NCBI RefSeq assembly: GCF_003987185.1
Contig: NZ_PIPS01000001.1
Coordinates: 620,001-684,000, forward strand
Reading direction: 5' to 3'
DNA from: Idiomarina aquatica
GTDB lineage: Bacteria; Pseudomonadota; Gammaproteobacteria; Enterobacterales; Alteromonadaceae
DNA: 64,000 nucleotides
Numbering within the stretch: position 1 is the first letter of the stretch; every line of letters starts with the position of its first letter. Positions 1 through 64,000 of this stretch are shown piece by piece. The notes beneath the pieces were generated by a model. It did not search any database. It was not told where the DNA came from and saw only the letters and a program-made list of their open reading frames with translations. The position numbers and the translations under genes were made by a program.

Positions 1-449
1 CGCTGCTGTCCGGCCGACAGCCGTCCGGTCATTTCTTCTTCCAGCCCCAACAAACCGAGTTGTTCCAGGACATCCCAGTCCTGCGCTTGCTCGGCGGTGG
101 CGGTGGTGTCGCCCCCCAACCGGCGCTGCCAGAACACGTTCTCGAGCGCACTGAGTTCGGGTTTAACGGCCGCTTTATGGCCAATGTATAACAGCTGTTG
201 ATGATAGTCGTCGCGAACCCGGTGCAGCGGCTGGCCGTTAAAACGGACTTCGCCCTCGTTCGGCACCAGTAACCCCGCCAACATACGGAGTAAGGTTGAC
301 TTGCCGGCACCGTTGGCACCGCTGATCTGCCAGATCTCGCCGGCCTGAACGGCCAGTTGCAACTGCGAGAACAATACGCGTCCACTGCGAATTGAGCTTA
401 CACGGTCGGCGTGTAATAGTGGCATAGCCGTGTTCGTGGACTGTGTCAT
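1..449 (-). CDS. ccmA: Heme exporter ATP-binding protein CcmA, 5' part (gene runs off the window)
   Basis: ATPase subunit of the CcmAB(CD) ABC exporter of cytochrome c maturation, which releases holo-CcmE on the periplasmic side. Translating the minus strand from the ATG at 449 gives about 149 residues, with a Walker A (GANGAGKST) near residue 45 and an ABC signature beginning LSAGQQ at the window edge; Walker B and the C-terminus lie outside. The spacing and 'H-KAAVKPELSALENV' segment are typical of CcmA. It is divergent from fliK with about 140 bp between them. A ccm cluster beside the fliK/che end of a flagellar locus is common in Alteromonadales and Pseudomonas, so this is position conservation, not functional coupling. 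Confidence 0.9.
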   Translation of the reverse strand, partial: MTQSTNTAMPLLHADRVSSIRSGRVLFSQLQLAVQAGEIWQISGANGAGKSTLLRMLAGLLVPNEGEVRFNGQPLHRVRDDYHQQLLYIGHKAAVKPELSALENVFWQRRLGGDTTATAEQAQDWDVLEQLGLLGLEEEMTGRLSAGQQ

Positions 450-588
450 CGATGGTTAATCCAACACCCAAACATCAAAGTGTGAAAGAAATACGTAAAT
501 TGGCTCGAGTTTACCACAGTTATTGCCGAAAATACCATGTAAACCCACGCGAAAACGGTAACCTTTGTCACCGGGGGATGACGCTGAA

Positions 589-2301
589 ATGGAACTGAAT
601 CAGTTACTGCAAAATCTGCTGAATACGTCGGGCAAAGCCGATACTCAGGCACTGCCTACGGGCGTTCTTAAGCAGTTGACCCGTGTCGTCGATGCCGACG
701 CGGCCAAGGTGCTGATGCAGGTACTGCAACGGGCGGCCGGCAACGCGCCGGTGACTCAAATGCCGGCATCGACCACGACGGCTGATGTGCCAACCGCCGC
801 GCGGCTGCCGGTATTGCCGGTGACCATCACACTGACGCCGGCTAACGCGGCACTGCAGCGTCCGCCACAGGTACTGCTGAACCTTGACCTTAACGGCAAG
901 ACCCTGACGCTGCCGATAGCCATTGACCGGCCGCAACAGCAGCAGTTGCAACAATTGCCGCCCGCGAATCAGAATCAACCACTGTTGCTGCTGGTAACAG
1001 CGGTATTGCCCGCTGCGCGGGGCGCAACGACGGGCCAGCCATCGGCACAGCCGGTCGTACAAAATCCGCTGCCAACCACTCCGCCCGCCGCAACCAGAGC
1101 GGGCGCGCAACCGCCGTCGCAGTCACAGGCGCTGTTGCAGGTACAACTGGTCAGCCCCAAAGCGCCGCAGCAACCCGTTACGCTGTCGCTACCGCTGACA
1201 CAGTTACCGCGGCCGGTGGCGGCCGCGCTGTTGAACACGGCCAGCTCAGTGACCAGCCCGTCCAGTTCTCCAACCGCAGCAACGGCGCCGCCTGCGCCGG
1301 CTCCTATCAGCCAGGCTCCCGCACCGCAGGGGCTGATGCTGAAACAGGCGAGCCAGATCACCCCTCAGCAGTTTCAACAGGCCTTACAACAGTTGCTTCG
1401 CTCGCTACCGCCGCAGCCTCAGCCGTCAATGTCGACGGCCGCGCCAGCGCCGGCCAGCCCTGAGCAGGCATTGACGCGGTTACTGCGGGCCGTGGTACAG
1501 CAGTTGCCGCCGCCGGAGGCCATGCAGCAGCCGCAACAACTGAAACAATGGGTCAACGACTGGTTTGCCGCCAAACCGGTGGCCGCGCAAGCTCAGCAGC
1601 AACTCGGTGGGCTGGGTAAAATGCTGATGATGCTATTGGGTATGACCTTACAAAAGGCGCCGACACCGTCGGCAACAAGTTCCGCGGCGTCGGCGTTGCA
1701 ACAGCACAACGCCAATCATTTGACGCAGGCATTGCTGGATGAAATTCTGCGCCCGGCGGCACGGCGCCCCAACGAACCGCAGTTTACCGGCGAAGTGCGC
1801 GATCGCATCAATCAGCTGTTACAGCAATTGCCACAAACGCAGTTGCAACGGTTGATGCAGTTGTTTACGGCGGTACTTAACGGCGCCCAGACCAGTCAGG
1901 CGCGGCTGGCCGAAACCAGTACCAGCAGCCCGGAGTACTTTGTGCTGCTACCGGCGTCCGCACAACAGCAGCAACAGCAACATGAGCTATTAATCCGCCG
2001 CGAGCAGCAGCCACCGAAAGACGGTGAACCGGGCCGCACACTGTGGCTATTTACCCTGCGTTTTGAATTGAAACAGTACGGACCGCTGCTGGTTAAAGGC
2101 CGCTATCACCCTGCTGGTACGCGGGTGGATTTTTACACTGAATCGGACCACGCGCAGCGATCAATGGAAAAACACATCGAAAAGCTGGCCGAGCGCTTTT
2201 CCAGTCTTGAGGTGCAGGGTATTCAGTTGGCGGTACAAAAAGGCAAAGTACCTGATACGCTGGCCACACAACAAAGCGGCATTATTCGGGTGACGGTATG
2301 A
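589..2301 (+). CDS. fliK: Flagellar hook-length control protein FliK
   Basis: FliK is the secreted ruler that stops hook growth and switches the export gate to late substrates. The protein is about 570 residues. Residues 1-440 are extremely Q/P/A-rich, as in the disordered ruler part of FliK. The last 120 residues carry the conserved Flg_hook domain, with a 'LLVKGRYHPAGTRVDF' core followed by a helix and a C-terminal strand. I chose the ATG at 589 because a GGGGG Shine-Dalgarno-like run sits about 11 bases upstream; a TTG at 565 is the alternative. Its TGA overlaps the ATG of the FlhB-like gene by 4 bases, so the two are translationally coupled. That partner matters because FliK acts on FlhB. 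Confidence 0.87.
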   Translation: MELNQLLQNLLNTSGKADTQALPTGVLKQLTRVVDADAAKVLMQVLQRAAGNAPVTQMPASTTTADVPTAARLPVLPVTITLTPANAALQRPPQVLLNLDLNGKTLTLPIAIDRPQQQQLQQLPPANQNQPLLLLVTAVLPAARGATTGQPSAQPVVQNPLPTTPPAATRAGAQPPSQSQALLQVQLVSPKAPQQPVTLSLPLTQLPRPVAAALLNTASSVTSPSSSPTAATAPPAPAPISQAPAPQGLMLKQASQITPQQFQQALQQLLRSLPPQPQPSMSTAAPAPASPEQALTRLLRAVVQQLPPPEAMQQPQQLKQWVNDWFAAKPVAAQAQQQLGGLGKMLMMLLGMTLQKAPTPSATSSAASALQQHNANHLTQALLDEILRPAARRPNEPQFTGEVRDRINQLLQQLPQTQLQRLMQLFTAVLNGAQTSQARLAETSTSSPEYFVLLPASAQQQQQQHELLIRREQQPPKDGEPGRTLWLFTLRFELKQYGPLLVKGRYHPAGTRVDFYTESDHAQRSMEKHIEKLAERFSSLEVQGIQLAVQKGKVPDTLATQQSGIIRVTV

Positions 2302-2576
2302 GCGATAAGCAATCGAAACAAGCGATCGGACTTTCTTATGACGGCGTCAATGCGCCGCAGGTTATCGCTAAGGGCTTTGATGAACTGGCGGAAGAAATCA
2401 TCGCGGTGGCAAAAGAGCATGGCGTGATGGTGCACGAGGATCCGTTATTATCGGATTCGCTGACACGGCTGAACGTGGGTGAAGAAATTCCGCGCGATCT
2501 GTACATCATCATTGCTGAAATCATTGCCTTTGCCTATCTGCTGGACGGCAAGTTTCCCGCATCATGGGAGGCGTAA
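2298..2576 (+). CDS. Stand-alone FlhB C-terminal-domain protein (FhlB-like)
   Basis: A 92-residue protein matching the cytoplasmic C-terminal domain of the export switch protein FlhB (EscU/YscU/HrcU family). It has the family pattern 'GLSYDGVNAPQVIAKG', then the 'VMVHEDPLLSDSL' segment, then 'IPRDLYIIIAEIIAFAYLL'. It lacks the four transmembrane helices and the NPTH autocleavage loop, beginning just after where NPTH would lie, so it resembles the FlhB-CC fragment left after cleavage. It overlaps fliK by 4 bases. Known relatives substitute for or modulate FlhB-CC; a role in export switching here is inference. It ends 5 bp before the convergent DUF2802 gene. Confidence 0.85.
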   Translation: MSDKQSKQAIGLSYDGVNAPQVIAKGFDELAEEIIAVAKEHGVMVHEDPLLSDSLTRLNVGEEIPRDLYIIIAEIIAFAYLLDGKFPASWEA

Positions 2577-2581
2577 CGGGA

Positions 2582-3073
2582 TTATTTGCGCATCGCCACC
2601 AGCAACTCCGCTTCGGCACGGGGTAAGTCGCATTCCTGCATGATGTCTTCGACTGTGGCGCCATCGGCAATCAGTTTGGCCGCGCGTTGATAGAGTTTTG
2701 CGCCCGGATCCTGCTCCGCCAGTTGCTGCAGTTTTTGCTCTAACAACTGCTGTTCTTGCTGGAGCTGTGCCACTGTCTGCTGCAGTTGCTCGCTTTGCGC
2801 GTCCAGTTGTTGCTTGAGGCTTAATTCAAGACTCTGTTGCAGTTGTTCGGTTTGGGCATAGTCAACATGACTGGGTTGCTGTTCCAGTTGTTGCTCCAGT
2901 TGTTGCTTTAGGGCCAGCACGTCAGCCGCGGTTTCGGTTAGCATCATCAGCCGCTGTTGCTGACGTTCAATCAGCTCAGCCTGTTTGCGCGACGTGACAA
3001 TCACCGCGGTCAGTGCCAGCAGCGCCAGCACTAACGCGATCACGGCGATGATCAACGGCGTCGAGAGCATCAT
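2582..3073 (-). CDS. DUF2802 membrane-anchored coiled-coil protein at the end of the che operon
   Basis: 163 residues: an N-terminal hydrophobic helix (about residues 5-27), then a long Q/E/L-rich segment (30-120) predicted to form a coiled coil, then a compact C-terminal helical part ('AAKLIADGATVEDIMQECDLPRAEAELL') resembling a DUF2802 helix-turn-helix-like end. Position right after cheW at the distal end of the flhA-cheW operon is conserved in polar-flagellate gammaproteobacteria. Function is not established. A single-pass inner-membrane protein with a cytoplasmic rod next to ParC/ParP could belong to the polar array, but that is inference. Confidence 0.75.
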   Translation of the reverse strand: MMLSTPLIIAVIALVLALLALTAVIVTSRKQAELIERQQQRLMMLTETAADVLALKQQLEQQLEQQPSHVDYAQTEQLQQSLELSLKQQLDAQSEQLQQTVAQLQQEQQLLEQKLQQLAEQDPGAKLYQRAAKLIADGATVEDIMQECDLPRAEAELLVAMRK

Positions 3074-3076
3074 TGG

Positions 3077-3589
3077 TTAACCCAAACGGGAAATCTCATC
3101 CCACTCATCGTCGGTCAGCATTTTGTCCAGATCGACCAGGATCAGCAACTCGTCATCGCGATTGCTGACGCCTTGAATAAAGCGCGAGCTTTCGTCGGTA
3201 CCGACGTTCGGTGCGGTATCAATTTCTGATTTTTTCAGGTAAACCACTTCGGCTACACTGTCCACCAGGATGCCGATGACCTGTTTTTCCGATTCGATAA
3301 TGACCACACGAGTGCTGTCGGTCACTTCCGTTTGGGGCAGACCAAAGCGCAGGCGGGTGTCGATGACGGTTACCACGTTGCCGCGCAGATTGATGATACC
3401 CAACACATAGTTTGGCGCGCCGGGGACCGGGGCGATTTCGCTGTAGCGCAAGACTTCCTGCACCTGCATTACGTTAATGCCGTAGGTTTCCTGATCGAGC
3501 TGAAAGGTTACCCATTGCAATACTTCGTCGTTTGCGTCTGTTTCGCTGTTTTTACGCGTGTTTTTTACGTTTCGAGTTTCCGTCGCCAT
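3077..3589 (-). CDS. cheW: Chemotaxis coupling protein CheW
   Basis: Scaffold that links chemoreceptors to CheA in the signalling array. 170 residues: a short polar N-tail (1-23) followed by one CheW beta-barrel domain, with hallmarks 'ETYGINVMQVQEVLRY', 'VPGAPNYVLGIINLRG', 'VVTVIDTRLRFGL' and 'GILVDSVAEVVYL'. It lies 3 bp upstream of the DUF2802 gene and is separated from parP by a 47-bp gap holding a GC-rich palindrome. Size and domain are normal for gammaproteobacterial CheW. Confidence 0.95.
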   Translation of the reverse strand: MATETRNVKNTRKNSETDANDEVLQWVTFQLDQETYGINVMQVQEVLRYSEIAPVPGAPNYVLGIINLRGNVVTVIDTRLRFGLPQTEVTDSTRVVIIESEKQVIGILVDSVAEVVYLKKSEIDTAPNVGTDESSRFIQGVSNRDDELLILVDLDKMLTDDEWDEISRLG

Positions 3590-3610
3590 GCTTTTGCTCC
3601 GATATTTTGT

Positions 3611-3633
3611 GGTCGCGCCAGGGCGCGGCCTCC
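3611..3633. repeat. Degenerate REP-like palindrome between parP and cheW
   Basis: GTCGCGCC followed by GGGCGCGGC, a decayed relative of the GTCGCGCC/GGCGCGAC palindromes found elsewhere in this window. It fills the parP-cheW gap and could form a hairpin in the mRNA. Confidence 0.45.
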
Positions 3634-3636
3634 GGG

Positions 3637-4401
3637 TTATTTTTGAATGTGTCCTGAACCGTTATTCAGCAGTGTAATCAATGCATTGACGTCGAGCAAT
3701 GCACACATGCGTTCGCGTACCACACCGGCGAGCCATGGGCGCTTTTCATTGACACCTTTACGCCATTGGATGGCATCCGGGTGCAGCGGTTCGCTGTCAA
3801 CCAATTCTTCGCACAATAGCCCCCAGGGGCTGTCGTTGAGCGTGATCAGATATTGATAGTCGATACTCTGTTCAAGCTCCGGGGTTAATTTTTCCGGCAT
3901 CACCCATCTAGCTGTATCGACCACTTGCAGTTTTTCTTCACGTTCGGTCATGATGCCTCTGAACCATTTCGGTTTGCCAATCAGCGGGCTGATTTTACCG
4001 ACCGTGTGAATACCACCGAGACTTTTTAACGGTACCGCCAGAGTGAGCCCGGCGACGCGGAAGAACAACGCCTGGAAGTCACCTTGCTGGTATTCCTGCA
4101 TGGCATCGGGCTTAGGGCTTGCTTCGTTCGCCGGTTTAGGCGCTGCGCGCGGTGTGGGGCTTGCTTCGCTCGCCGGCTTGGGCGCTGCGCGCGGTGTAGG
4201 GCTTGCTTCGCTTGCCGGCTTGGGCGCTGCGCGCGGTGCGGGGCTTGCTTCGCTCGCCGGTTTGGGCGCTTCGCGCGTTAGTGTCGCTTTTTGCAGCAGT
4301 TGTTTGACCGGCTCGTGGTCGAACTCGGCGACGGGCTTTTTTTCTTCCTCAAGCAAGGCGTTGAGGTATTCCATCATGGCTTTATCGCTGCTGCCGCTCA
4401 T
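3637..4401 (-). CDS. parP: ParP-like CheW-domain protein with a tandem-repeat linker
   Basis: 254 residues: a short N-terminal helix (1-45), a low-complexity linker of four near-identical 14-residue units (pattern APKPASEASPTPRA, about residues 44-98), then a C-terminal CheW-like domain (about 105-250; 'FFRVAGLTLAVPLKSLGG', 'RGIMTEREEKLQVVDTARWV'). The C-terminal domain corresponds to the AIF domain of Vibrio ParP, which binds CheA and the array and tethers them to ParC at the cell pole. The gene overlaps parC by 4 bp and precedes cheW, as in Vibrio. Function is by homology to that system. The repeat is exact enough at DNA level (42-bp period, about 4105-4270) to vary in length by slippage. 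Confidence 0.82.
   Translation of the reverse strand: MSGSSDKAMMEYLNALLEEEKKPVAEFDHEPVKQLLQKATLTREAPKPASEASPAPRAAPKPASEASPTPRAAPKPASEASPTPRAAPKPANEASPKPDAMQEYQQGDFQALFFRVAGLTLAVPLKSLGGIHTVGKISPLIGKPKWFRGIMTEREEKLQVVDTARWVMPEKLTPELEQSIDYQYLITLNDSPWGLLCEELVDSEPLHPDAIQWRKGVNEKRPWLAGVVRERMCALLDVNALITLLNNGSGHIQK
4105..4270. repeat. 42-bp tandem repeat inside parP
   Basis: About four copies of a 42-bp unit (recurring GCTTGCTTCG, GCCGG and GGCGCTGCGCGC blocks), in frame and encoding the Pro/Ala/Ser linker of ParP. Each unit holds a self-complementary GCGC-rich core. Confidence 0.8.
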
Positions 4402-5183
4402 TCTGTGTCCTGCTGTGCTAACTGTTGTAAATGGGTCAACAAACTTTGATAGGCTAACACACCGCGAGCCTTAGGCGCATACAACGACGGTGGCAGTTGT
4501 TCATTACTGGCGTCACGAAACTTGGTATCGATGGGTATCATGCCATTCCAGACCGAATTGCCATAGCGTTCCACCAGTTTTTTGTAGGTATCCAGTGACG
4601 CTCGTGTGCGCTTGTCGTAAAGCGTCGGGATGATGGTGTAGCGATAACCGTGGCCGCGGGATTTTTGGATCAAGGACAGTGTGCGCATCATCCGATCCAA
4701 CCCTTTCAGAGCCAGAAACTCCGTCTGCATAGGGATCAACACCCGATGACAGCAGGCCAGCGCATTAACCATCAGTACGCCAAGCACCGGCGGCACGTCA
4801 ATCAGTACGTAATCGTAGTCGTCGGCGACCAGCGCCAGCGCGCGTTTTAACACCAGCCCCATGCCGCCCTGCGTGCCGAGTTTACGATCCAGCGTGGCCA
4901 GGGCCATAGTGGCCGGCATCACGTCGAGGTGTTTTACTTCGCTGGGCAGAATTGCCTGTTTGACCTGTTCACGGGTAATGGCTTTTCCGGCCGAGAATAC
5001 ATCATAGGCGCTGGCGGGCAGCTCTTCGGAATCAAAGCCAAAATAGTAAGTCAGTGACGCATGCGGGTCGGTATCGATGCACAGTACGCGTTGTTGCCGC
5101 TCAGCCAGCAGTCCGGCCAGGGCAACCGTGGTGGTGGTTTTACCAACACCACCCTTTTGGTTCGCGACGGTCCATACGATCAT
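4398..5183 (-). CDS. parC: ParA-family ATPase ParC, polar localisation of chemotaxis arrays
   Basis: 261 residues with a deviant Walker A at the N-terminus (KGGVGKTTT, residues 9-17), 'DTDPHASLTYYFG' as switch I, and 'YVLIDVPPVLG' as Walker B: a ParA/MinD-type ATPase (Soj-like). In Vibrio the gene in this position, between cheB and parP, is ParC, which positions chemotaxis arrays at the old pole. No parB or parS is nearby, so a chromosome-partition role is unlikely. It starts 3 bp after cheB stops and overlaps parP by 4 bp. Confidence 0.85.
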   Translation of the reverse strand: MIVWTVANQKGGVGKTTTTVALAGLLAERQQRVLCIDTDPHASLTYYFGFDSEELPASAYDVFSAGKAITREQVKQAILPSEVKHLDVMPATMALATLDRKLGTQGGMGLVLKRALALVADDYDYVLIDVPPVLGVLMVNALACCHRVLIPMQTEFLALKGLDRMMRTLSLIQKSRGHGYRYTIIPTLYDKRTRASLDTYKKLVERYGNSVWNGMIPIDTKFRDASNEQLPPSLYAPKARGVLAYQSLLTHLQQLAQQDTE

Positions 5184-5185
5184 GC

Positions 5186-6376
5186 TCAGTGGTATCCAAC
5201 CTCTTTTAAGATGGCGCGGGCCATGTCATTTAAGCTGATACTGCGCGTCGAAATACCGGCACTGGCGACCGCTTGTGGCATACCGTAAACCACGCAGCTG
5301 GCTTCATCCTGCGCCCAGATGGTGGCCCCCTGCTGTTTCAGCATTCGTGAACCCTCGCGTCCATCGGCTCCCATGCCGGTCAGGATAACGCCCAGCACCT
5401 TGCCGCCGAACAATTTCGATAGGCTGGCAAAGGTAATGTCGACACTGGGTTTGTAGGTGATCCGGCCGCTGTTGTCCTCTTTGATACGAATGCGTGCGCT
5501 GCTGGCCGAGCCATCGACGATCATCTGTTTGCCGCCGGGCGCCAGATACGCGTGTCCGGGGCGCAGCACATCGCCCTCTTCCGCTTCTTTCACGCGCACT
5601 TTACAGAGCCCGTCGAGGCGCTGCGAAAAGGCTTTGGTGAAAGCCGCCGGCATATGTTGCACCATCAGGATCGGGTACGGGAAGTTCTCCGGCAATTGCG
5701 TCAGAATTTTTTGCAGCGCCACCGGGCCACCGGTTGAGGTACCAATCGCCAGCACCTGATAAGCGCGGTTAATGGTTAGATTGCCGGTCGACGCCGGCGT
5801 GCTTGGCGCGGTGGCCTGCTCACGCTGACGTTGACGCTCTTCACTGCGCTGGCGAATGCGGTCCAGCGCCGACGATGACGTGCTGCTGGTATCACGATGG
5901 CTGCTGACATCACGGCTTGAGGGACGTGGGTCGGTTGTCGGTCGCGTCGGCGTTGCTGCCCGGGTGGAACGCGCCGAGCTGTCCTGAGCAATGGCCAGTA
6001 CGCGATCCTGCAGAGTTTTTACCGCTTCGTCGCGATTACGGGCGATGTCTTCAAACTTTTTCGGTAAGAAATCGGCGGCACCGGCTTCCAGCGCATTCAA
6101 TGTTGCGGTGGCGCCTTCGTGAGTCAGTGAGCTGAACATCAGGATCGGGCACGGCGCCGAACGCATGATTTCTTTGACCGCATCAATGCCGTTCATAACC
6201 GGCATTTCGATATCCATGGTGATCACGTCGGGGCGGAGTGACTTGGCCTTGTCAACGGCTTCGCGGCCGTCGTTGGCTGAGCCGATCACTTCCAGTCGGC
6301 TGTTTTGTTCGAGGATCTCAGTGACTCGGCGGCGAAAAAACGCCGAGTCATCTACCACCAGAACTCGTACTGTCAT
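5186..6376 (-). CDS. cheB: Protein-glutamate methylesterase CheB
   Basis: Response-regulator methylesterase that demethylates chemoreceptors when phosphorylated by CheA. 396 residues: receiver domain (1-125; '[12 protein letters not shown]', phospho-acceptor Asp in '[10 protein letters not shown]'), an S/T/R-rich linker (about 135-200), and a C-terminal esterase domain with catalytic Ser in '[13 protein letters not shown]', His in '[12 protein letters not shown]' and Asp in '[10 protein letters not shown]'. It is about 40 residues longer than E. coli CheB because of the linker. It follows cheA by 15 bp. Confidence 0.96.
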
Positions 6377-6391
6377 CAGGAGGGTTATCCG

Positions 6392-8605
6392 TTAACGTTT
6401 GGCGTAATACTTGAGCATGCTCGGTACATCGATGATCAAGGCAATACCACCATCACTGGTGATGGTTGCTCCGGCCATCCCCGGCGTGCCCTGCAATAAT
6501 TTATCCAGCGGCTTAATCACCACTTCTTCCTGGCCAATCAGTGCATCGACCACGAAGCCGACTTGCTGATTACCGATTTGTACCACCACCACATGACCGT
6601 TTTCGTTACGGCTTGAGCGGTCCGGGTTGCGCACCAGCCAGTGCTCGAGGAAGAACAGCGGTATCGCGCGGTTACGGACAATCAGCGTCAACTGACCATC
6701 GACGGTATTGGTACGCTTCATGTCGAGGTCGATGATTTCACTGACGACCGCTAATGGCAGCGCGAAGGTTTGATCTTTCACCGCCACCATTAAGGTTGGC
6801 AGAATGGCCAACGTCAGTGGCACTTTGATCAGCAGCTCGGTACCTTTACCCAGCTCTGAATTGATCTTAACACTACCGTTGAGCTGGGCAATTTTCGTTT
6901 TTACAACGTCCATGCCCACACCGCGACCGGATACTTCAGACACTTGCTCTTTGGTCGAGAAACCGGCCGCAAAAATGAGGTTATACGCGTCTTCATTGCT
7001 CATGCGGGCGGCACTGTCTTCGTCCAGTACGCCACGCTTAATGGCAATGCTTTTCAGTTTTTCAGCGTCCATACCCGCACCGTCGTCTTTGATCGACAGC
7101 ATGATATGGTCGCCTTCCTGCGACGCCGACAAGGTTACTGTACCCTGGCGTGGCTTTCCTTTGGCAACCCGTTCATCCGGCATTTCAATACCGTGGTCGA
7201 CCGAGTTGCGCACCAAATGCACCAAGGGATCGGCAAGCGCTTCAACCAGGTTTTTGTCGAGATCGGTTTCTTCACCATACATCTCGAGGTTGATTTCTTT
7301 TTTCAGGCTGCGCGCAAGGTCGCGAACCACTCGCGGGAAGCGGCCGAAGACTTTCTTAATCGGCTGCATACGCGTTTTCATCACCGCACCCTGCAAGTCA
7401 CCGGTTACCACGTCCAGGTTAGAAATGGCTTTGCTCATTTCCTGGGCGTTTTGGTTATCGTCGTTGTTGCTGAGGCTCAGTAAACGGTTACGCACCAACA
7501 CCAGTTCGCCGACCATGTTCATGATTTCGTCAAGACGTTTGGTATCAACGCGGACCGTGGTTTCTGCCGGTGGTGGCGGCGGTGTTTTTGCGCCGGCCGC
7601 GGGTTTAGCCGCTTCGCTTGGTTTAGAGGCTGCGCCTGGTTTAGAAGCTTCGCTTGGTTTAGCGCCTGCGGCGGGTTTGGAAGCTTCGCTTGGTTTAGCG
7701 CCTGCGGCTGGTTTAGCGGCTTCGCCTGGTTTGGCTGTTGGGGCTTTGCCCTGGCCATGGAGTTCGTCAAGTAAGGATTCGAACTCGTCGTCGGTGATTT
7801 CGTCGTCGTCTTTACCCGAGCCAGAGGCACGAGCTGTATCCGGGGCCGGCTTGTTGGCGTCTAGCTTGGTTGGGGCTTTGCCCTGACCATGCAGTTCGTC
7901 CAGTAAGGCTTCGAACTCGTCGTCGGTGATTTCGTCGTCGTTACTCGTGCCAGAGGCACGAGCTACATCAGAGGCACGAGCCGCATCAGAGGCGCCAGTT
8001 ACATCAGAGTCACGAGCCGCATCAGAGGCGGCTTTGGTTGGCGCTTTGCCTTTGCCATGCAGTTCGTCGAGCAGGGCTTCGAATTCGTCTTCCTGAATTT
8101 CGTCGATGCCACCGTCGTTGGCTTCGCTTTCCGGTTGTTCCGGCTGTTCCGGCTCCGCGGGCGCTTGAGCTTCTTCAGTGGTGTCAGCGGCAGCAGCGTC
8201 CTGTTCGTCGGCCGATTCCGGTTCACTGAGTTTGTGCAAAGCCTGCAGCAGTTGGTCAGAGGCAGCTTCAACGTCTTCGCGCGCCTGCAACTGAGCAAAC
8301 TGCGCGTTGATGGTGTCCAGCGCCTGCAAAATGACGTCCATGAGCTCTGAAGTGACACGGCGTTGATGATTACGCAAGGTGTCAAAAACGTTTTCGGCAC
8401 CATGACAGGTGTCCACTAACGCGTGCACGTTCAAAAAGCCGGCACCACCTTTAACGGTATGGAAACCGCGGAAAATGGCGTTCAGCAAATCTGAATTCTC
8501 AGGATCGTTTTCAAGCTCTACCAATTGCTCTGACAGTTGCTCGAGGATTTCCCCGGCTTCTATCAAAAAATCCTGCAGAATGTCTTCGTCCATTTCAAAG
8601 CTCAT
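6392..8605 (-). CDS. cheA: Chemotaxis histidine kinase CheA with triplicated LID-like motif
   Basis: 737 residues. P1/Hpt domain with phospho-His49 (FRGFHTVKGGAG); an acidic linker; three copies of a DEFEALLDELHG motif at about 168-190, 225-247 and 268-290; a K/P/S/A repeat linker (291-341); P3 dimerisation ('RLDEIMNMVGELVLVRNRLL'); P4 kinase (N box 'HLVRNSVDHGIE', G boxes 'DDGAGMD' and 'GRGVGMDVV'); and a P5 CheW-like domain. There is no recognisable P2 CheY-binding domain. In Vibrio the corresponding stretch is the LID region that docks ParP, so three copies suggest multivalent docking (inference). Spacers between the motifs contain REP-like palindromes. Confidence 0.95.
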   Translation of the reverse strand: MSFEMDEDILQDFLIEAGEILEQLSEQLVELENDPENSDLLNAIFRGFHTVKGGAGFLNVHALVDTCHGAENVFDTLRNHQRRVTSELMDVILQALDTINAQFAQLQAREDVEAASDQLLQALHKLSEPESADEQDAAAADTTEEAQAPAEPEQPEQPESEANDGGIDEIQEDEFEALLDELHGKGKAPTKAASDAARDSDVTGASDAARASDVARASGTSNDDEITDDEFEALLDELHGQGKAPTKLDANKPAPDTARASGSGKDDDEITDDEFESLLDELHGQGKAPTAKPGEAAKPAAGAKPSEASKPAAGAKPSEASKPGAASKPSEAAKPAAGAKTPPPPPAETTVRVDTKRLDEIMNMVGELVLVRNRLLSLSNNDDNQNAQEMSKAISNLDVVTGDLQGAVMKTRMQPIKKVFGRFPRVVRDLARSLKKEINLEMYGEETDLDKNLVEALADPLVHLVRNSVDHGIEMPDERVAKGKPRQGTVTLSASQEGDHIMLSIKDDGAGMDAEKLKSIAIKRGVLDEDSAARMSNEDAYNLIFAAGFSTKEQVSEVSGRGVGMDVVKTKIAQLNGSVKINSELGKGTELLIKVPLTLAILPTLMVAVKDQTFALPLAVVSEIIDLDMKRTNTVDGQLTLIVRNRAIPLFFLEHWLVRNPDRSSRNENGHVVVVQIGNQQVGFVVDALIGQEEVVIKPLDKLLQGTPGMAGATITSDGGIALIIDVPSMLKYYAKR
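7583..8104. repeat. In-frame repeat region of cheA
   Basis: Three roughly 66-bp units encode the DEFEALLDELHGxGKAPT motif, followed by about five short units encoding AKPSEA/SKPAAG. The spacer of unit 2 contains a perfect palindrome, CTCGTGCC-AGA-GGCACGAG followed by CTAC, at 7944-7966. It is read as VARASGT. A decayed copy near 7812-7835 is read as TARASG. Confidence 0.8.
7944..7966. repeat. REP-like palindrome embedded in cheA
   Basis: CTCGTGCC-AGA-GGCACGAG then CTAC: the same architecture (8-bp stem, AGA loop, CTAC tail) as the GTCGCGCC-AGA-GGCGCGAC palindromes in flhF and flgJ, but with compensatory changes in both stem arms. Read in the cheA frame as VARASGT. Confidence 0.75.
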
Positions 8606-8618
8606 GCAATCGCTGCTC

Positions 8619-9359
8619 CTAGAATCCTAAACTCGACAATAAATCGTCAACATCGTCCTGACCGGACACCACATCATCACGCTTATCGGCGTCGATAATG
8701 GGTCCTTCTGCCTGACTTTTATCGGCCGCTTGCGGCGCTTTCTTAGCACCTTTTTTCGCTTCGTCGCCAAACAGCTTCAGTAACTCAATCAGGTTCTTTT
8801 CGACGTCCTCAACCAACTGGATGACACGGCGGATGACCTGACCGGTAATGTCCTGGTAATCCTGAGCCATTAATACTTCCGTCATCAAGCCGTGGATCTG
8901 CGGCATGTTCTGCCCACACGACCTAAGTACGTCGTCAACGCCGTGGCACAACGACTTAAACTCAGACAACTCAATGTTATTGTCCATAAGTTGTTGCCAT
9001 TTCGGCATTAATTGCTCGATTTTTTGATGCATGTCATCTGCCATCGGCAAACAAGCTTCCACGGCATCCATGGTGCGGTTGGCGGCATCTTCGGTTTTTT
9101 GAATGACGTATTGCAGACGATTCTGTGCGTCGGGCAGTTCGTCTTCAGTCAGTTGCACAATGCGGGGGTCCAACTGAAAATCCTGCAGCGCTTCGTGGAG
9201 GTCACGCGTTAACTGTCCTACCGAAGTAAACAGTTTGTCGTTGCGCCGATTGTACACTTCGTCGAGCATTTCGTTGGCTCGTTTCTGCTGACCGGCTTCC
9301 AGTAAGGCAACCAGTTCTTTGGCTTGCTCTAACGAAATGTCGTGGGCATGCTCTGTCAT
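8619..9359 (-). CDS. cheZ: CheY-P phosphatase CheZ
   Basis: Dephosphorylates CheY-P to end the motor-switching signal. 246 residues, mostly long helices, with the catalytic helix around 'VLMAQDYQDITGQVIRRV' (the Gln of 'YQDITGQ' is the catalytic residue in the family) and the C-terminal CheY-binding tail 'DDVDDLLSSLGF'. An acidic, low-complexity stretch joins the two. It lies between cheY and cheA with a 13-bp gap to cheA. Confidence 0.95.
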   Translation of the reverse strand: MTEHAHDISLEQAKELVALLEAGQQKRANEMLDEVYNRRNDKLFTSVGQLTRDLHEALQDFQLDPRIVQLTEDELPDAQNRLQYVIQKTEDAANRTMDAVEACLPMADDMHQKIEQLMPKWQQLMDNNIELSEFKSLCHGVDDVLRSCGQNMPQIHGLMTEVLMAQDYQDITGQVIRRVIQLVEDVEKNLIELLKLFGDEAKKGAKKAPQAADKSQAEGPIIDADKRDDVVSGQDDVDDLLSSLGF

Positions 9360-9373
9360 GATAGCTCGCCCTG

Positions 9374-9757
9374 TTAGCTAATGCGTTCGAAGATCTTATC
9401 GAGTTTTTCTTTTAGCGTCGCAGCGGTAAAAGGTTTCACGATGTATCCGTTGACGCCGGCCTGTGCGGCCTGGATGATCTGCTCGCGTTTGGCTTCTGCC
9501 GTTACCATCAACACTGGCAGGTGTGACAATTTATCGTCTTTGCGAATTTCTTTGAGCAAATCGATGCCTTGCATACCCGGCATATTCCAGTCTGTTACGA
9601 CAAAGTCAAAGTCACCTTGTTGCAACATGGGCAGCGCGGTATTACCGTCGTCGGCTTCCTGAATGTTGGTGAAGCCCAAATCGCGCAGTAAGTTTTTGAT
9701 GATTCGTCTCATTGTTGAAAAGTCATCAACAACAAGAATTTTCATATTTTTATCCAA
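9374..9757 (-). CDS. cheY: Chemotaxis response regulator CheY
   Basis: Single-domain receiver that binds the flagellar switch when phosphorylated. 127 residues with the acidic pair in '[13 protein letters not shown]', phospho-acceptor Asp in '[11 protein letters not shown]', Thr in 'VLMVTAEAK' and Lys in '[10 protein letters not shown]'. I chose the TTG at 9757 because it gives the family N-terminus MDKNMKIL and lies a few bases after a strong GGAGGG; a GTG at 9769 overlaps that ribosome site and an ATG at 9745 is rather far from it. Confidence 0.95.
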
Positions 9758-9791
9758 AGCTCCCTCCACTGAGGCTCTCGATTACCACAAA

Positions 9792-10517
9792 TTATTCAAC
9801 CCAACTCTGCATACGCGATTTAAGGCGCAGCATGGCTTGACTATGAATTTGACTGACTCGCGATTCACTCACACTGAGTACTTCGCCAATCTCTTTTAAG
9901 TTCAGTTCTTCATCATAATACAACGAAAGCACCAAAGCTTCACGTTCAGGTAATGACGAAATGGTTTCGACTAACGCCCGATGAAAGGCATCGTTCTCGA
10001 TATCCCGTTGCGGCTCGTAATGCGCGCCGCTTACCTGCTCGGGTATGATCGCATCTTCTGACACCCCGAGGTCTTCAATACCGATGATGCGTCCCGAGTT
10101 TACATCACGCAAGATAGCATGATACTCGTCCAGCGACAGCTCCAATTGTGCCGCTACTTCTACGTCTTTGGCATCACGGCCGGTTTCGTTCTCAACCTGC
10201 CGAATGGCTTCCAGTACCCGCCGGTGATTTCGGTGTACGGAGCGCGGCGCCCAGTCTCCCCGGCGGATTTCGTCAAGCATCGCACCGCGAATACGAATGC
10301 CGGCAAAGGTTTCAAAGCTGGCCCCTTTGCTGCCGTCAAAATTTCGTGCCGCTTCCAATAAACCAATCATGCCCGACTGGATCAGGTCGTCGATTTGCAC
10401 ACTGGCCGGCAATCGCGCCATCATGTGGTGCGCGATACGCTTAACCAGACCGGTATGCTTCTCGATAATGGCCTGACGGTTGTCGGCATGCGCACTGTAC
10501 ACAGCTGCTTTATTCAT
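9792..10517 (-). CDS. fliA: Flagellar sigma factor FliA (sigma-28)
   Basis: RNA polymerase sigma factor for late flagellar genes. 241 residues with region 2 ('LVKRIAHHMMARLP', 'DLIQSGMIGLLEA', 'RIRGAMLDEIRRGDWAPRS'), a region 3 segment and region 4 ('LNLKEIGEVLSVSESRVSQIHSQAM'). The ATG at 10517 overlaps the flhG stop as ATGAATAA, with AGGA upstream; an in-frame ATG at 10526 is possible but has AGG directly abutting it. Target promoters of the sigma-28 type are visible in this window before both flagellins, flgK and flgM, and its anti-sigma factor FlgM is encoded at 60583. Confidence 0.96.
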   Translation of the reverse strand: MNKAAVYSAHADNRQAIIEKHTGLVKRIAHHMMARLPASVQIDDLIQSGMIGLLEAARNFDGSKGASFETFAGIRIRGAMLDEIRRGDWAPRSVHRNHRRVLEAIRQVENETGRDAKDVEVAAQLELSLDEYHAILRDVNSGRIIGIEDLGVSEDAIIPEQVSGAHYEPQRDIENDAFHRALVETISSLPEREALVLSLYYDEELNLKEIGEVLSVSESRVSQIHSQAMLRLKSRMQSWVE

Positions 10518-11382
10518 TGGCAACATCCTGCTTAGATCTGTTATCGGCAGAAGTTATTAATTGTTCAAGGAAAAATTCCATGTGCCCACCTGCTTGGGCA
10601 GGGATTGGCCAGTCCAGGGCCTTCTTCGCCAGCGCTTTTATCGCCAACGATGCGGGTGATTTCGGGTGCGCCACGACCATCGCCTTTTGCTTTCTGACCG
10701 CCTGACGCAGGTTTTCGTCAAACGGAATAATAGCGGACAATTCTAACGCGACATCCAAAAATCGATCGGTGACTTTTGTCAATTTATTAAACAGCACCTG
10801 GCCGTCACGGAGGTTGCGTACCATATTGGCAACCACCTTAAACTTAAACACACCCTGGTCGCGACTCAATACTTTCATCAACGCGTACGCATCGGTAATT
10901 GACGTCGGTTCGTCACAGACCACCACGATAACGTCCTGGGATGCCCGCGCAAAGCTGACCACCGTGTTGCCAATACCGGCGGCGGTATCGACGATCAAGA
11001 CATCAAAATCGCCCTGAAGCTCACTGAATGCCTGGATCAGGCTGGCGTGTTCACGCTCGGTCAACTCGACCATGGTGCGCGTACCTGAAGTGGCCGGTAC
11101 GATTTGGATGCCCGCCGGCCCTTCCACCAGGATGTCCCGCAAATCGGCGGTACCGTCGAGCACATGAGAAAGGTTTTTACGCACTCTGAGGCCCAACATA
11201 ACGTCAACGTTTGCTAACCCCAGATCGGCGTCTAAGACCAAGACGCGCTTACCCTGCTGCGCCATTGCAATCGCCATATTCAGCGACACGTTGGTTTTAC
11301 CCACGCCGCCTTTGCCTCCGGTGACTGCAATTACTTTGATCTTTGACTGTTTCATTCTTCTTAAGCCACTTGCTTGATCCAT
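10510..11382 (-). CDS. flhG: Flagellar number regulator FlhG (FleN)
   Basis: MinD-like ATPase that limits flagellar number and activates the FlhF GTPase. 290 residues: deviant Walker A (GGKGGVGKTN), 'DADLGLANVDVMLGL', Walker B 'VLIVDTAAGIG', and a C-terminal amphipathic helix region ('MEFFLEQLI'). The start at 11382 (not the internal ATG at 11355) is preferred because it encodes DQASGLR, which fits the DQAxxLR activator motif at the N-terminus of FlhG. The gene sits between flhF and fliA and overlaps fliA by 8 bp. Confidence 0.95.
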   Translation of the reverse strand: MDQASGLRRMKQSKIKVIAVTGGKGGVGKTNVSLNMAIAMAQQGKRVLVLDADLGLANVDVMLGLRVRKNLSHVLDGTADLRDILVEGPAGIQIVPATSGTRTMVELTEREHASLIQAFSELQGDFDVLIVDTAAGIGNTVVSFARASQDVIVVVCDEPTSITDAYALMKVLSRDQGVFKFKVVANMVRNLRDGQVLFNKLTKVTDRFLDVALELSAIIPFDENLRQAVRKQKAMVVAHPKSPASLAIKALAKKALDWPIPAQAGGHMEFFLEQLITSADNRSKQDVANE

Positions 11383-11397
11383 GTGCGCGCTACTTCT

Positions 11398-12879
11398 TTA
11401 GTTAATACTCGTGTGCCAGTACGATTTTGGCATCTCTGTCATGTTCGAACAAATGCTTTTGTCATACAAGCGCTCAGCTTCGTTCACCAGAAAATGGGCG
11501 TCCGCCACTTTGATGTCTTCCGGAACTTGCTGGCCGTTGGTTAGATAACTTACCGCCATGCCATGCTCGATGGCAACACTGATGCTCTCACCCAGACTCA
11601 GGCATTCGTCCAGTTTGGTAAAAATACAGCCACTCAACGGCAGTGTTTTAAACTGTTTGACAGCGTCATTCAGTACCTGCGTTTGTGACGTTGCTGATAA
11701 TACCAGATATGGACGAATACGCAGACGGTTATTGTGCAGTAACGTGGCCAGTTGGTCATTCAGGCGTTTATCACGCTGACCCATACCGGCGGTGTCGATC
11801 AGGATCAGTGATTTATCGCGCAGCGTCAGTAACGCATCGGCTAACTCTTTGGCGTTATTGGCAATTTTTACCGGACAACCCAGGATACGTCCATAGGTCT
11901 GTAATTGTTCACTGGCACCAATACGGAAGGTGTCGGTGGTGATCAGCGCCACTTTGTCAGCGCCGTGACGCTGCGCGTAACGTGCTGCCAGCTTGGCAAT
12001 GGTCGTGGTTTTGCCGACACCGGTCGGGCCTACCAAGGCCACCGCGCCGCCACGCGTCAAAATATCGTCAGCGGTGGTATTGAGCTGACCTTCCAGTAAT
12101 TGCAGGCATTGCTCCCAGCTGTCGTCGTCTTCGCCGCCTTCGGGAATGAAACAGGCGATCTGATCGGCGATGCGTTCGCTCAGACCCATGCCCATCAAAC
12201 GCTTGGTGAGCATGGCACGGATGGGTTCTTCGCGCTCGATTTCTTGCTTCATCAGGCCGCTTAGCTGATGTTGCAACAGATCTTTGATGCCGCGGATCTG
12301 GGCTTTTAATTCGGCGATTTCAGCAGCACTGCCGCCACTGACGTGCTCGGGGATGTCATCCCCGAGCGCTTGGCGCCCCTGCGGGGCTTGCTCGGCGCCC
12401 TGTGGGCTTGCTTGGCGCGGCGTTGCCGCTTGCTGGGCGCGCGCTCCTTCGTCGCTTGCTTGCTGGTTTGGCGCGCTTGTGCCTTCGGCACTTGCGCTTG
12501 CTGTCGCGCCAAAGGCGCGACCTACGGATTCGCTTGTGCCTTCGGCACTTGCGCTTGCTGTCGCGCCAAAGGCGCGACCTACGGGGTGGCTTGTGCCTTC
12601 GGCACTCGCCGGATTTTGGCCGTGGCTTGTGCCTTCGGCACTCGCTGCTTGGCGTTGGAGGAGTTCGGCGAGGGAGCTGGCTGGCTCCTCTGTCGCGCCA
12701 GAGGCGCGACCTACGGGTGCTGCTTCGGGTTGTTGGGCGTCGGGGTCGACGGCGGCGACGATTTCGATGCCACCGTTGACCTTTTTATTCGACATGATCA
12801 CAGCGTCCGGGCCCAGGGTTTCTTTTACCTGCAGCAATGCGCGGCGCATATCTTCGGCAAAAAAGCGTTTAATTTTCAC
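11398..12879 (-). CDS. flhF: Flagellar placement GTPase FlhF with palindrome-derived linker
   Basis: SRP-type GTPase that marks the pole for flagellar assembly. 493 residues: basic B domain (1-47), a linker (about 48-182), then N and G domains with P-loop GPTGVGKTTT, 'DTFRIGASEQL', 'LIDTAGMGQRD' and 'FTKLDE'. The linker is made of repeated VGRAFGAT and SAEGTS peptides plus an A/Q/P-rich stretch. At DNA level it is an array of perfect palindromes (three REP-like copies and several small hairpins), suggesting in-frame repeat insertion and tandem amplification. The GTPase core is complete, so function should be retained. Confidence 0.95.
   Translation of the reverse strand: MKIKRFFAEDMRRALLQVKETLGPDAVIMSNKKVNGGIEIVAAVDPDAQQPEAAPVGRASGATEEPASSLAELLQRQAASAEGTSHGQNPASAEGTSHPVGRAFGATASASAEGTSESVGRAFGATASASAEGTSAPNQQASDEGARAQQAATPRQASPQGAEQAPQGRQALGDDIPEHVSGGSAAEIAELKAQIRGIKDLLQHQLSGLMKQEIEREEPIRAMLTKRLMGMGLSERIADQIACFIPEGGEDDDSWEQCLQLLEGQLNTTADDILTRGGAVALVGPTGVGKTTTIAKLAARYAQRHGADKVALITTDTFRIGASEQLQTYGRILGCPVKIANNAKELADALLTLRDKSLILIDTAGMGQRDKRLNDQLATLLHNNRLRIRPYLVLSATSQTQVLNDAVKQFKTLPLSGCIFTKLDECLSLGESISVAIEHGMAVSYLTNGQQVPEDIKVADAHFLVNEAERLYDKSICSNMTEMPKSYWHTSIN
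12334..12738. repeat. In-frame palindrome array in the flhF linker
   Basis: Three REP-like palindromes (12502-12527, 12559-12584, 12691-12716; GTCGCGCC-AAA or AGA-GGCGCGAC then CTACGG). The first two belong to an exact 57-bp tandem duplication (19 codons). GTGCC-TTC-GGCAC palindromes recur four times near 12475-12640. Smaller hairpins such as GCCCC-TGC-GGGGC, GCCC-TGT-GGGC and GCGGC-GTT-GCCGC (about 12368-12430) are joined by GCTTGCTTGGC-like spacers. No stop codon arises in the flhF frame. Confidence 0.85.
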
Positions 12880-12893
12880 AAGCGACTCCCATC

Positions 12894-15035
12894 CTAACTA
12901 TTCTGGCCCACGGTTTGGTTTCCACCGATAGAGCTGACGATCCGAATTTGTTTATCATCGGGGATTTCCTGATAACTCAGTACTCTCATGCCATCTGTCG
13001 CGTGACGGGCAAAGCGTGCCATGGTCGAGCGCAGTAGCCCCGAGGTCAGCAACACCGACGGTTCTCCGTTCATTTCCTGTTGCTGATGTACGTCGCGTAA
13101 TGATTCCTGTAACCGTTCTGCAAGACCGGGTTCGATGCCTGCACCTTGCTGATTACCGTCATTACCGGCGGCTTGCAAAGACTGATGCAACATCTGTTCC
13201 AACTCTGGCGCTAACGTGATAACCGGCAGTTCTGGCGCGCCCTCCGAGATATCCTGCACGATCAGACGACGCAGGGCGATGCGCACGGCGGCGGTGAGAA
13301 CGTCAGGATCTTGACTCCGTGGTGCGTATTCCACCAGGGTCTGTACGATGGTACGCATATCGCGGATGGCGATGCCCTCATCGAGCAGGTTTTGCAGCAC
13401 TTTGACAAAATTGCCCAGCGACAGCATATCCGGTACCAGCCCTTCGACCAGTTTCGGATGGCTGCGGCCAAGGCGATCGAGTAGTTCCTGCGCTTCTTCG
13501 TGACCCAGCAACTGTGACGCGTGGTTGGTGACGATTTGGCTTAGGTGAGTTGCCACCACCGTCGCCGCGTCCACCACGGTGTAACCCAGCGTTTGCGCGT
13601 GTTCACGCTGTTCCGGGCGGATCCACACCGCATCCAGGCCAAAGGCCGGATCTTTGGTCTTTTCACCGTCCAGTTCGCCGAACACCTGACCCGGATTAAT
13701 CGCCAGTTCCCAGTCGTGACGGATCTCGGCTTCGCCCATGGTGACGCCCATCATGGTAATGCGGTAGCTGTTCGGGCCTAAATCGAGGTTGTCGCGAATG
13801 TGCACCGAAGGTACCAGAAAGCCGAATTCCTGCGACTGCTTCTTACGCACACCCTTGATGCGCGACAACAGCTCGCCGCCCTGCGACTTGTCGACTAACG
13901 GGATCAGACGATAACCCACTTCCAGGCCCAGGGTATCGACATGGCGCACGTCGTCCCAACTGAGCTCTTTTTGGACTTGCTGTTGTTTTTGCTCCTGCTG
14001 CTCTTTTTCGACCAGCTCACCTTCCTGAGTTTCGCTTTTCTTGATTTTGAAGTAAGCGGCGCCGGCCAGTACCGCCGACATGCTTAAAAACGCCAGGTGT
14101 GGCATGCCCGGGATCACGCCCAGCGCAAACAACACGGCACTGGCAATCACCAGGACACGGGGGTTGTCGACCAACTGAAACACCACCGCGTCGCCCATGT
14201 CTTTGGTGTCGTTTTCGCGGGTGATGATGATGGCGGTGGCAACCGACAGTAACAGTGCCGGGATTTGCGCGACCAAACCGTCACCAATGGTCAGCAGGGT
14301 GTAAACCTCGATGGCTTCGCCGAAGCTCAGACCATGTTGGATCATCCCAATCAGGAAGCCGCCGATGATGTTAATCAGCAGGATCAGAATACCGGCGATG
14401 GCGTCGCCTTTAACGAATTTACTGGCACCGTCCATTGAACCGTAGAAGTCCGCCTCGCGGGTAACGTCCTGACGACGCTGTTTGGCTTCTTCCTGGTTGA
14501 TCAAACCGGCGTTCAGGTCGGCGTCAATGGCCATTTGTTTACCCGGCATGGCGTCAAGGGTAAAACGTGCGGTCACTTCCGAGATACGTCCGGCACCCTT
14601 GGTGATAACCACGAAGTTGATGATAACCAGAATGGCGAACACCACCAAACCGACGGTGTAGTTACCGCCGATCACCACGCTACCAAAGGCTTCGATAACG
14701 CTACCGGCAGCGCCCGGACCGTTGTGACCTTCGAGCAATACAATACGGGTGGAGGCGACGTTGAGCGACAAGCGCAGGACGGTGGCGATCAGCAGCACCG
14801 TCGGAAACGCCGCAAAGTCCAGTGGTCGCTGGGTATAAACCGCAACCAGCATCACCACCAGCGACAGGGTGATGGAAAACGAGAATAATATATCCAGGAT
14901 CATCGCCGGGATCGGCAACACCACCATCGCCAGTATCGCCATCACCGCCAGGGGGGTACCGAAACCTTTGATTAAATAGGAGTTATTCTGTGCAAATGCT
15001 TTTACGCTGTTAAGCCGTTCCGCACCACTCGCCAT
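12894..15035 (-). CDS. flhA: Flagellar export gate protein FlhA
   Basis: Largest membrane component of the flagellar type III export gate. 713 residues: about eight transmembrane helices in the first 330 residues with the conserved FHIPEP loop region ('ARFTLDAMPGKQMAIDADLNAG'), and a cytoplasmic domain (about 360-700) that docks chaperone-substrate complexes, ending in a Q/E-rich tail. It is the first gene of the long flhA-cheW operon. A possible sigma-54 site lies about 45-60 bp upstream of the start. Confidence 0.96.
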   Translation of the reverse strand: MASGAERLNSVKAFAQNNSYLIKGFGTPLAVMAILAMVVLPIPAMILDILFSFSITLSLVVMLVAVYTQRPLDFAAFPTVLLIATVLRLSLNVASTRIVLLEGHNGPGAAGSVIEAFGSVVIGGNYTVGLVVFAILVIINFVVITKGAGRISEVTARFTLDAMPGKQMAIDADLNAGLINQEEAKQRRQDVTREADFYGSMDGASKFVKGDAIAGILILLINIIGGFLIGMIQHGLSFGEAIEVYTLLTIGDGLVAQIPALLLSVATAIIITRENDTKDMGDAVVFQLVDNPRVLVIASAVLFALGVIPGMPHLAFLSMSAVLAGAAYFKIKKSETQEGELVEKEQQEQKQQQVQKELSWDDVRHVDTLGLEVGYRLIPLVDKSQGGELLSRIKGVRKKQSQEFGFLVPSVHIRDNLDLGPNSYRITMMGVTMGEAEIRHDWELAINPGQVFGELDGEKTKDPAFGLDAVWIRPEQREHAQTLGYTVVDAATVVATHLSQIVTNHASQLLGHEEAQELLDRLGRSHPKLVEGLVPDMLSLGNFVKVLQNLLDEGIAIRDMRTIVQTLVEYAPRSQDPDVLTAAVRIALRRLIVQDISEGAPELPVITLAPELEQMLHQSLQAAGNDGNQQGAGIEPGLAERLQESLRDVHQQQEMNGEPSVLLTSGLLRSTMARFARHATDGMRVLSYQEIPDDKQIRIVSSIGGNQTVGQNS

Positions 15036-15078
15036 ACTTCGTTTCTCGCGTCAAAAGTTTGAATCTGGGGTTGTGTTA

Positions 15079-15094
15079 TTCAAGATGTGTGCCA
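15079..15094 (-). promoter_or_regulatory. Candidate sigma-54 promoter of flhA
   Basis: On the minus strand TGGCAC-N5-TTGAA, with the -24 and -12 blocks correctly spaced. The usual GC at -12 is GA, so this is weaker than the other three sigma-54 sites. It lies 44 bp before the flhA ATG. Confidence 0.4.
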
Positions 15095-15147
15095 TAAATG
15101 CTCTAGGGCTTCGATTGGCTTTTTCGGCGGATGCGGGCTTTGCTCCG

Positions 15148-15341
15148 CCGGTGCGTTCGGCTACGCCTCACTAAACCGGCGGGTACCGAGGATCTGAACG
15201 GGCTTTGTGGGGATGCCGGCTCGCCGGGTTTTAAAGAATTTTTCGATAAATGCTTTCAACACTCAGATCTCGGCTTCATTACTGAGTCTTTGCAGATCGT
15301 GTGTAGCCATCGGTTTAGCGAGCCGCAGGCGAGCGCACCGA
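15148..15341. repeat. Inverted pair of 32-bp palindromic repeats upstream of the pseudopilin genes
   Basis: 15148-15179 and 15310-15341 are imperfect inverted copies of each other (about 26 of 32 positions by eye). Both have a GGTTTAG-GCGAG core and partial internal dyads. They bracket about 130 bp of non-coding sequence in the 438-bp flhA-pseudopilin gap. Apart from this pair and the flhA promoter candidate I see no gene there; the overlapping open frames have no start signal or recognisable product. Confidence 0.55.
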
Positions 15342-15473
15342 TGGAAAAAGTCCAGCATCCGTCATCGGATCCCATCAAGATCGAAGCCGATATCGCGTAC
15401 GAATTTATCCGTTACCGTGCAATGGGCGTTTGGCCAAAGGTGGCTAAACTGGGTGGTTTTGAACGGTGTTGTG

Positions 15474-15884
15474 ATGGGCTTTAGTTTGCTTGAGTTATTG
15501 GTGTCGATGGTGGTGGTGGCGTTCTTGCTGGCGGCGGGGATGCCGGGGTTACAGCAGACCTCGGAGCGGGTGCAGATGGCGGTGTGGAGTGAACGGGTGA
15601 TGTTGTTGCTGCAACAACGTAAGGCTTTTGCGATGGCTGAAGACCGTTCGATTACGGTGGATTTGGCGTCGTTGGCAACGGAGCTGCCGCCGCGGTTGCT
15701 GTTGACGCATAACTTTTATGCCGGTGCGCCGTTGAGTTTTGAGGGGGCCAGCGGTTTTGCCCGGGCCGGCAGCCTGGAGTTGCGTAACGGCGGTTATGCA
15801 GTAAAGATTATTATCAGCGGGCTTGGCCGGATTCGTCGCTGTCAGTCGGCTGGGCAACGGCTTAGCGGGTTGCGGCCGTGTTAA
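15474..15884 (+). CDS. GspH/FimT-like minor pseudopilin
   Basis: 136 residues starting MGFSLLELLVSMVVVAFLL: a class III prepilin signal with cleavage expected at G|F, mature position +5 Glu, and an N-terminal hydrophobic helix. The rest is a small globular domain. The leader is unusually short and uncharged, and no clear ribosome site precedes the ATG (GTG at 15471 is an alternative), so the start is uncertain. It overlaps the next gene by 7 bp. First of four pseudopilin genes in the order seen for ppdA-ppdB-ygdB-ppdC of E. coli. Likely a minor subunit priming a type IV pilus or type II pseudopilus. Confidence 0.65.
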   Translation: MGFSLLELLVSMVVVAFLLAAGMPGLQQTSERVQMAVWSERVMLLLQQRKAFAMAEDRSITVDLASLATELPPRLLLTHNFYAGAPLSFEGASGFARAGSLELRNGGYAVKIIISGLGRIRRCQSAGQRLSGLRPC

Positions 15885-16375
15885 GGCGTTGTCAGAACGG
15901 AGCGAGCTTACTGGAAATGATGGTCGCCGCTTCGCTGGGCTTGCTGGTGGTGCTCGCGGTGCAGCAGACCTGGGCCTGGCAGTTGGGCCAGCAACTGGGG
16001 TCAGGCGAATCGACCAAGGCTTTTTTAACGGCACAGTCACTGATTGAACAGATCGCCCAGGATGCTGCCAATGCCAACCCCGACGCCATCGCATTAAGCG
16101 GCCGTTGCTATTTGCTGCCACAGCACGACGGCCGGCTGTTAGCCTATCGGGTTAAAAATCGTCAGGTACAGCGCCACACCCTCGCCCCTCATTGCCCGGA
16201 GCGTGGCTGGCAAAGTCTGAGCCATTACCATGATATTGCCGTCGATGAGCTGGTTATGCAGTTAACCCCAACCGCTGCGGCAGCGTTACTTGAGCTGGCA
16301 CTGAGAGCTAAGTCGCCGCGCGATGACAGTTATCATGCCTTTAAGCGCGAGGTGGTTCTGCATGTTGCGCGCTAA
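15878..16375 (+). CDS. PilW-like (PpdB-like) minor pseudopilin
   Basis: 165 residues from a GTG start that overlaps the stop of the preceding gene. N-terminus 'RRCQNGASLLEMMVAASLGLLVVLAV' is a prepilin leader (cleavage after NG) with Glu at +5 and a hydrophobic helix. Matches the PilW/PpdB class by order and helix sequence. Shorter than typical PilW. It overlaps the next ATG, indicating translational coupling. Confidence 0.7.
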   Translation: MLRRCQNGASLLEMMVAASLGLLVVLAVQQTWAWQLGQQLGSGESTKAFLTAQSLIEQIAQDAANANPDAIALSGRCYLLPQHDGRLLAYRVKNRQVQRHTLAPHCPERGWQSLSHYHDIAVDELVMQLTPTAAAALLELALRAKSPRDDSYHAFKREVVLHVAR

Positions 16376-16577
16376 TCTTCGTCACCAGCGCGGGCTGGCA
16401 GTGTTAATGACGGTGGTGACGCTCACCGCGCTTAGCTCGATGGCGCTGGCAGGGTTGCTGTTTCAGGCACAGGCGCTGCAGGCGCAACAACACCGGCAGT
16501 GGCTATTACTCAAGCAGCGTAACGAGCAGCAATTTGTGCGTCAGCAGGCCTATTATGCGCAGCTTGAAAAGGAATGA
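16362..16577 (+). CDS. PilX/YgdB-like small pseudopilin-associated protein
   Basis: 71 residues. 'RHQRGLAVLMTVVTLTALSSMALAGLLF' is a basic N-terminus plus one hydrophobic helix, like PilX or YgdB (DUF2509). The remainder is a Gln-rich helix. A GAGGTGG ribosome site precedes the ATG at 16362, which lies inside the end of the PilW-like gene. Much shorter than PilX, so it is closer to the YgdB type. Confidence 0.6.
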   Translation: MLRANLRHQRGLAVLMTVVTLTALSSMALAGLLFQAQALQAQQHRQWLLLKQRNEQQFVRQQAYYAQLEKE

Positions 16578-16872
16578 TGGATTTTCACTACTGGAGGTAT
16601 TGGTAGCCGCCGCGATTTTCGCCCTGTGGCTCCCCAGTAGCTTATATGCACTACAAACCGGCCTGGCGACACAACTTAAGGTGCAACAACGAGCGGAGCG
16701 GGTCGAAGCCATGATGACGTTACATGCCGATATCGCAGCGCAATGGCGGGAGGGTAGCGTTTCAGTTGAAGCTATGGAAATAGACTGGCAGCTCGATGTC
16801 ATCGACGCGCACCGAGCTGTTCTAACCCTATCCGCTGATGCCTATAGCCTGAGGTTTATTCTGACACGGTAA
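16555..16872 (+). CDS. PilV/PpdC-like minor pseudopilin
   Basis: 105 residues beginning MRSLKRNDGFSLLEVLVAA: basic leader, cleavage at G|F, Glu at +5 and a hydrophobic helix, then a small domain. It overlaps the previous gene by 23 bp. Last gene of the pseudopilin set: pilY1 and pilE, which usually follow next to ispH, are absent. Converges on ispH, with a REP palindrome between them. Confidence 0.7.
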   Translation: MRSLKRNDGFSLLEVLVAAAIFALWLPSSLYALQTGLATQLKVQQRAERVEAMMTLHADIAAQWREGSVSVEAMEIDWQLDVIDAHRAVLTLSADAYSLRFILTR

Positions 16873-16908
16873 AGGCAGAACTAGCCGCCGCTACAGCGGC
16901 AAAGAGTT

Positions 16909-16950
16909 CTTGCGCCAGAGGCGCAAGCTACGAAAGGCGCGAGTTACGGG
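16909..16950. repeat. REP-like palindrome between convergent pilV-like gene and ispH
   Basis: CTTGCGCC-AGA-GGCGCAAG then CTACG, followed by a partial second unit (GGCGCGAGTTACGGG). The partial unit supplies the ispH TAA (16944-16946). The hairpin lies between two convergent genes and may act as a bidirectional mRNA end, though there is no U-tract. Confidence 0.75.
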
Positions 16951-17876
16951 CGCAAGTCCGGCGGGATGGAGAAGGTGATGTTTTCGGCTCGGCCTGCGCG
17001 TTCGGTGACGGTCTCGCCGCCCCATTCGCGTAGTTGGTCGATGACTGATTTGACCAATACTTCCGGGGCTGAGGCGCCGGCGGTGACGGCGATGCGTTGT
17101 TTGCCGTCAAGCCAGCTGCGGTCGATGCAACTGGCGTCGTCGATCAAATAGGCCGGGGTGCCCATTTTTTCCGACAACTCGCGCAGACGATTTGAATTTG
17201 AGCTGTTGCTGGCTCCCACTACTAACATTAAATCCGCTTCACCAGCCAGTTCGCGCACCGCATCCTGGCGGTTCTGGGTGGCGTAACAAATGTCATCCTT
17301 GCGCGGTCCCTGAATGTTCGGAAAGCGCATTTTTAGAGCATCAATCACGTCGGCGGTATCATCAACTGACAACGTTGTTTGGCTCATGTAATACAGATTA
17401 TTAGCATCTTTCACCTGCAACGTCGCCACATCGTCCGGCGATTCAACCAGGTACATGCCACCGTTAGGATTGGCGTACTGGCCCATGGTACCTTCGACTT
17501 CCGGATGGCCGGCGTGGCCGATTAATACGCACTCATGCCCTTTGCGGCTAGCACGGGTGACTTCCATATGCACTTTGGTCACCAGTGGGCAAGTGGCATC
17601 AAACACTTTTAGACCACGGTCTTTGGCGTTTTGACGTACCGCCTGCGACACCCCGTGCGCACTGAAAATGACGATGGCGTCGTCAGGCACTTCGTCCAGC
17701 TCTTCGACAAATACTGCGCCTGCGTCTTTTAATGAATTCACCACGTATTTGTTATGCACCACTTCGTGGCGCACATAAATCGGCGGTTCAAAAATTTCCA
17801 GCGCACGTTCAACGATGGTAATGGCGCGGTCAACACCGGCACAAAACCCGCGTGGGTTGGCTAACAGTATTTGCAT
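16944..17876 (-). CDS. ispH: 4-hydroxy-3-methylbut-2-enyl diphosphate reductase IspH
   Basis: Last enzyme of the MEP isoprenoid pathway: reduces HMBPP to IPP and DMAPP with a [4Fe-4S] cluster. 310 residues with the cluster cysteines in '[12 protein letters not shown]', '[11 protein letters not shown]' and '[11 protein letters not shown]', plus 'SSNSNRLRE' and 'VTAGASAPE'. The start at 17876 follows GGAGG and gives the usual [11 protein letters not shown]-terminus; the longer frame back to 17918 is not needed. The last residues and the stop codon are within a REP palindrome. Confidence 0.96.
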
Positions 17877-17917
17877 AATTCCTCCGGAGCCTTCAGCAAC
17901 TGGCGCGGTTAACGCCA

Positions 17918-18358
17918 TTAAGGCTCAACACTGATAATTTCGACATCAAAAATCACCGTCTGGCCGGCCAGCGGGTGATTAAAATCGATGGTAACGGTTG
18001 GACCATTGATTTTGCGGACAATGCCCGGCAGCTCGGTACCGTCCGGTTGGGTAAAGGCCAGAATGGCACCCACTTCCGGTTTGGTTTCGTCACTGAACTT
18101 AGACGAGTCCACGTAATAAAAGTTATCCGGGTTCGGCTCGCCGAAAGCGTCTTTAGGTTCCAGCGTAAATTCACGCTTAGAGCCGGCACGCAGGCCAATC
18201 AGGCAAGCTTCGAAGTTTTCCGTCAGGCTACCGTCGCCCATACGAAATTTCGCCGGCTTACCGGACATCTTGGTGCTGTCGGCGACCGAGCCGTCCGACA
18301 GCTTGATGGTAAAATGCATGACCACTTCGCGACCATCTTCGATGGGTAAACGACTCAT
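17918..18358 (-). CDS. fkpB: FKBP-type peptidyl-prolyl isomerase FkpB (SlpA)
   Basis: 146 residues of the SlyD/SlpA FKBP class: '[18 protein letters not shown]', '[19 protein letters not shown]', the inserted-flap region and '[20 protein letters not shown]'. Cytoplasmic chaperone-isomerase. There is no His-rich tail, so it is SlpA/FkpB rather than SlyD. The gene lies between lspA (1-bp gap) and ispH, the conserved order in gammaproteobacteria. Confidence 0.94.
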
Positions 18359-18359
18359 A

Positions 18360-18881
18360 CTACTTCTTACCCTCCTCGCGCTCCGCTTCGGTATCGTCGC
18401 GACGATTCTCCACGAAGGCTTCTAATAACATCAATGCCGCACCAATGGTGATGGCCATATCGGCGACGTTAAAGGCCGGCCAGTGCCAGCCCTGATAGTG
18501 CACGTCCAAAAAGTCGATGACGTAGCCGTACATCATGCGGTCGGCGACGTTACCGATAGCACCGGATAAAATCAACGCGAACGACAGATTCTGGCGCCAG
18601 AAATTTACCGGGTTGCGGCGCAGCCAGATCAGCAGCACCGCGCTGATGGCGATGGCGATGACGGTAAAGAACCAGCGTTGCCAGCCTCCGCCGTCACTCA
18701 GAAAACTGAACGCAGCGCCGTAATTGTGAACGTAGGTGAGGTTAAACAAGCCGTCAATCACTACCCGGCTTTCGTATAGTTCAAACTCCGCGGCCACCCA
18801 CACTTTGGTGATCTGGTCGACGATCACCATCAGCACGGTTATCCACAGATAGCGCAGCCCGGAGGCGCGTTTTTTTAGCAT
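18360..18881 (-). CDS. lspA: Lipoprotein signal peptidase LspA
   Basis: Inner-membrane aspartyl peptidase that removes signal peptides from diacylated prolipoproteins. 173 residues with four transmembrane segments; catalytic Asp residues lie in 'GNVADRMMYGYVIDFLDV' and 'FNVADMAI', and 'VDQITKVWV' is the conserved first motif. The ATG at 18881 lies 4 bp after the ileS stop; an upstream frame to 18920 would overlap ileS. The C-terminus is charged. Confidence 0.95.
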   Translation of the reverse strand: MLKKRASGLRYLWITVLMVIVDQITKVWVAAEFELYESRVVIDGLFNLTYVHNYGAAFSFLSDGGGWQRWFFTVIAIAISAVLLIWLRRNPVNFWRQNLSFALILSGAIGNVADRMMYGYVIDFLDVHYQGWHWPAFNVADMAITIGAALMLLEAFVENRRDDTEAEREEGKK

Positions 18882-18885
18882 CTCG

Positions 18886-21720
18886 TTAGGCAAAACGACG
18901 TTCCTCACCTTCTCCGTCAATGTTGGTTACGCAACGCTGACACAAATCGTCGTGGCCGTCGATGGTGCCGACTTCCTCGCGGTGATGCCAGCAGCGCTCA
19001 CATTTCTTGTAGTTGCTCGCAGCAACGCTGACCGCCAGTGGCAGTTTTTCGGCTTTTAACGATTCAGCATCCGCTTCGGCTAACGGTTTTACCGTCGCTT
19101 CCGAGGTCAGCAGCGCAAACCGCAACTCATCACCCAGACGCGCCAGTTTAGCCGCCAGTGCGTCGTCCGCAAACAGCGTCACTTCCGCCTGTAACGAACC
19201 GCCGATGACGTCGTTACGACGCGCCTGTTCCAGCGCCTGATTAACACTATCTCGGACTTCCAGCAGTTGCATCCAGAACTGGTTTTCTTCGTCTTTAACG
19301 CCGGCAAACTCGGCAAAACCGTCATACCAGACTTCGGTAAATACATACTTAGAACGTTGTCCCGGCAACAGTTCCCAAATTTCTTGCGCGGTGAAGCTGC
19401 AAATCGGAGCCATCCAGCGTACCAGCGCCTCAGCGATATGATACAGCGCGGTCTGACAAGAACGACGCGCTAAGCTGTCGGCCTTGGCGGTGTACTGACG
19501 ATCCTTGATGATGTCGAGGTAAAAACTGCCCAGTTCGATGGAGCAGAAATGCATCAGCTTTTGTACCACCGTGAGGAACTGGTAGTTGTTGTAATGCTCC
19601 ACCAGTTGCTTCTGCAGGTCAGCTGCACGGCCGACAATCCAGCGATCCAACTCGACCATATCGGCCATCACGACACGGTGTTGCGCCGGGTCGAAACCAC
19701 TCAGGTTGGCCAGCAGGAAGCGCGAGGTATTACGGATACGACGGTACGCATCGGCTGAACGCTTGAGAATTTCGTCCGATACCGTCATCTCGCCGGAGTA
19801 ATCGGCAGACGCCACCCACAAACGCAGGATATCGCCACCGAGTTTGTTCATCACATCCTGCGGCGCCACCACGTTACCGATGGACTTGGACATTTTACGG
19901 CCCTTAGCGTCGACGGTGAAGCCGTGCGTCAGTACCTGATGGTAAGGCGCTTCGTCGTACATCGCGACACCGGTCACCAATGAGCTCTGGAACCAGCCAC
20001 GGTGCTGATCCGAACCTTCCAGGTACAGATCCGCCGGCCAGCTCAGGCCTTTGAACTCACGCAGTACGCAGTGATGGGTCACACCGGAGTCGAACCACAC
20101 ATCAAGCGTGTCGGTGACTTTACGATAATCTTTGGCTTCGTCGCCCAGCAGCGTTTCCGGCTCTAAATCGAACCACGCCTGCACGCCGTCTTTTTCGATC
20201 AACTGCGCGACTTTTTCCATCAGCTCCAGTGTGTTCGGGTGCAGCTCTTCGGTGTCTTTATGGACAAACACCGCAATCGGGTTACCCCAGGTACGCTGCC
20301 GCGAAATACACCAGTCCGGACGGCCTTCAACCATCGACGCAATACGGCTTTCGCCCCACTCCGGGAACCAGCCGACCTGCTTAATCTGTTCCAGTGCGTG
20401 CTGACGCAGGCCTTGTTTTTCCATGCTGATAAACCACTGCGGTGTGGCCCGGAAAATGATCGGCGTTTTGTGACGCCAGCAGTGCGGATACGAGTGCTCG
20501 TACGCCTCCGCGTGCATCAGGTTACCGGCATCGCGCAGCGCGTCGATGATCGGCTGATTGGCTTTGAATACGTGCTGACCGGCAAACATCGGCGTGTCGT
20601 CTTTATAAACGCCGTTGTCGCCCACCGGGTTATACACCTCGATGCCGTACTTTTGACCCACCAAAAAGTCGTCCACACCATGGCCCGGCGCGGTATGCAC
20701 ACAACCGGTACCGCTTTCGGTCGTGACGTGGTCACCAAGAATCACCGGCACGTTAAAATCAAACAGCGGATGATTCAGTTGCAGGCCTTCCAGCTTCTTA
20801 CCAGTGCTGAAGCCCAGCTTGTGATAATGCTTGATGCCCCAGCGATCCATACAGTCATTGACGAGGTCACTGGCAAGGATGACGCGCTCGGCTTCGCGGT
20901 CGTCGTCCTGCTCAATTTGTACCAGCGCGTATTCCAGCCCTTCCGCCAGTGTCACCGCGCGGTTAGCCGGAATGGTCCACGGTGTGGTGGTCCAGATAAC
21001 CATACTGAGCTTGCCTTCACCGGCATGACCTTCCGGCGTACTAAAACGGGTCAGCGCTTCTTCGGTGGCCGCCAGCGGCATTTTTACATCAATCGCCGGT
21101 GAGGTTTTATCTTTGTACTCAACCTCGGCTTCAGCCAGCGCCGAACCACAGTCGGTACACCAGTGCACCGGCTTGAAGCCTTGGTGCATATGGCCTTTTT
21201 CGATGATCTTGGCCAGTGCACGAACGCTGTCGGCTTCCTGCTTAAAGTTCATGGTCAGGTACGGGTTATCCCAGTCACCCAACACGCCCAGACGTTTAAA
21301 GTCGTCGCGTTGCTGATCGATTTGAGTTTGCGCGTACTCACGGCATTTTTCACGGAACTCCGCCAGGCTCAGTTTCTGGCCCGGTTTACCGTGTTTTTTC
21401 TCAACCTGCAGTTCGATCGGCAGACCGTGACAGTCCCAGCCGGGTACATAGGGTGCGTCGAAATCGCTCAACGTTTTCGCTTTTACGATAACGTCTTTCA
21501 GAATCTTGTTAACGGCGTGACCAATGTGAATTTTGCCGTTCGCGTACGGAGGGCCGTCGTGCAAAATAAAACTCGGCTTGCCTTGTTTGGCCTGACGGAT
21601 GGCTCCGTACAGATCATCGGCGTACCAGTCTTTGAGCATTTTCGGTTCACGCTGCGCCAGGTTACCGCGCATCGGGAACGCCGTTTCCGGCAGGTTTAGC
21701 GTATGCTTGTATTCACTCAT
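18886..21720 (-). CDS. ileS: Isoleucyl-tRNA synthetase
   Basis: 944 residues, normal length for bacterial IleRS type 1. Class I signatures '[16 protein letters not shown]' (HIGH) and 'KMSKSIGN' (KMSKS), an editing domain with '[14 protein letters not shown]' and '[16 protein letters not shown]', the '[17 protein letters not shown]' region, and a C-terminal zinc ribbon (CERCWHHR...CQRC). Follows ribF and overlaps nothing; lspA begins 4 bp after it. Confidence 0.98.
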
Positions 21721-21762
21721 GGGTCACTGTTTCCATTTCCGCATAGTTATAACGACATCACG

Positions 21763-22785
21763 CTAACGTTCGGCTTCGTGAGCCAACAGTTGTTTAGCGC
21801 GAGCGGCATCTTTTTCTATCTGTTGTTTCAAATGTTCTAACGAGGCAAAGCGTTGCTCTGCTCTAAGTTTAGCAACCGGTGTGACGGTGACTCGTTGACC
21901 GTACAGGTTGCCTGAAAAATCGAATAAATGCACTTCTAATTGGACTTCGTCGCCGTTCAGGGTTGGGCGGGTGCCGAGGTTGGCGACGCCGTCATAGGCT
22001 TCGCGGGTTAGGCGCTTCGCGCGGTGTAGCTCGCTGCCTTCGGCGCGAGGTTTTGGGTGCTCGCTTGGCTCGCACGATAACCCCACTTTTTCGTCAACAG
22101 TTACCGTTACGGCAAAGACGCCGTGTAGCGGGCTTTTTAGGCGTTTTAACGGGATGTTGGCGGTGGGAAAGCCGATGGTGCGGCCGTTTTTGCGCCCGTG
22201 TACGACTTTACCCTGCATTTGATAAGGGCGGCCGAGCATGGCTTCGGCGTTTTTAAAGTCGCCTTCTTCCAACGCTTTACGAATGGCGGTACTGCTGACC
22301 CGCTGTTGCTGCTGGCGGTAACTGCGGGTGTCGACCACTTCAAAGCCGAGCTCTTTACCGGCTTGCTGCAGAAGGCTGAAGTCGCCTTCGCGCTTGTAGC
22401 CAAAACGGAAGTCGTCGCCGACCACCAGAAACTTCACACCGAGTTTTTCAACCAGGGTCTTTTCAATGAATTCGCGAGCCGGTTGGCTGGCGAATTTTTT
22501 ATTAAATTCGATAACGATGTGGCGATCAACATCCTGATCACGCAGCGCCAGATACTTTTCACGCCAGTTGGTCAAGCGCGCCGGCGCCTGCTCCGGCTGG
22601 AACAACTCCTGTGGCTGGGGTTCAAAGGTCATTACCGCCGACGGCACGCCCAACGCCTCAGCCTTCGCCCGCACCTGCCGCAGTACCGCCTGGTGGCCTA
22701 AATGCACGCCATCGAAGTTGCCGATGGTTAATACGCAACCCCGGTGCTCTGCACGTAAATTGTGTGTACCGCGAATCAGTTCCAT
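21763..22785 (-). CDS. ribF: Bifunctional riboflavin kinase/FAD synthetase RibF with an unusual insertion
   Basis: 340 residues. N-terminal FAD synthetase domain ('TIGNFDGVHLGHQAVL', 'GDDFRFGYKREGD', 'RVSSTAIRKAL') and C-terminal riboflavin kinase domain ('GRTIGFPTANIPL', 'GVANLGTRPTLNG', 'EVHLFDFSGNLYGQ'). About 30 residues (234-263) have been inserted between the strand ending VTVDEK and the conserved 'YDGVANLGTRP'. The DNA of the insert contains a REP-like palindrome (22026-22049), so it looks like an in-frame repeat insertion in a loop. Catalytic motifs are intact. Confidence 0.95.
   Translation of the reverse strand: MELIRGTHNLRAEHRGCVLTIGNFDGVHLGHQAVLRQVRAKAEALGVPSAVMTFEPQPQELFQPEQAPARLTNWREKYLALRDQDVDRHIVIEFNKKFASQPAREFIEKTLVEKLGVKFLVVGDDFRFGYKREGDFSLLQQAGKELGFEVVDTRSYRQQQQRVSSTAIRKALEEGDFKNAEAMLGRPYQMQGKVVHGRKNGRTIGFPTANIPLKRLKSPLHGVFAVTVTVDEKVGLSCEPSEHPKPRAEGSELHRAKRLTREAYDGVANLGTRPTLNGDEVQLEVHLFDFSGNLYGQRVTVTPVAKLRAEQRFASLEHLKQQIEKDAARAKQLLAHEAER
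21997..22086. repeat. REP-like insertion inside ribF
   Basis: On the minus strand CTCGCGCC-GAAGGCA-GCGAG then CTAC (22026-22049), with a following GCGCGAAGCGC mini-dyad. It encodes residues about 234-263 of RibF, a segment with no counterpart in the E. coli protein as I recall it. Confidence 0.7.
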
Positions 22786-22916
22786 GACGGGCGAGTCCGT
22801 ACCCTGTTTTTCGAGTGTTTGAGAAAGCGCCGATTATAACCGAAACCTGGGCGTGAAACCACGGCTGTTTACGGACGTTGTCCGCGGCTTTTTGTTGGCT
22901 TCGCCAACGGCTGTTT

Positions 22917-22997
22917 GCTGCTTGCTACGCGCGCAGCGGTTTTTTGCACCTTCGGCGCGGCTATTGGCAACCTGCCTTCGGCGGTTGCGGCTGTTTT
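22917..22997 (+). repeat. Element 1 left inverted arm
   Basis: 81 bp matching the reverse complement of 23492-23572 with about eight mismatches. It contains three hairpins: GCTGCTTGC/GCGCAGC, GCACC-TTC-GGCGC, and GCAACC/GGTTGC with CCTTCGG inside. A further pair of hairpins continues outward to 22858. Confidence 0.8.
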
Positions 22998-23107
22998 CGG
23001 CTCGCTTCGCTCGCCGGGAAAATTATGGCATTTGTTGTGTGGGAAATATCGCAAATTTGCTTTGCTTTTAGAATGAGTTGCTAGGCTTTTGTCATTTGGG
23101 TGAAGCG

Positions 23108-23461
23108 ATGAACTATCACACACTTTGGGTTTGGCAAGAGTCGATGGCGCTGGCAACCGCTGTTTTGCGCCATGTCAGTGACTCTAAGCACTATTTCTTT
23201 AGAGACCAAATTGGTCGTTCAGCGCTGTCGATTCCGAGCAATATAGCGGAAGCCATGGTGAGGGACACGATGGCGGACCGGCGGAGAATCCTGTTTTACG
23301 CCATCGGGTCGAGTGCGGAACTCGAAACACAACTAGCCATCGGCAAAGACTTAAACTGGTTAACCCATCCGGACATAAAGCAGTGGCAAAACACCAACAC
23401 CCGAATTCAAATCTCATTACACCGCCTGACTAACAGCCTTTCCCAGACCCAGTCGCGCTGA
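23108..23461 (+). CDS. Four-helix-bundle protein (S23 / 23S rRNA intervening-sequence family)
   Basis: 117 residues. 'MNYHTLWVWQESMALATAVL', 'FRDQIGRSALSIPSNIAEAM', 'LFYAIGSSAELETQLAIG' and a C-terminal helix fit the TIGR02436 four-helix-bundle family, which is encoded in 23S rRNA intervening sequences and in many dispersed genes; related Avd proteins work in diversity-generating retroelements. Known functions are otherwise lacking. Here it lies outside rRNA, between inverted hairpin arms, and its stop codon is inside a REP palindrome. A part in mobilising or binding the palindromes is a hypothesis. The ATG at 23108 is chosen over 23078 by family alignment. Confidence 0.85.
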   Translation: MNYHTLWVWQESMALATAVLRHVSDSKHYFFRDQIGRSALSIPSNIAEAMVRDTMADRRRILFYAIGSSAELETQLAIGKDLNWLTHPDIKQWQNTNTRIQISLHRLTNSLSQTQSR

Positions 23462-23474
23462 AAGCGCGACCTAC
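23452..23474. repeat. REP-like palindrome at the end of the four-helix-bundle gene
   Basis: GTCGCGC-TGAAA-GCGCGAC then CTAC. The TGA of the gene (23459-23461) is in the loop. Same GTCGCG...CGCGAC-CTAC architecture as the copies in flhF and flgJ. Confidence 0.8.
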
Positions 23475-23491
23475 CCCGTGGTAAGCGAATC

Positions 23492-23661
23492 GATAACAGC
23501 CGCAACCGCCGAAGGCAGGTTGCCAATAGCCGCGCCGAAGGCGCAAAAGCCGCTGCGAGCGAAGCAAGCAGCAAACAGCCTCGGCGAAGCCGACAACAGC
23601 CGCGCCGAAGGCGCAAATAACCGTTGCGCAGCAACAAACAACCGCGCCGCAGGCGCAATTA
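23492..23661 (+). repeat. Element 1 right arm: seven tandem hairpins with constant spacers
   Basis: Hairpins in order: GCAACC/GGTTGC, GCGCC-GAA-GGCGC, GCTGC/GCAGC, TCGGC-GAA-GCCGA, GCGCC-GAA-GGCGC, GTTGC-GCA-GCAAC, GCGCC-GCA-GGCGC. Each is preceded by a spacer of the form AA(A/C)(A/C/T)A(G/A)CC. Stem sequences differ while pairing is kept. The final spacer AATTACC overlaps the murJ stop codon. Confidence 0.85.
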
Positions 23662-25218
23662 CCGGTGGCCGGCGATGTGTCGTGGGCGTAGGCCGATGAT
23701 GATCAAGGTGGCGAGGTAGGTAGCGGCGCCTAGGCCGATGACCTGGGCCAGTAGCCAGGGGCGTTCGATGACGGAGGTGGTGCGCCAGGCTTCGGTGGCG
23801 GGGCTGAACCACAAAATGACGGCGACCATCGCCGCGGTGGCGAGGATAACCTGGATGATAAAACGCCAGGTGCCGGGTTGGGCTTTGAGCACCCCTTCTT
23901 TATGTAACGTAAAACCGAGTAAACCGGCATTGATGGCGGCGGAAGCGGCGGTCGCCATGGCCAGCCCGACGTAACTGAACGGGATCGCCAGCGCGATATT
24001 GAACACCATATTAGCAACCATGGCGATGATGCCGAATTTTACCGGGCGTTTGGTATCCTGACGCGAATAAAATCCGGTGGCTAGCACCTTAACCAGCATA
24101 AAACTCAGCAGACCGGCGGAGTATGCCATCAGACTGTAAGACGCCATGCGCGCATCGTCCGGTGAGAACGCGCCGTGCATAAACAACACCATTAACATCG
24201 GTTCGGCCAGGAAAAACAGGCCCGCCATCGCCGGCACCCCGAGGATCAGCACCATGCGGATACCCCAGTCGAGGGTTTTGGTGAACTCCTGCGGCGATTT
24301 ATCCACATGCCGTGAGGACAGCGCCGGCAGAATCACCGTCGCAATCGCAATGCCGAACAACCCGAGCGGGAACTCTAAGAGCCGGTCGGAGTAATACAGC
24401 CAACTGATGGAGCCGGTCATCAGGAAGCTGGCAATCAAGGTGTCTAACAGTAAGTTGATTTGACTGACCGACACGCCGAAGATAGCCGGTAGCATCAACT
24501 TGCGGATTTTGGTCACGCCGGGATCTTTCCAACCCCATTGCGGCTTAACCAACAAACCGGCTTTTTTCAAAAACGGGATTTGGAACAGTAACTGGATCAG
24601 ACCGCCGAAAAACACACCCCACGCCAGCCCGTATTCCGGCTGCTCGAGGTTGGGTGCGAGCCAAATCGCCGCCGCTATGATGGCGATGTTAAGAAACACC
24701 GGCGTAAACGCCGCCACCGCGAATTTACCCAGCGTATTGAGGATCGCCCCAGCCATCGCGGTAAAAGTAATAAACCATAAATAAGGAAAGGTGATGCGCA
24801 ACAAGTCGCTGGCGAGCTCGAATTTATGCCCTTGCGGGCCATCGTGCCACCAGTCCAGGAACCAGCCCATACCGAACAGCGCGGTCACCAGCGGCGACGC
24901 GATCACCCCAAACAACGTCACGACGGTGATGATGGTACCCAGGGTGCCGGACACCCGCGCGATCAGCAGTTGCTGCTCAGGAAGCTCCCTCCCCTGTTTG
25001 TATTCGGTCAGTACCGGCACAAAAGCCTGCGCAAACGCGCCCTCGGCAAACAGCCGTCTTAGGAAGTTGGGGATTTTGTTGGCAAAGAAGAAGACATCCG
25101 CCGCCGCACCGGCACCCATCAGGTTCGCGATCACCACGTCGCGCACCAGCCCGAGAACCCGCGAGATGAGGGTCATAAAGCTGACGATGAATCCGGATTT
25201 GAGCAACGAGTTTGACAC
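23659..25218 (-). CDS. murJ: Lipid II flippase MurJ (MviN)
   Basis: 519 residues of a MOP-superfamily flippase with about 14 transmembrane helices, moving lipid II across the inner membrane. 'SGFIVSFMTLISRVLGLVRDVVIANLMGAG', 'DVFFFANKIPNFLRRLFAEGAFAQAFVPV' and 'LAYSAGLLSFMLVKVLATGFYSRQDTK'-like segments are typical. I take the GTG at 25218 (after AAAGGA), giving VSNSLLKSG; the open frame extends 79 codons further but that part is hairpin array. The TAA lies in the array of element 1. Two element copies flank the gene. Confidence 0.95.
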   Translation of the reverse strand: MSNSLLKSGFIVSFMTLISRVLGLVRDVVIANLMGAGAAADVFFFANKIPNFLRRLFAEGAFAQAFVPVLTEYKQGRELPEQQLLIARVSGTLGTIITVVTLFGVIASPLVTALFGMGWFLDWWHDGPQGHKFELASDLLRITFPYLWFITFTAMAGAILNTLGKFAVAAFTPVFLNIAIIAAAIWLAPNLEQPEYGLAWGVFFGGLIQLLFQIPFLKKAGLLVKPQWGWKDPGVTKIRKLMLPAIFGVSVSQINLLLDTLIASFLMTGSISWLYYSDRLLEFPLGLFGIAIATVILPALSSRHVDKSPQEFTKTLDWGIRMVLILGVPAMAGLFFLAEPMLMVLFMHGAFSPDDARMASYSLMAYSAGLLSFMLVKVLATGFYSRQDTKRPVKFGIIAMVANMVFNIALAIPFSYVGLAMATAASAAINAGLLGFTLHKEGVLKAQPGTWRFIIQVILATAAMVAVILWFSPATEAWRTTSVIERPWLLAQVIGLGAATYLATLIIIGLRPRHIAGHR

Positions 25219-25229
25219 TACAATCCTTT

Positions 25230-25672
25230 GTCGCTTTGCGACGGCTATTTGCGCCTTCGGCGCGGCTGTTTGCGGACGTTGTCCGCGGCTTTTTGTTGGC
25301 TTCGCCAACGGCTGTTTGCTGCTTGCTACGCGCGCAGCGGCTGTTAGCACCTGCGGCGCGGCTGTTGGCAACCTGCCTTCGGCGGTTGCGGCTGTTTTCG
25401 GCTCGCTTCGCTCGCCGGGAAAATTATGGCATTTGTTGTGTGGGAAATATCGCAAATTTGCTTTGCTTTTACAATTAGATGCTTAGCCTTTTGCTGTTTG
25501 GGTGACGCAAATCGTATTTCGCCCCCGGCAAGCGAAGCAGCCGAAGGCTCGCAGCAAACAGCCTCGGCGAAGCGGACAACAGCCGTTGCGCAGCAACAAA
25601 CAGCAGGGCCGCAGGCCCAAACAGCCGCACCGAAGGTGCAAACACCCGCGGAGACAGTCCGCAAAAAACCAT
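25230..25672. mobile_element. Hairpin-array element 2, gene-less copy
   Basis: 25262-25504 is about 93% identical to 22861-23104 (left arm plus the AT-rich leader of the four-helix gene). Exactly where that gene should begin, the sequence passes into a right-hand hairpin array (about 25528-25672). This is the structure expected of a non-autonomous derivative. It lies between murJ and rpsT and ends 20 bp before the rpsT -35 box; murJ must be transcribed through or from it. Confidence 0.65.
25262..25504 (+). repeat. 243-bp direct repeat of 22861-23104
   Basis: Near-identical copy of the element 1 left arm and leader, in the same orientation, 2401 bp away. Differences are scattered substitutions concentrated near the end of the leader. 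Confidence 0.9.
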
Positions 25673-25691
25673 CTTTTTTATCCCAAGGCTG

Positions 25692-25719
25692 TTGACTTTT
25701 CCGACAGAAAAGGCATAAT
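25692..25719 (+). promoter_or_regulatory. Sigma-70 promoter of rpsT
   Basis: TTGACT, 16 bp, CATAAT: close to the -35/-10 consensus, about 50 bp before the rpsT start. It begins right after the hairpin array of element 2. Confidence 0.75.
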
Positions 25720-25769
25720 CTGCGGCCTTTACAAGACAAGCGTAAGTTAACGAATTTTAGGAGTTCACC

Positions 25770-26030
25770 TTGGCTAACATTAAGTCTGCTAAAAAGCGTG
25801 CGATCCAAGCCGAGAAAAATCGCCGCCACAATGCAAGCCGTCGCTCAATGATGCGTACCTACCTCAAGCGCGTAAACGCTGCGATTGAGAGCAAAGACAA
25901 AGAAGCTGCAACTGCAGCACTGAAAAACGTAACCCCTTTGTTGGACCGTTACGCAACTAAAGGCTTGATCAGCAAAAACAAAGCGGCACGTCATAAGAGC
26001 CGTTTGAACGCTAAGATCCAAACGCTTTAA
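25770..26030 (+). CDS. rpsT: 30S ribosomal protein S20
   Basis: 86 residues, '[34 protein letters not shown]', basic and helical, normal length. It binds 16S rRNA early in 30S assembly. It starts with TTG after a TAGGAG ribosome site, the same rare start codon as E. coli rpsT, where it is tied to autogenous control; keeping it here suggests the same control. Divergent from murJ, and followed by a strong terminator. Confidence 0.97.
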
Positions 26031-26041
26031 TCAAGATTGAT

Positions 26042-26096
26042 AACTCATGCATTTATTGCATGAGTCAAAAAAACCGGCGATAAGCCGGTTTTTTTA
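26042..26096 (+). terminator. rpsT terminator
   Basis: Two hairpins in tandem: ACTCATGCA/TGCATGAGT, then AAACCGGC-GATAA-GCCGGTTT followed by a run of T. The second is a classical Rho-independent terminator. Confidence 0.92.
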
Positions 26097-26194
26097 TGGA
26101 TGAAAAACAGTTAGACGCTATTTCTGAACAAAAACTATAACCATAAAAGGATACTAACTGTTTTTTCTTTCACTGCTTCATAGCGACAATATTC

Positions 26195-27801
26195 GTGACT
26201 CCCGTTGCTCAATCTCAGGACAAAGCTTTAGAAACTCAAGCCGTCAGCCAGCCTGCTATCGTAGAAATACAGGTTGTTTCTCCGGACGGTAAAACTATCG
26301 CTAATGTTTACAACATTTCTGGCGACTCACAACAGACCGTTGTATCGCCGTTTGGTAAAGTCGAGTTGACCACTATTCTTAAGCTGAAAAATACCGCCGA
26401 ACGCATCGCGAAGTTGCACTGGCTTAATCCCGACAGAATTCTTGTTAGTGCCGATTATCTCGAGCATTTAGGCGGCAGTTTAGTGAGCGTGATAATTATT
26501 TTCTGTCTGCCTACAAAATTAATGTCTATAGCGGGCAGTCAGAGTAATATGCCCCCAGCCTTAAAAAAACCAGTTACTTTACTGGAGACTCTACCGGTCT
26601 GTCACTTGTTGGGGTAACCGTTGAAGACATAACGCGTTCATTCTTTTTGTCGCACTAAAAAGCTAGAGGCCAATCGGCTCTTATAAAATGCTGAACGAAG
26701 ACAGCTTTACGCTCGTGCTGTACGAGCCGAAGAAAAATGCTCTTATAGTGAAAACCTATGAACAATGCGATACCGAGCAAGTATGGCGCTTATCGTTAAA
26801 TATCCATGAATGGGTTGAGCCGCTATTTGTTAACGATGAATACGATGTCATCCGCGTGCTCGAAAATAAGGGTGAAGTAACTGGTTTCAGCTTTATTGCT
26901 GACTTGCCGGATGTTAAATAAATTGCCCCAGCCTACCAGCAGCGCCAACAGTTGGTTGAACAAACCTTTAAGGGACTTAACCTCCTGCTGTTATGAATCG
27001 CATGTTAACTAAGGGCTTTTCCGCCCCGGCACCATCGCATCTTTATTTTGCTGACCTAACAAACAAATCCGGTGGTTTGTGGATAGCGTTACAGCCAGTA
27101 TTAGAAAACCAATCCTTCCCTGCAAAAGAGTCGATTGAGTTTGAGACTCAAGACGGTTTTAAAGTTAGCGATTACCTGATAAACGGCGGAAATGCCGAAC
27201 GTCCGTTGATGGTCATGCCGCACGATGAACCAGCGTCTCACGACTCGCAAGTGTTTTCAACACTTGAATATATGTTCTTTAACGCCGGTTACGCGGTATA
27301 GCGGGTAAACTTCCGCGATTCATCGGGCTTTGGCGCTAATTACGAAGCATAAGGCTATGGCCAAATGGGATCAGTTGATGCAGCGATATCTTAGACGGTG
27401 TAAACTGGGTGCAAGAGCAAGGGCAGGCAAGCACCGATGATAGTTGGATGGAGGGTTGCTCTATGGTGGTTATGTCTCGTTATACGCAGGAACTAAAACA
27501 CCTAATAATTTTAACTGCTACGTTTCCGTTGCCGGCGTCAGCGATATCAACACAATTTTAAATGACGCCGGCGCTAACGAGACAGCTGAAATGGTCGACA
27601 TTACTGGTGCATGGAACCGTCAATGTGGTAGTTCCTGACGACCAGTCCGAAGCGTTTTATGACGCTGCGGCGCAGTACAATTTGCCGGTTGAATTGTTAT
27701 TGTTAGAAGATGGTACACTCTCATTATTCAGTAACACGAATCGTAAACAGGCGTTTGAACGTACTGCGATGTTTGTGCGGGATAATATTGATAAGCCCTA
27801 A
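26195..27801 (+). pseudogene. Decayed S9-family prolyl oligopeptidase/hydrolase
   Basis: Five fragments in shifting frames read in order as one secreted S9-type peptidase: an N-terminal beta-propeller-like part (26195-26480), 'PKKNALIVKTYEQCDTEQVW' (26688-26921), 'SIEFETQDGFKVSDYLI...RPLMVMPHDEP' (26993-27301), a 'LYGGYVSLYAGTKTP' nucleophile-elbow remnant (27444-27638) and a C-terminal 'PDDQSEAFYDAAAQYNLPVELLLLEDGT' part (27562-27801). There are frameshifts near 26485 and around 27300-27450 and several stops. The nucleophile elbow is broken and the catalytic His after 'EDGT' is Leu. Non-functional. Confidence 0.8.
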
Positions 27802-27945
27802 TTTGTCTAACTTTGGTGTAAAATGAGTCAAACTTTAATACGAGAGCCTATTTCAGCTTATCCCTTAGTTTGCACACCAAGAGTTAATACAGAAGAGCTT
27901 TAAGTCACTGGGTAACAATGTAGTAGTGAGCAAAGATGCTAGAAC

Positions 27946-28951
27946 GGGGCGAGAGCGTGAACGTTTTTTAAGCATTCACGATTAAGTCCAGCACCTCCTC
28001 GCTCATAGTAGCCAGCTTCTGTTTGCGATTAACGCTCGCTTTTATCATCTTCTCGCATTGTCACATCGAGAACCCAATGCAGTCGCTTTTCAACGCCCCA
28101 ATGGGCGCGCACTGTACTGTAAAATTGCTCAGCCGATAAGACATCGTAGGCGGGATATTCAATATGGCCATGCTCTTGCTCAAGGTGCCCAGGTTCGTTG
28201 CTGTCACTGAGTTCGAATGCATCCTGAAGTGCCTGATATAGCGATTTTTGGTTCTTTTTCACTGCTATGCTGTAGTGGGCTTTCTTCTTGACTATGATCT
28301 TTACGATTTACTTTTAGCAACTCATGGCGTCAAGCGTCAACATCGCGCCTTCTAATTCTAATAGCTCCACTAATTCAGATACAGCGGTAATCTCATTCGA
28401 CTTTTCATGGGTTCGTCGCTGCCCTAAGACCACACCGTTTTTAGTAGCAAACGCACTTATCATGTGCATTGTGGATTGCCTGTCGTTGCGCTTGTATGAG
28501 CGACGTAGCGTCTTACCATCAGCGGCAACCATTTCTTTATCAGTAAGTTTTTCGGTCGCCTGCATCCACCGAATAAAACGCTGATGGAGTGATTGCGGGT
28601 CGATACGATAAACAAACCTGCCAATGGTGGCATGGACCGGTATGCCATGACTAAAATAACCGTAGTCTTTCAACCACTCCATTCGCAAGTGGCCAAAATC
28701 TTCGATTTCTTCCCAGCCTTCTGCGCCGGAAATAAGCGCAGTCAGCGTCAAAAAAAGGACATCAAACAGTCCATAGGTTACTTTTGATGCTTGCCTTGGG
28801 CCTTCTATGTCGGCAAAGTGGTCAGTCAGTAAAGTTAGGCTCAGTGGGGCTCTCCGTAAAAGAGAGAATATGATCACGACTAGAGCAGATCGTCAAATCG
28901 AACGATTATTTAGCTGTTTAACTGGTTAAAAAGTGTTCACGATTTCGCCCT
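27946..28951 (-). mobile_element. ISAs1-family insertion sequence remnant
   Basis: Ends are imperfect inverted repeats of 26 bp: 27946-27971 (GGGGCGAGAGCGTGAAC...) and the reverse complement of 28926-28951 (AGGGCGAAATCGTGAAC...). Inside is a broken ISAs1-type transposase. At about 1.0 kb it is shorter than a full ISAs1 element, consistent with an internal deletion. I could not make out a target-site duplication. Confidence 0.75.
28029..28877 (-). pseudogene. ISAs1-family DDE transposase, disrupted
   Basis: Frame 28314-28877 gives the N-terminal half ('DHFADIEGPRQASKVTYGLFDVLFLTL', 'VAADGKTLRRSYKRNDRQSTMHMISAFA', 'EKSNEITAVSELVELLELEGAMLTLDAM'), then a stop and frameshift. Frame 28029-28262 gives 'KKNQKSLYQAL' and, after an internal deletion of roughly 100 residues, 'RAHWGVEKRLHWVLDVTMREDDK'. 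The last piece carries the C-terminal catalytic Glu region. Inactive. Confidence 0.85.
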
Positions 28952-29204
28952 GCCACATACCCCATTATAAATTAGTAGTTTTTATTTCGGACGCTAGGTA
29001 TAGTCTGATAAAGTCTAGAATCAGAACCACTGAAAACCATTAATTCGTAATTTTCAACTACCATGATAGTTTACTTAACCTGAAATAGCTCGGTTATTGT
29101 AGAAAGAATCGCCAGATTGTTTTAACATTTTATATGAGTTAAGGAAGTAAAAATATTATGAAATGTCATAAAAAATACATAGGTTGGCTGAAGCTACTAT
29201 AAAA
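28952..29204. other. AT-rich intergenic region with no recognisable feature
   Basis: Between the IS remnant and the aminotransferase gene. Base composition shifts from mixed to AT-rich here. I see no open frame, repeat or clear promoter consensus. Confidence 0.5.
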
Positions 29205-30308
29205 ATGAAGAATATACCTGTAACCAAACCCTATCTACCGAGCCGTGAGAGACTTGAACGTTATATTGATGGAATTTATGAACGAGAATGGTTAACAAAC
29301 AATGGTACCTTGGTTCAAGAACTTACTAGAAGGTTAGAAGACTACCTTGGAGTTGAAAATTTACTGTTAGTTTCAAACGGAACATTAGCGCTACAAATTG
29401 CATACAGGGCTCTCGATATAAGTACAACAGAAGACTACGAAACATCTGAAGCAATAACTAGCCCGTTTAGCTTTATTGCAACAGCTAGTTCATTAAAATG
29501 GGAAGGTATTAAGCCTGTATTTGCTGATATCGATCCAGATACCTGGTGCCTAGACCCCAAAAAGGCAGAACAAGCTATAACACCTAACACTAAAGCGATC
29601 GTACCGGTACATGTTTTTGGCAACGCATGTGACGTTGAAATGCTCGGGCAAGTAGCTAAAAAGCACAATTTAAAAATAATATATGACGCCGCCCATGCTT
29701 TTGGTATTAAATATAAAAATACAAGTATATTAAAGCACGGAGACGCTGCAACATTAAGCTTTCATGCAACTAAAATTTTTCATACGGCGGAGGGAGGTGC
29801 TATTATTTTTAAAGAAAAGTCAACATTTGAAAAGGCGAAAAAGCTTATTAATTTTGGCATCACAGGTCCAACAAGTATTGAAAGCTTGGGTATTAATGCA
29901 AAAATGAACGAATTTCAAGCTGCCATAGGTTTGAGTGTTTTAGATGATATAGAAAGAATTATAGAAAAAAGACTGGATATATATAAACAATACATAAATA
30001 GTTTAAACGATAAAGTAACACAACCAGTCTGGAATGAGTCAGCAACCAAAAACGGGGGCTATTTCCCTATATTATTTAATTCCGAGGAAAAAGTACTACT
30101 TACTCAGAAAAAACTAGATGATATGGGAATATGCAGCAGGCGGTATTTCTTCCCCTCGCTCGACACAATAAGTTCTCTCACAAATGAAGGTAAGCCACAA
30201 CCTATTTCAAAGTCAATATCAAGAAGAATTTTGTGTTTGCCAATATATCACGACTTAACAAAAAACAAAGCACTCGAAATTATTAAAATAATAAATGATT
30301 TTTCGTAA
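29205..30308 (+). CDS. DegT/DnrJ/EryC1/StrS-family sugar aminotransferase
   Basis: About 367 residues of a PLP-dependent aminotransferase making amino-sugars from keto-sugar nucleotides. 'IPVTKPYLPSRERLERYIDGI', 'WLTNNGTLVQEL', 'SNGTLALQIAYRAL', 'VPVHVFGNACDVE', 'IIYDAAHAFG' and the PLP-lysine region 'SFHATKIFHTAEGGAI' are all present. ATG at 29205 gives the family N-terminus; TTG at 29184 is an alternative. Markedly AT-rich compared with the flagellar genes, suggesting transfer. Its sugar substrate cannot be told from sequence; a role in surface or flagellin glycan synthesis fits the neighbours. Confidence 0.88.
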   Translation: MKNIPVTKPYLPSRERLERYIDGIYEREWLTNNGTLVQELTRRLEDYLGVENLLLVSNGTLALQIAYRALDISTTEDYETSEAITSPFSFIATASSLKWEGIKPVFADIDPDTWCLDPKKAEQAITPNTKAIVPVHVFGNACDVEMLGQVAKKHNLKIIYDAAHAFGIKYKNTSILKHGDAATLSFHATKIFHTAEGGAIIFKEKSTFEKAKKLINFGITGPTSIESLGINAKMNEFQAAIGLSVLDDIERIIEKRLDIYKQYINSLNDKVTQPVWNESATKNGGYFPILFNSEEKVLLTQKKLDDMGICSRRYFFPSLDTISSLTNEGKPQPISKSISRRILCLPIYHDLTKNKALEIIKIINDFS

Positions 30309-30374
30309 AAATAGTCTTGGATGAGAAAGCAATTTATTTAAGCTTGCCTAACAATAAATTAATTAAGAGGTAAA

Positions 30375-31247
30375 ATGTCTATTAATTTAAATAATATAAA
30401 CAAGGTCTCACCGTTTTTTGTGTTAGGAAACCCTCGTTCTGGAACTTCTATGTTTCGTATGATGTTAAATTCTCATCCTAAAGTAGCTGTGCCTCCAGAA
30501 TGTGGGTTTCTAGAATGGTTAGCATATGAGTATAATCACGCAGTCGTTAAGCCAGATATATATAAAAAGTTTGCAAAATCTGTTTATAACACTCGAAAAT
30601 TTGAAACTTGGGATATAGACTATGATTTTCTATTGGGCACGATTGAGGAAAACCGACCAAGAGACTATCGAGAACTATGCTTATGTGTTTATTTAGCATA
30701 TGCAAAAAAATCAGAAAAAAAAATTTCATTAATTGGCGATAAAAATAACTATTACCTTAAAAAGGTTGAATTTCTTGATGATAACTTCCCTACTTCAAAA
30801 AAAATATTTCTCATAAGGGATGGACGAGATGTAGCTTGTTCATATTTAGAACTGAAAAAGTATAAAAGAAGCTCAAAATATTTTCCAAACTTAACAGATA
30901 ATCTTTCCGATATAGCGAAAGAGTGGTCAGAAAATGCGGCTATTGCTTTTGATTATCAGGAAAAAGGCGCACTAGTAATTTCCTATGAGAAATTATTAAT
31001 ACACCCCGAGTCTACTTTGACAAGAGTCTGCCATTATCTTGGTGTCGATTATTCGAAAAAAATGCTTCATTTTGCAAATTTTAACGACGAGCCCAAGAGC
31101 TTTTTGCAGTGGAAGCAGAAAACAACATTAGAAATACAAGTTAAAAACACAGGAAAATATAAAGATAATTTAAACGCAGCCCAAGTCTCGGAATTCGAAA
31201 AAATCGCAAATAAAATGCTCATACAGTGGGGTTATAAGAAAAAATAA
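30375..31247 (+). CDS. Sulfotransferase family protein
   Basis: 290 residues with the PAPS 5'-phosphosulfate loop 'VLGNPRSGTSMFRMMLNSHP' at residues 16-35, and a 3'-phosphate-binding region with 'KIFLIRDGRDVACSYLELKKY' (Arg-Asp-Gly-Arg) and a later 'EKLLIHPESTLTRVCHYLGVDYS'. These are hallmarks of PAPS-dependent sulfotransferases. AT-rich like its upstream neighbour, with a GAGG ribosome site. The acceptor is unknown; a glycan in the adjacent flagellin-glycosylation island is a reasonable guess. No PAPS synthesis genes are in the window. Confidence 0.88.
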   Translation: MSINLNNINKVSPFFVLGNPRSGTSMFRMMLNSHPKVAVPPECGFLEWLAYEYNHAVVKPDIYKKFAKSVYNTRKFETWDIDYDFLLGTIEENRPRDYRELCLCVYLAYAKKSEKKISLIGDKNNYYLKKVEFLDDNFPTSKKIFLIRDGRDVACSYLELKKYKRSSKYFPNLTDNLSDIAKEWSENAAIAFDYQEKGALVISYEKLLIHPESTLTRVCHYLGVDYSKKMLHFANFNDEPKSFLQWKQKTTLEIQVKNTGKYKDNLNAAQVSEFEKIANKMLIQWGYKKK

Positions 31248-31330
31248 AAAACCGTTTTATTTCTCTTCAGCAACACCTCATTCGAAAAAACCGGCCGTTA
31301 GAAGGAGATTATTGACATGCTATTTGACAT

Positions 31331-33052
31331 TTAGATTATATTAATAATATCCTCTAGAGACGTACCTGACCCTTCTATGATTTCGACTCGTTCCTTTGCA
31401 CGCTCTCTTTTAGAATTATAGTAGTTATAATCGGTCAACTTGATCAGCTCTTCCAGATACTCATTCCAATCTGATACAACAAAAGCATTTCCGGCATTTG
31501 CCGCTACGTCGTTGTCGGGCAGTGTCACCACCGGAATATGATTATAGATCGCGGCACGCGCACCATACCCTCCACCGAGACGCTCTGGGTTAAGAAAGAC
31601 GTCACAGTGAGACAGTTTTGAGGACAGATTATCAACATAACCATTAAAAGTACTGTTTTCCCGCAAATTAGTATAACTAGTTAAATCTATATCTTTGGAT
31701 TCTATTGGACCGAAAAATTCAATTTTATTACCCATAGAGCACCATTTATCGCATATTAACAGAAACTCTGCGCTAAGCTCATAAGTCAATCTATTCCCAA
31801 CCACACAAGCAACTAAAGATTTTATATTTACCATTTCGGTCGGCTTAGGCGATACATTAACATCAAGAAAGTTCCTTAATGACAAGTATTTAACATCTTT
31901 TTTTAAGTTACTAATTACTGATTTTACGTTGTCACTATTCGACCCTTGCCTAATAAGATAGTAATCAGGCTTACAAAACTGAGCATGCGCTGTCGTCGGC
32001 ATCATTATTTTTTTTGAGGGTATCTCTAGCGACTCTAAAGCAACGTTGTCAGCTATAGTCCAAACACTTTCGGGTCGAATTGACACTAATAACTCTGATA
32101 ATTTTTTTATGGTTTCACTAAGTGATGAACTATCGAATTGAAAATACCTATTTATCGGCAATCCAATTTCAGTAGAAGCCAGATTTGGCGCCAATTTATT
32201 TCCCCTTATTGGCATCACCCATCCGCTAGCCTTAGTATCTGGGAGGATATCATTTGTGTTAATGACATAGCTCGTTCTTTTGGTTTTTTTAAGTGCTTGA
32301 AGTAACGAAATTAACATTCTCGTGGGAGCATGAGATCTCGACAGAACTTGGGGAACAACAATTAAAACCACATCCGGCTCTACATCATATTCAACTTTTA
32401 TTCTGTCTATTGCTATTGAGTTATACGCGTGAATGAATTCAGAGTTTTTAATCCCTTCTTTAATCCTACCGGAGAATAGCAACGCATGGATTTGTTTCAT
32501 CAAAGGAAAACATTTATCTTTTGAATTTTTCTCTCTCCTAATATAATTAAAATAATCAAGTGGAGTTAGAATAGTGAAGTTAAAAACCAACTGCAAAGAG
32601 AACAACATAGTTTTATGGTACAATCCATAAAACAAAGCAATGCACTTAAAGTATTCAATAAGAATGCTTGAGTAAAAACTCCCCAAACTCATAACTTGCG
32701 CAATGCTCTTAATTAATTTCTCTTGCTCTAGCTCGGTTAGCTCGGCCTCATTGTCAAATGATGAAGCTATATAACTCAGTAATATGTTACCACTTTTGTT
32801 CGTTTTATCATTATTTATAAAAAAAGTTTTACTACCCTCGTTCCCATTTAAAACTCTCCGAAATGAGCGGATCAGCCATGGGTCACTCAAGTTAGATGCA
32901 TGAGCCTCTATAAAGTAGCTATCAACTTCCCCCTCACAGCAAAAACTTAATAAAGAACTCCAATCTCTCATGTAGCTTTCAATAGATAATTCTATCGTTC
33001 TAACTAAGTTTGCATCACCATCAAAAATTTTAATTAAAATTTTACGCTCCAT
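31331..33052 (-). CDS. Putative GT-B glycosyltransferase
   Basis: 573 residues. The C-terminal half resembles a GT4-like donor domain: 'IKSLVACVVGNRLTYELSAEFL', 'KIEFFGP', 'FNGYVDNLSSKLSHCDVFLNPERLGGGYGARAAIYNHIPVVTL', where the FLNP-GGG-G-A-A pattern is the usual sugar-nucleotide-binding region. The N-terminal half is unrecognised and rich in helices. ATG at 33052 follows AAGGTGA; a TTG at 33073 is less likely. Directly downstream of pseI, so probably transcribed with the pseudaminic-acid genes, but AT-rich compared with pseB-I. Substrate unknown. Confidence 0.7.
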   Translation of the reverse strand: MERKILIKIFDGDANLVRTIELSIESYMRDWSSLLSFCCEGEVDSYFIEAHASNLSDPWLIRSFRRVLNGNEGSKTFFINNDKTNKSGNILLSYIASSFDNEAELTELEQEKLIKSIAQVMSLGSFYSSILIEYFKCIALFYGLYHKTMLFSLQLVFNFTILTPLDYFNYIRREKNSKDKCFPLMKQIHALLFSGRIKEGIKNSEFIHAYNSIAIDRIKVEYDVEPDVVLIVVPQVLSRSHAPTRMLISLLQALKKTKRTSYVINTNDILPDTKASGWVMPIRGNKLAPNLASTEIGLPINRYFQFDSSSLSETIKKLSELLVSIRPESVWTIADNVALESLEIPSKKIMMPTTAHAQFCKPDYYLIRQGSNSDNVKSVISNLKKDVKYLSLRNFLDVNVSPKPTEMVNIKSLVACVVGNRLTYELSAEFLLICDKWCSMGNKIEFFGPIESKDIDLTSYTNLRENSTFNGYVDNLSSKLSHCDVFLNPERLGGGYGARAAIYNHIPVVTLPDNDVAANAGNAFVVSDWNEYLEELIKLTDYNYYNSKRERAKERVEIIEGSGTSLEDIINII

Positions 33053-33074
33053 ATTCACCTTGTTTTTAAGCAAG

Positions 33075-34127
33075 TCAAAATTTTACTTTACTTAATGCTA
33101 CAGCCATGTTTTTCGTTATATTATCTTTTACTTTTTTCCCTAACAAGTTTTTTATATATTTAGGCGCTAGCCCATACCCCGGTCTGACGCTCCGAATACA
33201 GTCTTCTGTGATGACCTCACCTGCCTTCATGTCTTTCACAAAATAGAGTGACCGCCTGAATTTGACATTACCCTGCTCACTTGACTTTCTGCCATAATCT
33301 ACCTTTCCAAGCGCGGCTTTTGCGGTCTTGGTGTCTCGACACAGCGCCGCCAGCTCCGCCGGCTCTAATGAAAAACTGTCATCCGGGCCGCCGCCGTTTC
33401 TGTCCAGCGTAAAGTGCTTCTCAATAATGCTTGCGCCGAGCGCAGCACTGACGATGGCCGTGGTGTTGTCCAGCGTGTGGTCTGACAGGCCGGTCAGCAC
33501 GCCGAACCGCTCTTTCATATCCACCAGCGTTTTGAGATTATAATCTTCTGCCGGAGCCGGATAGCCACTCACACAATGTAAGATAGCCAATTCTTTACAA
33601 CCCGCTCCGCGGGCTGCGTCTATGGCTTCCTGTATTTCTTCATCGTTCGCCATACCGGTTGAGATAATCATCGGCTTACCGGTGCGGGCAACGTACTCAA
33701 TCAGCGGCAGGTCTACCGCTTCAAAAGAAGCAATTTTGTACGCCGGCGCATTCAAATCTTCCAGTAAATCAACAGCCGTGTTATCGAACGGTGAACTGAA
33801 GATGGTAATACCCTCTTTACGGGCATGTTCAAAGAGTGGCTTATGCCATTCCCAGGGCGTATGGGCCTCTTCGTAAAGCTCGTACAGCGTTCGGCCGTCC
33901 CAAAGACCGCCCTCTATCTTAAAGTCAGACGAATCACAATCCAGAGTGATGGTGTCCGGGCGATACGTTTGCAGCTTAACCGCATCCGCTCCCGCCCTTT
34001 TTGCTTCAGATATAATCTTTAATGCGGTCTCGATATTGCCGTTATGATTCGCTGATAGCTCTGCAATTATATAAGGCGGCATATCGGCCGATATCAAACG
34101 CCCGTTGATATTAAATTCCTGTTTCAT
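33075..34127 (-). CDS. pseI: Pseudaminic acid synthase PseI
   Basis: 350 residues of the NeuB/sialic acid synthase family: condenses 6-deoxy-AltdiNAc with PEP. 'YIIAELSANHNGNIETALKII', 'AGADAVKLQTYRPDTITLD', 'PAYKIASFE', 'KPMIISTGMAN', and 'LSDHTLDNTTAIVSAALGASIIEKHFTLDR', then an antifreeze-like SAF domain ('RRSLYFVKDMKAGEVITEDCIRSVRPG'). PseI rather than NeuB is chosen because pseB, C, F, G and H are all upstream. Overlaps pseH by 17 bp. Confidence 0.92.
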   Translation of the reverse strand: MKQEFNINGRLISADMPPYIIAELSANHNGNIETALKIISEAKRAGADAVKLQTYRPDTITLDCDSSDFKIEGGLWDGRTLYELYEEAHTPWEWHKPLFEHARKEGITIFSSPFDNTAVDLLEDLNAPAYKIASFEAVDLPLIEYVARTGKPMIISTGMANDEEIQEAIDAARGAGCKELAILHCVSGYPAPAEDYNLKTLVDMKERFGVLTGLSDHTLDNTTAIVSAALGASIIEKHFTLDRNGGGPDDSFSLEPAELAALCRDTKTAKAALGKVDYGRKSSEQGNVKFRRSLYFVKDMKAGEVITEDCIRSVRPGYGLAPKYIKNLLGKKVKDNITKNMAVALSKVKF

Positions 34128-34635
34128 CGTTAACCTCTCTCATTTGCCAGCTTTTTCGCAATAAACCAAAGCTGACAACATCATGATATTTTTTACCGTC
34201 AAAATGCTGCTCGGCGTGGTAACCCTCTTCAATAAAACCCAGCTTTGTATGGAAACGCCGCGACCTTTCATTAAAGCCCAGCGCCTCACCACAGACTTTA
34301 TGGAGTCCTAATTCATTAAATCCATAATTAAGCGCAGCTCTACCCAAGGCCTGGCCGGCTCCTCTTTCTGCATCCGGAGAAAGGTAAAACCCCCAGTCAC
34401 AGACGTTGTCACACGTTTTTGGCGTAAACTTAATAAACCCTCGTGGTGTCCCGTTTTTCTCATAGATTAACAGGTGATGGCGCCCCGACTGTTCATTGGC
34501 GATAAACCAGCTCAGGTGCTCCTGCCAGGTGATTTCATGGGTCGTGTACATATACTGTCTGACATCAGGGTGATTTCGCCATTCCAACACAGCTTCCAAA
34601 TCTGATTGCCGTAGAGGCCGAATATGCTCACTCAT
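34111..34635 (-). CDS. pseH: UDP-4-amino-4,6-dideoxy-AltNAc N-acetyltransferase PseH
   Basis: 174-residue GNAT acetyltransferase ('IRPLRQSDLEAVLEWRNHPDVRQYMYTTHEI', 'GFYLSPDAERGAGQALGRAALNYGF', 'LHKVCGEALGFNERSRRFHTKLGF'). Adds the second N-acetyl group in pseudaminic acid synthesis. Order pseG-pseH-pseI and 4-bp overlap with pseG support the assignment. In some bacteria this position is fused to PseG; here it is separate. Confidence 0.88.
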   Translation of the reverse strand: MSEHIRPLRQSDLEAVLEWRNHPDVRQYMYTTHEITWQEHLSWFIANEQSGRHHLLIYEKNGTPRGFIKFTPKTCDNVCDWGFYLSPDAERGAGQALGRAALNYGFNELGLHKVCGEALGFNERSRRFHTKLGFIEEGYHAEQHFDGKKYHDVVSFGLLRKSWQMREVNDETGI

Positions 34636-35711
34636 GTCAATTTACCCTCTAATTTATTGACAATCTCACTCACTCCCGAGCCGGAGCTCAGCTTTGCTGC
34701 TTTGTCGCTCATTGCAAACCGTAATTCGCCATCGGTCACCTGAGAAAGCGCCTCATGTATCTGAGAAACCTCTGTCTGAATCGCGACACCTTCTTCAGCA
34801 AGACTCTGGGCAATACCGCGCTGATTCTCCGCCAACACCAGCATAATGGTCGGCAATCCCAGACAACAACGCTCCCAGGAGGTGCTGCCGGCAGCGCCGA
34901 TGGCAACATCGGCCTGGCTCATCAGCTCGGCCATATTACTCACCCCTTGTTTGACCGTGACCTTAAAGCGCAACGATGCAGCTTGCTGTTGTATCTTCTC
35001 AAGCCAGGGGTTTTGCTGGCCCAGCACGACGGTCATCGTAACCGAGTCAGACAGAGAGCTGGCTTCCAGTGCATCCAGCACGTCGCCGGTAACGTTGTCC
35101 TTATCAACCCCGCCCAGACTGATTAATAATTGGCGAAGCTCCGTACGTTGACGACGGCGGCTCAGGCTTTCCTCACGCCACTTTGCGAACTCAGGACGCA
35201 GCAGCGCATACTGCGGCCCAATCAACCGGACGCATTCTTTTGGCACCAGCTTGTCGTAGTCGTCGGCACGACGCCCCATATTCTGGTCGAGCAAGATATC
35301 ACACTGATGCGCCCGGTCAGCCAGGTCATCGATGACCAGCACATGACGACAGGATTTTCGAAGCCGGGTTTCCCATGGCGCACCAACACCGTAATGGTCA
35401 ACAACCAGCCAGTCACACCCATTTGGCTGTAATACCGCCAGTGTGTCCTCACTGTCTTGTTGCTGCCCTCCCGGGAGCCAGTGGCTGTGGACGTACTCGT
35501 CCGGCGCGGCGGTGACTGACTCAGGTAAGGGCAAAGCATGGACGCGATAGCCTTTATCCTCAATCAGGGCTATCAGGTGACCCGGCTGTTCACGTACAAT
35601 AAATTCGCAGTCATGTCCGCGGTCTTTCAGTGCATCGGCGAGGGTAAGGCAGCGCATGGTATGCCCTGAGCCGATTTCAAAAGACGCGTCAACCCGAAAA
35701 ACAACCTTCAT
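34632..35711 (-). CDS. pseG: UDP-6-deoxy-AltdiNAc hydrolase PseG
   Basis: 359 residues. 'VVFRVDASFEIGSGHTMRCLTLADAL' is the PseG N-terminal nucleotide-sugar motif, with the catalytic His in 'GSGHTMRC'; C-terminal GT-B half has 'LLISLGGVDKDN' and 'ADVAIGAAGSTSWERCCLGLPTI'. Removes UDP to give the free sugar used by PseI. ATG at 35711 gives the family N-terminus and overlaps pseF by 4 bp. Confidence 0.92.
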   Translation of the reverse strand: MKVVFRVDASFEIGSGHTMRCLTLADALKDRGHDCEFIVREQPGHLIALIEDKGYRVHALPLPESVTAAPDEYVHSHWLPGGQQQDSEDTLAVLQPNGCDWLVVDHYGVGAPWETRLRKSCRHVLVIDDLADRAHQCDILLDQNMGRRADDYDKLVPKECVRLIGPQYALLRPEFAKWREESLSRRRQRTELRQLLISLGGVDKDNVTGDVLDALEASSLSDSVTMTVVLGQQNPWLEKIQQQAASLRFKVTVKQGVSNMAELMSQADVAIGAAGSTSWERCCLGLPTIMLVLAENQRGIAQSLAEEGVAIQTEVSQIHEALSQVTDGELRFAMSDKAAKLSSGSGVSEIVNKLEGKLT

Positions 35712-36400
35712 TGTCCCGCCTGCATGGCTTTGAACAGCCATTCGGCACGCGCCCAGTCTTCCGGCGTGTCAATGTCCTGAACACGATGTCGCGGCAGCTC
35801 GATGAGCCGGGCCGATGAAGAGAAAATCGGACGTTTTTCAAGCCAGGCAGCTCGCGTCCCCCAGTAAAACTGTCCGGCGTCATGCCAGGCTTCCGTTAAA
35901 TCCTGCGAGCGGGTGGTAAAATGCTCGGGCTGGAACATTGAGACCTGTCCCTGCTCATCAACTTTTAACGCCCGCTGGATTGGGAACGCGTACGTTGTCG
36001 CCGAGAAAACGTAATCCGGGGTTGAAGCATCCATCACGGCCCTGCCCCGTTGCAAATCCTCCGCACGGATAAACGGGGCCGTTGCGTACAGACAACAGAG
36101 ATAATCGCTCTCATAACCCGCCGCTGCCAGCCATTGTGCCGCATGCTTTATCACATCAGTGGTACCGGTGTAATCATCGGACAAGTTTGCCGGACGCTTG
36201 AACGGCACCCAGGCACCGTACGCTTGAGCAACTGCAGCGATTTCATCGTCGTCCGTTGAGACGATGACCTTATCAAAACACCCACTGGCCAGCGCGGCCT
36301 CAATGGACCAGGCAATCATCGGTTTGCCGCAAAAGGGTTTGATGTTCTTGCGGGGGATACGTTTACTGCCGCCCCGGGCCGGGATGACCGCGACCGTCAT
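35708..36400 (-). CDS. pseF: Pseudaminic acid cytidylyltransferase PseF
   Basis: 230 residues of the NeuA/PseF CMP-sugar synthase family: 'VAVIPARGGSKRIPRKNIKPFCGKPMIAWSIEAAL' (CTP-binding loop), 'VIVSTDDDEIAAVAQAYGA', 'LYATAPFIRAEDLQRG'. Activates pseudaminic acid to CMP-Pse for the Maf glycosyltransferase. Overlaps pseC and pseG by 4 bp each. Confidence 0.93.
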   Translation of the reverse strand: MTVAVIPARGGSKRIPRKNIKPFCGKPMIAWSIEAALASGCFDKVIVSTDDDEIAAVAQAYGAWVPFKRPANLSDDYTGTTDVIKHAAQWLAAAGYESDYLCCLYATAPFIRAEDLQRGRAVMDASTPDYVFSATTYAFPIQRALKVDEQGQVSMFQPEHFTTRSQDLTEAWHDAGQFYWGTRAAWLEKRPIFSSSARLIELPRHRVQDIDTPEDWARAEWLFKAMQAGQ

Positions 36401-37557
36401 ACCGACAACGCCTTGTTTAGCGCCGAAACCACTGTACGCTGCTCGTCGTCGGTCAGGTTGGGATGCATCGGCAAGCTGATGGCTTCGTGGTAATAAGCCA
36501 TCGCGTTGGGGAAGTCTTCAGCCACAAACCCCAGGTTTTGATAATACGGCTGGGTGTGCACCGGAATATAATGTAAATTCACACCAATACCCTGCGCGCG
36601 CAATGACTCAAAGACTTCTCGGTGAGAGCGCTCTATCTTGTCTCGCTGCAGACGAATAACGTAAAGATGCAGACCTGAGTAACTGTCCGGGTGCTGGAAC
36701 GGTGTCGTTACCGGTAACGTCTTTAGCAACTCATCGTAAGTTGCTGCCAGCTCATGGCGTTTTGCGACGTACTCATCCAGACGCTCAAGCTGGCTGAGCC
36801 CCAGCGCAGCCTGAAGCTCGGTCATCCGGTAATTAAAACCCAGGTCGATTTGCTGATAATACCAGGGGCCATGGCTGGCGTGAGTCATCTTTTCCGTATC
36901 CCGGGTGATGCCGTGACTGCGCAGTAAATCCATTTTTTGCGCAAGCGCTTTGCTGTTGGTCAACGCCATTCCGCCTTCCGCGGTGGTGATGATTTTTACC
37001 GGATGAAAACTGAAAACGGTAATGTCACTGTATTGTCCTTTACCAATGTATTCACCCCGATATTTACCCCCGATAGCGTGAGACGCATCCTCAATCACTT
37101 TGACACCGTATTGGTCAGCGAGCGCTTTGATTGCCGCCATCTCACAGGGTTGTCCACATAAGTGCACAACAACCAGCACTTTGGGAAGACAATCGCGGGC
37201 AGCCGCTTGCTGCAATTTGGTTTTCAGCGCCTCGACGCTGATATTGTAAGTGGCTGGGTCAATATCGACAAAGTCAACGTCCGCGCCGCAATAAAGACCG
37301 CAATTGGCCGAGGCAACAAACGTCACAGGCGTGGTCCACAACACATCACCCGACCCCAAATCCAGAGCAAGACAGGCAATGTGCAGTGCTGATGTAGCGC
37401 TGTTGACCGCGAGCGCGTATTCTGCGCCGACGCGATTCGCCACCGCCTGCTCGAAAGCCGGCACTTTAGGCCCCTGCGTCAGGAAGTCAGACTGCAGCAC
37501 GTCGACAACCGCATCGATGTCCTGTTGCTGAATATCTTGTTTGCCGTAGGGTATCAT
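36397..37557 (-). CDS. pseC: UDP-4-keto-6-deoxy-AltNAc aminotransferase PseC
   Basis: 386 residues of a DegT/AHBA PLP aminotransferase: 'MIPYGKQDIQQQDIDAVVDVLQSDFLTQGP', 'AVNSATSALHIACLALDLG', 'VIEDASHAIGGKYRG', and PLP-lysine in 'FSFHPVKIITTAEGGM'. PseC starts with this MIPYGKQ-like N-terminus in many species. Abuts pseB (1-bp overlap). Second step of CMP-pseudaminic acid synthesis. Confidence 0.93.
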   Translation of the reverse strand: MIPYGKQDIQQQDIDAVVDVLQSDFLTQGPKVPAFEQAVANRVGAEYALAVNSATSALHIACLALDLGSGDVLWTTPVTFVASANCGLYCGADVDFVDIDPATYNISVEALKTKLQQAAARDCLPKVLVVVHLCGQPCEMAAIKALADQYGVKVIEDASHAIGGKYRGEYIGKGQYSDITVFSFHPVKIITTAEGGMALTNSKALAQKMDLLRSHGITRDTEKMTHASHGPWYYQQIDLGFNYRMTELQAALGLSQLERLDEYVAKRHELAATYDELLKTLPVTTPFQHPDSYSGLHLYVIRLQRDKIERSHREVFESLRAQGIGVNLHYIPVHTQPYYQNLGFVAEDFPNAMAYYHEAISLPMHPNLTDDEQRTVVSALNKALSV

Positions 37558-38555
37558 CAGATTTTACCGATTTGCTCGTAATTACTGTCTAACCATTGCT
37601 GTAAAGCCGCATCAGACATCCATTCAACGTTATTATCGCTGGAATAGGTGAAACCTTCAGGTACCTTTTTACCGTCCTTAATGCGGTCAGCGTCTTTATC
37701 CCAATTGTTGATTGCCGGCAGTATTTTATAATGCTCTGGGTATTCGTAGGTATAAGGCGCATCTTCAAAGCCAATCATTTGCTCATGCAGTTTCTCGCCC
37801 GGACGAATGCCTACGATTTCTTGCTTCGCCTCCGGTGCCACCACCCGAGCCACATCCGTCACTTTCATAGACGGGATTTTTTTCACATAAATCTCACCGC
37901 CGACCATATCTTCAAAGGCATGCCAGACGAGCTCTACGCCTTGTTCAAGCGAAATCATGAAACGTGTCATGCGCTCGTCCGTGATAGGCAAAACGCCTTT
38001 ATCGCGAATCGACATAAAAAATGGGATCACCGAGCCACGGGAGCCCATTACATTGCCGTAACGAACAACCGAAAAGCGTGTTCGATTGGCGCCGGCATAG
38101 TGATTCCCCGCCACAAACAATTTATCCGACGCTAGTTTTGTGGCGCCGTATAAATTAACCGGGCTGCTGGCTTTATCGGTAGAGAGTGCCACCACTTTTT
38201 TAACGCCTTTATCAATGCACGCATCGACTAGGTTCATGGCTCCGTTAATATTCGTTTTAATGCACTCAAAAGGGTTGTATTCAGCTGTCGGTACAATTTT
38301 AGTCGCGGCAGCATGCACCACGTAATCGACGCCATCAAGCGCACGATATAGACGGTCTTTATCACGCACATCGCCAATGAAAAAACGCACGCGCGGATCG
38401 CCCTGAAACAGCTTCGCCATTTCCCACTGCTTCATCTCGTCACGAGAGAAAATAATAATCTTTTTAGGGTTGTACTTGGCAAGTGTCATTGGGATGAATT
38501 TATGACCAAATGAGCCTGTACCCCCGGTGACAAGAATAACTTTACCGCCTTCCAT
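37557..38555 (-). CDS. pseB: UDP-GlcNAc 4,6-dehydratase (5-inverting) PseB
   Basis: 332-residue SDR enzyme: 'VILVTGGTGSFGHKFIPM' (NAD(P)-binding), 'DVRDKDRLYRALDGVDYVVHAAA', 'VVALSTDKASSPVNLYGATKLASDKLF' with the modified YxxxK catalytic motif, and 'GNVMGSRGSVIPFF'. First step of pseudaminic acid synthesis. Starts MEGGKV; overlaps the Maf gene's end by 14 bp. Confidence 0.95.
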   Translation of the reverse strand: MEGGKVILVTGGTGSFGHKFIPMTLAKYNPKKIIIFSRDEMKQWEMAKLFQGDPRVRFFIGDVRDKDRLYRALDGVDYVVHAAATKIVPTAEYNPFECIKTNINGAMNLVDACIDKGVKKVVALSTDKASSPVNLYGATKLASDKLFVAGNHYAGANRTRFSVVRYGNVMGSRGSVIPFFMSIRDKGVLPITDERMTRFMISLEQGVELVWHAFEDMVGGEIYVKKIPSMKVTDVARVVAPEAKQEIVGIRPGEKLHEQMIGFEDAPYTYEYPEHYKILPAINNWDKDADRIKDGKKVPEGFTYSSDNNVEWMSDAALQQWLDSNYEQIGKI

Positions 38556-41385
38556 ATTCTCTCACTCCCACAAGTTGGGTTTCAGTCGTGGACTCAAGCT
38601 CCAGAGGATTAGCACAGTACTCGTTGGTCATTTCATCTATCATATTATTAAGGTGGTCTATGATATCAACGAACAAGCCAGAGTTTTCTGCAGTGCTTTT
38701 TTCAAACTCAAGAGCTTTCATCACTGTGACGCTTATGAAAGGAATCACAGGTGAAAAGAGGCTATAAAATATAAGGTTACCTTTATGCAAGGACTCGATG
38801 ACAAATTGCTTTAACTCTGATAAAACTTTCATATTATTACCTTCTAATGATAAGAGAGAAATAATACTCTTAAGCTCATTTGAAAGAGGAGTAATATCCT
38901 CATTTCTAACTTGCATCAAAAGTTCATCGCCCAATTTTTTGCCACAATCTTTTGAAAAACACACTGATTCCAAATCTAAAACCACCTCTCTTCTAGGAGA
39001 GTATGAAGGCTCATCCAGCCAATCGAAACCCAAACATCTGGTGCCTTCAATATAAGCACCATCGCTAATATTAAACACTCTAGCACCTGGATGTTTGTTT
39101 ATGACTCTAGACAGATTTTTTATTGCCAGATAAAACTCCATCTTCGTGTAAACAACAGAAATTTTATTTCCTTTAACTGGAATTAATCTATCAACACTAT
39201 CACTATATGAAAATTTTTCTCCACCCTTATCGGAGTAGTACTCAGAGTATTTAGAATGATGAGAGCTAATGTCCTTAAATCCCATGTCAACACCAACTAG
39301 GGTTATGTTTTTGAACCCCAGGTGAAGAATTGCGCTTAATGCTAAGTTAGATACCGTTGGACTGCTTAAAGTTGTTATTGGAGGTTTTAAATTATTTTTT
39401 AGCAAGAAATAATTGATAACCTCCATCCCTCCTCCCAAAGATGTGAACATTCCATAATGTTTATTAAACAAAGCAACTGTTTCCGGATGCACCCAAACAG
39501 GAGCTAACAGGTTAATTGACTTCAGATATTCTGTATCTGGTATAGAGGAAATTATCGAATATGTGCATTTGTTCTGTTCAACTTCAGCGTGAAAGTCTGG
39601 CTTTATGCCATTTCGCCAAAGTGCCGCAAGTGCCGTACCACATGAAACAATCAAAAATTTATCTTTATTTTTTTTCAACGATTCCCAGCACAAGTCGATC
39701 GATGGTCCGTTTCCAACAATTAAAACCTCTGCATTCAGAGATATTTCATTTTCAAGAGAGCTAATATTAATTAATGTGCCATTTTTACTGAAATTTTTAA
39801 TACAGTGGGATAGTGCATAACGAGCATAGTGAAAATGTTCAGATAATGCTACAGACGTTACCATTTCTTCTCTAAATTCGTAGATAGCCTTTTCTAGAGG
39901 AGGGATCTTTCGATCTATAAATAAAAAGGAATTAAGCAGATAAAAGCCATCTATCTTAGACATCGATTTTTTCACATCTGACAAAAGGTTAGTCCCATCG
40001 TCTCCAATACTGAAATTAACTTGCTTTCCATTATCATCAAATGATTTTAAAATTTTAAACCAATCAATTGTATACAAAGACCAATAAAAGAAATCAGGAT
40101 TTGGTTCATAATATAACAAATAATCAACTTCGTGATGTATCAAGACCTTTTGCTGTGAGTAACCTAACCCGCCTGAAATTAGTAACAACGAGGGAATACG
40201 CTCAGGAAGATTCACTTCACCTTTATTTATAAAATTAAATTTTTCATATATAGATTTCGCAAAACGATAAAATGTATAATGGCCTAGTTTACCACCATCA
40301 ATGCCACTGCTTGGTAAGGTTTGAACTGGACTTTTGAGAAATTTATTATAACCAGACAGAGCATCAATTTCAGGATTGATTCCGTACCAAAAAGCTTGTC
40401 GTTCTACATTGTAAATATTTGTTTTATTCTCTTTACATGGTAGTAAAAGCCAACGTTTCGGTTTGTAATTTTCAAATGCCTCAGCGATTTCTGGGAAATA
40501 ATTTTTGAATGAATCTATGTTGTCATAGAATCTAGTCTTGTACATATCTATGACTGACGCAACAGGTTTAGATGCACTTAATTGCTCGGATAACGTATGG
40601 CTAAAAAGAGGAGATACATTCAAAACATTCATGAATTCTTTTTTTAACTGATAAACACTTTCATCAGTTAAATAACTAAATCCATTCTTTTGAATCAAAG
40701 AAATAAAGGCATCAAATTCCGGGTAATGCAAATGCTGATATATATGTGAATTTTCAGTTTCAAATACATCTAATATTTCATGGATGTCTTTTAGAACCGA
40801 GTTTTCTGACTCAATCAAAAAGGCTAAATTACCGCCGTTTCTAGAAAGCAATTCATGTAACCTTTTCCAATCAATGCTATAAATTGTTGCCAAAAAAACT
40901 TCAATATCCGGCTCTATTATAATCAAGTTTTTATAACTATAGTTTTCAGCTATATATTGGTAACTATGACCTAAACCTGAACCAAGCCCTATGAGAGTGC
41001 CTGATTTAACAGAGGCAGGCTTTGGCATTTTAAGTCCTAATAACATTCCATCATTAATGACCAAATCATCCGAATCTATACGAGTATTTTTTAGATCGTA
41101 TATAGAACTATGCTTTACATGATCTATTTGAGATTCTTCCGGATTAAGAGGGTAAAGCGTCTCACCTGTAGTAACATTAACAATATTAATTTTTCGATTG
41201 CAGTTGATAAAAACACTGTACTTTTCAGGTTTTACTTTTTTAATTCGCTGATAAAGATTTGGAAATTCTAATGAGAAATAGGTTAGATTCTTGTCTTTTA
41301 AAGAGAGATGGTAAGGCAATACTTCTTTTTCTATTATAGCTTGACGTCTATTATCCAGTGTCTGCCAAGTGATATCTGTTTGCAT
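38542..41385 (-). CDS. maf: Motility-associated (Maf-type) DUF115 glycosyltransferase
   Basis: About 947 residues. The central part has the DUF115/MAF core: 'EVLIVGNGPSIDLCWESLKKN', 'ALAALWRNGIKPDFHAEVEQN', 'SPTVSNLALSAILHLGFKNITLVGVDMGFKD', and 'YVKGNxxYxxG'-like region nearby. Long N-terminal domain (about 1-400) with 'LIGLGSGLGHSYQYIAENY' is typical of large Maf proteins. Maf enzymes transfer pseudaminic acid to flagellin Ser/Thr. ATG at 41385 is preferred to an upstream start at 41433. AT-rich relative to flagellar genes. It sits between fliT and pseB. Confidence 0.88.
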   Translation of the reverse strand: MQTDITWQTLDNRRQAIIEKEVLPYHLSLKDKNLTYFSLEFPNLYQRIKKVKPEKYSVFINCNRKINIVNVTTGETLYPLNPEESQIDHVKHSSIYDLKNTRIDSDDLVINDGMLLGLKMPKPASVKSGTLIGLGSGLGHSYQYIAENYSYKNLIIIEPDIEVFLATIYSIDWKRLHELLSRNGGNLAFLIESENSVLKDIHEILDVFETENSHIYQHLHYPEFDAFISLIQKNGFSYLTDESVYQLKKEFMNVLNVSPLFSHTLSEQLSASKPVASVIDMYKTRFYDNIDSFKNYFPEIAEAFENYKPKRWLLLPCKENKTNIYNVERQAFWYGINPEIDALSGYNKFLKSPVQTLPSSGIDGGKLGHYTFYRFAKSIYEKFNFINKGEVNLPERIPSLLLISGGLGYSQQKVLIHHEVDYLLYYEPNPDFFYWSLYTIDWFKILKSFDDNGKQVNFSIGDDGTNLLSDVKKSMSKIDGFYLLNSFLFIDRKIPPLEKAIYEFREEMVTSVALSEHFHYARYALSHCIKNFSKNGTLINISSLENEISLNAEVLIVGNGPSIDLCWESLKKNKDKFLIVSCGTALAALWRNGIKPDFHAEVEQNKCTYSIISSIPDTEYLKSINLLAPVWVHPETVALFNKHYGMFTSLGGGMEVINYFLLKNNLKPPITTLSSPTVSNLALSAILHLGFKNITLVGVDMGFKDISSHHSKYSEYYSDKGGEKFSYSDSVDRLIPVKGNKISVVYTKMEFYLAIKNLSRVINKHPGARVFNISDGAYIEGTRCLGFDWLDEPSYSPRREVVLDLESVCFSKDCGKKLGDELLMQVRNEDITPLSNELKSIISLLSLEGNNMKVLSELKQFVIESLHKGNLIFYSLFSPVIPFISVTVMKALEFEKSTAENSGLFVDIIDHLNNMIDEMTNEYCANPLELESTTETQLVGVREYGRR

Positions 41386-41445
41386 AACTTCTGCTACCAA
41401 GTAATTTTTGACATAATGCCAAACTACTAGCAAATGCTATGCCAT

Positions 41446-41745
41446 TCAATACTTACTTTTTGCTTTTCGCCCTTTGGCCAGTTCTAAAAGTGCGCCGCGT
41501 CGGTCAGACTTCAGATCTTCTAATCGCGATATAGCGTGTGTTAGAAAAGTTAACTCCTGTTTCATCAGGTTACCAGCAACTTCAGGGGCTTGTGAGGACT
41601 TCAGTTCGTCGCTATACCACTGCAAACTAGCACAATATGCGGCTATCACTCTCCCAGTCTCTTCCAAGTTAAACTCTTTACTGGTCAACTCAGAGGTAAC
41701 AGCCTCACGAAACTTTGCAATTTTGGCTTCATAAATTTTAGTCAA
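41446..41745 (-). CDS. fliT: FliT-like flagellar chaperone
   Basis: 99 residues, almost entirely helical and charged, immediately after fliS (TTG start abutting the fliS TAA). Position and size match FliT-type export chaperones that bind the FliD cap, but primary-sequence similarity is weak, so the assignment leans on context. Confidence 0.55.
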   Translation of the reverse strand: MTKIYEAKIAKFREAVTSELTSKEFNLEETGRVIAAYCASLQWYSDELKSSQAPEVAGNLMKQELTFLTHAISRLEDLKSDRRGALLELAKGRKAKSKY

Positions 41746-42180
41746 TTAACCACCTGCTGCTAGCAGAGACTCTTTTTGGCTTAATGTCGAAATTCTGACA
41801 TCCTGAGGGATAGAGTCCCAACCTTCTTTAATCGTTGTCATGATTTGTTGGCAATCATGAATTTTCTGACTCGAATTCTCCCGAGATGCCTCTAACAAAT
41901 GCTCAACAATAAAATCGTACAGACTGGCTAGGTTATTTATAACATCCTCTCCGCCGTCTACTGGGCGCAATGACTCGTTAAGCGATTTAACGATTGCGGT
42001 TGCTTTACTTACATGTTCAGATTTAGCGGCTAAATCTTTACGATCAATTGCACTTCTGGCCATAACCATTCTATCAATCGCGCCCTGCATTAACATTTGT
42101 ATGATCTGATAGGGATCTGCGGTTCCCAGTTGATCACGAATACCAACCTGTTTATATGCGTTTAAACCTTTCTTATTCAT
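41746..42180 (-). CDS. fliS: Flagellin export chaperone FliS
   Basis: 144 residues. 'AYKQVGIRDQLGTADPYQIIQMLMQGAIDRMVMARSAI' is the FliS helix that binds flagellin C-termini in the cytosol, followed by 'SLNESLRPVDGGEDVINNLASLYDFIVEHLLEASREN'. Start overlaps the fliD stop by one base. Confidence 0.95.
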   Translation of the reverse strand: MNKKGLNAYKQVGIRDQLGTADPYQIIQMLMQGAIDRMVMARSAIDRKDLAAKSEHVSKATAIVKSLNESLRPVDGGEDVINNLASLYDFIVEHLLEASRENSSQKIHDCQQIMTTIKEGWDSIPQDVRISTLSQKESLLAAGG

Positions 42181-43643
42181 TAGCTTTTACCTCCGAACCC
42201 CGGCAAGCTCGCTAATTGACCTTGCAGAGCAGTCATAGTCTGATTCATTTGAGCCAACATCGCATCGAGCCCTTGATACTCTTCACGCAAGTTTTTCTCA
42301 AAGTTCTCCATATATCGTTCAAACCGCTCTCTTTCTTTAGTAATATTTTCTTTATTTGATTCAAAAACATCCTCTTTTGATTCAAACAAACCACCACGCT
42401 GGGTGTACTGCTCGATATAACCGTCTAAACGACTGCCAATGCCATCTTCGTTAGAGAATAACTCACTTACACCATCAAAATTCTCATCAAGGGCTTTATC
42501 TAACTTTGCTTCTCCGTCAGCGCCAAAACTTAGCTTGCCATCATCATCAAAGCTTAAGCCGATAGCATATAACGTATTCGTGCCTGCTGGAGCAGAGCCA
42601 ACGGCACCGCCCACTATGTTACTTAAACCCGCTCTTAACCCTCTTAGCATAGAATCGCCAACTAAGGCGCCGCTTTTCCCCTCAACATTCACTCGAGTCA
42701 GTGTATTTGCCTGCTCAACAAATTTGTTATAGGCATCGACAAACTCTTCAATATTTTGTTTAACCCCAGGCTTGTCAGTGGTAACTTCTAGAGATTGCTC
42801 GTTACCGGGAGATGCTTGCTTCGCAACGATCTCAACGCCTGTAATGGCATTTGTAAAGGTGTTTGTTGAGCTGAAGACCTCTATTCCGTCTACAATCATC
42901 TTTGCATCACGAGCTTGGTCTTCTGCGGCTATGGATAAGCCGGCAGCAGCGCCAGTAGCTACAGTGGAAACAGAATCCAGTTCAGCATTATCGTTACTTA
43001 CAACCAGTTCATTCGCTTCACCTGTCAAGTTTGAGCTTAATACGAGTCGTGTCTCTGGATTACTCCCGCCCGTATTGATAATAGAAGCACTGACACCATA
43101 GTTTTCTTCTGAGGAATTAATTGAATTTGCAATGTCCTGCAGCGTGGCACCTGCTCCTACATCAACCGAAAAGGTGTTGTCCCCGCTAGCAGTAGCTAAC
43201 GTGAGAGTGCCCGCTGTAGTTGTAATCACCTCATCCGCCGATGAAAAGGCGGCAGATTTGGCTTTAGTTCCTTGAGCTAGAGATTCTACAGAAATTTGAT
43301 AACTCGCCTCTGCTGCACTGCGGCTCACCGTTGCTGACAAATAGGGATTCACTTCCGAGGTTTCAGCTTCCTCATCATCACTGGACGAGACGGAGCTAGA
43401 AGACTGGCCGTTGATAATGGCAGCCTTACTGTTCATCTTGTCCGGATCTGAGAGCTTTTCTAAACTTTCAAGTACTTTCGACAACCCAGATTTAAGTTTG
43501 CTGTAGCCTGATAGCGAAACACTGACGTCATTTTCGCGCTTTTGTAATGCCTCTAATTTAGGACGTCGTTCTGCCTGAACCAGCTGAGTCACTAAATCCT
43601 CTAACGCAAGTCCTGAACCAACACCTAATGACGAAATAGCCAT
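42180..43643 (-). CDS. fliD: Flagellar filament cap protein FliD
   Basis: 487 residues: conserved N-terminal helix ('SLGVGSGLALEDLVTQLVQAERRPKLEAL'), acidic variable domains, a 'DGIEVFSSTNTFTNAITGVEIVAK' FliD core and a C-terminal coiled coil. It caps the filament and guides flagellin folding. Length is normal for gammaproteobacteria. Confidence 0.95.
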   Translation of the reverse strand: MAISSLGVGSGLALEDLVTQLVQAERRPKLEALQKRENDVSVSLSGYSKLKSGLSKVLESLEKLSDPDKMNSKAAIINGQSSSSVSSSDDEEAETSEVNPYLSATVSRSAAEASYQISVESLAQGTKAKSAAFSSADEVITTTAGTLTLATASGDNTFSVDVGAGATLQDIANSINSSEENYGVSASIINTGGSNPETRLVLSSNLTGEANELVVSNDNAELDSVSTVATGAAAGLSIAAEDQARDAKMIVDGIEVFSSTNTFTNAITGVEIVAKQASPGNEQSLEVTTDKPGVKQNIEEFVDAYNKFVEQANTLTRVNVEGKSGALVGDSMLRGLRAGLSNIVGGAVGSAPAGTNTLYAIGLSFDDDGKLSFGADGEAKLDKALDENFDGVSELFSNEDGIGSRLDGYIEQYTQRGGLFESKEDVFESNKENITKERERFERYMENFEKNLREEYQGLDAMLAQMNQTMTALQGQLASLPGFGGKS

Positions 43644-43682
43644 ATCGACCCCCTAAATCCACAGCAAGCTTAAATCCGCTGC

Positions 43683-44114
43683 CTAAATTGTACTATTAAA
43701 TAAATAACCCACTGAGCTTTTGCTTTCACTTCCAGCTTCTTGACGTTGGTCACTCAACTTTTCGGCTAAACGAACCAACTCTTCAGATGGTATCTGACGT
43801 ATCAATTCCCCACTTTCAGAGTCTATAACCTTAACTATTGTGGTGCCAATCTCATCATTAACACTAAATTCCAAATTACGTTGGCGGATGCTTTGATTTT
43901 GGTTTACTTCATCTACCAACTCTCGTAATTCTTCAACTGACTTGACCTTAGCTTTATCATTGTCAGCTTGGTTTCGCTCGTTTAACTTATCCAAAGTTTC
44001 AGGCTCTTGTCTAAACTCTTTAGTGTTCTTCGATTGCTGAACCAAGTTGCGGTCGCCCGACTCAACACCACTGCTGGAAAACGAGTTGCTAAAAGCATTT
44101 AATTCAATACCCAT
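43683..44114 (-). CDS. flaG: FlaG family protein
   Basis: 143 residues: polar, disordered N-terminus (1-65) and a conserved FlaG domain at the end ('RNLEFSVNDEIGTTIVKVIDSESGELIRQIPSEELVRLAEKL'). FlaG is associated with filament length in Vibrio and Pseudomonas. It follows the flagellin terminator, so it may depend on read-through or its own undetected promoter. Confidence 0.92.
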   Translation of the reverse strand: MGIELNAFSNSFSSSGVESGDRNLVQQSKNTKEFRQEPETLDKLNERNQADNDKAKVKSVEELRELVDEVNQNQSIRQRNLEFSVNDEIGTTIVKVIDSESGELIRQIPSEELVRLAEKLSDQRQEAGSESKSSVGYLFNSTI

Positions 44115-44132
44115 GGTATTTTGCCTCGAAAA

Positions 44133-44167
44133 AGTGTTGTTTGGCTAAATTATAGCCAAACAACACT
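44133..44167 (-). terminator. Terminator of flagellin gene 1
   Basis: 14-bp perfect stem (AGTGTTGTTTGGCT / AGCCAAACAACACT) with a 7-base loop, followed on the minus strand by TTTTTC. Rho-independent, just before flaG. Confidence 0.9.
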
Positions 44168-44174
44168 AGTATTT

Positions 44175-45005
44175 CTATCCAAGCAGCGATAATGCAGCTT
44201 GTGGACGTTGATTTGCCTGCGCAAGAATGGTCGTGCTTGCTTGTTGACGAATCTGGAATTTAGTTAGGTTTGCCGTTTCCGCAGCAAAGTCCGTGTCCTG
44301 AATTCGAGAACGAGCGCCAGTCACATTTTCTGAAATATTGCTTAAATTACGAATCGTTGACTGGAACCGATTTTGTAATGCACCCAAATCGGCACGGGTA
44401 TCATTAACATTCGCTAATGCTGTATCGAGCGTTTGGATCGCTGTAGAAGCGCCCCCAACACTTGATATAGATAAAGCATTTATACCTAGAGCCGATGCAG
44501 TGAAACCACCGCCTGATACACCACTAATCGCAAGATTAATGTTTTGACCTGCTTCAGCGCCTACAAGAAAGTTTTCATTATAAGAGCCCGTCAGTAGGTT
44601 CTTACCAGCAAACTGTGTATTTTCTGCAACACGAGTAATCTCGGCAGTCAACGCGGCGACTTCTTTTTGAAGTGCATCACGATCTTCCTGACTATTTACA
44701 CCATTTTGCGATTGAACTGCTAACTGACGAATTCGCTGTAATGAATCGGTAACTTCCTGCAATGCACCTTCAGCAGTCTGTGCAACAGAAATTCCATCGT
44801 TAGCATTTCGAACGGCTTGGTCAAGCCCCTGAATTTGAGACGTCATGCGGCTTGAAATCTGCAGGCCAGCAGCATCATCTGCAGCACTATTGATACGAAA
44901 GCCAGACGACAAGCGCTGAAAAGCTTGGTCCAAGCCATTACCTGACTGCATTAATTGACGTTGAGCATTCAACGACGAAACATTTGTATTAACATAAAGT
45001 GCCAT
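44175..45005 (-). CDS. fliC: Flagellin 1
   Basis: 276 residues: full D0/D1 helices ('ALYVNTNVSSLNAQRQLMQSG', 'RLSSGFRINSAADDAAGLQIS', C-terminal 'RSRIQDTDFAAETANLTKFQIRQQASTTILAQANQRPQAALSLLG') with only about 70 residues of central variable part, so D2/D3 are minimal. Transcribed from a sigma-28 promoter at 45048-45074, ends at the terminator at 44133. About 85% identical to flagellin 2 by eye. Confidence 0.97.
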   Translation of the reverse strand: MALYVNTNVSSLNAQRQLMQSGNGLDQAFQRLSSGFRINSAADDAAGLQISSRMTSQIQGLDQAVRNANDGISVAQTAEGALQEVTDSLQRIRQLAVQSQNGVNSQEDRDALQKEVAALTAEITRVAENTQFAGKNLLTGSYNENFLVGAEAGQNINLAISGVSGGGFTASALGINALSISSVGGASTAIQTLDTALANVNDTRADLGALQNRFQSTIRNLSNISENVTGARSRIQDTDFAAETANLTKFQIRQQASTTILAQANQRPQAALSLLG

Positions 45006-45047
45006 AGCACATCCTCCAGTATTAGAGAAAAAGGTATCTCATACAAG

Positions 45048-45074
45048 CTATCGGCAACTCTTTGCCGCTCTTTA
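45048..45074 (-). promoter_or_regulatory. Sigma-28 promoter of flagellin 1
   Basis: On the minus strand TAAA-N15-GCCGATAG, ending 43 bp before the start codon: consensus FliA promoter. Confidence 0.9.
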
Positions 45075-45128
45075 ATAATTTTTATAAAAAAGCGGCAATT
45101 TTTTTCATGATCAATGCTTTCTCTATTT

Positions 45129-45539
45129 CTAATTAACTAGAAACGGTTCTGCCGCTAACGCAAAGTATTCCGAAACGGATTTATTGCGTTCGGAAGTCAG
45201 ATTGATGTAGACAATACCGGCGAACGGGAACGTTTTACCACCATGCTCGACAAAACACTGGTGCTGTCCTTCGGACTCTTCAACAACTAACCAAGCCCCT
45301 CCTATATGCTGTTTAAACACTTCCCCACAGTAGGCGCCTAGCATATTAGACAATGTAAAAACCAACTTATCGTCACTAAGCTGTTCAGCAAATTTTAGTT
45401 TTAATTGAGATATCACGTTATCAATGAATTGTATGCTATCGACGGAAAAATCAAGCTTCAAACCAAATTCAGATTCCACGAAATTAACCGCATCCTCGCT
45501 TAAGCACTTCATCATTTCTGTATAATTAGTGTTCGACAT
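45129..45539 (-). CDS. Hypothetical protein between the flagellin genes (possible DUF3806 relative)
   Basis: 136 residues, acidic, no signal peptide or transmembrane helix. A central 'MLGAYCGEVFKQHIGGAWLVVEE' stretch, with an invariant-looking Gly-Gly-x-Trp, resembles my recollection of DUF3806; not verified. It begins after an ideal ribosome site (AAGGAGG) and lies on the flagellin strand, between the flagellin 2 terminator and the flagellin 1 promoter. Function unknown; a flagellin-related cytoplasmic role is only a suggestion from position. Confidence 0.7.
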   Translation of the reverse strand: MSNTNYTEMMKCLSEDAVNFVESEFGLKLDFSVDSIQFIDNVISQLKLKFAEQLSDDKLVFTLSNMLGAYCGEVFKQHIGGAWLVVEESEGQHQCFVEHGGKTFPFAGIVYINLTSERNKSVSEYFALAAEPFLVN

Positions 45540-45564
45540 CGCAACCTCCTTTTCTTATAGTTGA

Positions 45565-45594
45565 AAACAAAAAAGCCACTCTGTCCAGAGTGGC
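45565..45594 (-). terminator. Terminator of flagellin gene 2
   Basis: GCCACTCTG / CAGAGTGGC hairpin with a 2-base loop, followed on the minus strand by TTTTTTGTTTT. Confidence 0.93.
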
Positions 45595-45626
45595 CTCTTT
45601 GTTCAAGGTGTTTTTTGACGAAAGGA

Positions 45627-46460
45627 CTAACCACCCAACAGTGAAAGTGCTGCTTGTGGACGTTGGTTCGCCTGCGCAAGAATAGTTGTACTAGCCTGTT
45701 GGCGAATCTGGAATTTAGTTAGATTTGCCGTTTCAGCAGCAAAGTCTGTATCTTGAATACGTGACCGCGCTCCTGTCACATTTTCAGAAATATTACTTAA
45801 GTTTCGAATAGTTGACTGAAAGCGATTTTGAACTGCACCCAAGTCAGCACGTGTATCATTAACGTTCGCAATAGCCGTATCCAAGGTTGTGATTGCTGAA
45901 GATGCATCGCCCACACTTGATATCGATAGAGTGTCAATGCTCAAAGCTGCAGCGGTAAAACCGGCACCACCAACCCCACTGATTGCGACGTTAATGTTTT
46001 GACCTGATTCAGCACCAACTAAGAAGTTTTCATTGTAGGAACCTGTCAACAAATTCTTACCGGCAAACTGGGTGTTTTCTGCCACTCGAGTGATTTCAGT
46101 TTTAAGCGCCGAAACTTCTTTCTGTAATGCATCTCTATCTGCTTGTGTATTGACACCATTTTGTGATTGCACAGCCAACTGGCGAATCCGTTGTAAAGAA
46201 TCGGTTACTTCCTGCAGCGCACCTTCCGCGGTCTGCGCAACAGAAATACCATCGTTGGCATTTCGAACCGCCTGATCAAGACCCTGAATTTGAGAGGTCA
46301 TCCGACTCGCAATCTGCAAACCCGCAGCATCATCCGCTGCACTGTTAATACGGAAGCCTGAAGACAAACGTTGGAATGCTGTGTCCAGGCCGTTACCTGA
46401 TGTCATCAATTGACGCTGGGCGTTCAAAGAAGATACGTTAGTGTTTACATATAAAGCCAT
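45627..46460 (-). CDS. fliC: Flagellin 2
   Basis: 277 residues, nearly the same as flagellin 1 throughout D0/D1; differences cluster in the short centre (about 160-205). Own sigma-28 promoter (46515-46541) and own terminator (45565), so the two flagellins are independent units. Ser/Thr residues in the short centre would be the expected acceptors for Maf-type O-glycosylation. Confidence 0.97.
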   Translation of the reverse strand: MALYVNTNVSSLNAQRQLMTSGNGLDTAFQRLSSGFRINSAADDAAGLQIASRMTSQIQGLDQAVRNANDGISVAQTAEGALQEVTDSLQRIRQLAVQSQNGVNTQADRDALQKEVSALKTEITRVAENTQFAGKNLLTGSYNENFLVGAESGQNINVAISGVGGAGFTAAALSIDTLSISSVGDASSAITTLDTAIANVNDTRADLGAVQNRFQSTIRNLSNISENVTGARSRIQDTDFAAETANLTKFQIRQQASTTILAQANQRPQAALSLLGG

Positions 46461-46514
46461 GATTGCCTCCAGGCGATGTTAGCTAAAACTGTTTCATTAT
46501 CTTGGTTAATTTCT

Positions 46515-46541
46515 GTATCGGCGGTTACCAAGTAACCTTTA
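46515..46541 (-). promoter_or_regulatory. Sigma-28 promoter of flagellin 2
   Basis: Minus strand TAAA-N15-GCCGATAC. The 15-base spacer is itself a perfect dyad, GGTTACTTGGTAACC. Confidence 0.92.
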
Positions 46542-46558
46542 ATATTTTTTGAAATTTT

Positions 46559-47797
46559 TTAGCGCAAATAGTCAAACAGGCTTAACCCGCTAACCCGACT
46601 AAAAATTTGCCGTGATGCTTCCAAAATTGTTTCTGACTTGGTCAGATCCGTAATCGCCGTCGCCCAGTCGATATCCTCTATTGAGGCGCGAGTTTCCTTG
46701 TTTACTACCTGAAAATCCGCGTTACTGTTGTTGGCGTTTTCCATTACATTGATGCGCGCTCCCACGCCGGAACGCGCGGATAATATTTGATCGTTGGCGG
46801 CAGACAAGTCATCCAGCGCGAAGCCGATTTGGTTTTGAATTTCGACTTCTGACAAGCCGGCTGAATTTTGCAGGGTACGGGCTAAATCGCCGATGACGGT
46901 AGCGACATTGCGCTCGACCGGCTGATCAAACCCCACTTGCACCGAATCACCAGCCGCTGGGCTGCCGGAGTATTCAATTTCCATCCCTGCCACTTCGATT
47001 GGACTGCCAGGTGTAAAGGTTTGCCCGGTCAATGGGGGATCACCCGCAGGGTTACCGGCGGCATCAACCACGTTAAAGGTGGTCGGACTGGTGAACTCGA
47101 GCCGCACAAAATTATTCGCTGGCGTGGCCGGATCGTATAATTCTTCCGATAGTTCTAAAAATTCCTTGCGATTGGGCACGCCGACACTTCCGACACCTAT
47201 CGTATCGCTCTGTAGGGTCACGTTCGTGCGCTTGGATACCAAACCAAAAACGTTACTGCCGGGATCGCCAGCAGCAAGTTTCAATGTTGGCGATATTTGT
47301 ATCGTGCGTTGGCCATCGTCGTTCTGGTACGAATAGGACTTGGTGGTCGGGTCGTACTCAAATGGTTGGTTGCGATGCTGAAAGCCGCCAAAAATAAAGT
47401 TCCCGCCTTCATCACGGGTATTCATTAAATCAAACACTTCTTGTTCGATAGCCGCCAATTCCTGCCCTATCGCTTTGTAGTCCTGCTCTGAGTTCACTCC
47501 ATTCCCCGCCTGCACCGCCAACTGCCGCGCACGGTTCAATGACAGGTTGATATTGCCGAGCACACTCTCTTCGCGCTTTAACGAATTTTCTAAAAAGTTT
47601 GAGTTACGCGCAAACTGCTCGTTTTGTGAGATCTTCTCATTCAGTGACAATACTTGAGTATTACCAATGGGGTCATCCGCCGGCGTCAGAATATTAGTTT
47701 GTTTGGTCAGCTTTTCCTGCACGACGTTAACCCGCTCTTGGGTACGGAGCAGGTTATCTAATGTCTGTTTGTAATAGAGGTTTGTACTTAAGCGCAT
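46559..47797 (-). CDS. flgL: Hook-filament junction protein FlgL
   Basis: 412 residues with flagellin-like N-terminal ('MRLSTNLYYKQTLDNLLRTQERVNVVQEKLTKQTNILTPADDP') and C-terminal ('SLFDYLR') helices and a variable centre. Forms the junction between FlgK and the filament. 2 bp after flgK. Confidence 0.95.
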   Translation of the reverse strand: MRLSTNLYYKQTLDNLLRTQERVNVVQEKLTKQTNILTPADDPIGNTQVLSLNEKISQNEQFARNSNFLENSLKREESVLGNINLSLNRARQLAVQAGNGVNSEQDYKAIGQELAAIEQEVFDLMNTRDEGGNFIFGGFQHRNQPFEYDPTTKSYSYQNDDGQRTIQISPTLKLAAGDPGSNVFGLVSKRTNVTLQSDTIGVGSVGVPNRKEFLELSEELYDPATPANNFVRLEFTSPTTFNVVDAAGNPAGDPPLTGQTFTPGSPIEVAGMEIEYSGSPAAGDSVQVGFDQPVERNVATVIGDLARTLQNSAGLSEVEIQNQIGFALDDLSAANDQILSARSGVGARINVMENANNSNADFQVVNKETRASIEDIDWATAITDLTKSETILEASRQIFSRVSGLSLFDYLR

Positions 47798-47799
47798 AA

Positions 47800-49809
47800 T
47801 TACCTCGTTGACTGCAGCAGGGTATCAAAGGTCGTCTGCGCTACGGTGATGATCCGTGCGCTGGCGTTATAAGCCTGCTCAAATTGAATTAGGTTAGCCG
47901 CCTCTTCTTCCAGGTTCACTCCGGAAACTGACTCGTAGGCGGTTTCGGTCTGTGACTTTATGGCTTCTGCGGTTTCCTGAGAAATTCGCGTTTGACTTAC
48001 TTTACTGCCCACTTCCGACACGATACGGGCGAAGCTCTCATTAAAGCTCAGGGTTGGCTCTTCGCTGTCGATGACCGAGCGGCGCACGGTGTTCTCACGC
48101 TGCAGATCGGTTAGTAACTGGCCGTTACGGTTGTCGTTGATACCATCCGTATTGTACTGAATGCTAAAACTGTCACCGTCAACCGGTGTACCGTCCAGAG
48201 TCACATCGTAATCGACATCGCCGCCACTGGCTCGGCTAATGATGTTTTCAAAATCATTGGTATTGGTAATTGTACCAAACGTGTCTCCGTCACCATCGAG
48301 CACAGTGATATCAAAGCTGCCATCAGCATTCTCTGAAAATTCAATACGTTGCGGTGCATCATTATCCAGTGCATTGCCGTTGTAGAACGCACCAGGTTCG
48401 TTTAATGCAGAAAGCTCCAGTTCAGCAACGCCCTCGTTATCCGATGTCGCCACCAATCGCACCGGCGACGCTAAAGCCAAGTCTTGTGGGCGTGTCATTT
48501 GCGTTTGAATATTCAGCGCGGCTTCTTCTGCTGGCTTGGTCAAAAACTGGTCGCCAACAGCAGCGCCGGCATTATCAATCGACAGCATCACCCCATATTC
48601 CGGAACCTCATAGTCACCCGCGCCAGCACTGGCATCTATCGTAATGGCGGGTGAATCTTGCAACGCAGCGCCATTTTCGTCAGCGGCTTGCACGGTATAT
48701 TCTGTGGCACTGATTTTTTTCACCAGTAAGTTTTCAGAGCCAAATTGTTCGCTATTACCTTCGAGTACCGACATGCTGATCTCGCCGCTACCACTATTGT
48801 TACTGAAGCCCAAGCCCGTTACTTTGGTGTCGCTCAGGTCAAAAATCTTAGCGCCAAGTTGGTTATCTAAATCCATACCTTTCTGATTTTGCGTATTCAA
48901 GGCATCGGCCACTCGCACGGCCAACTGACCCAGCTTCTTTTGCGCCGGTAACAATACATTGTCACGGTAGTCCAGATAACCGCCAACCGCTCCTCCTACA
49001 TCTTCGTCGCGGACTGGGTAACGGGTTTCGTTTTGCGATTTAGTCTGGCTCTCAACGAACAATTGTAACCGCCCAGTGTCAGGTTTTTGACTGGCCACCA
49101 GGGTATTAAATTTTCCGTTTTCCAGCACCAGCGGGGTGCCGTTGGCCATATTTACGGAGATGGCGCCTGAGTCATGCTCAACAGTCTGGAACTGCACCAG
49201 TTCAGCCAATTTACGTAATTCAGCATCTCGTTGATTCATCAACGAATTAACATCGGACTGCTTGTTTTCGGAGTTTCCGTATTGTAATTGAATATTTAAC
49301 TCGGCTAAATTTTCAGTAATGGAGTTGATCTGCTCAGTTGAGGTACTCAGGCGTTGGTTAATAATGTCTTCCTGATCATTTAAAAAGCCGCCAAAACTAT
49401 TAAATTGGGTGGCGAGACCTTCTGCTTCGGTGATCACAATTTGTCGTGCGGTAATCGAACTTGGATCGCTGTTCGCATCTTGCATCGCATTAAAAAAGCT
49501 CTCGACCGCCGAGGCAACATTCGTATCTCGGTTGCCCAATAACTTATCCAGTTGCTCTGCCTGTTCCAACTTAGCGGTGTTAAATTCAACGCGGGAGATG
49601 TCACGATTTAGCTGCTTATTAATAAAGGAGTTGATCATGCGTTCGGTACGTGTGCCCTCGATGACCCCGTATTCGTTGGTGACATAGTTGGTGCGTTCAC
49701 GCACATAAGTGTCGTTATTGACATTATTGATGTTGCGACCTGTGGTCTGCAGGCTTTGCTGGTGTGCCAATACGGCGCGTTTACCTGCTTCTAATAAGTC
49801 AAAACTCAT
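47800..49809 (-). CDS. flgK: Hook-associated protein 1 FlgK
   Basis: 669 residues: N-terminal 'DLLEAGKRAVLAHQQSLQTTGRNINNVNNDTYVRERTNYV' and C-terminal 'VNLEEEAANLIQFEQAYNASARIITVAQTTFDTLLQSTR' rod/hook-type helices, with large acidic internal domains. First junction protein on the hook. Transcribed with flgL from a sigma-28 promoter at 49856-49882. Confidence 0.95.
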   Translation of the reverse strand: MSFDLLEAGKRAVLAHQQSLQTTGRNINNVNNDTYVRERTNYVTNEYGVIEGTRTERMINSFINKQLNRDISRVEFNTAKLEQAEQLDKLLGNRDTNVASAVESFFNAMQDANSDPSSITARQIVITEAEGLATQFNSFGGFLNDQEDIINQRLSTSTEQINSITENLAELNIQLQYGNSENKQSDVNSLMNQRDAELRKLAELVQFQTVEHDSGAISVNMANGTPLVLENGKFNTLVASQKPDTGRLQLFVESQTKSQNETRYPVRDEDVGGAVGGYLDYRDNVLLPAQKKLGQLAVRVADALNTQNQKGMDLDNQLGAKIFDLSDTKVTGLGFSNNSGSGEISMSVLEGNSEQFGSENLLVKKISATEYTVQAADENGAALQDSPAITIDASAGAGDYEVPEYGVMLSIDNAGAAVGDQFLTKPAEEAALNIQTQMTRPQDLALASPVRLVATSDNEGVAELELSALNEPGAFYNGNALDNDAPQRIEFSENADGSFDITVLDGDGDTFGTITNTNDFENIISRASGGDVDYDVTLDGTPVDGDSFSIQYNTDGINDNRNGQLLTDLQRENTVRRSVIDSEEPTLSFNESFARIVSEVGSKVSQTRISQETAEAIKSQTETAYESVSGVNLEEEAANLIQFEQAYNASARIITVAQTTFDTLLQSTR

Positions 49810-49855
49810 GGATCAACTCTCCGTTTACTGCTGGCCGATACACCGGCTACCTGTG

Positions 49856-49882
49856 TTATCGACCAACGCTGGCTAAAGTTTA
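49856..49882 (-). promoter_or_regulatory. Sigma-28 promoter of flgKL
   Basis: Minus strand TAAA-N15-GTCGATAA, one change from the GCCGATAA consensus, 46 bp before flgK. It separates late flgKL from the sigma-54-driven flgFGHIJ operon. Confidence 0.8.
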
Positions 49883-49918
49883 GCCACCTGCGGCAAAAGA
49901 TTGCCGGTTTTGTTATTT

Positions 49919-49943
49919 CTTGCGCCGAAGCCGCAAGCTACGG
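49919..49943. repeat. REP-like palindrome at the flgJ stop
   Basis: CTTGCG-CCGAAGC-CGCAAG then CTACGG. The CTAC tail is the reverse complement of the flgJ TAG (49938-49940). Confidence 0.75.
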
Positions 49944-50975
49944 TGTTAGGCGGTTCATTACGGCCTGGATCTTATCCGCGTACAGCGGGTCGGTGGCGTA
50001 GCCGGCTTGTTGCAGTTGGCGCGCGTACTCTACCGGTTTATCCGCTACTTGCAGTGCCTGCTGATAGCGCGGATGCCCTTTAATAAACTCAACGTAGTCC
50101 TGCAAGCTTTGTTCCACATTTTGGTAACTGCGGAAGGCAGCGCGTTCTTTTTTCGCCACGTCGCCGTCAAATTCCAATGTCGCGACATGCGACTTTTCGC
50201 CGTTCCAGCGCTGATCGGCTTTGATATTAAATAAATTGTTACTCGAACCACCGTGGCGGCCAGGGATTAAACGCTGGCCCCAGCCCGTTTCCAGTGCCGC
50301 CTGAGCCACCAGAACATCGGCATTAAGACCGTGCTCTGCCGCCACTTTTTCGGCGTGCGGTTTGATCGCGTCAATAAAATCCTGCGGTGTAGTAAACCGC
50401 GCTTCGCTGTCGTTAAGCTTAGCCGTGTTAACGCGCTGGTTACCATAATATAAGCCGGCATCGATACCGCCCTGATCGGACAGGGTTTGTGTTGCAACCG
50501 GTTCATGACTTTTCGGATTACTTGCCATGCGCGCTTCGCCTAAATTGGCACCGTAACGCTGGGCGTCGTTCAGGCCGGCCTGAACGCTTAATTGTTTGAC
50601 CATCAAATCGGCCAGCCCCAGTGAGCCTTGCGAGGACAATTCCGAGGTCAACTGCTGGTCATACATATCACGATACATATTGCCGTAGCGGCTGTTGAGC
50701 ATATTACCTTCGGCAAACACGTCGTTGGCTTTACGCATGCTGCCAAGCACCATGTTCAAAAATATGGCTTCAAACTGCTGTGCCGCAGCGCGCAGCGCCT
50801 GTTCTTTATTGTCGCCGAACGCTTCTTTACGCAGCGCGTCCAGCGAGTGGTTGTCCAGCACCGCACCCGTCGCGCCAGAGGCGCGACCTACACCACCGCC
50901 ACCGAAGGCACGGTCTAGACCATTCATGCCAACGGCATGATCTAAACCATTGGTATTAAATAACGATGAGCTCAC
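49938..50975 (-). CDS. flgJ: Peptidoglycan hydrolase / rod cap FlgJ with a palindrome-encoded insert
   Basis: 345 residues: N-terminal rod-scaffold domain ('[24 protein letters not shown]', '[21 protein letters not shown]') and C-terminal muramidase domain with catalytic Glu in '[14 protein letters not shown]' and '[12 protein letters not shown]'. It opens the murein for rod growth. Residues about 21-40 ('[20 protein letters not shown]') include VGRASGAT encoded by a REP palindrome (50868-50891). Its stop TAG lies within another REP unit. Overlaps flgI by 20 bp. Confidence 0.95.
50868..50891. repeat. REP-like palindrome embedded in flgJ
   Basis: GTCGCGCC-AGA-GGCGCGAC then CTAC, identical in stem to the copy at 12691 in flhF and read in the same frame as VGRASGAT. 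Confidence 0.85.
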
Positions 50976-52056
50976 CGGAAATCGCTCCTGCTTGCTTCAA
51001 TGCTTCTAACACCGCAATCATGTCGCCCGGTGCGGCGCCGATTTGGTTTACCGCCCGTACCAGGTCGTTCAATGTGGTGCCGGGTTCGAACACGAACATG
51101 CGGGCATCATCCTGCTGCACATCGATGATGCTTTGTGGGGTCACCACGGTTTCGCCGTCGCCGAACGGGTTCGGCTGATCGACTTGGACGTTTTCGGCAA
51201 TGGTCACCTGCATATTACCGTGGGCGACGGCGGCCGGGCGCAGTTCAACGTTTTGTCCGACCACGACGGTGCCGGTGCGGGCGTTAACAATAATTTTTGC
51301 GGCCCCCTGAGCCTGTTCCACTTCGAGGTTTTCTAATGTCGACATGTAGCTGACGCGTTGGCCCAGATCCCGTGGTGCACGAACCCGAATTGAGGTGGCA
51401 TCCAGCGGTTGTGCTGTGCCCTCACCGACCAAACCGTTGATGGTTTCAGCGACGCGTTTGGCGGTGGTGAAATCGGACTGATGCAGGTTAAAAGTAAAGT
51501 AGTCGCCGCTGCCAAAAGAAGTGCGGATTTCCCGCTCAACGGTGGCACCGCCGGGGATGCGGCCAACGGTCGGGGTATTAATCACAATCCGTGAGCCGTC
51601 GTTGCCTTCAGCACCAAGGCCTCCGACAATCAGGTTACCCTGCGCGACCGCATAGACTTCGCCGTTAGCGCCCTTCAAAAAAGTTTGCATCAGGGTGCCG
51701 CCGGTCAGACTGTCGGCGCTGCCCACCGAGGATACCGTGACGTCAATCTTTTGACCGGGCTTCGCGAACGGCGGAATGTCGGCGGTGACGGCTACCGCGG
51801 CGACGTTGTTGATTTTTGGCCGCTCGCCGGCCGGTATATTGATACCAAAGTTACCGAGCATGGTGCGGAAGGTCTGGTCGGTAAACGGCGTCTGTTCACC
51901 GGTGCCGGGCAGACCCACAACCAGGCCGTAGCCAACCAGTTGGTTATCACGAATGCCTTCTACCGAGGCGATGTCTTTAATGCGAGAAGCCTGTGCCGGT
52001 AATACCAGGGACACCAGACTCACTGCAATGACGACAAACTTTATGCAACGTAACAT
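50956..52056 (-). CDS. flgI: Flagellar P-ring protein FlgI
   Basis: 366 residues with a signal peptide ('[23 protein letters not shown]'), then '[32 protein letters not shown]' and '[27 protein letters not shown]', all typical of FlgI. Polymerises in the periplasm around the rod as the P ring. Confidence 0.97.
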
Positions 52057-52070
52057 CGTTCGGGTCTCCG

Positions 52071-52745
52071 TTAGAACGGCCAGATGGGGCTGTTAAAGAA
52101 GCGTGTTAACCAACCTTGTTCCTGCACGTTGGCAAGGGAGCCGGTACCGCTGTATTCGATCCGCGCGTTGGCTACCCGAGTTGACGGAATGGTGTTGTCG
52201 GCGCTGATGTCCTGCGGCCGAATCATGCCGGTCAGGCGGATGTATTCATCGCCGGTGTTAATCCGCATCCACTTTTCGCCACGCACAATCAGGTTGCCGT
52301 TAGCCAAGGTTTTTATCACGGTAACGGTGATTTCGCCGTTCAGCTGGTTGCTTTGATCGGCATCGCCTTCACCGCTGAACGAACGGGTGCCGCCAAAACT
52401 GGCCGACAGCGGATTGCCGTTGATGCTGACGTCGCGGCCAAACAGCTGCGGCGACGGCAATTCGGTGTTGCTGTCTTTGGTGGTTTCGGTCGATGACGAT
52501 TTACTGGCGGTGGTGCGTTCCTGCAAGCTAACGGTAATGATATCGCCTAAGCGGCGCGCTTTAATGTCAGAGTACAAGCTGTCAGCGTACTGCGCCTGAA
52601 ACAAGGAACCGTTCGGTACCACCGGTTGCGCCCGTTCTTCGGGTAACACCGGTGCGTACATCGGATCATCCGGCATTGGCTTGGGTTGGTTCGAGGCACA
52701 ACCGGCCATCACCAGGCTTGCTAAAATTAACGCTGCAATACGCAT
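52071..52745 (-). CDS. flgH: Flagellar L-ring lipoprotein FlgH
   Basis: 224 residues starting with a lipoprotein signal (lipobox VMAGC, Cys16). '[41 protein letters not shown]' and '[29 protein letters not shown]' are diagnostic. Outer-membrane bushing of the rod. Confidence 0.97.
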
Positions 52746-52767
52746 AACATCACCTATTCCGTTTATC

Positions 52768-53556
52768 TTAAAGCTGCTGACTGATGTAACTGAGCATCTG
52801 GTCGACGGACGAAATCACTTTCGAGTTCATCTCGTAGCCCCGTTGCGACTCAATCAGGTTAACCAGTTCTTCGGTTACGTTAACGTTCGAACTTTCCAGT
52901 GCGCCCTGAATGGTCGTGCCCATGCCATCAACGCCCGGCACTGCCTCTAACGGCGCACCGCTGACTGCGGTTTCTTTATACAGATTCTGGCCGATGGGTT
53001 CTAAACCGGCTGGATTGATAAAGCTGGCTAAGTTGATTTGCCCGACAACCGCGTTATCGGCATTGCCCGGCTGTCGCACGGTTACTTCGCCTTCCTGAGA
53101 AATGCTGACCGAAATCGCATCTTCTGGGATCTGAATCGCCGGCTCCAGCGGGTAACCGTTACCAGAGGTAACCATCTGACCTTCTTCATTTAATGAAAAC
53201 TGGCCATTGCGGGTGTAAGAAACCGTGCCGTCAGGCATCAGGATCTGAAAAAAACCTTTACCAGAAACCATCACATCCAGTGAGTTGTCGGTAGTTTGTA
53301 CGTTACCCTGGGTGTGTGATTTTTGCGTGGCCACCACCTTGGTACCGGCACCAATCATCAAACCGTTTGGCAATTCCACGTCTTGCGCTGATTGGCCACC
53401 GGGCTGATTGATGTTTTGATACAGCAGATCTTCGAACACCGCGCGGCTTTTCTTGAAACCCACGGTACTGGCGTTAGCCAGGTTGTTTGAGATAACCGAG
53501 ATGTCGCGCTGCTGCGCGTCCAGTCCGGTTTTACTGATCCATAATGCTGGGTTCAT
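52768..53556 (-). CDS. flgG: Distal rod protein FlgG
   Basis: 262 residues: 'PALWISKTGLDAQQRDISVISNNLANASTVGFKKSRAVFEDLLY' and C-terminal 'SNVNVTEELVNLIESQRGYEMNSKVISSVDQMLSYISQQL'. Builds the distal rod. Length matches the family exactly. Confidence 0.97.
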   Translation of the reverse strand: MNPALWISKTGLDAQQRDISVISNNLANASTVGFKKSRAVFEDLLYQNINQPGGQSAQDVELPNGLMIGAGTKVVATQKSHTQGNVQTTDNSLDVMVSGKGFFQILMPDGTVSYTRNGQFSLNEEGQMVTSGNGYPLEPAIQIPEDAISVSISQEGEVTVRQPGNADNAVVGQINLASFINPAGLEPIGQNLYKETAVSGAPLEAVPGVDGMGTTIQGALESSNVNVTEELVNLIESQRGYEMNSKVISSVDQMLSYISQQL

Positions 53557-53579
53557 GGTGTTGCTCCTCTACCGACCAA

Positions 53580-54323
53580 TTAGCTGATGCGCATCAGCGA
53601 TTCAGCTCGCTGGGCGTTTTCATCGGCGGTTTTCATCATTTTTACGTTCATTTCGTACTGGCGCTGCAGTGCGATCATTTGGGTCATTTCTTCGACGGCA
53701 TTGACGTTACTGCCTTCCAGCGCACCAATCGTTAGTTTGACATTACCGTCAGCGATGGCTTCTTGCCCGTCTTTCAATTCAAACAAACCGTCGTTGGTCT
53801 TTTTGATGTTGCCGTTGGGTGGGTTAACCAGTTTGATCCGGTCAACCAGCTCCATGGCGTCTTCCGGTGCCCCCTGCGGGCGAATGGATATATTGCCGTT
53901 GGCTCCGATGGTGAGGTTATCAACGGGCATCGGAATAAAAATGGGACCACCGTCACCCATAACCGGCTGCCCGCGGTCGTTTTTCAACATGCCGTCGGGG
54001 CCGATTTCTAAACTGCCGTTGCGGGTGTAGCGTTCGTTGCCGTTTTCGTCTTGTACGGCCATCCAGCCCTGCCCCTGGATGGCAACATCAAGATTACGGC
54101 CGGTGGTTTGCAGTGCGCCGCTGGCAAAGTTTTGCCCCGGGCTTTCTGTCATCGAGAACACGCGGGTTGGTAAGCCTTCGCCAAACGCTTGCATGGAGCG
54201 TGCTTGTTGTAAGTCGGCTTTAAATCCTGTGGTGTTGGCGTTTGCCAGGTTATTGGCGCGCAAGGCGACGGCGTTCATGTTTTCTTTTGCGCCGCTCATT
54301 CCAATCCAAAGCATTTTGTCCAT
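53580..54323 (-). CDS. flgF: Proximal rod protein FlgF
   Basis: 247 residues: 'MDKMLWIGMSGAKENMNAVALRANNLANANTTGFKADLQQA' and a C-terminal flg_bbr helix ('QMIALQRQYEMNVKMMKTADENAQRAESLMR'). The ATG at 54323 follows GGAGG; the longer open frame to 54374 covers promoter sequence. First gene of flgFGHIJ, driven by the sigma-54 promoter at 54366. Confidence 0.95.
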   Translation of the reverse strand: MDKMLWIGMSGAKENMNAVALRANNLANANTTGFKADLQQARSMQAFGEGLPTRVFSMTESPGQNFASGALQTTGRNLDVAIQGQGWMAVQDENGNERYTRNGSLEIGPDGMLKNDRGQPVMGDGGPIFIPMPVDNLTIGANGNISIRPQGAPEDAMELVDRIKLVNPPNGNIKKTNDGLFELKDGQEAIADGNVKLTIGALEGSNVNAVEEMTQMIALQRQYEMNVKMMKTADENAQRAESLMRIS

Positions 54324-54365
54324 CGCTGACCTCCAGCCAAAAATTTGTCGTCTTGGTCGGATATA

Positions 54366-54381
54366 TGCAGACATCGTGCCA
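54366..54381 (-). promoter_or_regulatory. Sigma-54 promoter of flgF operon
   Basis: Minus strand TGGCACGATGTCTGCA, matching TGGCACG-N4-TTGCA with one change at -12. 43 bp before flgF. Confidence 0.85.
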
Positions 54382-54394
54382 ACTTCGTAGTGCT

Positions 54395-54488
54395 AGGCGC
54401 AGGCTGCGCCTGCTTGCTGGGCAGCGCGTGCTTCGCCGCGCTTTGCTTGGCGTGGCCTTCGGCCACTTGCTTGGCGCTTCGCTTGCAA
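54395..54488. repeat. Hairpin array upstream of the flgF promoter
   Basis: AGGCGCAGG-CTGCGCCT, AGCGCG/CGCGCT, TGGCC-TTC-GGCCA and related units joined by GCTTGCTTGGC-type spacers. Between the flgE terminator and the flgF promoter; no open frame of substance. Confidence 0.7.
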
Positions 54489-54489
54489 A

Positions 54490-54533
54490 ATAAAAAAGCC
54501 GTGCGCTTGGAGCTTTGCTCCTTGCGCACGGCT
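54490..54533 (-). terminator. Terminator of the flgBCDE operon
   Basis: Long hairpin AGCCGTGCGC...GCGCACGGCT with an inner GGAGC-TTT-GCTCC stem, then TTTTTTATTTT on the minus strand. Located just below flgE's stop. Confidence 0.9.
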
Positions 54534-54586
54534 ATCCCAAACGAAGTTTCTATCCCGGGCGAAGCCCCCTAAATCAAACGAAGTTT

Positions 54587-55987
54587 CTACCGGATCTGCA
54601 GGATCGTCTGGTTCAGCGTGTTATTCACTTCCAGTGAACGCGAGTTGGCCTGGAAGTTACGTTGGCTTGCAATCAGATCTACTAGCTCTTTAGTCAGGTC
54701 AACGTTGGAGTTTTCCAAAGCTGATGATTCGATCGCACCAAACGTACCCGAGTTGGCGGCTCCAGCCAGAGCTTCGCCAGACTCACGAGTTGCTTTCCAC
54801 GAGGTGTTACCCACCTGACGCAGTCCTTGCTCGTTGGCAAATCGGGTCATCGCAACTTGTCCCAGGTACTGTACTTCGCCATTCGAATAACTGGCCTGGA
54901 TCAAGCCGTCTTCACCAATGTCCAGATTGGTCAGGCGTCCAACGGTACTACCGTCTTGTTCTAATAAATTCACTTCAAAATCAGAAGCAAACTGTGTAGG
55001 CACTGAGTCACCATCTTCATCGTTACGATCACGGAAGAAGATATTCACTTGTTGACCCGGATCTGCACCATTACTTAACACACCGCTTAACGAAAACGTT
55101 TGTTCTGCAAAGGTTTGGCCTGTGCCATCGATAGGCCCAACCGGATTACCGGAATCATCGAACTGAATACGGAAGCCCTCTACCGGGTCACCATCTGGGT
55201 TGTCAACGCCGCCAGGCAACGCTGTACCGGTATTACCCAAATTTACTGGCTTATTATCTACCGTGGTGTACACATCCCAGGAGTTTTCTGGAATGCCTGG
55301 CTGGCTTGAGTCACGCTTAACGTAATAGGTCGTAACAATGTGAGATTCACCCAACGAATCATAAATCGTTGACGATGTAGATGATGTATAAGACGTGGGA
55401 TCTTCAGGGTTAAATGGGTTACCCGGAACCGGTGGTGTCGCGGTTGGATCGGGCACAGGCACTCCCGGAGCGCGCGAATCCAGGTTAAATGATTGATAAA
55501 GGTTATTGGTCGCCGATGGCGCACCGGCTGAATCTGGAATTTGCAAAGGCGTTGCAGTTGCCAAACTCGTTGACTGCAATGCACCTGAGCTGCGATCAAC
55601 CGGGAAGCCCAGCAAATAGTTGCCCTGATTATCAACAATATAACTCTCATTATTCAGTTTGAAAGCACCAGCACGCGTGTACGTAAAGTCCTGCTGACCT
55701 ATTTCGCTGGTGGTTGCAAAAAAGCCATTACCGCTGATCGCCATATCCAGCGAGTTGTCGGTAAACTCTAAGGTACCCTGGCTAAACTGCTGGGCTACCG
55801 TTGCGGTTAGCGCACCGTCACCCACTTTCGCATTATTAGAGCTAAAAATACTGGACGCGTACACATCCGCGAATTCCGCGCGCGACTGTTTAAAGCCGGT
55901 TGTACGCACGTTAGAAATATTGTTTGCGGTGGTATCTAAATCTTTTTGCGCCGCGTTAATACCGCTTAAACCGATATTGAATGACAT
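54587..55987 (-). CDS. flgE: Flagellar hook protein FlgE
   Basis: 466 residues: 'SFNIGLSGINAAQKDLDTTANNISNVRTTGFKQSRAEFADVY' at the N-terminus and 'LENSNVDLTKELVDLIASQRNFQANSRSLEVNNTLNQTILQIR' at the C-terminus, variable hook domains between. Its final length is set by FliK (589). Confidence 0.96.
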   Translation of the reverse strand: MSFNIGLSGINAAQKDLDTTANNISNVRTTGFKQSRAEFADVYASSIFSSNNAKVGDGALTATVAQQFSQGTLEFTDNSLDMAISGNGFFATTSEIGQQDFTYTRAGAFKLNNESYIVDNQGNYLLGFPVDRSSGALQSTSLATATPLQIPDSAGAPSATNNLYQSFNLDSRAPGVPVPDPTATPPVPGNPFNPEDPTSYTSSTSSTIYDSLGESHIVTTYYVKRDSSQPGIPENSWDVYTTVDNKPVNLGNTGTALPGGVDNPDGDPVEGFRIQFDDSGNPVGPIDGTGQTFAEQTFSLSGVLSNGADPGQQVNIFFRDRNDEDGDSVPTQFASDFEVNLLEQDGSTVGRLTNLDIGEDGLIQASYSNGEVQYLGQVAMTRFANEQGLRQVGNTSWKATRESGEALAGAANSGTFGAIESSALENSNVDLTKELVDLIASQRNFQANSRSLEVNNTLNQTILQIR

Positions 55988-56002
55988 AAATCACCTCACT
56001 GA

Positions 56003-56686
56003 TTAACTGATTTCCGTAACATCTGCAAAATTGATGCCACCTAAGCCTTTAAGATTGAGCACGATGCCGCGCTCACCACCCATACTGACGCTTTGAACCG
56101 CGGCCTTCATTTGCAACGGAAGCTCTTCGCTACTATCACCAATGCGTGCATTGGCGGTGAACGTATATTTGCCTTCAGGCAGAGGATTGCCGGCTTCGTC
56201 CAGGCCATCCCACTGGAAGTCTTTTGTGCCTGCCCCAACATCACCTAAGTTAATGGTACGAACCACAGAGCCCGATTCGTCCTTAACGGAAATGCGCACA
56301 TTTTGTGCTGACTGCTGACTGGCGATCATTCCCGACGCCGTGCCACCGGCATCCAGGTGTGCTTTATTGGTCGGTACCAAAACACTGCGTCCGACCAACG
56401 TTGAGGCCTGCAAGGCCTGGCTAGAATTCATGTTCTGAGTGAATTCGGTAAACTGTTTCGATAACTCCGAAATGCCTTCTGCCATGGTAAAGTTGGTCAT
56501 CTGCGCAATCATTTGATCGTTGTCCGCAGGTTTTGTCGGATCCTGCATATTCAACTGCTGTGTTAACAGTTGAAAAAAGTCTTCTTGCTCTAAACGCTGT
56601 CGTTCGGATGGATCTTCAAACTTAGCTTGCTCGTCTTCCTTCCATCGCATACGGTCAACGTAGGAGTTATTGCTTACACCTTCCAT
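56003..56686 (-). CDS. flgD: Hook assembly protein FlgD
   Basis: 227 residues: 'DFFQLLTQQLNMQDPTKPADNDQMIAQMTNFTMAEGISELSKQ' (N-terminal conserved helix) and a FlgD Ig-like domain ('VRTINLGDVGAGTKDFQWDGLDEAGNPLPEGKYTFTA'). Cap for hook polymerisation, lost on completion. Confidence 0.95.
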   Translation of the reverse strand: MEGVSNNSYVDRMRWKEDEQAKFEDPSERQRLEQEDFFQLLTQQLNMQDPTKPADNDQMIAQMTNFTMAEGISELSKQFTEFTQNMNSSQALQASTLVGRSVLVPTNKAHLDAGGTASGMIASQQSAQNVRISVKDESGSVVRTINLGDVGAGTKDFQWDGLDEAGNPLPEGKYTFTANARIGDSSEELPLQMKAAVQSVSMGGERGIVLNLKGLGGINFADVTEIS

Positions 56687-56699
56687 CGGTTATCTCCTG

Positions 56700-57152
56700 T
56701 TAGCCTTGACCGAGGCGCAGTAAACGCTGGGTCATGGTTTTCGCGGTATCCGCTACTTGCACGTTGGTCTGATAGGAACGCGAAGCGGAAATCATGTTGG
56801 CCATCTCTTCCATGGTGTTGACGTTTGAGCGGTAAATGTAACCGTTCGCATCGGCCATGGGATGATTGGGCGCGTATTCGATTTGCAGCGGCTTTTGGCT
56901 TTCAACAATGCCTTTTACTTTGACACCAGCGGCTTGCCCGGCCTGGGTTTGATTGGTCAGGCTGTCACCACGGTAGTTACCGCCGGCATCCGCCAACGCG
57001 GTTGCAAATACCGGGTTGCGGGCGCGATACGTTTCATCCGCGCTGCTGCTCACGGAGTTGGCGTTTGCCAAATTACTGGCGGTGGTATTAAGGCGCACTG
57101 ACTGCGCACTCATTGCCGAACCGCTGATGTTGAAAATATTAAACAGGCTCAT
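56700..57152 (-). CDS. flgC: Proximal rod protein FlgC
   Basis: 150 residues: 'LFNIFNISGSAMSAQSVRLNTTASNLANANSVSSSADETYRARNPVF' and 'VNTMEEMANMISASRSYQTNVQVADTAKTMTQRLLRLGQG'. Part of the proximal rod with FlgB and FlgF. Length is normal. Confidence 0.96.
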   Translation of the reverse strand: MSLFNIFNISGSAMSAQSVRLNTTASNLANANSVSSSADETYRARNPVFATALADAGGNYRGDSLTNQTQAGQAAGVKVKGIVESQKPLQIEYAPNHPMADANGYIYRSNVNTMEEMANMISASRSYQTNVQVADTAKTMTQRLLRLGQG

Positions 57153-57166
57153 TGTTTAAACCTCTC

Positions 57167-57574
57167 TTATGCTCCAGAACCACCACCAAGGGCTTTTTTG
57201 ACAGAGCTGATCCGCCCATCAAGAAAGTTCATGGTCATTTCATATTCCAGTGCGTTTTGTGCATACAAGTTTTGTTCCAACTGCACATCAACGGTATTGC
57301 CGTCACCGGTATCCGGTTGCGTGGGTACGCGGAATTTTTCTTGTCCGGTGGGTTTGATTTCGACGTTGAAGTGTTTTTCGTGGGTACGCGCTAACTTATA
57401 GCTGTCCATACCCCGCTGTGCTTGTTTCAGCGCTTGCTGGAAATCAAGGCCTTTGGCTTTGTAGCCGGGGGTGTCAGCGTTAGCGATATTGTTGGCAATC
57501 ATCTCCGCACGCTGAGTGCGTACGCCCAGCGTGTATTGCTGAATGCCCATGAGTTTGTCCATGGAAAGTGCCAT
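57167..57574 (-). CDS. flgB: Proximal rod protein FlgB
   Basis: 135 residues: 'MDKLMGIQQYTLGVRTQRAEMIANNIANADTPGYKAKGLDFQQAL' and C-terminal 'QNALEYEMTMNFLDGRISSVKKAL'. ATG at 57574 follows GGGAG; the open frame upstream to 57742 is promoter and hairpin array. First gene of flgBCDE, under a sigma-54 promoter. Confidence 0.95.
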   Translation of the reverse strand: MALSMDKLMGIQQYTLGVRTQRAEMIANNIANADTPGYKAKGLDFQQALKQAQRGMDSYKLARTHEKHFNVEIKPTGQEKFRVPTQPDTGDGNTVDVQLEQNLYAQNALEYEMTMNFLDGRISSVKKALGGGSGA

Positions 57575-57609
57575 TTTTTCGTCTCCCGTTGGTTCGATGT
57601 GGGAGAAGA

Positions 57610-57625
57610 TGCAGAGATCGTGCCA
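57610..57625 (-). promoter_or_regulatory. Sigma-54 promoter of flgBCDE
   Basis: Minus strand TGGCACGATCTCTGCA; only the -12 first base departs from consensus. 36 bp before flgB, and nearly the same sequence as the flgF promoter. Confidence 0.88.
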
Positions 57626-57636
57626 ACTTGGGCTCC

Positions 57637-57783
57637 GTAGCTTGCGCCTCTGGCGCGACCTACCGCAAGGGGCATAGCCCCGCCTGGCAAGTGTGCGTAG
57701 CACACGCCGAGCAAGGCCAAGCGAAGCGGGGCCGCCAAGCAAGCCGCCAGTGGCGGCGCCAAGCGAAAGGCGCGTCAGCGCCT
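57637..57783. repeat. Hairpin array between cheR and the flgB promoter
   Basis: REP unit GTAGCTTGCGCC-TCT-GGCGCGAC-CTAC (57637-57663), then GGGGC-ATA-GCCCC, GTGTGC-GTA-GCACAC, GCCGCC-AGT-GGCGGC and GGCGCG-TCA-GCGCC. The joining sequences resemble GCCAAGCAAG. The last hairpin contains the cheR stop codon. Confidence 0.85.
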
Positions 57784-58608
57784 TTTGTAGATAATTCCCG
57801 GGTTGCAGCGGATCATTTCAAATTCGTCGGTGAGGCCAGAGATGGACTCAGAAGCGCCGAGGAAAAGATAACCGCCGGGATTCAGCGATTGCCGGAATTG
57901 GGCAATAATTTTCCGCTTTACGTCAGCAGAAAAATAAATCAGCACGTTGCGGCAAAAGATAATGTCGAATTTACCGAGCAGCGCGTAGCTGTCGAGCAGA
58001 TTGAGGTGGCGGAACTGGACGAAGTTTTTTACGTCGTCTTTAACCTTCATCGAGCCGGGTTTGCTGCCTTCCGTGAAAAACTTCTTTTGCCGCTCGGCGG
58101 ATAAGCCGCGGGCTATGGCAAGGCTGTCGTACTCGCCGATGGCGCATTGTTCCAGCACTTTATTGGAAATATCGGTGGCGGTGATGCGGATACCACCTTT
58201 TAAGGCGCCGGGATTTTTGGCCTTGTACTCCAGGTAAGTCATCGCCATTGAATACGGCTCCTGCCCGGATGAACAGGCCGATGACCAAATTTTGACGGGG
58301 CCGGAGTTATTCTTAAATTCCGGTAACACCCGGTTGGCCAAAATTTCAAACGGATACGTGTCCCGGAACCAAAGGGTTTCGTTGGTGGTCATGGCATCGA
58401 TGACGGCGGCGCGCAGTGCCCGCTCGCTGATTTTCATCGATTTTTTAACCAGCTCAGACAACGAGTCAATATTGAACTTCGTCATCAGCGGGCTGAGACG
58501 ACTTTTAACCAGATACAACTTATTTTCACCCAGTACGATACCGCACTGATGCTCTAAAAACTGTCGAAACTCCTGGTATTCTGCCGGACTGAGTTCTTTA
58601 TTGATCAC
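57775..58608 (-). CDS. cheR: Chemotaxis methyltransferase CheR
   Basis: 277 residues: N-terminal helical CheR_N, then an AdoMet-binding domain ('KIWSSACSSGQEPYSMAMTYLEY', 'ITATDISNKVLEQCAIGEYDS', 'NLLDSYALLGKFDIIFCRNVLIYF'). Adds methyl groups to receptor glutamates, opposing CheB. Its TGA lies inside a hairpin of the neighbouring array. Located with cheV upstream of flgB, as in Vibrio and Pseudomonas. Confidence 0.96.
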   Translation of the reverse strand: MINKELSPAEYQEFRQFLEHQCGIVLGENKLYLVKSRLSPLMTKFNIDSLSELVKKSMKISERALRAAVIDAMTTNETLWFRDTYPFEILANRVLPEFKNNSGPVKIWSSACSSGQEPYSMAMTYLEYKAKNPGALKGGIRITATDISNKVLEQCAIGEYDSLAIARGLSAERQKKFFTEGSKPGSMKVKDDVKNFVQFRHLNLLDSYALLGKFDIIFCRNVLIYFSADVKRKIIAQFRQSLNPGGYLFLGASESISGLTDEFEMIRCNPGIIYKRR

Positions 58609-58653
58609 GTTTCTCTACTGCATTGTTCTTGTTATTCAACGGCATAGTTGCCG

Positions 58654-59598
58654 TTACTCAATTTCGATGTCTGCTGTTGCATTAAGCCATTTTTTAACGG
58701 CAGTTGCCAGCTCATCAGGATGGAACTTGGCAATAAAATCGTCTGCGCCAACTTTTTTTACCATGGCCTGATTAAAAACACCGCTTAATGATGTGTGCAG
58801 AATAACATGAACGCCTGCTAATTTGGGATCCGCTTTGATTTCTGCGGTTAACGTGTAGCCATCCATGACCGGCATTTCCACGTCGGAAACGATGACCGGT
58901 ACGTGCGGATGCACGTCGCCGTCGACTTCTTTGGCTTTTTCTTTGAGCCAATCGAGAGCCTCTTTACCGTTTTTCTTAATTTCCAACGGTATTTCAAGGG
59001 ACTGCAAGGCCCGCTTGATTTGTCCGCGGGCTACGGCGGAGTCATCGGTAATTAGAATGGTGAGGTTGTCTTTTGCAACATTGATCGGCTGATTCGCGAC
59101 CTCCTCACTGATGTCGCTGTTAACCGGGGTAATGTCGGCAAGAATACGCTCAACGTCGATGATTTCCACCAGCTCTTTGTCGATTTCGGTGACTGCGGTC
59201 AGGTAGGCATCCCGCCCGGTACCGCGCGGCGGCGGCAGGATTTCTTCCCAGTTGATGTTAATGATGCGGTCAACGCCGCCGACCAAGAAGCCCTGCACGG
59301 TACGGTTGTACTCGGCAATAATAATGAAGCGGTTGTGAATATCGGTAATTTCCGGACCACCGGTCGCCATGCTTAAATCAATGATTGAAATGGCCTGACC
59401 GCGAATGTGAGCGATGCCCCGCACCAGACGATTGCGGTGCGGCATGGCGGTCAACTTGGGGCATGGCAGTACTTCGCGTACTTTAAACACGTTAATGCCA
59501 AACCGCTGTTTACCGGAGAGTCTGAACAATAACAGCTCTAACCGGTTTTGGCCGACCATTTGTGTGCGTTGATTCACCGAGTCCAGAATACTGGCCAT
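58654..59598 (-). CDS. cheV: Chemotaxis protein CheV
   Basis: 314 residues: N-terminal CheW-like domain (1-160; 'LLLFRLSGKQRFGINVFKVREVL', 'GIAHIRGQAISIIDLSMA') and C-terminal receiver (180-305; phospho-Asp in 'VIVSDVEMPVMDGYTL', 'LHTSLSG', Lys in 'DDFIAKFHPDEL'). Couples receptors to CheA with phosphorylation-tuned gain. Divergent from flgA. Confidence 0.95.
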   Translation of the reverse strand: MASILDSVNQRTQMVGQNRLELLLFRLSGKQRFGINVFKVREVLPCPKLTAMPHRNRLVRGIAHIRGQAISIIDLSMATGGPEITDIHNRFIIIAEYNRTVQGFLVGGVDRIININWEEILPPPRGTGRDAYLTAVTEIDKELVEIIDVERILADITPVNSDISEEVANQPINVAKDNLTILITDDSAVARGQIKRALQSLEIPLEIKKNGKEALDWLKEKAKEVDGDVHPHVPVIVSDVEMPVMDGYTLTAEIKADPKLAGVHVILHTSLSGVFNQAMVKKVGADDFIAKFHPDELATAVKKWLNATADIEIE

Positions 59599-59642
59599 GT
59601 TCGCTCCTTTACTGGCATGCCCTGGGTGGCATTCCTGCCTGT

Positions 59643-59658
59643 TGGCACACTCTTTGCT
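59643..59658 (+). promoter_or_regulatory. Sigma-54 promoter of flgA
   Basis: TGGCACACTCTTTGCT is a full match to TGGCACR-N4-TTGCW. It lies 118 bp before the flgA ATG, in the 178-bp cheV-flgA gap. Confidence 0.88.
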
Positions 59659-59776
59659 TCGTTATTAATCGTTCATTGTGCCGCGACGTCATCGACAAAA
59701 AGTTGACGCTTTACACATTCTTCCTTTGTACAGGATGTGTCGGCAGAAAACCATTAAACCTTAGTGGAATTACACT

Positions 59777-60490
59777 ATGATAATACGCAATAGCTTATTA
59801 ATCAGTTTGTTTTTGATCATAGTTCATTCAAATGCGTTTGCGAATGATCAAGACCAGCCGACGCAGCGCTTTGATCATAAAGCTTTACAGTCGCTTGCAC
59901 ATGAGTTTGTGCAGGCTCAGGTGATTAAGCCGGATAACGGTCGGGTAGATATCGTCGCCAACAATCTGGACCCACGCATGGTGGCCAAAAAGTGCGCGAC
60001 CAAACCGGAAGTCGGGTTCGCGTCTAATTCCGGCCTGGACAGCTACACCACCGTCGAAATTCAATGCGCAGCGCCAACCGCCTGGCGAACCTATGTGCCG
60101 GTACGAATTTACCGCTATAAGCCGGTGATTACTGCGGCAGTACCAATGTCGCCTGGCCATTTGGTTACCCAAGCGGATTTGACCACCACCGAAGTGGACA
60201 TCAACCGCATTCGCTCGAACGTGTTTACCGACGCTAAAGCCCTGATCGGTGCACGCATTAAAAAGCGCATCCGCTCGGGTCAGCCGATTGAAGCGAGCGA
60301 TACCTGTCTTGTGTGTTCCGGGGAAAAGGTTACAATAGTGGCGAAAAATAAGTCACTGCGTATTACCGCGACCGGAAAGGCACTGGCCGATGGTCTTAAA
60401 GGTGAGTCGGTGACGGTTGAAAACGTACGTTCTAACAAGGCGTTAGAAGCGGTTGTGACCGGTTTAAACGAAGTGACGGTACAACTGTAA
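59777..60490 (+). CDS. flgA: P-ring assembly chaperone FlgA
   Basis: 237 residues with a signal peptide ('MIIRNSLLISLFLIIVHSNAFA'), then 'YVPVRIYRYKPVITAAVPMSPGHLVTQADLTTTEVDINRIRSNVFTDAKALIGARIKKRIRSGQPIEA' and a SAF/ChapFlgA core at the end ('VTIVAKNKSLRITATGKALADGLKGESVTVENVRSNK'). Periplasmic chaperone for FlgI. Confidence 0.95.
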   Translation: MIIRNSLLISLFLIIVHSNAFANDQDQPTQRFDHKALQSLAHEFVQAQVIKPDNGRVDIVANNLDPRMVAKKCATKPEVGFASNSGLDSYTTVEIQCAAPTAWRTYVPVRIYRYKPVITAAVPMSPGHLVTQADLTTTEVDINRIRSNVFTDAKALIGARIKKRIRSGQPIEASDTCLVCSGEKVTIVAKNKSLRITATGKALADGLKGESVTVENVRSNKALEAVVTGLNEVTVQL

Positions 60491-60519
60491 ACGGCAACAA
60501 CGAAAGTGCACAAAAAAAT

Positions 60520-60546
60520 TAAAGGTTTCTCGCAAAGAGCCGATAA
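60520..60546 (+). promoter_or_regulatory. Sigma-28 promoter of flgM
   Basis: TAAA-N15-GCCGATAA, full consensus, 36 bp before flgM. Gives FliA-dependent feedback on its own anti-sigma factor. Confidence 0.93.
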
Positions 60547-60582
60547 GGGCACGAGAACTTCTATCTAGCGAGGCGAGACAAT

Positions 60583-60915
60583 ATGCCAATTAATATTAAC
60601 AACAACGGTTTAAAAAACACCAACATCGACACGAAGACTAACCGTCAGGTCGATGCAGGTAGCACCGCGGGTAACAGCCCGGCACCCGCCAAAAGTGGCG
60701 GCGGTGACTCGGTGTCACTAACCTCAGAAGCGCAGCAGCTGAGCCGTTTACAAGAAAAAGCAATGGGCAGCAGCGGCATCGATCAAGCCAAAGTTGACCG
60801 TATCAAAGCGCAAATTGAAAGCGGCTCGTATAAAGTCGATGTTGAGCGGTTAGCGTCGAAACTGGCCGAATTTGAAGGCGACCTGTTCGGTGGCCAGACC
60901 AACGGCGACGAATAA
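60583..60915 (+). CDS. flgM: Anti-sigma-28 factor FlgM
   Basis: 110 residues: disordered, S/G/N-rich first half and a C-terminal FlgM helix pair ('SVSLTSEAQQLSRLQEKAMGSSGIDQAKVDRIKAQIESGSYKVDVERLASKLAEFE'). Holds FliA inactive until exported through the finished hook. Confidence 0.93.
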   Translation: MPININNNGLKNTNIDTKTNRQVDAGSTAGNSPAPAKSGGGDSVSLTSEAQQLSRLQEKAMGSSGIDQAKVDRIKAQIESGSYKVDVERLASKLAEFEGDLFGGQTNGDE

Positions 60916-60935
60916 TCGAGGCCGACGGAGTATCA

Positions 60936-61340
60936 ATGTCAGCGACTGCAACACCGGTACCCGAGCTTCTACAACAACTGGCTGACTCGCTAGATGCCCT
61001 TGCTGTGTCACAACAGCAGGAATTACAAGCCATTGTAGAACGCCAACACGCCCGCGTTGCGGAGCTGGCAGAGCAGAAAGCTCAGCAGTTGGCTGAAGTC
61101 AGCGAACTGGATGCGGCATTACGCGAGCACCCTGAATCCAATCTGTTGCAGGACGACGAGCAACTCGCTGCACAGGTGGCCGATATTAAACAGCAGTTAG
61201 CTGCAGTAAAACATCAAAGTGCGGTTAACGAACGGGTAGTCCAGTCCACCCTTAACAGCATTGAACAGCTAAAACAGACCATCCTTTCCAGTGCCAGAAA
61301 GGACAGCCTGACCTATAACGCTAAGGGTAAAATCCGCTAG
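60936..61340 (+). CDS. flgN: Export chaperone FlgN
   Basis: 134 residues, all helical: 'ELLQQLADSLDALAVSQQQELQAIVERQHARVAELAEQKAQQLAEVSELD', FlgN-like, with a basic C-terminal tail. Binds FlgK and FlgL before export. Follows flgM by 20 bp. Its TAG overlaps the TAG of the convergent small gene in a shared CTAG. Confidence 0.9.
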   Translation: MSATATPVPELLQQLADSLDALAVSQQQELQAIVERQHARVAELAEQKAQQLAEVSELDAALREHPESNLLQDDEQLAAQVADIKQQLAAVKHQSAVNERVVQSTLNSIEQLKQTILSSARKDSLTYNAKGKIR

Positions 61341-61567
61341 CATTTAAAGGTAACCGGGCGCTGCAAAAACGGATTTTGCCGTTGCCACAACACCTCTTTC
61401 ATCTCCTGCTCGGTTTTCAGCCCTTTATCCACACTGCCGTCTTCATGCACCAGCGTAAAGGGTTTATTAAACGGCCGGTTACGCACACAGTCGTACAAAT
61501 CTTTCATCAGAAAACAGGTGGTTTCCGTAGCGGTTTTCTGGCTCGTTACTGATGTTGTAGTCGGCAT
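61337..61567 (-). CDS. Small hypothetical protein downstream of dabA
   Basis: 76 residues, polar, with a 'MKDLYDCVRNRPFNKPFTLVHEDGSVDKGLKTEQEMKEVLWQ' core and a C-terminal Cys. A GAGGTGA ribosome site precedes the ATG at 61567, inside the last codons of dabA (22-bp overlap), so it looks translationally coupled to dabA. I do not recognise the family. A shorter start at 61507 has no good ribosome site. Confidence 0.6.
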   Translation of the reverse strand: MPTTTSVTSQKTATETTCFLMKDLYDCVRNRPFNKPFTLVHEDGSVDKGLKTEQEMKEVLWQRQNPFLQRPVTFKC

Positions 61568-63771
61568 AGCTCACCTCTTGGGTTGAGTCGATAAACGTCA
61601 ATCCATTGATTTTGATACAGTTGATTAAAGTCACCAGCTTGCGCCAGCGCTTTATGAATACGGGGTTCTGACGCTTCAATAATGACGCTCAGACGCACCG
61701 GTTTGTGCACGTAATCGCTGCCGTCATGCACCGATTGCCACGCCAGCCCCAGGCGGAGATCACCACCGTTGCCTTCGAACACGCCAATGTCATTGGCCAC
61801 CCGGTTGTGCAACAGCTTGTTGCCGCTGCCCATGCGCTGCGGATCGGTGACGGCGGTGTAGTATTGCCAGTTAATCCAGTTAGCAACCAGTCCCGGTGCG
61901 GACAGCAGCGCCGTCAGCAGCGAACCATCGGCGTCTAATGCTTCATCGTAGTCGTGCAGAAAGCTGCGCCCCTGTACCGCGTCGTCGGCTAAGCGCCCGG
62001 CGTTGCCGAAAAACAGCGCTTGGTTACCGGCCAGCCCCCACTCGGGTCTCAATTCCGCCCAGTGATTGGCCCGCGTAGCCCTGTTCGGTTGCTGTTGCTG
62101 TAACTGTGCCGATGCGCTGGCAAAGGTTTGTTTGACCTGCGCCGGAACATCTTCGGACAACCAGACGATGTCGTCGGTGACGGTTTCGTGCAGCGCGGCG
62201 TAAAATTGCGTCGCCTGCGGAATGGCGAAGCCATGCTCACTGAGGCGCTGGCGGATAGCCGACTGATTCAGTAAGTGGCACAACACCCGGGCACTCAGTG
62301 CGCCGGTCTGGCCGCCGCAGGCACCGCAGTTCATTCCGGCCCGTTGCGCGTTGTTGCTGTGTTTAGCGCCGTGACCGACCAGCACTACGTGCTCGGCAAA
62401 CTGCGTAAACTGCATGCCGGTCAGCGCCTGTGCGCATAGCTCGGCCAGTTGCTCGCAGGTAACGGCGCGGCCGTTGTGATAAATCTCCGCATCGGCATCA
62501 AACTGAGCGGTATCGAGCGAGCCCTTAATGCCTTTTAACAGCTCGCCGAGTTTGGCCAGCCCCAGCGCCTCAACGCCGGTAAACATAGAAGCCGGACTGT
62601 TAAACGAGCGCGACAGCAAATCTTTAAAGGATTTATCCGGGCTTTGCTGACGGACAAAAAAGCTTGGCTGTAACAACCCCGGTACGTGTGGTATTTGCTG
62701 GTCGCCCTGTTCACGTCCCAACGGCACCCCGAAAAAGCCGGCAAAGCCTTTGCTGTTGACCGTCATTCCGTGCTCACGACCGGCCTGTGCCAATGCCCGG
62801 CGATAACGATCCGAGCGCACATCGATACAGAACACAGCCTGCAACTGTGGCGAATCATTACGGTCGGCGTCTGCCGCCGGCTTAAATTTAAGCGCACTGA
62901 GCTGTGATTGCTCATAGGCGCGTTGCCACTGCCACAGGCTTTGTTGCTGGGCAATGATGGCGGCAACGGCGTCATCACTGTCACGCAGTTGCTGTTCAAA
63001 GTCTTGTTTAATGGGTTCAAACACCGCCTGATTGGTGCGATCCGCCAGTTGCCACAGCAGATAATCCCAGGCCATGCGGATGGCCAGCAGTTCCAGTAGC
63101 CACTGGCTGCCGTGCTGACGATCCTGATAACTGAGTGCCGAAGCCCAGCCCAGCACGTCAATGATCAACGCCTGGCAATAGTGTTCAGCGGCAGCGCTCG
63201 GTGCGCTACCAAACCAGAGCTGCTCACAGGCTTCAAATAAGGCGTCGGGACTGTCCGGTAGCTCGGCAAACAATTCGTTCAGGTCTGCTTCGTCCATCAG
63301 GGTTTCAATACCGCGGTCAGCACGTGAAATGGTCAACCAATGCTGGTACAGCGAACTGTCCTTACCCTGCCCCTGAAAGCGCCGGGGAAACTGCATAAAC
63401 AGCCCGCAACTTTGGCTGATCTGAAACACCACTTCATCGTGCCAGAGCATTTTGCGACGGCGCTGCTGATAACGATCCACCAAATGGCTGATGTTCTGCC
63501 AGCGCGGCGTGTCAGACAACTGAGTTAGCTGACGACGCATGTCATCCGTCACCAGCGCCGGTTCGATAGCACCCTGCTCATAGTGTTGCTGGTAGAACTC
63601 CGGTGACATGGTCAGCGCGACGTTGCCGCAGTAGCGCCACTGCGCAGCAACTTCCGTTAATGGCTGCTGACGGTATTCCCACAGCGGATTAACCGCCACC
63701 CATTGTGGCAACGGCCACTGCGGTGCCACGCGGGCGACCGCCAACTGGGCCTGGTTAGCGAGTTTGCTCAT
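61546..63771 (-). CDS. dabA: Inorganic carbon transporter subunit DabA (DUF2309)
   Basis: 741 residues. Zinc/beta-carbonic-anhydrase-like site residues are visible: Cys and Asp in 'AVFCIDVRSDRYRRAL' (about 311-326), His in 'VVLVGHGAKHSNN' and Cys in 'MNCGACGGQTGALSARV'. With membrane partner DabB it forms the vectorial CO2-hydrating DAB complex that accumulates bicarbonate. It overlaps the dabB end by 17 bp. Length is slightly below the usual 800 or so residues. Confidence 0.93.
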   Translation of the reverse strand: MSKLANQAQLAVARVAPQWPLPQWVAVNPLWEYRQQPLTEVAAQWRYCGNVALTMSPEFYQQHYEQGAIEPALVTDDMRRQLTQLSDTPRWQNISHLVDRYQQRRRKMLWHDEVVFQISQSCGLFMQFPRRFQGQGKDSSLYQHWLTISRADRGIETLMDEADLNELFAELPDSPDALFEACEQLWFGSAPSAAAEHYCQALIIDVLGWASALSYQDRQHGSQWLLELLAIRMAWDYLLWQLADRTNQAVFEPIKQDFEQQLRDSDDAVAAIIAQQQSLWQWQRAYEQSQLSALKFKPAADADRNDSPQLQAVFCIDVRSDRYRRALAQAGREHGMTVNSKGFAGFFGVPLGREQGDQQIPHVPGLLQPSFFVRQQSPDKSFKDLLSRSFNSPASMFTGVEALGLAKLGELLKGIKGSLDTAQFDADAEIYHNGRAVTCEQLAELCAQALTGMQFTQFAEHVVLVGHGAKHSNNAQRAGMNCGACGGQTGALSARVLCHLLNQSAIRQRLSEHGFAIPQATQFYAALHETVTDDIVWLSEDVPAQVKQTFASASAQLQQQQPNRATRANHWAELRPEWGLAGNQALFFGNAGRLADDAVQGRSFLHDYDEALDADGSLLTALLSAPGLVANWINWQYYTAVTDPQRMGSGNKLLHNRVANDIGVFEGNGGDLRLGLAWQSVHDGSDYVHKPVRLSVIIEASEPRIHKALAQAGDFNQLYQNQWIDVYRLNPRGELCRLQHQ

Positions 63772-64000
63772 ACAACTTTCCTTTTACCGCGACGTTATTG
63801 CGAGACTGGTAATAGTGGATCGGATGGCTTGGCCACAGCCACAGCACAAATCGGGTCAGCCACTCGTCCAGATACAAACCGGCGTTGAGGCTGATAAACC
63901 AACGTTGGCTGATGGCGTACTGCGGGGTGTGATGGATTAACCAGTAACTGATGGCAAACAGATTAACGATACCGGCAACGGCAAGCTCCAGAGCCAGGTC
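63755..64000 (-). CDS. dabB: DabB (NuoL-like proton-conducting subunit), 3' end
   Basis: 81 C-terminal residues read from the window edge: hydrophobic segment ('AVAGIVNLFAISYWLIHH'), then 'WFISLNAGLYLDEWLTRFVLWLWPSHP', a pattern close to the C-terminal end of NuoL/MrpA/DabB proteins. Pairing with dabA identifies it as DabB rather than a complex I subunit. The rest is outside the window. Confidence 0.85.
   Translation of the reverse strand, partial: DLALELAVAGIVNLFAISYWLIHHTPQYAISQRWFISLNAGLYLDEWLTRFVLWLWPSHPIHYYQSRNNVAVKGKLYEQTR

Follow-up and report, generated by a model that had tools for sequence, protein, structure and literature searches.

Intervening sequences (IVS) of 23S rRNA that carry an S23/IVP ORF are described in Coxiella, and in Leptospira and Brucella (PMC4990558); excerpts of the same paper state that the structure of S23 proteins is solved and that their function is not known. 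The DGR accessory protein Avd resembles PF05635, the S23 family, by structural comparison (excerpt of PMC10053308). A literature search on the arms of IVS found no description of them as 7-bp arrays. Heptameric repeats are reported to be over-represented in bacterial genomes without detailed study, and polymerase slippage has been suggested to lie behind their abundance (excerpt of PMC4692102); heptameric SSRs have been ascribed to slippage, G-quadruplexes or regulation, and the excerpts of the two papers concerned contain 0 occurrences of S23 (PMC4692102, PMC4679880).

The window analysed here, a stretch of 64,000 nucleotides of Idiomarina aquatica, contains an S23 gene between two inverted arms in the gap between ribF (21763..22785, minus strand) and murJ (23659..25197, minus strand; 512 codons as used for the query, the listed ORF extending upstream to 25455). 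The left arm (22863..23018, ends approximate) consists of arrayed mini-hairpins joined by linkers that read GGCTGTT on the plus strand; it is followed by a leader (23019..23107, plus strand) common to a gene-less copy of the locus and to the sister species G001, by the S23 gene (23108..23461, plus strand, 117 aa), and by the right arm (23483..23658), which is inverted relative to the left one, is built of 21-bp units with AACAGCC linkers and abuts the murJ stop codon (23659-23661). Two inverted repeats connect the arms: 22942-23007 with 23483-23548 (66 nt, 94%) and 22909-22944 with 23545-23580 (36 nt, 92%). Together they span the 81-bp inverted arms that a sequence-only reading of this DNA had placed around the gene, and the left arm matches the inverted 23483-23604 at 90%.

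The four array stretches of the window contain 14 perfect hairpins with three-base loops and stems of at least 5, whereas 500 dinucleotide shuffles averaged 0.97 and never exceeded 4. The DNA folding energy of whole arrays is weakly unusual (z from -0.1 to -2.5 in six foldings) and, the signal being weak, was set aside as evidence of structure; Rfam at gathering thresholds gave zero matches in the whole window. The hairpin units are mostly spaced at 21 bp, possibly 3x7, and the window's own arms gave no lag-7 signal. A block of mini-hairpins also lies in frame within ribF, at approximately 21996-22084.

The gene product is an S23/IVS-type four-helix protein, as had been recognised from its translation: it matches PF05635 (S23, 23S-IVS) with 80.4 bits at a cut-off of 33.8 and TIGR02436 with 82.3 bits at a cut-off of 24, its predicted structure has four helices (pLDDT 95.5), and it is homologous to 2GSC (E 3.7e-10). 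No Y1 domain is among its Pfam matches, and we know of no catalytic motif in S23. The S23 gene is under purifying selection, pN/pS being far below one with pS saturated.

The gene-less copy lies 2.4 kb away in the murJ-rpsT gap. Its left arm (25227..25422, ends approximate) and a leader remnant (25423..25508, plus strand) are followed by a right arm in the opposite orientation (25523..25672, ends approximate) and by rpsT (25770..26030, plus strand). The two copies are 95% identical over 229 nt (22862-23090 and 25263-25491), and 25263-25508 is 94% identical to the gene-bearing copy; the homology ends at the gene start, and the locus continues into an opposite-facing array, so the second locus is as the sequence-only reading described it. 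That reading also saw in the pair an autonomous element and its MITE-like derivative. Terminal inverted repeats are indeed common to both copies, but a derivative that jumped into its present place is rejected for the window, since at the same site, in its rpsT-murJ gap, G001 carries S23 intact. Because G001 holds this gene, the gene-less copy is, judging by the comparison of sequences, what remains at the older site; the murJ-ribF copy, with its gene, is the newer one. In G005, the same arm and leader are present, but a nucleotidyltransferase-like ORF (named by eye) replaces S23. Occupied and empty orthologous gaps, on which the mobile reading was to be judged, are both found: 15 of the 18 congeners have a short murJ-ribF gap (79-82 bp), and the murJ-rpsT gap holds S23 in G001. 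No target-site duplication or transposition event was seen; the gaps are empty in relatives, with diverged flanks and fuzzy boundaries. The likeness of the two window copies could come from local duplication or gene conversion.

Arms with and without the gene, as expected from the sequence-only reading, recur in this genome and genus. This genome has three S23 genes, each within hairpin arrays of a different unit (units assigned by eye), and gene-less arrays with the window unit occur elsewhere in it. AACAGCC hairpin arrays, searched with one pattern, are present in three of 19 genus genomes, and all three contain S23 genes; the pattern read backwards as a control matched four times among the 19 (once each in G000, G004, G005 and G015). 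G018, also with S23, has arrays built of another unit (by eye). Eight of the 12 gene-less hairpin arrays read are inverted pairs ('<...>') with a single polarity. These results support the view that S23 and its arms act together as one unit.

On the nature of the arms the sequence-only reading needs correction: arrays with a 7-bp period, and not palindromes, form them at most S23 loci examined. In a class-wide sample, 7-bp-period repeats lie within 200 nt of the S23 gene at 51 of 67 loci, and each other period from 4 to 13 at 0-2 of 67. This sample comprises 67 of the 112 matches listed (30 loci and 37 of a further 40); the matches outside it also include weak, partial or own-genome ones, L186 (G424) was handled separately, the DGR-like L224 and L225, missed by the profile, were omitted, and several loci stem from single genomes (G143, G400). 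In a second set, the 80 strongest out of at least 584 matches, of which two duplicate genus loci (L041 = L017, L070 = L015), lag-7 was found at 56 of 80 S23 loci vs 21 of 145 neighbouring ORFs, and it was also found at 12 of 13 plasmid S23 loci (13 of 20 records found). With thresholds of our own choosing (lag score 12, arm alignment 14), 41 of 168 S23 loci have neither array type, a count obtained with a hairpin detector that missed known hairpin loci.

The arms are inverted at 41 of 66 loci and direct at six, compared with 4 of 330 for swapped partners. Both arms are periodic at 84 of 160 S23 loci, the remaining 76 being without two periodic arms; at 56 of these 84 loci the inverted 7-mer agrees with at most one mismatch (2.6% for swapped partners). 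The 7-mer unit varies from locus to locus: among the 104 downstream arms that are periodic, 82 different units occur.

On balance, we favour the reading that S23 and the inverted arms on either side of it together make up one selfish, probably mobile element in which S23 acts on the arms; this action, the mobility and the copying route are what we infer. The arms repeat a short unit, 7 bp long in most cases and in this genus a mini-hairpin of mostly 21 bp; its sequence is private to the locus or genome and stands in both arms in mirror image. The arms may pair or fold, either in transcripts or as single-stranded DNA. The S23 protein would handle them as a nucleic-acid factor and not as a nuclease; one homologue is a pentamer built of four-helix bundles, and the family is similar to Avd. 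Its action would favour the copying of arms, whether or not the gene comes with them, and their placement into intergenic gaps, and copies that lose the gene would persist as solo arrays. Pairing of the arms in RNA may let the insert be excised from host transcripts, as in the 23S IVS, and we propose that operons and rRNA tolerate the insertion because this pairing permits excision. The element reading would account for a gene-bearing copy in one gap of the window and an empty shell in the other.

Alternatively, replication slippage in the host, together with template switching where palindromes are imperfect, could make and homogenise the arrays, S23 merely surviving between them. We consider this unlikely but by no means negligible: solo arrays exist within the same genomes, slippage has been put forward as a cause of heptamer abundance (excerpt of PMC4692102), and of the 18 xanthomonad genomes that carry GGGAATC arrays there are 7 in which no S23 was detected. 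The last result also speaks against the element reading. Slippage, however, yields direct arrays, and not mirror pairs of one unit around one gene family. Entry of S23 into a ready tandem array would likewise predict direct arms, and was rejected as a general account on the ground that the arms are inverted. HepT control genes from the same class have lag-7 in 0 of 22 correctly placed windows (each window was set from the HMM match rather than from the end of the ORF, and contig ends caused 8 of the 30 to be misplaced).

Dispersed heptads bear on the same question. In xanthomonads, the co-occurrence of GGGAATC arrays and S23 is weak (p 0.025, by a statistic that ignores phylogeny). GGGANT flanks S23 on both sides at 8 of 12 loci in genomes with dispersed GGGAATC arrays and forms the arms at 9 of 18 loci in genomes of the same family without GGGAATCx3, so the match between arm unit and dispersed unit is not specific in this family. 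Twenty places with GGGAATC comprise seven that converge, none that diverge and 13 single ones. GGGAATCx3 was found in one of 369 genomes of the class, and that genome also has an S23 match. Four copies of CCTTGNN, sought in 16 chosen genomes, were present in four of six with a CCTTG-like S23 unit vs one of ten others; this test is weak, the backwards control giving 1, 3 and 13 matches in G504, G507 and G516, respectively, and the sole match in G503 being the S23 array of that genome itself. Both GGGANTN and CCTTGNN are labels assigned by eye.

The arms might also be RNA stems cut by RNase III, for the benefit of the host or of S23, which insulate the S23 mRNA in operons, with mobility by ordinary recombination only. 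S23 does sit within operons and gene clusters, namely cysD-cysN (by eye), cas6-cas4, cas10-cmr3 and accB-accC (by eye), and in 23S rRNA, and RNase III cleaves IVS stems (excerpt of PMC4990558). We nevertheless regard this explanation as improbable, since it leaves the 7-bp periodicity, the locus-private unit, the solo arrays and the in-frame array block of ribF unexplained.

Y1_Tnp genes in G000, G001 and G005 would fit REP-like hairpin arrays moved by a Y1 transposase, S23 being incidental. Yet Y1_Tnp, surveyed across the genus, also occurs in eight congeners that have no such arrays, none of the five Y1 regions read among the six matches in G000, G001 and G005 is framed by arrays, and most S23 loci bear heptads, not REPs; this reading was rejected as very improbable. 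At L312, one forward and one reverse linker 8-mer lie on either side of the Y1 match and were taken as chance, because there is no hairpin alongside. It is hardly credible that the window copies, 2.4 kb apart, 95% alike and fuzzy at their boundaries, reflect duplication or gene conversion on that scale and all else is unrelated repeat noise, given that this genome and its relatives carry S23 elements of different units at unrelated sites, and given a strong general association of S23 with arrays.

Extended beyond this genus, the element reading would make S23 proteins the trans-acting factors of unrecognised, phylum-spanning selfish elements with mirror-image ends of a private 7-mer or its multiple. 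Many dispersed heptads, such as the Xanthomonas GGGAATC, would then be gene-less remains, the 23S IVS would be one insertion site among many, and spread would proceed through an Avd-like chaperone acting on its own repeat, without an encoded nuclease. We put this extension forward tentatively, as a possibility rather than an expectation. The association of S23 with arrays points to overlooked selfish DNA and may show where unexplained 7-base repeats of bacterial genomes come from; being inverted and unit-matched, it gives S23 and heptads each a testable partner. If the proposal is true, the 23S IVS is one case of a wider class of elements, and here is a mobile-like element without a recognisable nuclease.

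The element can be compared with four described systems. RAYT with REP/REPIN is alike in that a gene is framed by palindromic repeats with gene-less copies elsewhere in the genome, whereas the window gene is PF05635 without a Y1 domain and its arms are private-unit arrays. The likeness to DGR Avd extends to weak PF05635 matches in the DGR-like loci L019 and L224 (by eye); these loci, however, are without heptad arms (by eye), no reverse transcriptase was noticed on reading beside S23 genes, and the neighbours of the window gene are murJ and ribF rather than the adjacent reverse transcriptase and template/variable repeats of a DGR. The heptameric SSRs compared were GGGAATC (Xanthomonas), GGGGA(T/C)T (Nostoc/Anabaena), TAACTGA (Beggiatoaceae) and the cyanobacterial STRR; they resemble the arms in their 7-bp units and mostly intergenic position, and GGGANT lies beside S23 in several xanthomonads. 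With the 23S IVS the window locus has in common a PF05635 ORF with inverted arms on both sides, and one IVS examined, that in the 23S rRNA of Azospirillum (plasmid, L161), has the heptad arms seen at other S23 loci; the window locus differs in lying between murJ and ribF, outside 23S rRNA, and in arms that are arrays of hairpin units.

The ORF at 23108-23461 matches the PF05635/TIGR02436 profiles of the S23 (23S-IVS) family; its product has four helices in the predicted structure (pLDDT 95.5) and is homologous to XCC0516 (2GSC; E 3.7e-10). In line with the sequence-only reading, the gene lies in the murJ-ribF gap between inverted arrays, a left arm at 22863-23018 and a right arm at 23483-23658 that ends at the murJ stop codon, and a second, gene-less copy at 25263-25508, in the murJ-rpsT gap, repeats the left arm and the leader with 94-95% identity and then passes into an array of opposite orientation. 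In the arrays, short hairpins alternate with AACAGCC-like linkers, with a 21-bp recurrence common for both; the arrays contain 14 perfect hairpins with three-base loops and stems of at least 5, versus a mean of 0.97 and a maximum of 4 in 500 shuffles. Loops were GAA or GCA in 12 of the 19 hairpins listed with stems of at least 4; GNA loops give stable DNA mini-hairpins. Purifying selection acts on S23: pN is 0.16 versus a saturated pS of 0.95 between the window and the sister species G001, and two further orthologous pairs have pN/pS values of 0.20/0.84 and 0.16/0.75.

MurJ was found in each of the 19 genomes that represent the genus. The murJ-ribF gap measures 79-82 bp in 15 of 18 congeners and 154 bp in G012, and G005 and G001 have it filled with different repeats; the G001 gap (locus L024) holds 857 bp of a further palindromic repeat family (CCCCTTCGGCGAGCCGAAGGGTACC). 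The murJ-rpsT gap is short (189-256 bp) in eight congeners; rpsT was not found within the fetched 1.5 kb in four. In G001 this gap contains arms and an intact S23 gene, oriented like the gene-less leader of the window, and in G005 an arm and leader remnant together with an ORF judged by eye to be nucleotidyltransferase-like. Four congeners with a gap of about 900 bp carry there an apparent HepT/MntA-like toxin-antitoxin pair, identified by eye (G002, G003, G010 and G016; loci L027, L026, L029 and L032, respectively). The gap looks as if it were an insertion hot spot, for the S23 element in G001 and for the HepT/MntA-like pair elsewhere.

The two copies of the window are the closest pair in the alignment of four left arms with leaders. 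With S23 present at the rpsT site of G001, this makes the rpsT site the older one: the element there predates the species split, a copy was made to murJ-ribF in the lineage of the window, and the gene was lost from the old site. Gene conversion between the two copies may also have taken place. Under the order of events with the older rpsT site, the earlier idea of an autonomous element with a MITE-like derivative holds as far as the gene-bearing and gene-less copies are related, but the latter is a remnant at the older site; the proposed comparison of occupied and empty gaps yields mostly short murJ-ribF gaps, and at murJ-rpsT G001 keeps S23.

Two linked AACAGCC motifs were found three times in the genome of the window (G000), six times in G001 (four of these overlap within one array), eight times in G005, once in G014 and not in the other 15 genomes; the control, the pattern read backwards, gave four matches in total. 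The G014 match and one from G005 lack a hairpin; by this pattern, AACAGCC hairpin arrays occur in G000, G001 and G005, all with S23 genes. Among the other 16 genomes S23 was found only in G018, with a different unit; G010 gave a DGR-type match below the cut-off of the profile search. In G382, a 1.5-Mb genome, there are ten similar PF05635 matches, and the two cassettes read (L224, L225) resemble near-identical diversity-generating retroelements. Twelve distinct solo arrays were counted, excluding S23 loci, rpsT-site loci and the two non-hairpin matches: eight are inverted pairs with GGCTGTT left and AACAGCC right (that of L007 bears one additional outer unit), and four are single. The window's genome has two additional S23 genes, each within hairpin arrays of a different unit (by eye). 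At L001 1804-3060 (G000:C1 ~915291-916547) an IS200/IS605-type OrfB-like gene (by eye) abuts one of these S23 genes and takes the place of its C-terminus, with a Y1_Tnp fragment just past it. An in-frame mini-hairpin block lies at ~21996-22084 inside ribF (21763-22785, minus strand); G005 and G009 align there without a gap and 15 of 17 aligned congeners (G001 not included) with one, details varying between the alignments inspected. G018 has a different hairpin block at the same place.

Inverted 7-bp-period arrays (heptads) were seen by eye around many S23 genes in other organisms. With heptads defined by a local lag-7 score of at least 12, the signal was present within 250 nt of 56 of the 80 top-scoring S23 loci, out of at least 584 matches, versus 21 of 145 neighbouring ORFs at the same loci, with lags 4-6 and 8-13 at no more than 5% of loci. 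A class-wide sample gave lag 7 in 51/67 loci and any other lag from 4 to 13 in at most 2/67; the fractions were 4/6 in the same family or order outside the genus and 12/13 on plasmids (13 of 20 records found; 11 of the 13 cyanobacterial). At loci L153, L154 and L160 on cyanobacterial plasmids, S23 lies between cas6 and cas4, or cas10 and cmr3. In 260-nt windows, lag 7 was found at none of 22 same-class HepT genes (correctly placed windows only) versus 54 of 67 S23 genes (Fisher 3.7e-12, the loci not being independent).

The arms were inverted at 41/66 class loci (direct 6/66, swapped partners 4/330), 37/77 best-80 loci (11/77, 8/385) and 8/13 plasmid loci (1/13, 6/65). Both arms were periodic at 84 of 160 loci, and their inverted units agreed with at most one mismatch in 56 of these 84, versus 2.6% for swapped partners; the units themselves are diverse (82 distinct among 104 downstream arms). 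Base composition on the coding strand tends to be skewed, towards purines in the upstream arm and towards pyrimidines in the downstream arm. Of 168 non-redundant loci, 116 were classed as heptad, 11 as hairpin and 41 as neither, by our own thresholds and with a hairpin test that overlooks some loci. L015 and L045 each combine heptads and mini-hairpins (by eye) and are possible intermediates between the arm types. Because genus-type arms show little lag-7 signal (lag 7 in 1/7 genus loci, not that of the window; lag 21 in 2/7), we only infer that the 21-bp spacing is 3x7.

Among the 78 genomes of the xanthomonad family to which G424 belongs, S23 was found in 29, GGGAATCx3 in 18 and both in 11 (Fisher 0.025, kinship ignored), with no S23 found in seven of the 18. 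The lag-7 threshold was reached at 20 of 30 S23 loci, many of which lie in the accB-accC gap (identified by eye). Two or more GGGANT on each side of S23 occurred at 8/12 loci where the genome carries the dispersed array and also at 9/18 loci where it does not, so the match between arm and dispersed unit is suggestive, not specific. The 20 GGGAATC sites inspected in G449 and G442 comprised seven converging pairs, no diverging ones and 13 single arrays; the converging order is that of S23 arms.

The observation behind the sequence-only reading is thus confirmed, and its interpretation is improved and extended. S23 and its arms may constitute a selfish element, in which an S23 pentamer would handle arms that fold or pair. 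A repeat-binding protein has been proposed as a possible mobile element, in a source whose available text does not name S23 (0 occurrences; PMC4679880); literature searches, covering the top-ranked matches and with most subscription journals outside their reach, found no publication connecting S23 with heptamers.

On an Azospirillum lipoferum plasmid an S23 gene with heptad arms lies within the 23S rRNA gene (RF02541, 283-3330); therefore classical IVS, of which this one was examined, can share the layout. An S23 protein has a known pentamer structure and IVS stems are excised by RNase III (PMC4990558), which suggests a route by which insertions into operons would be tolerated, and S23 protein resembles Avd (PMC10053308).
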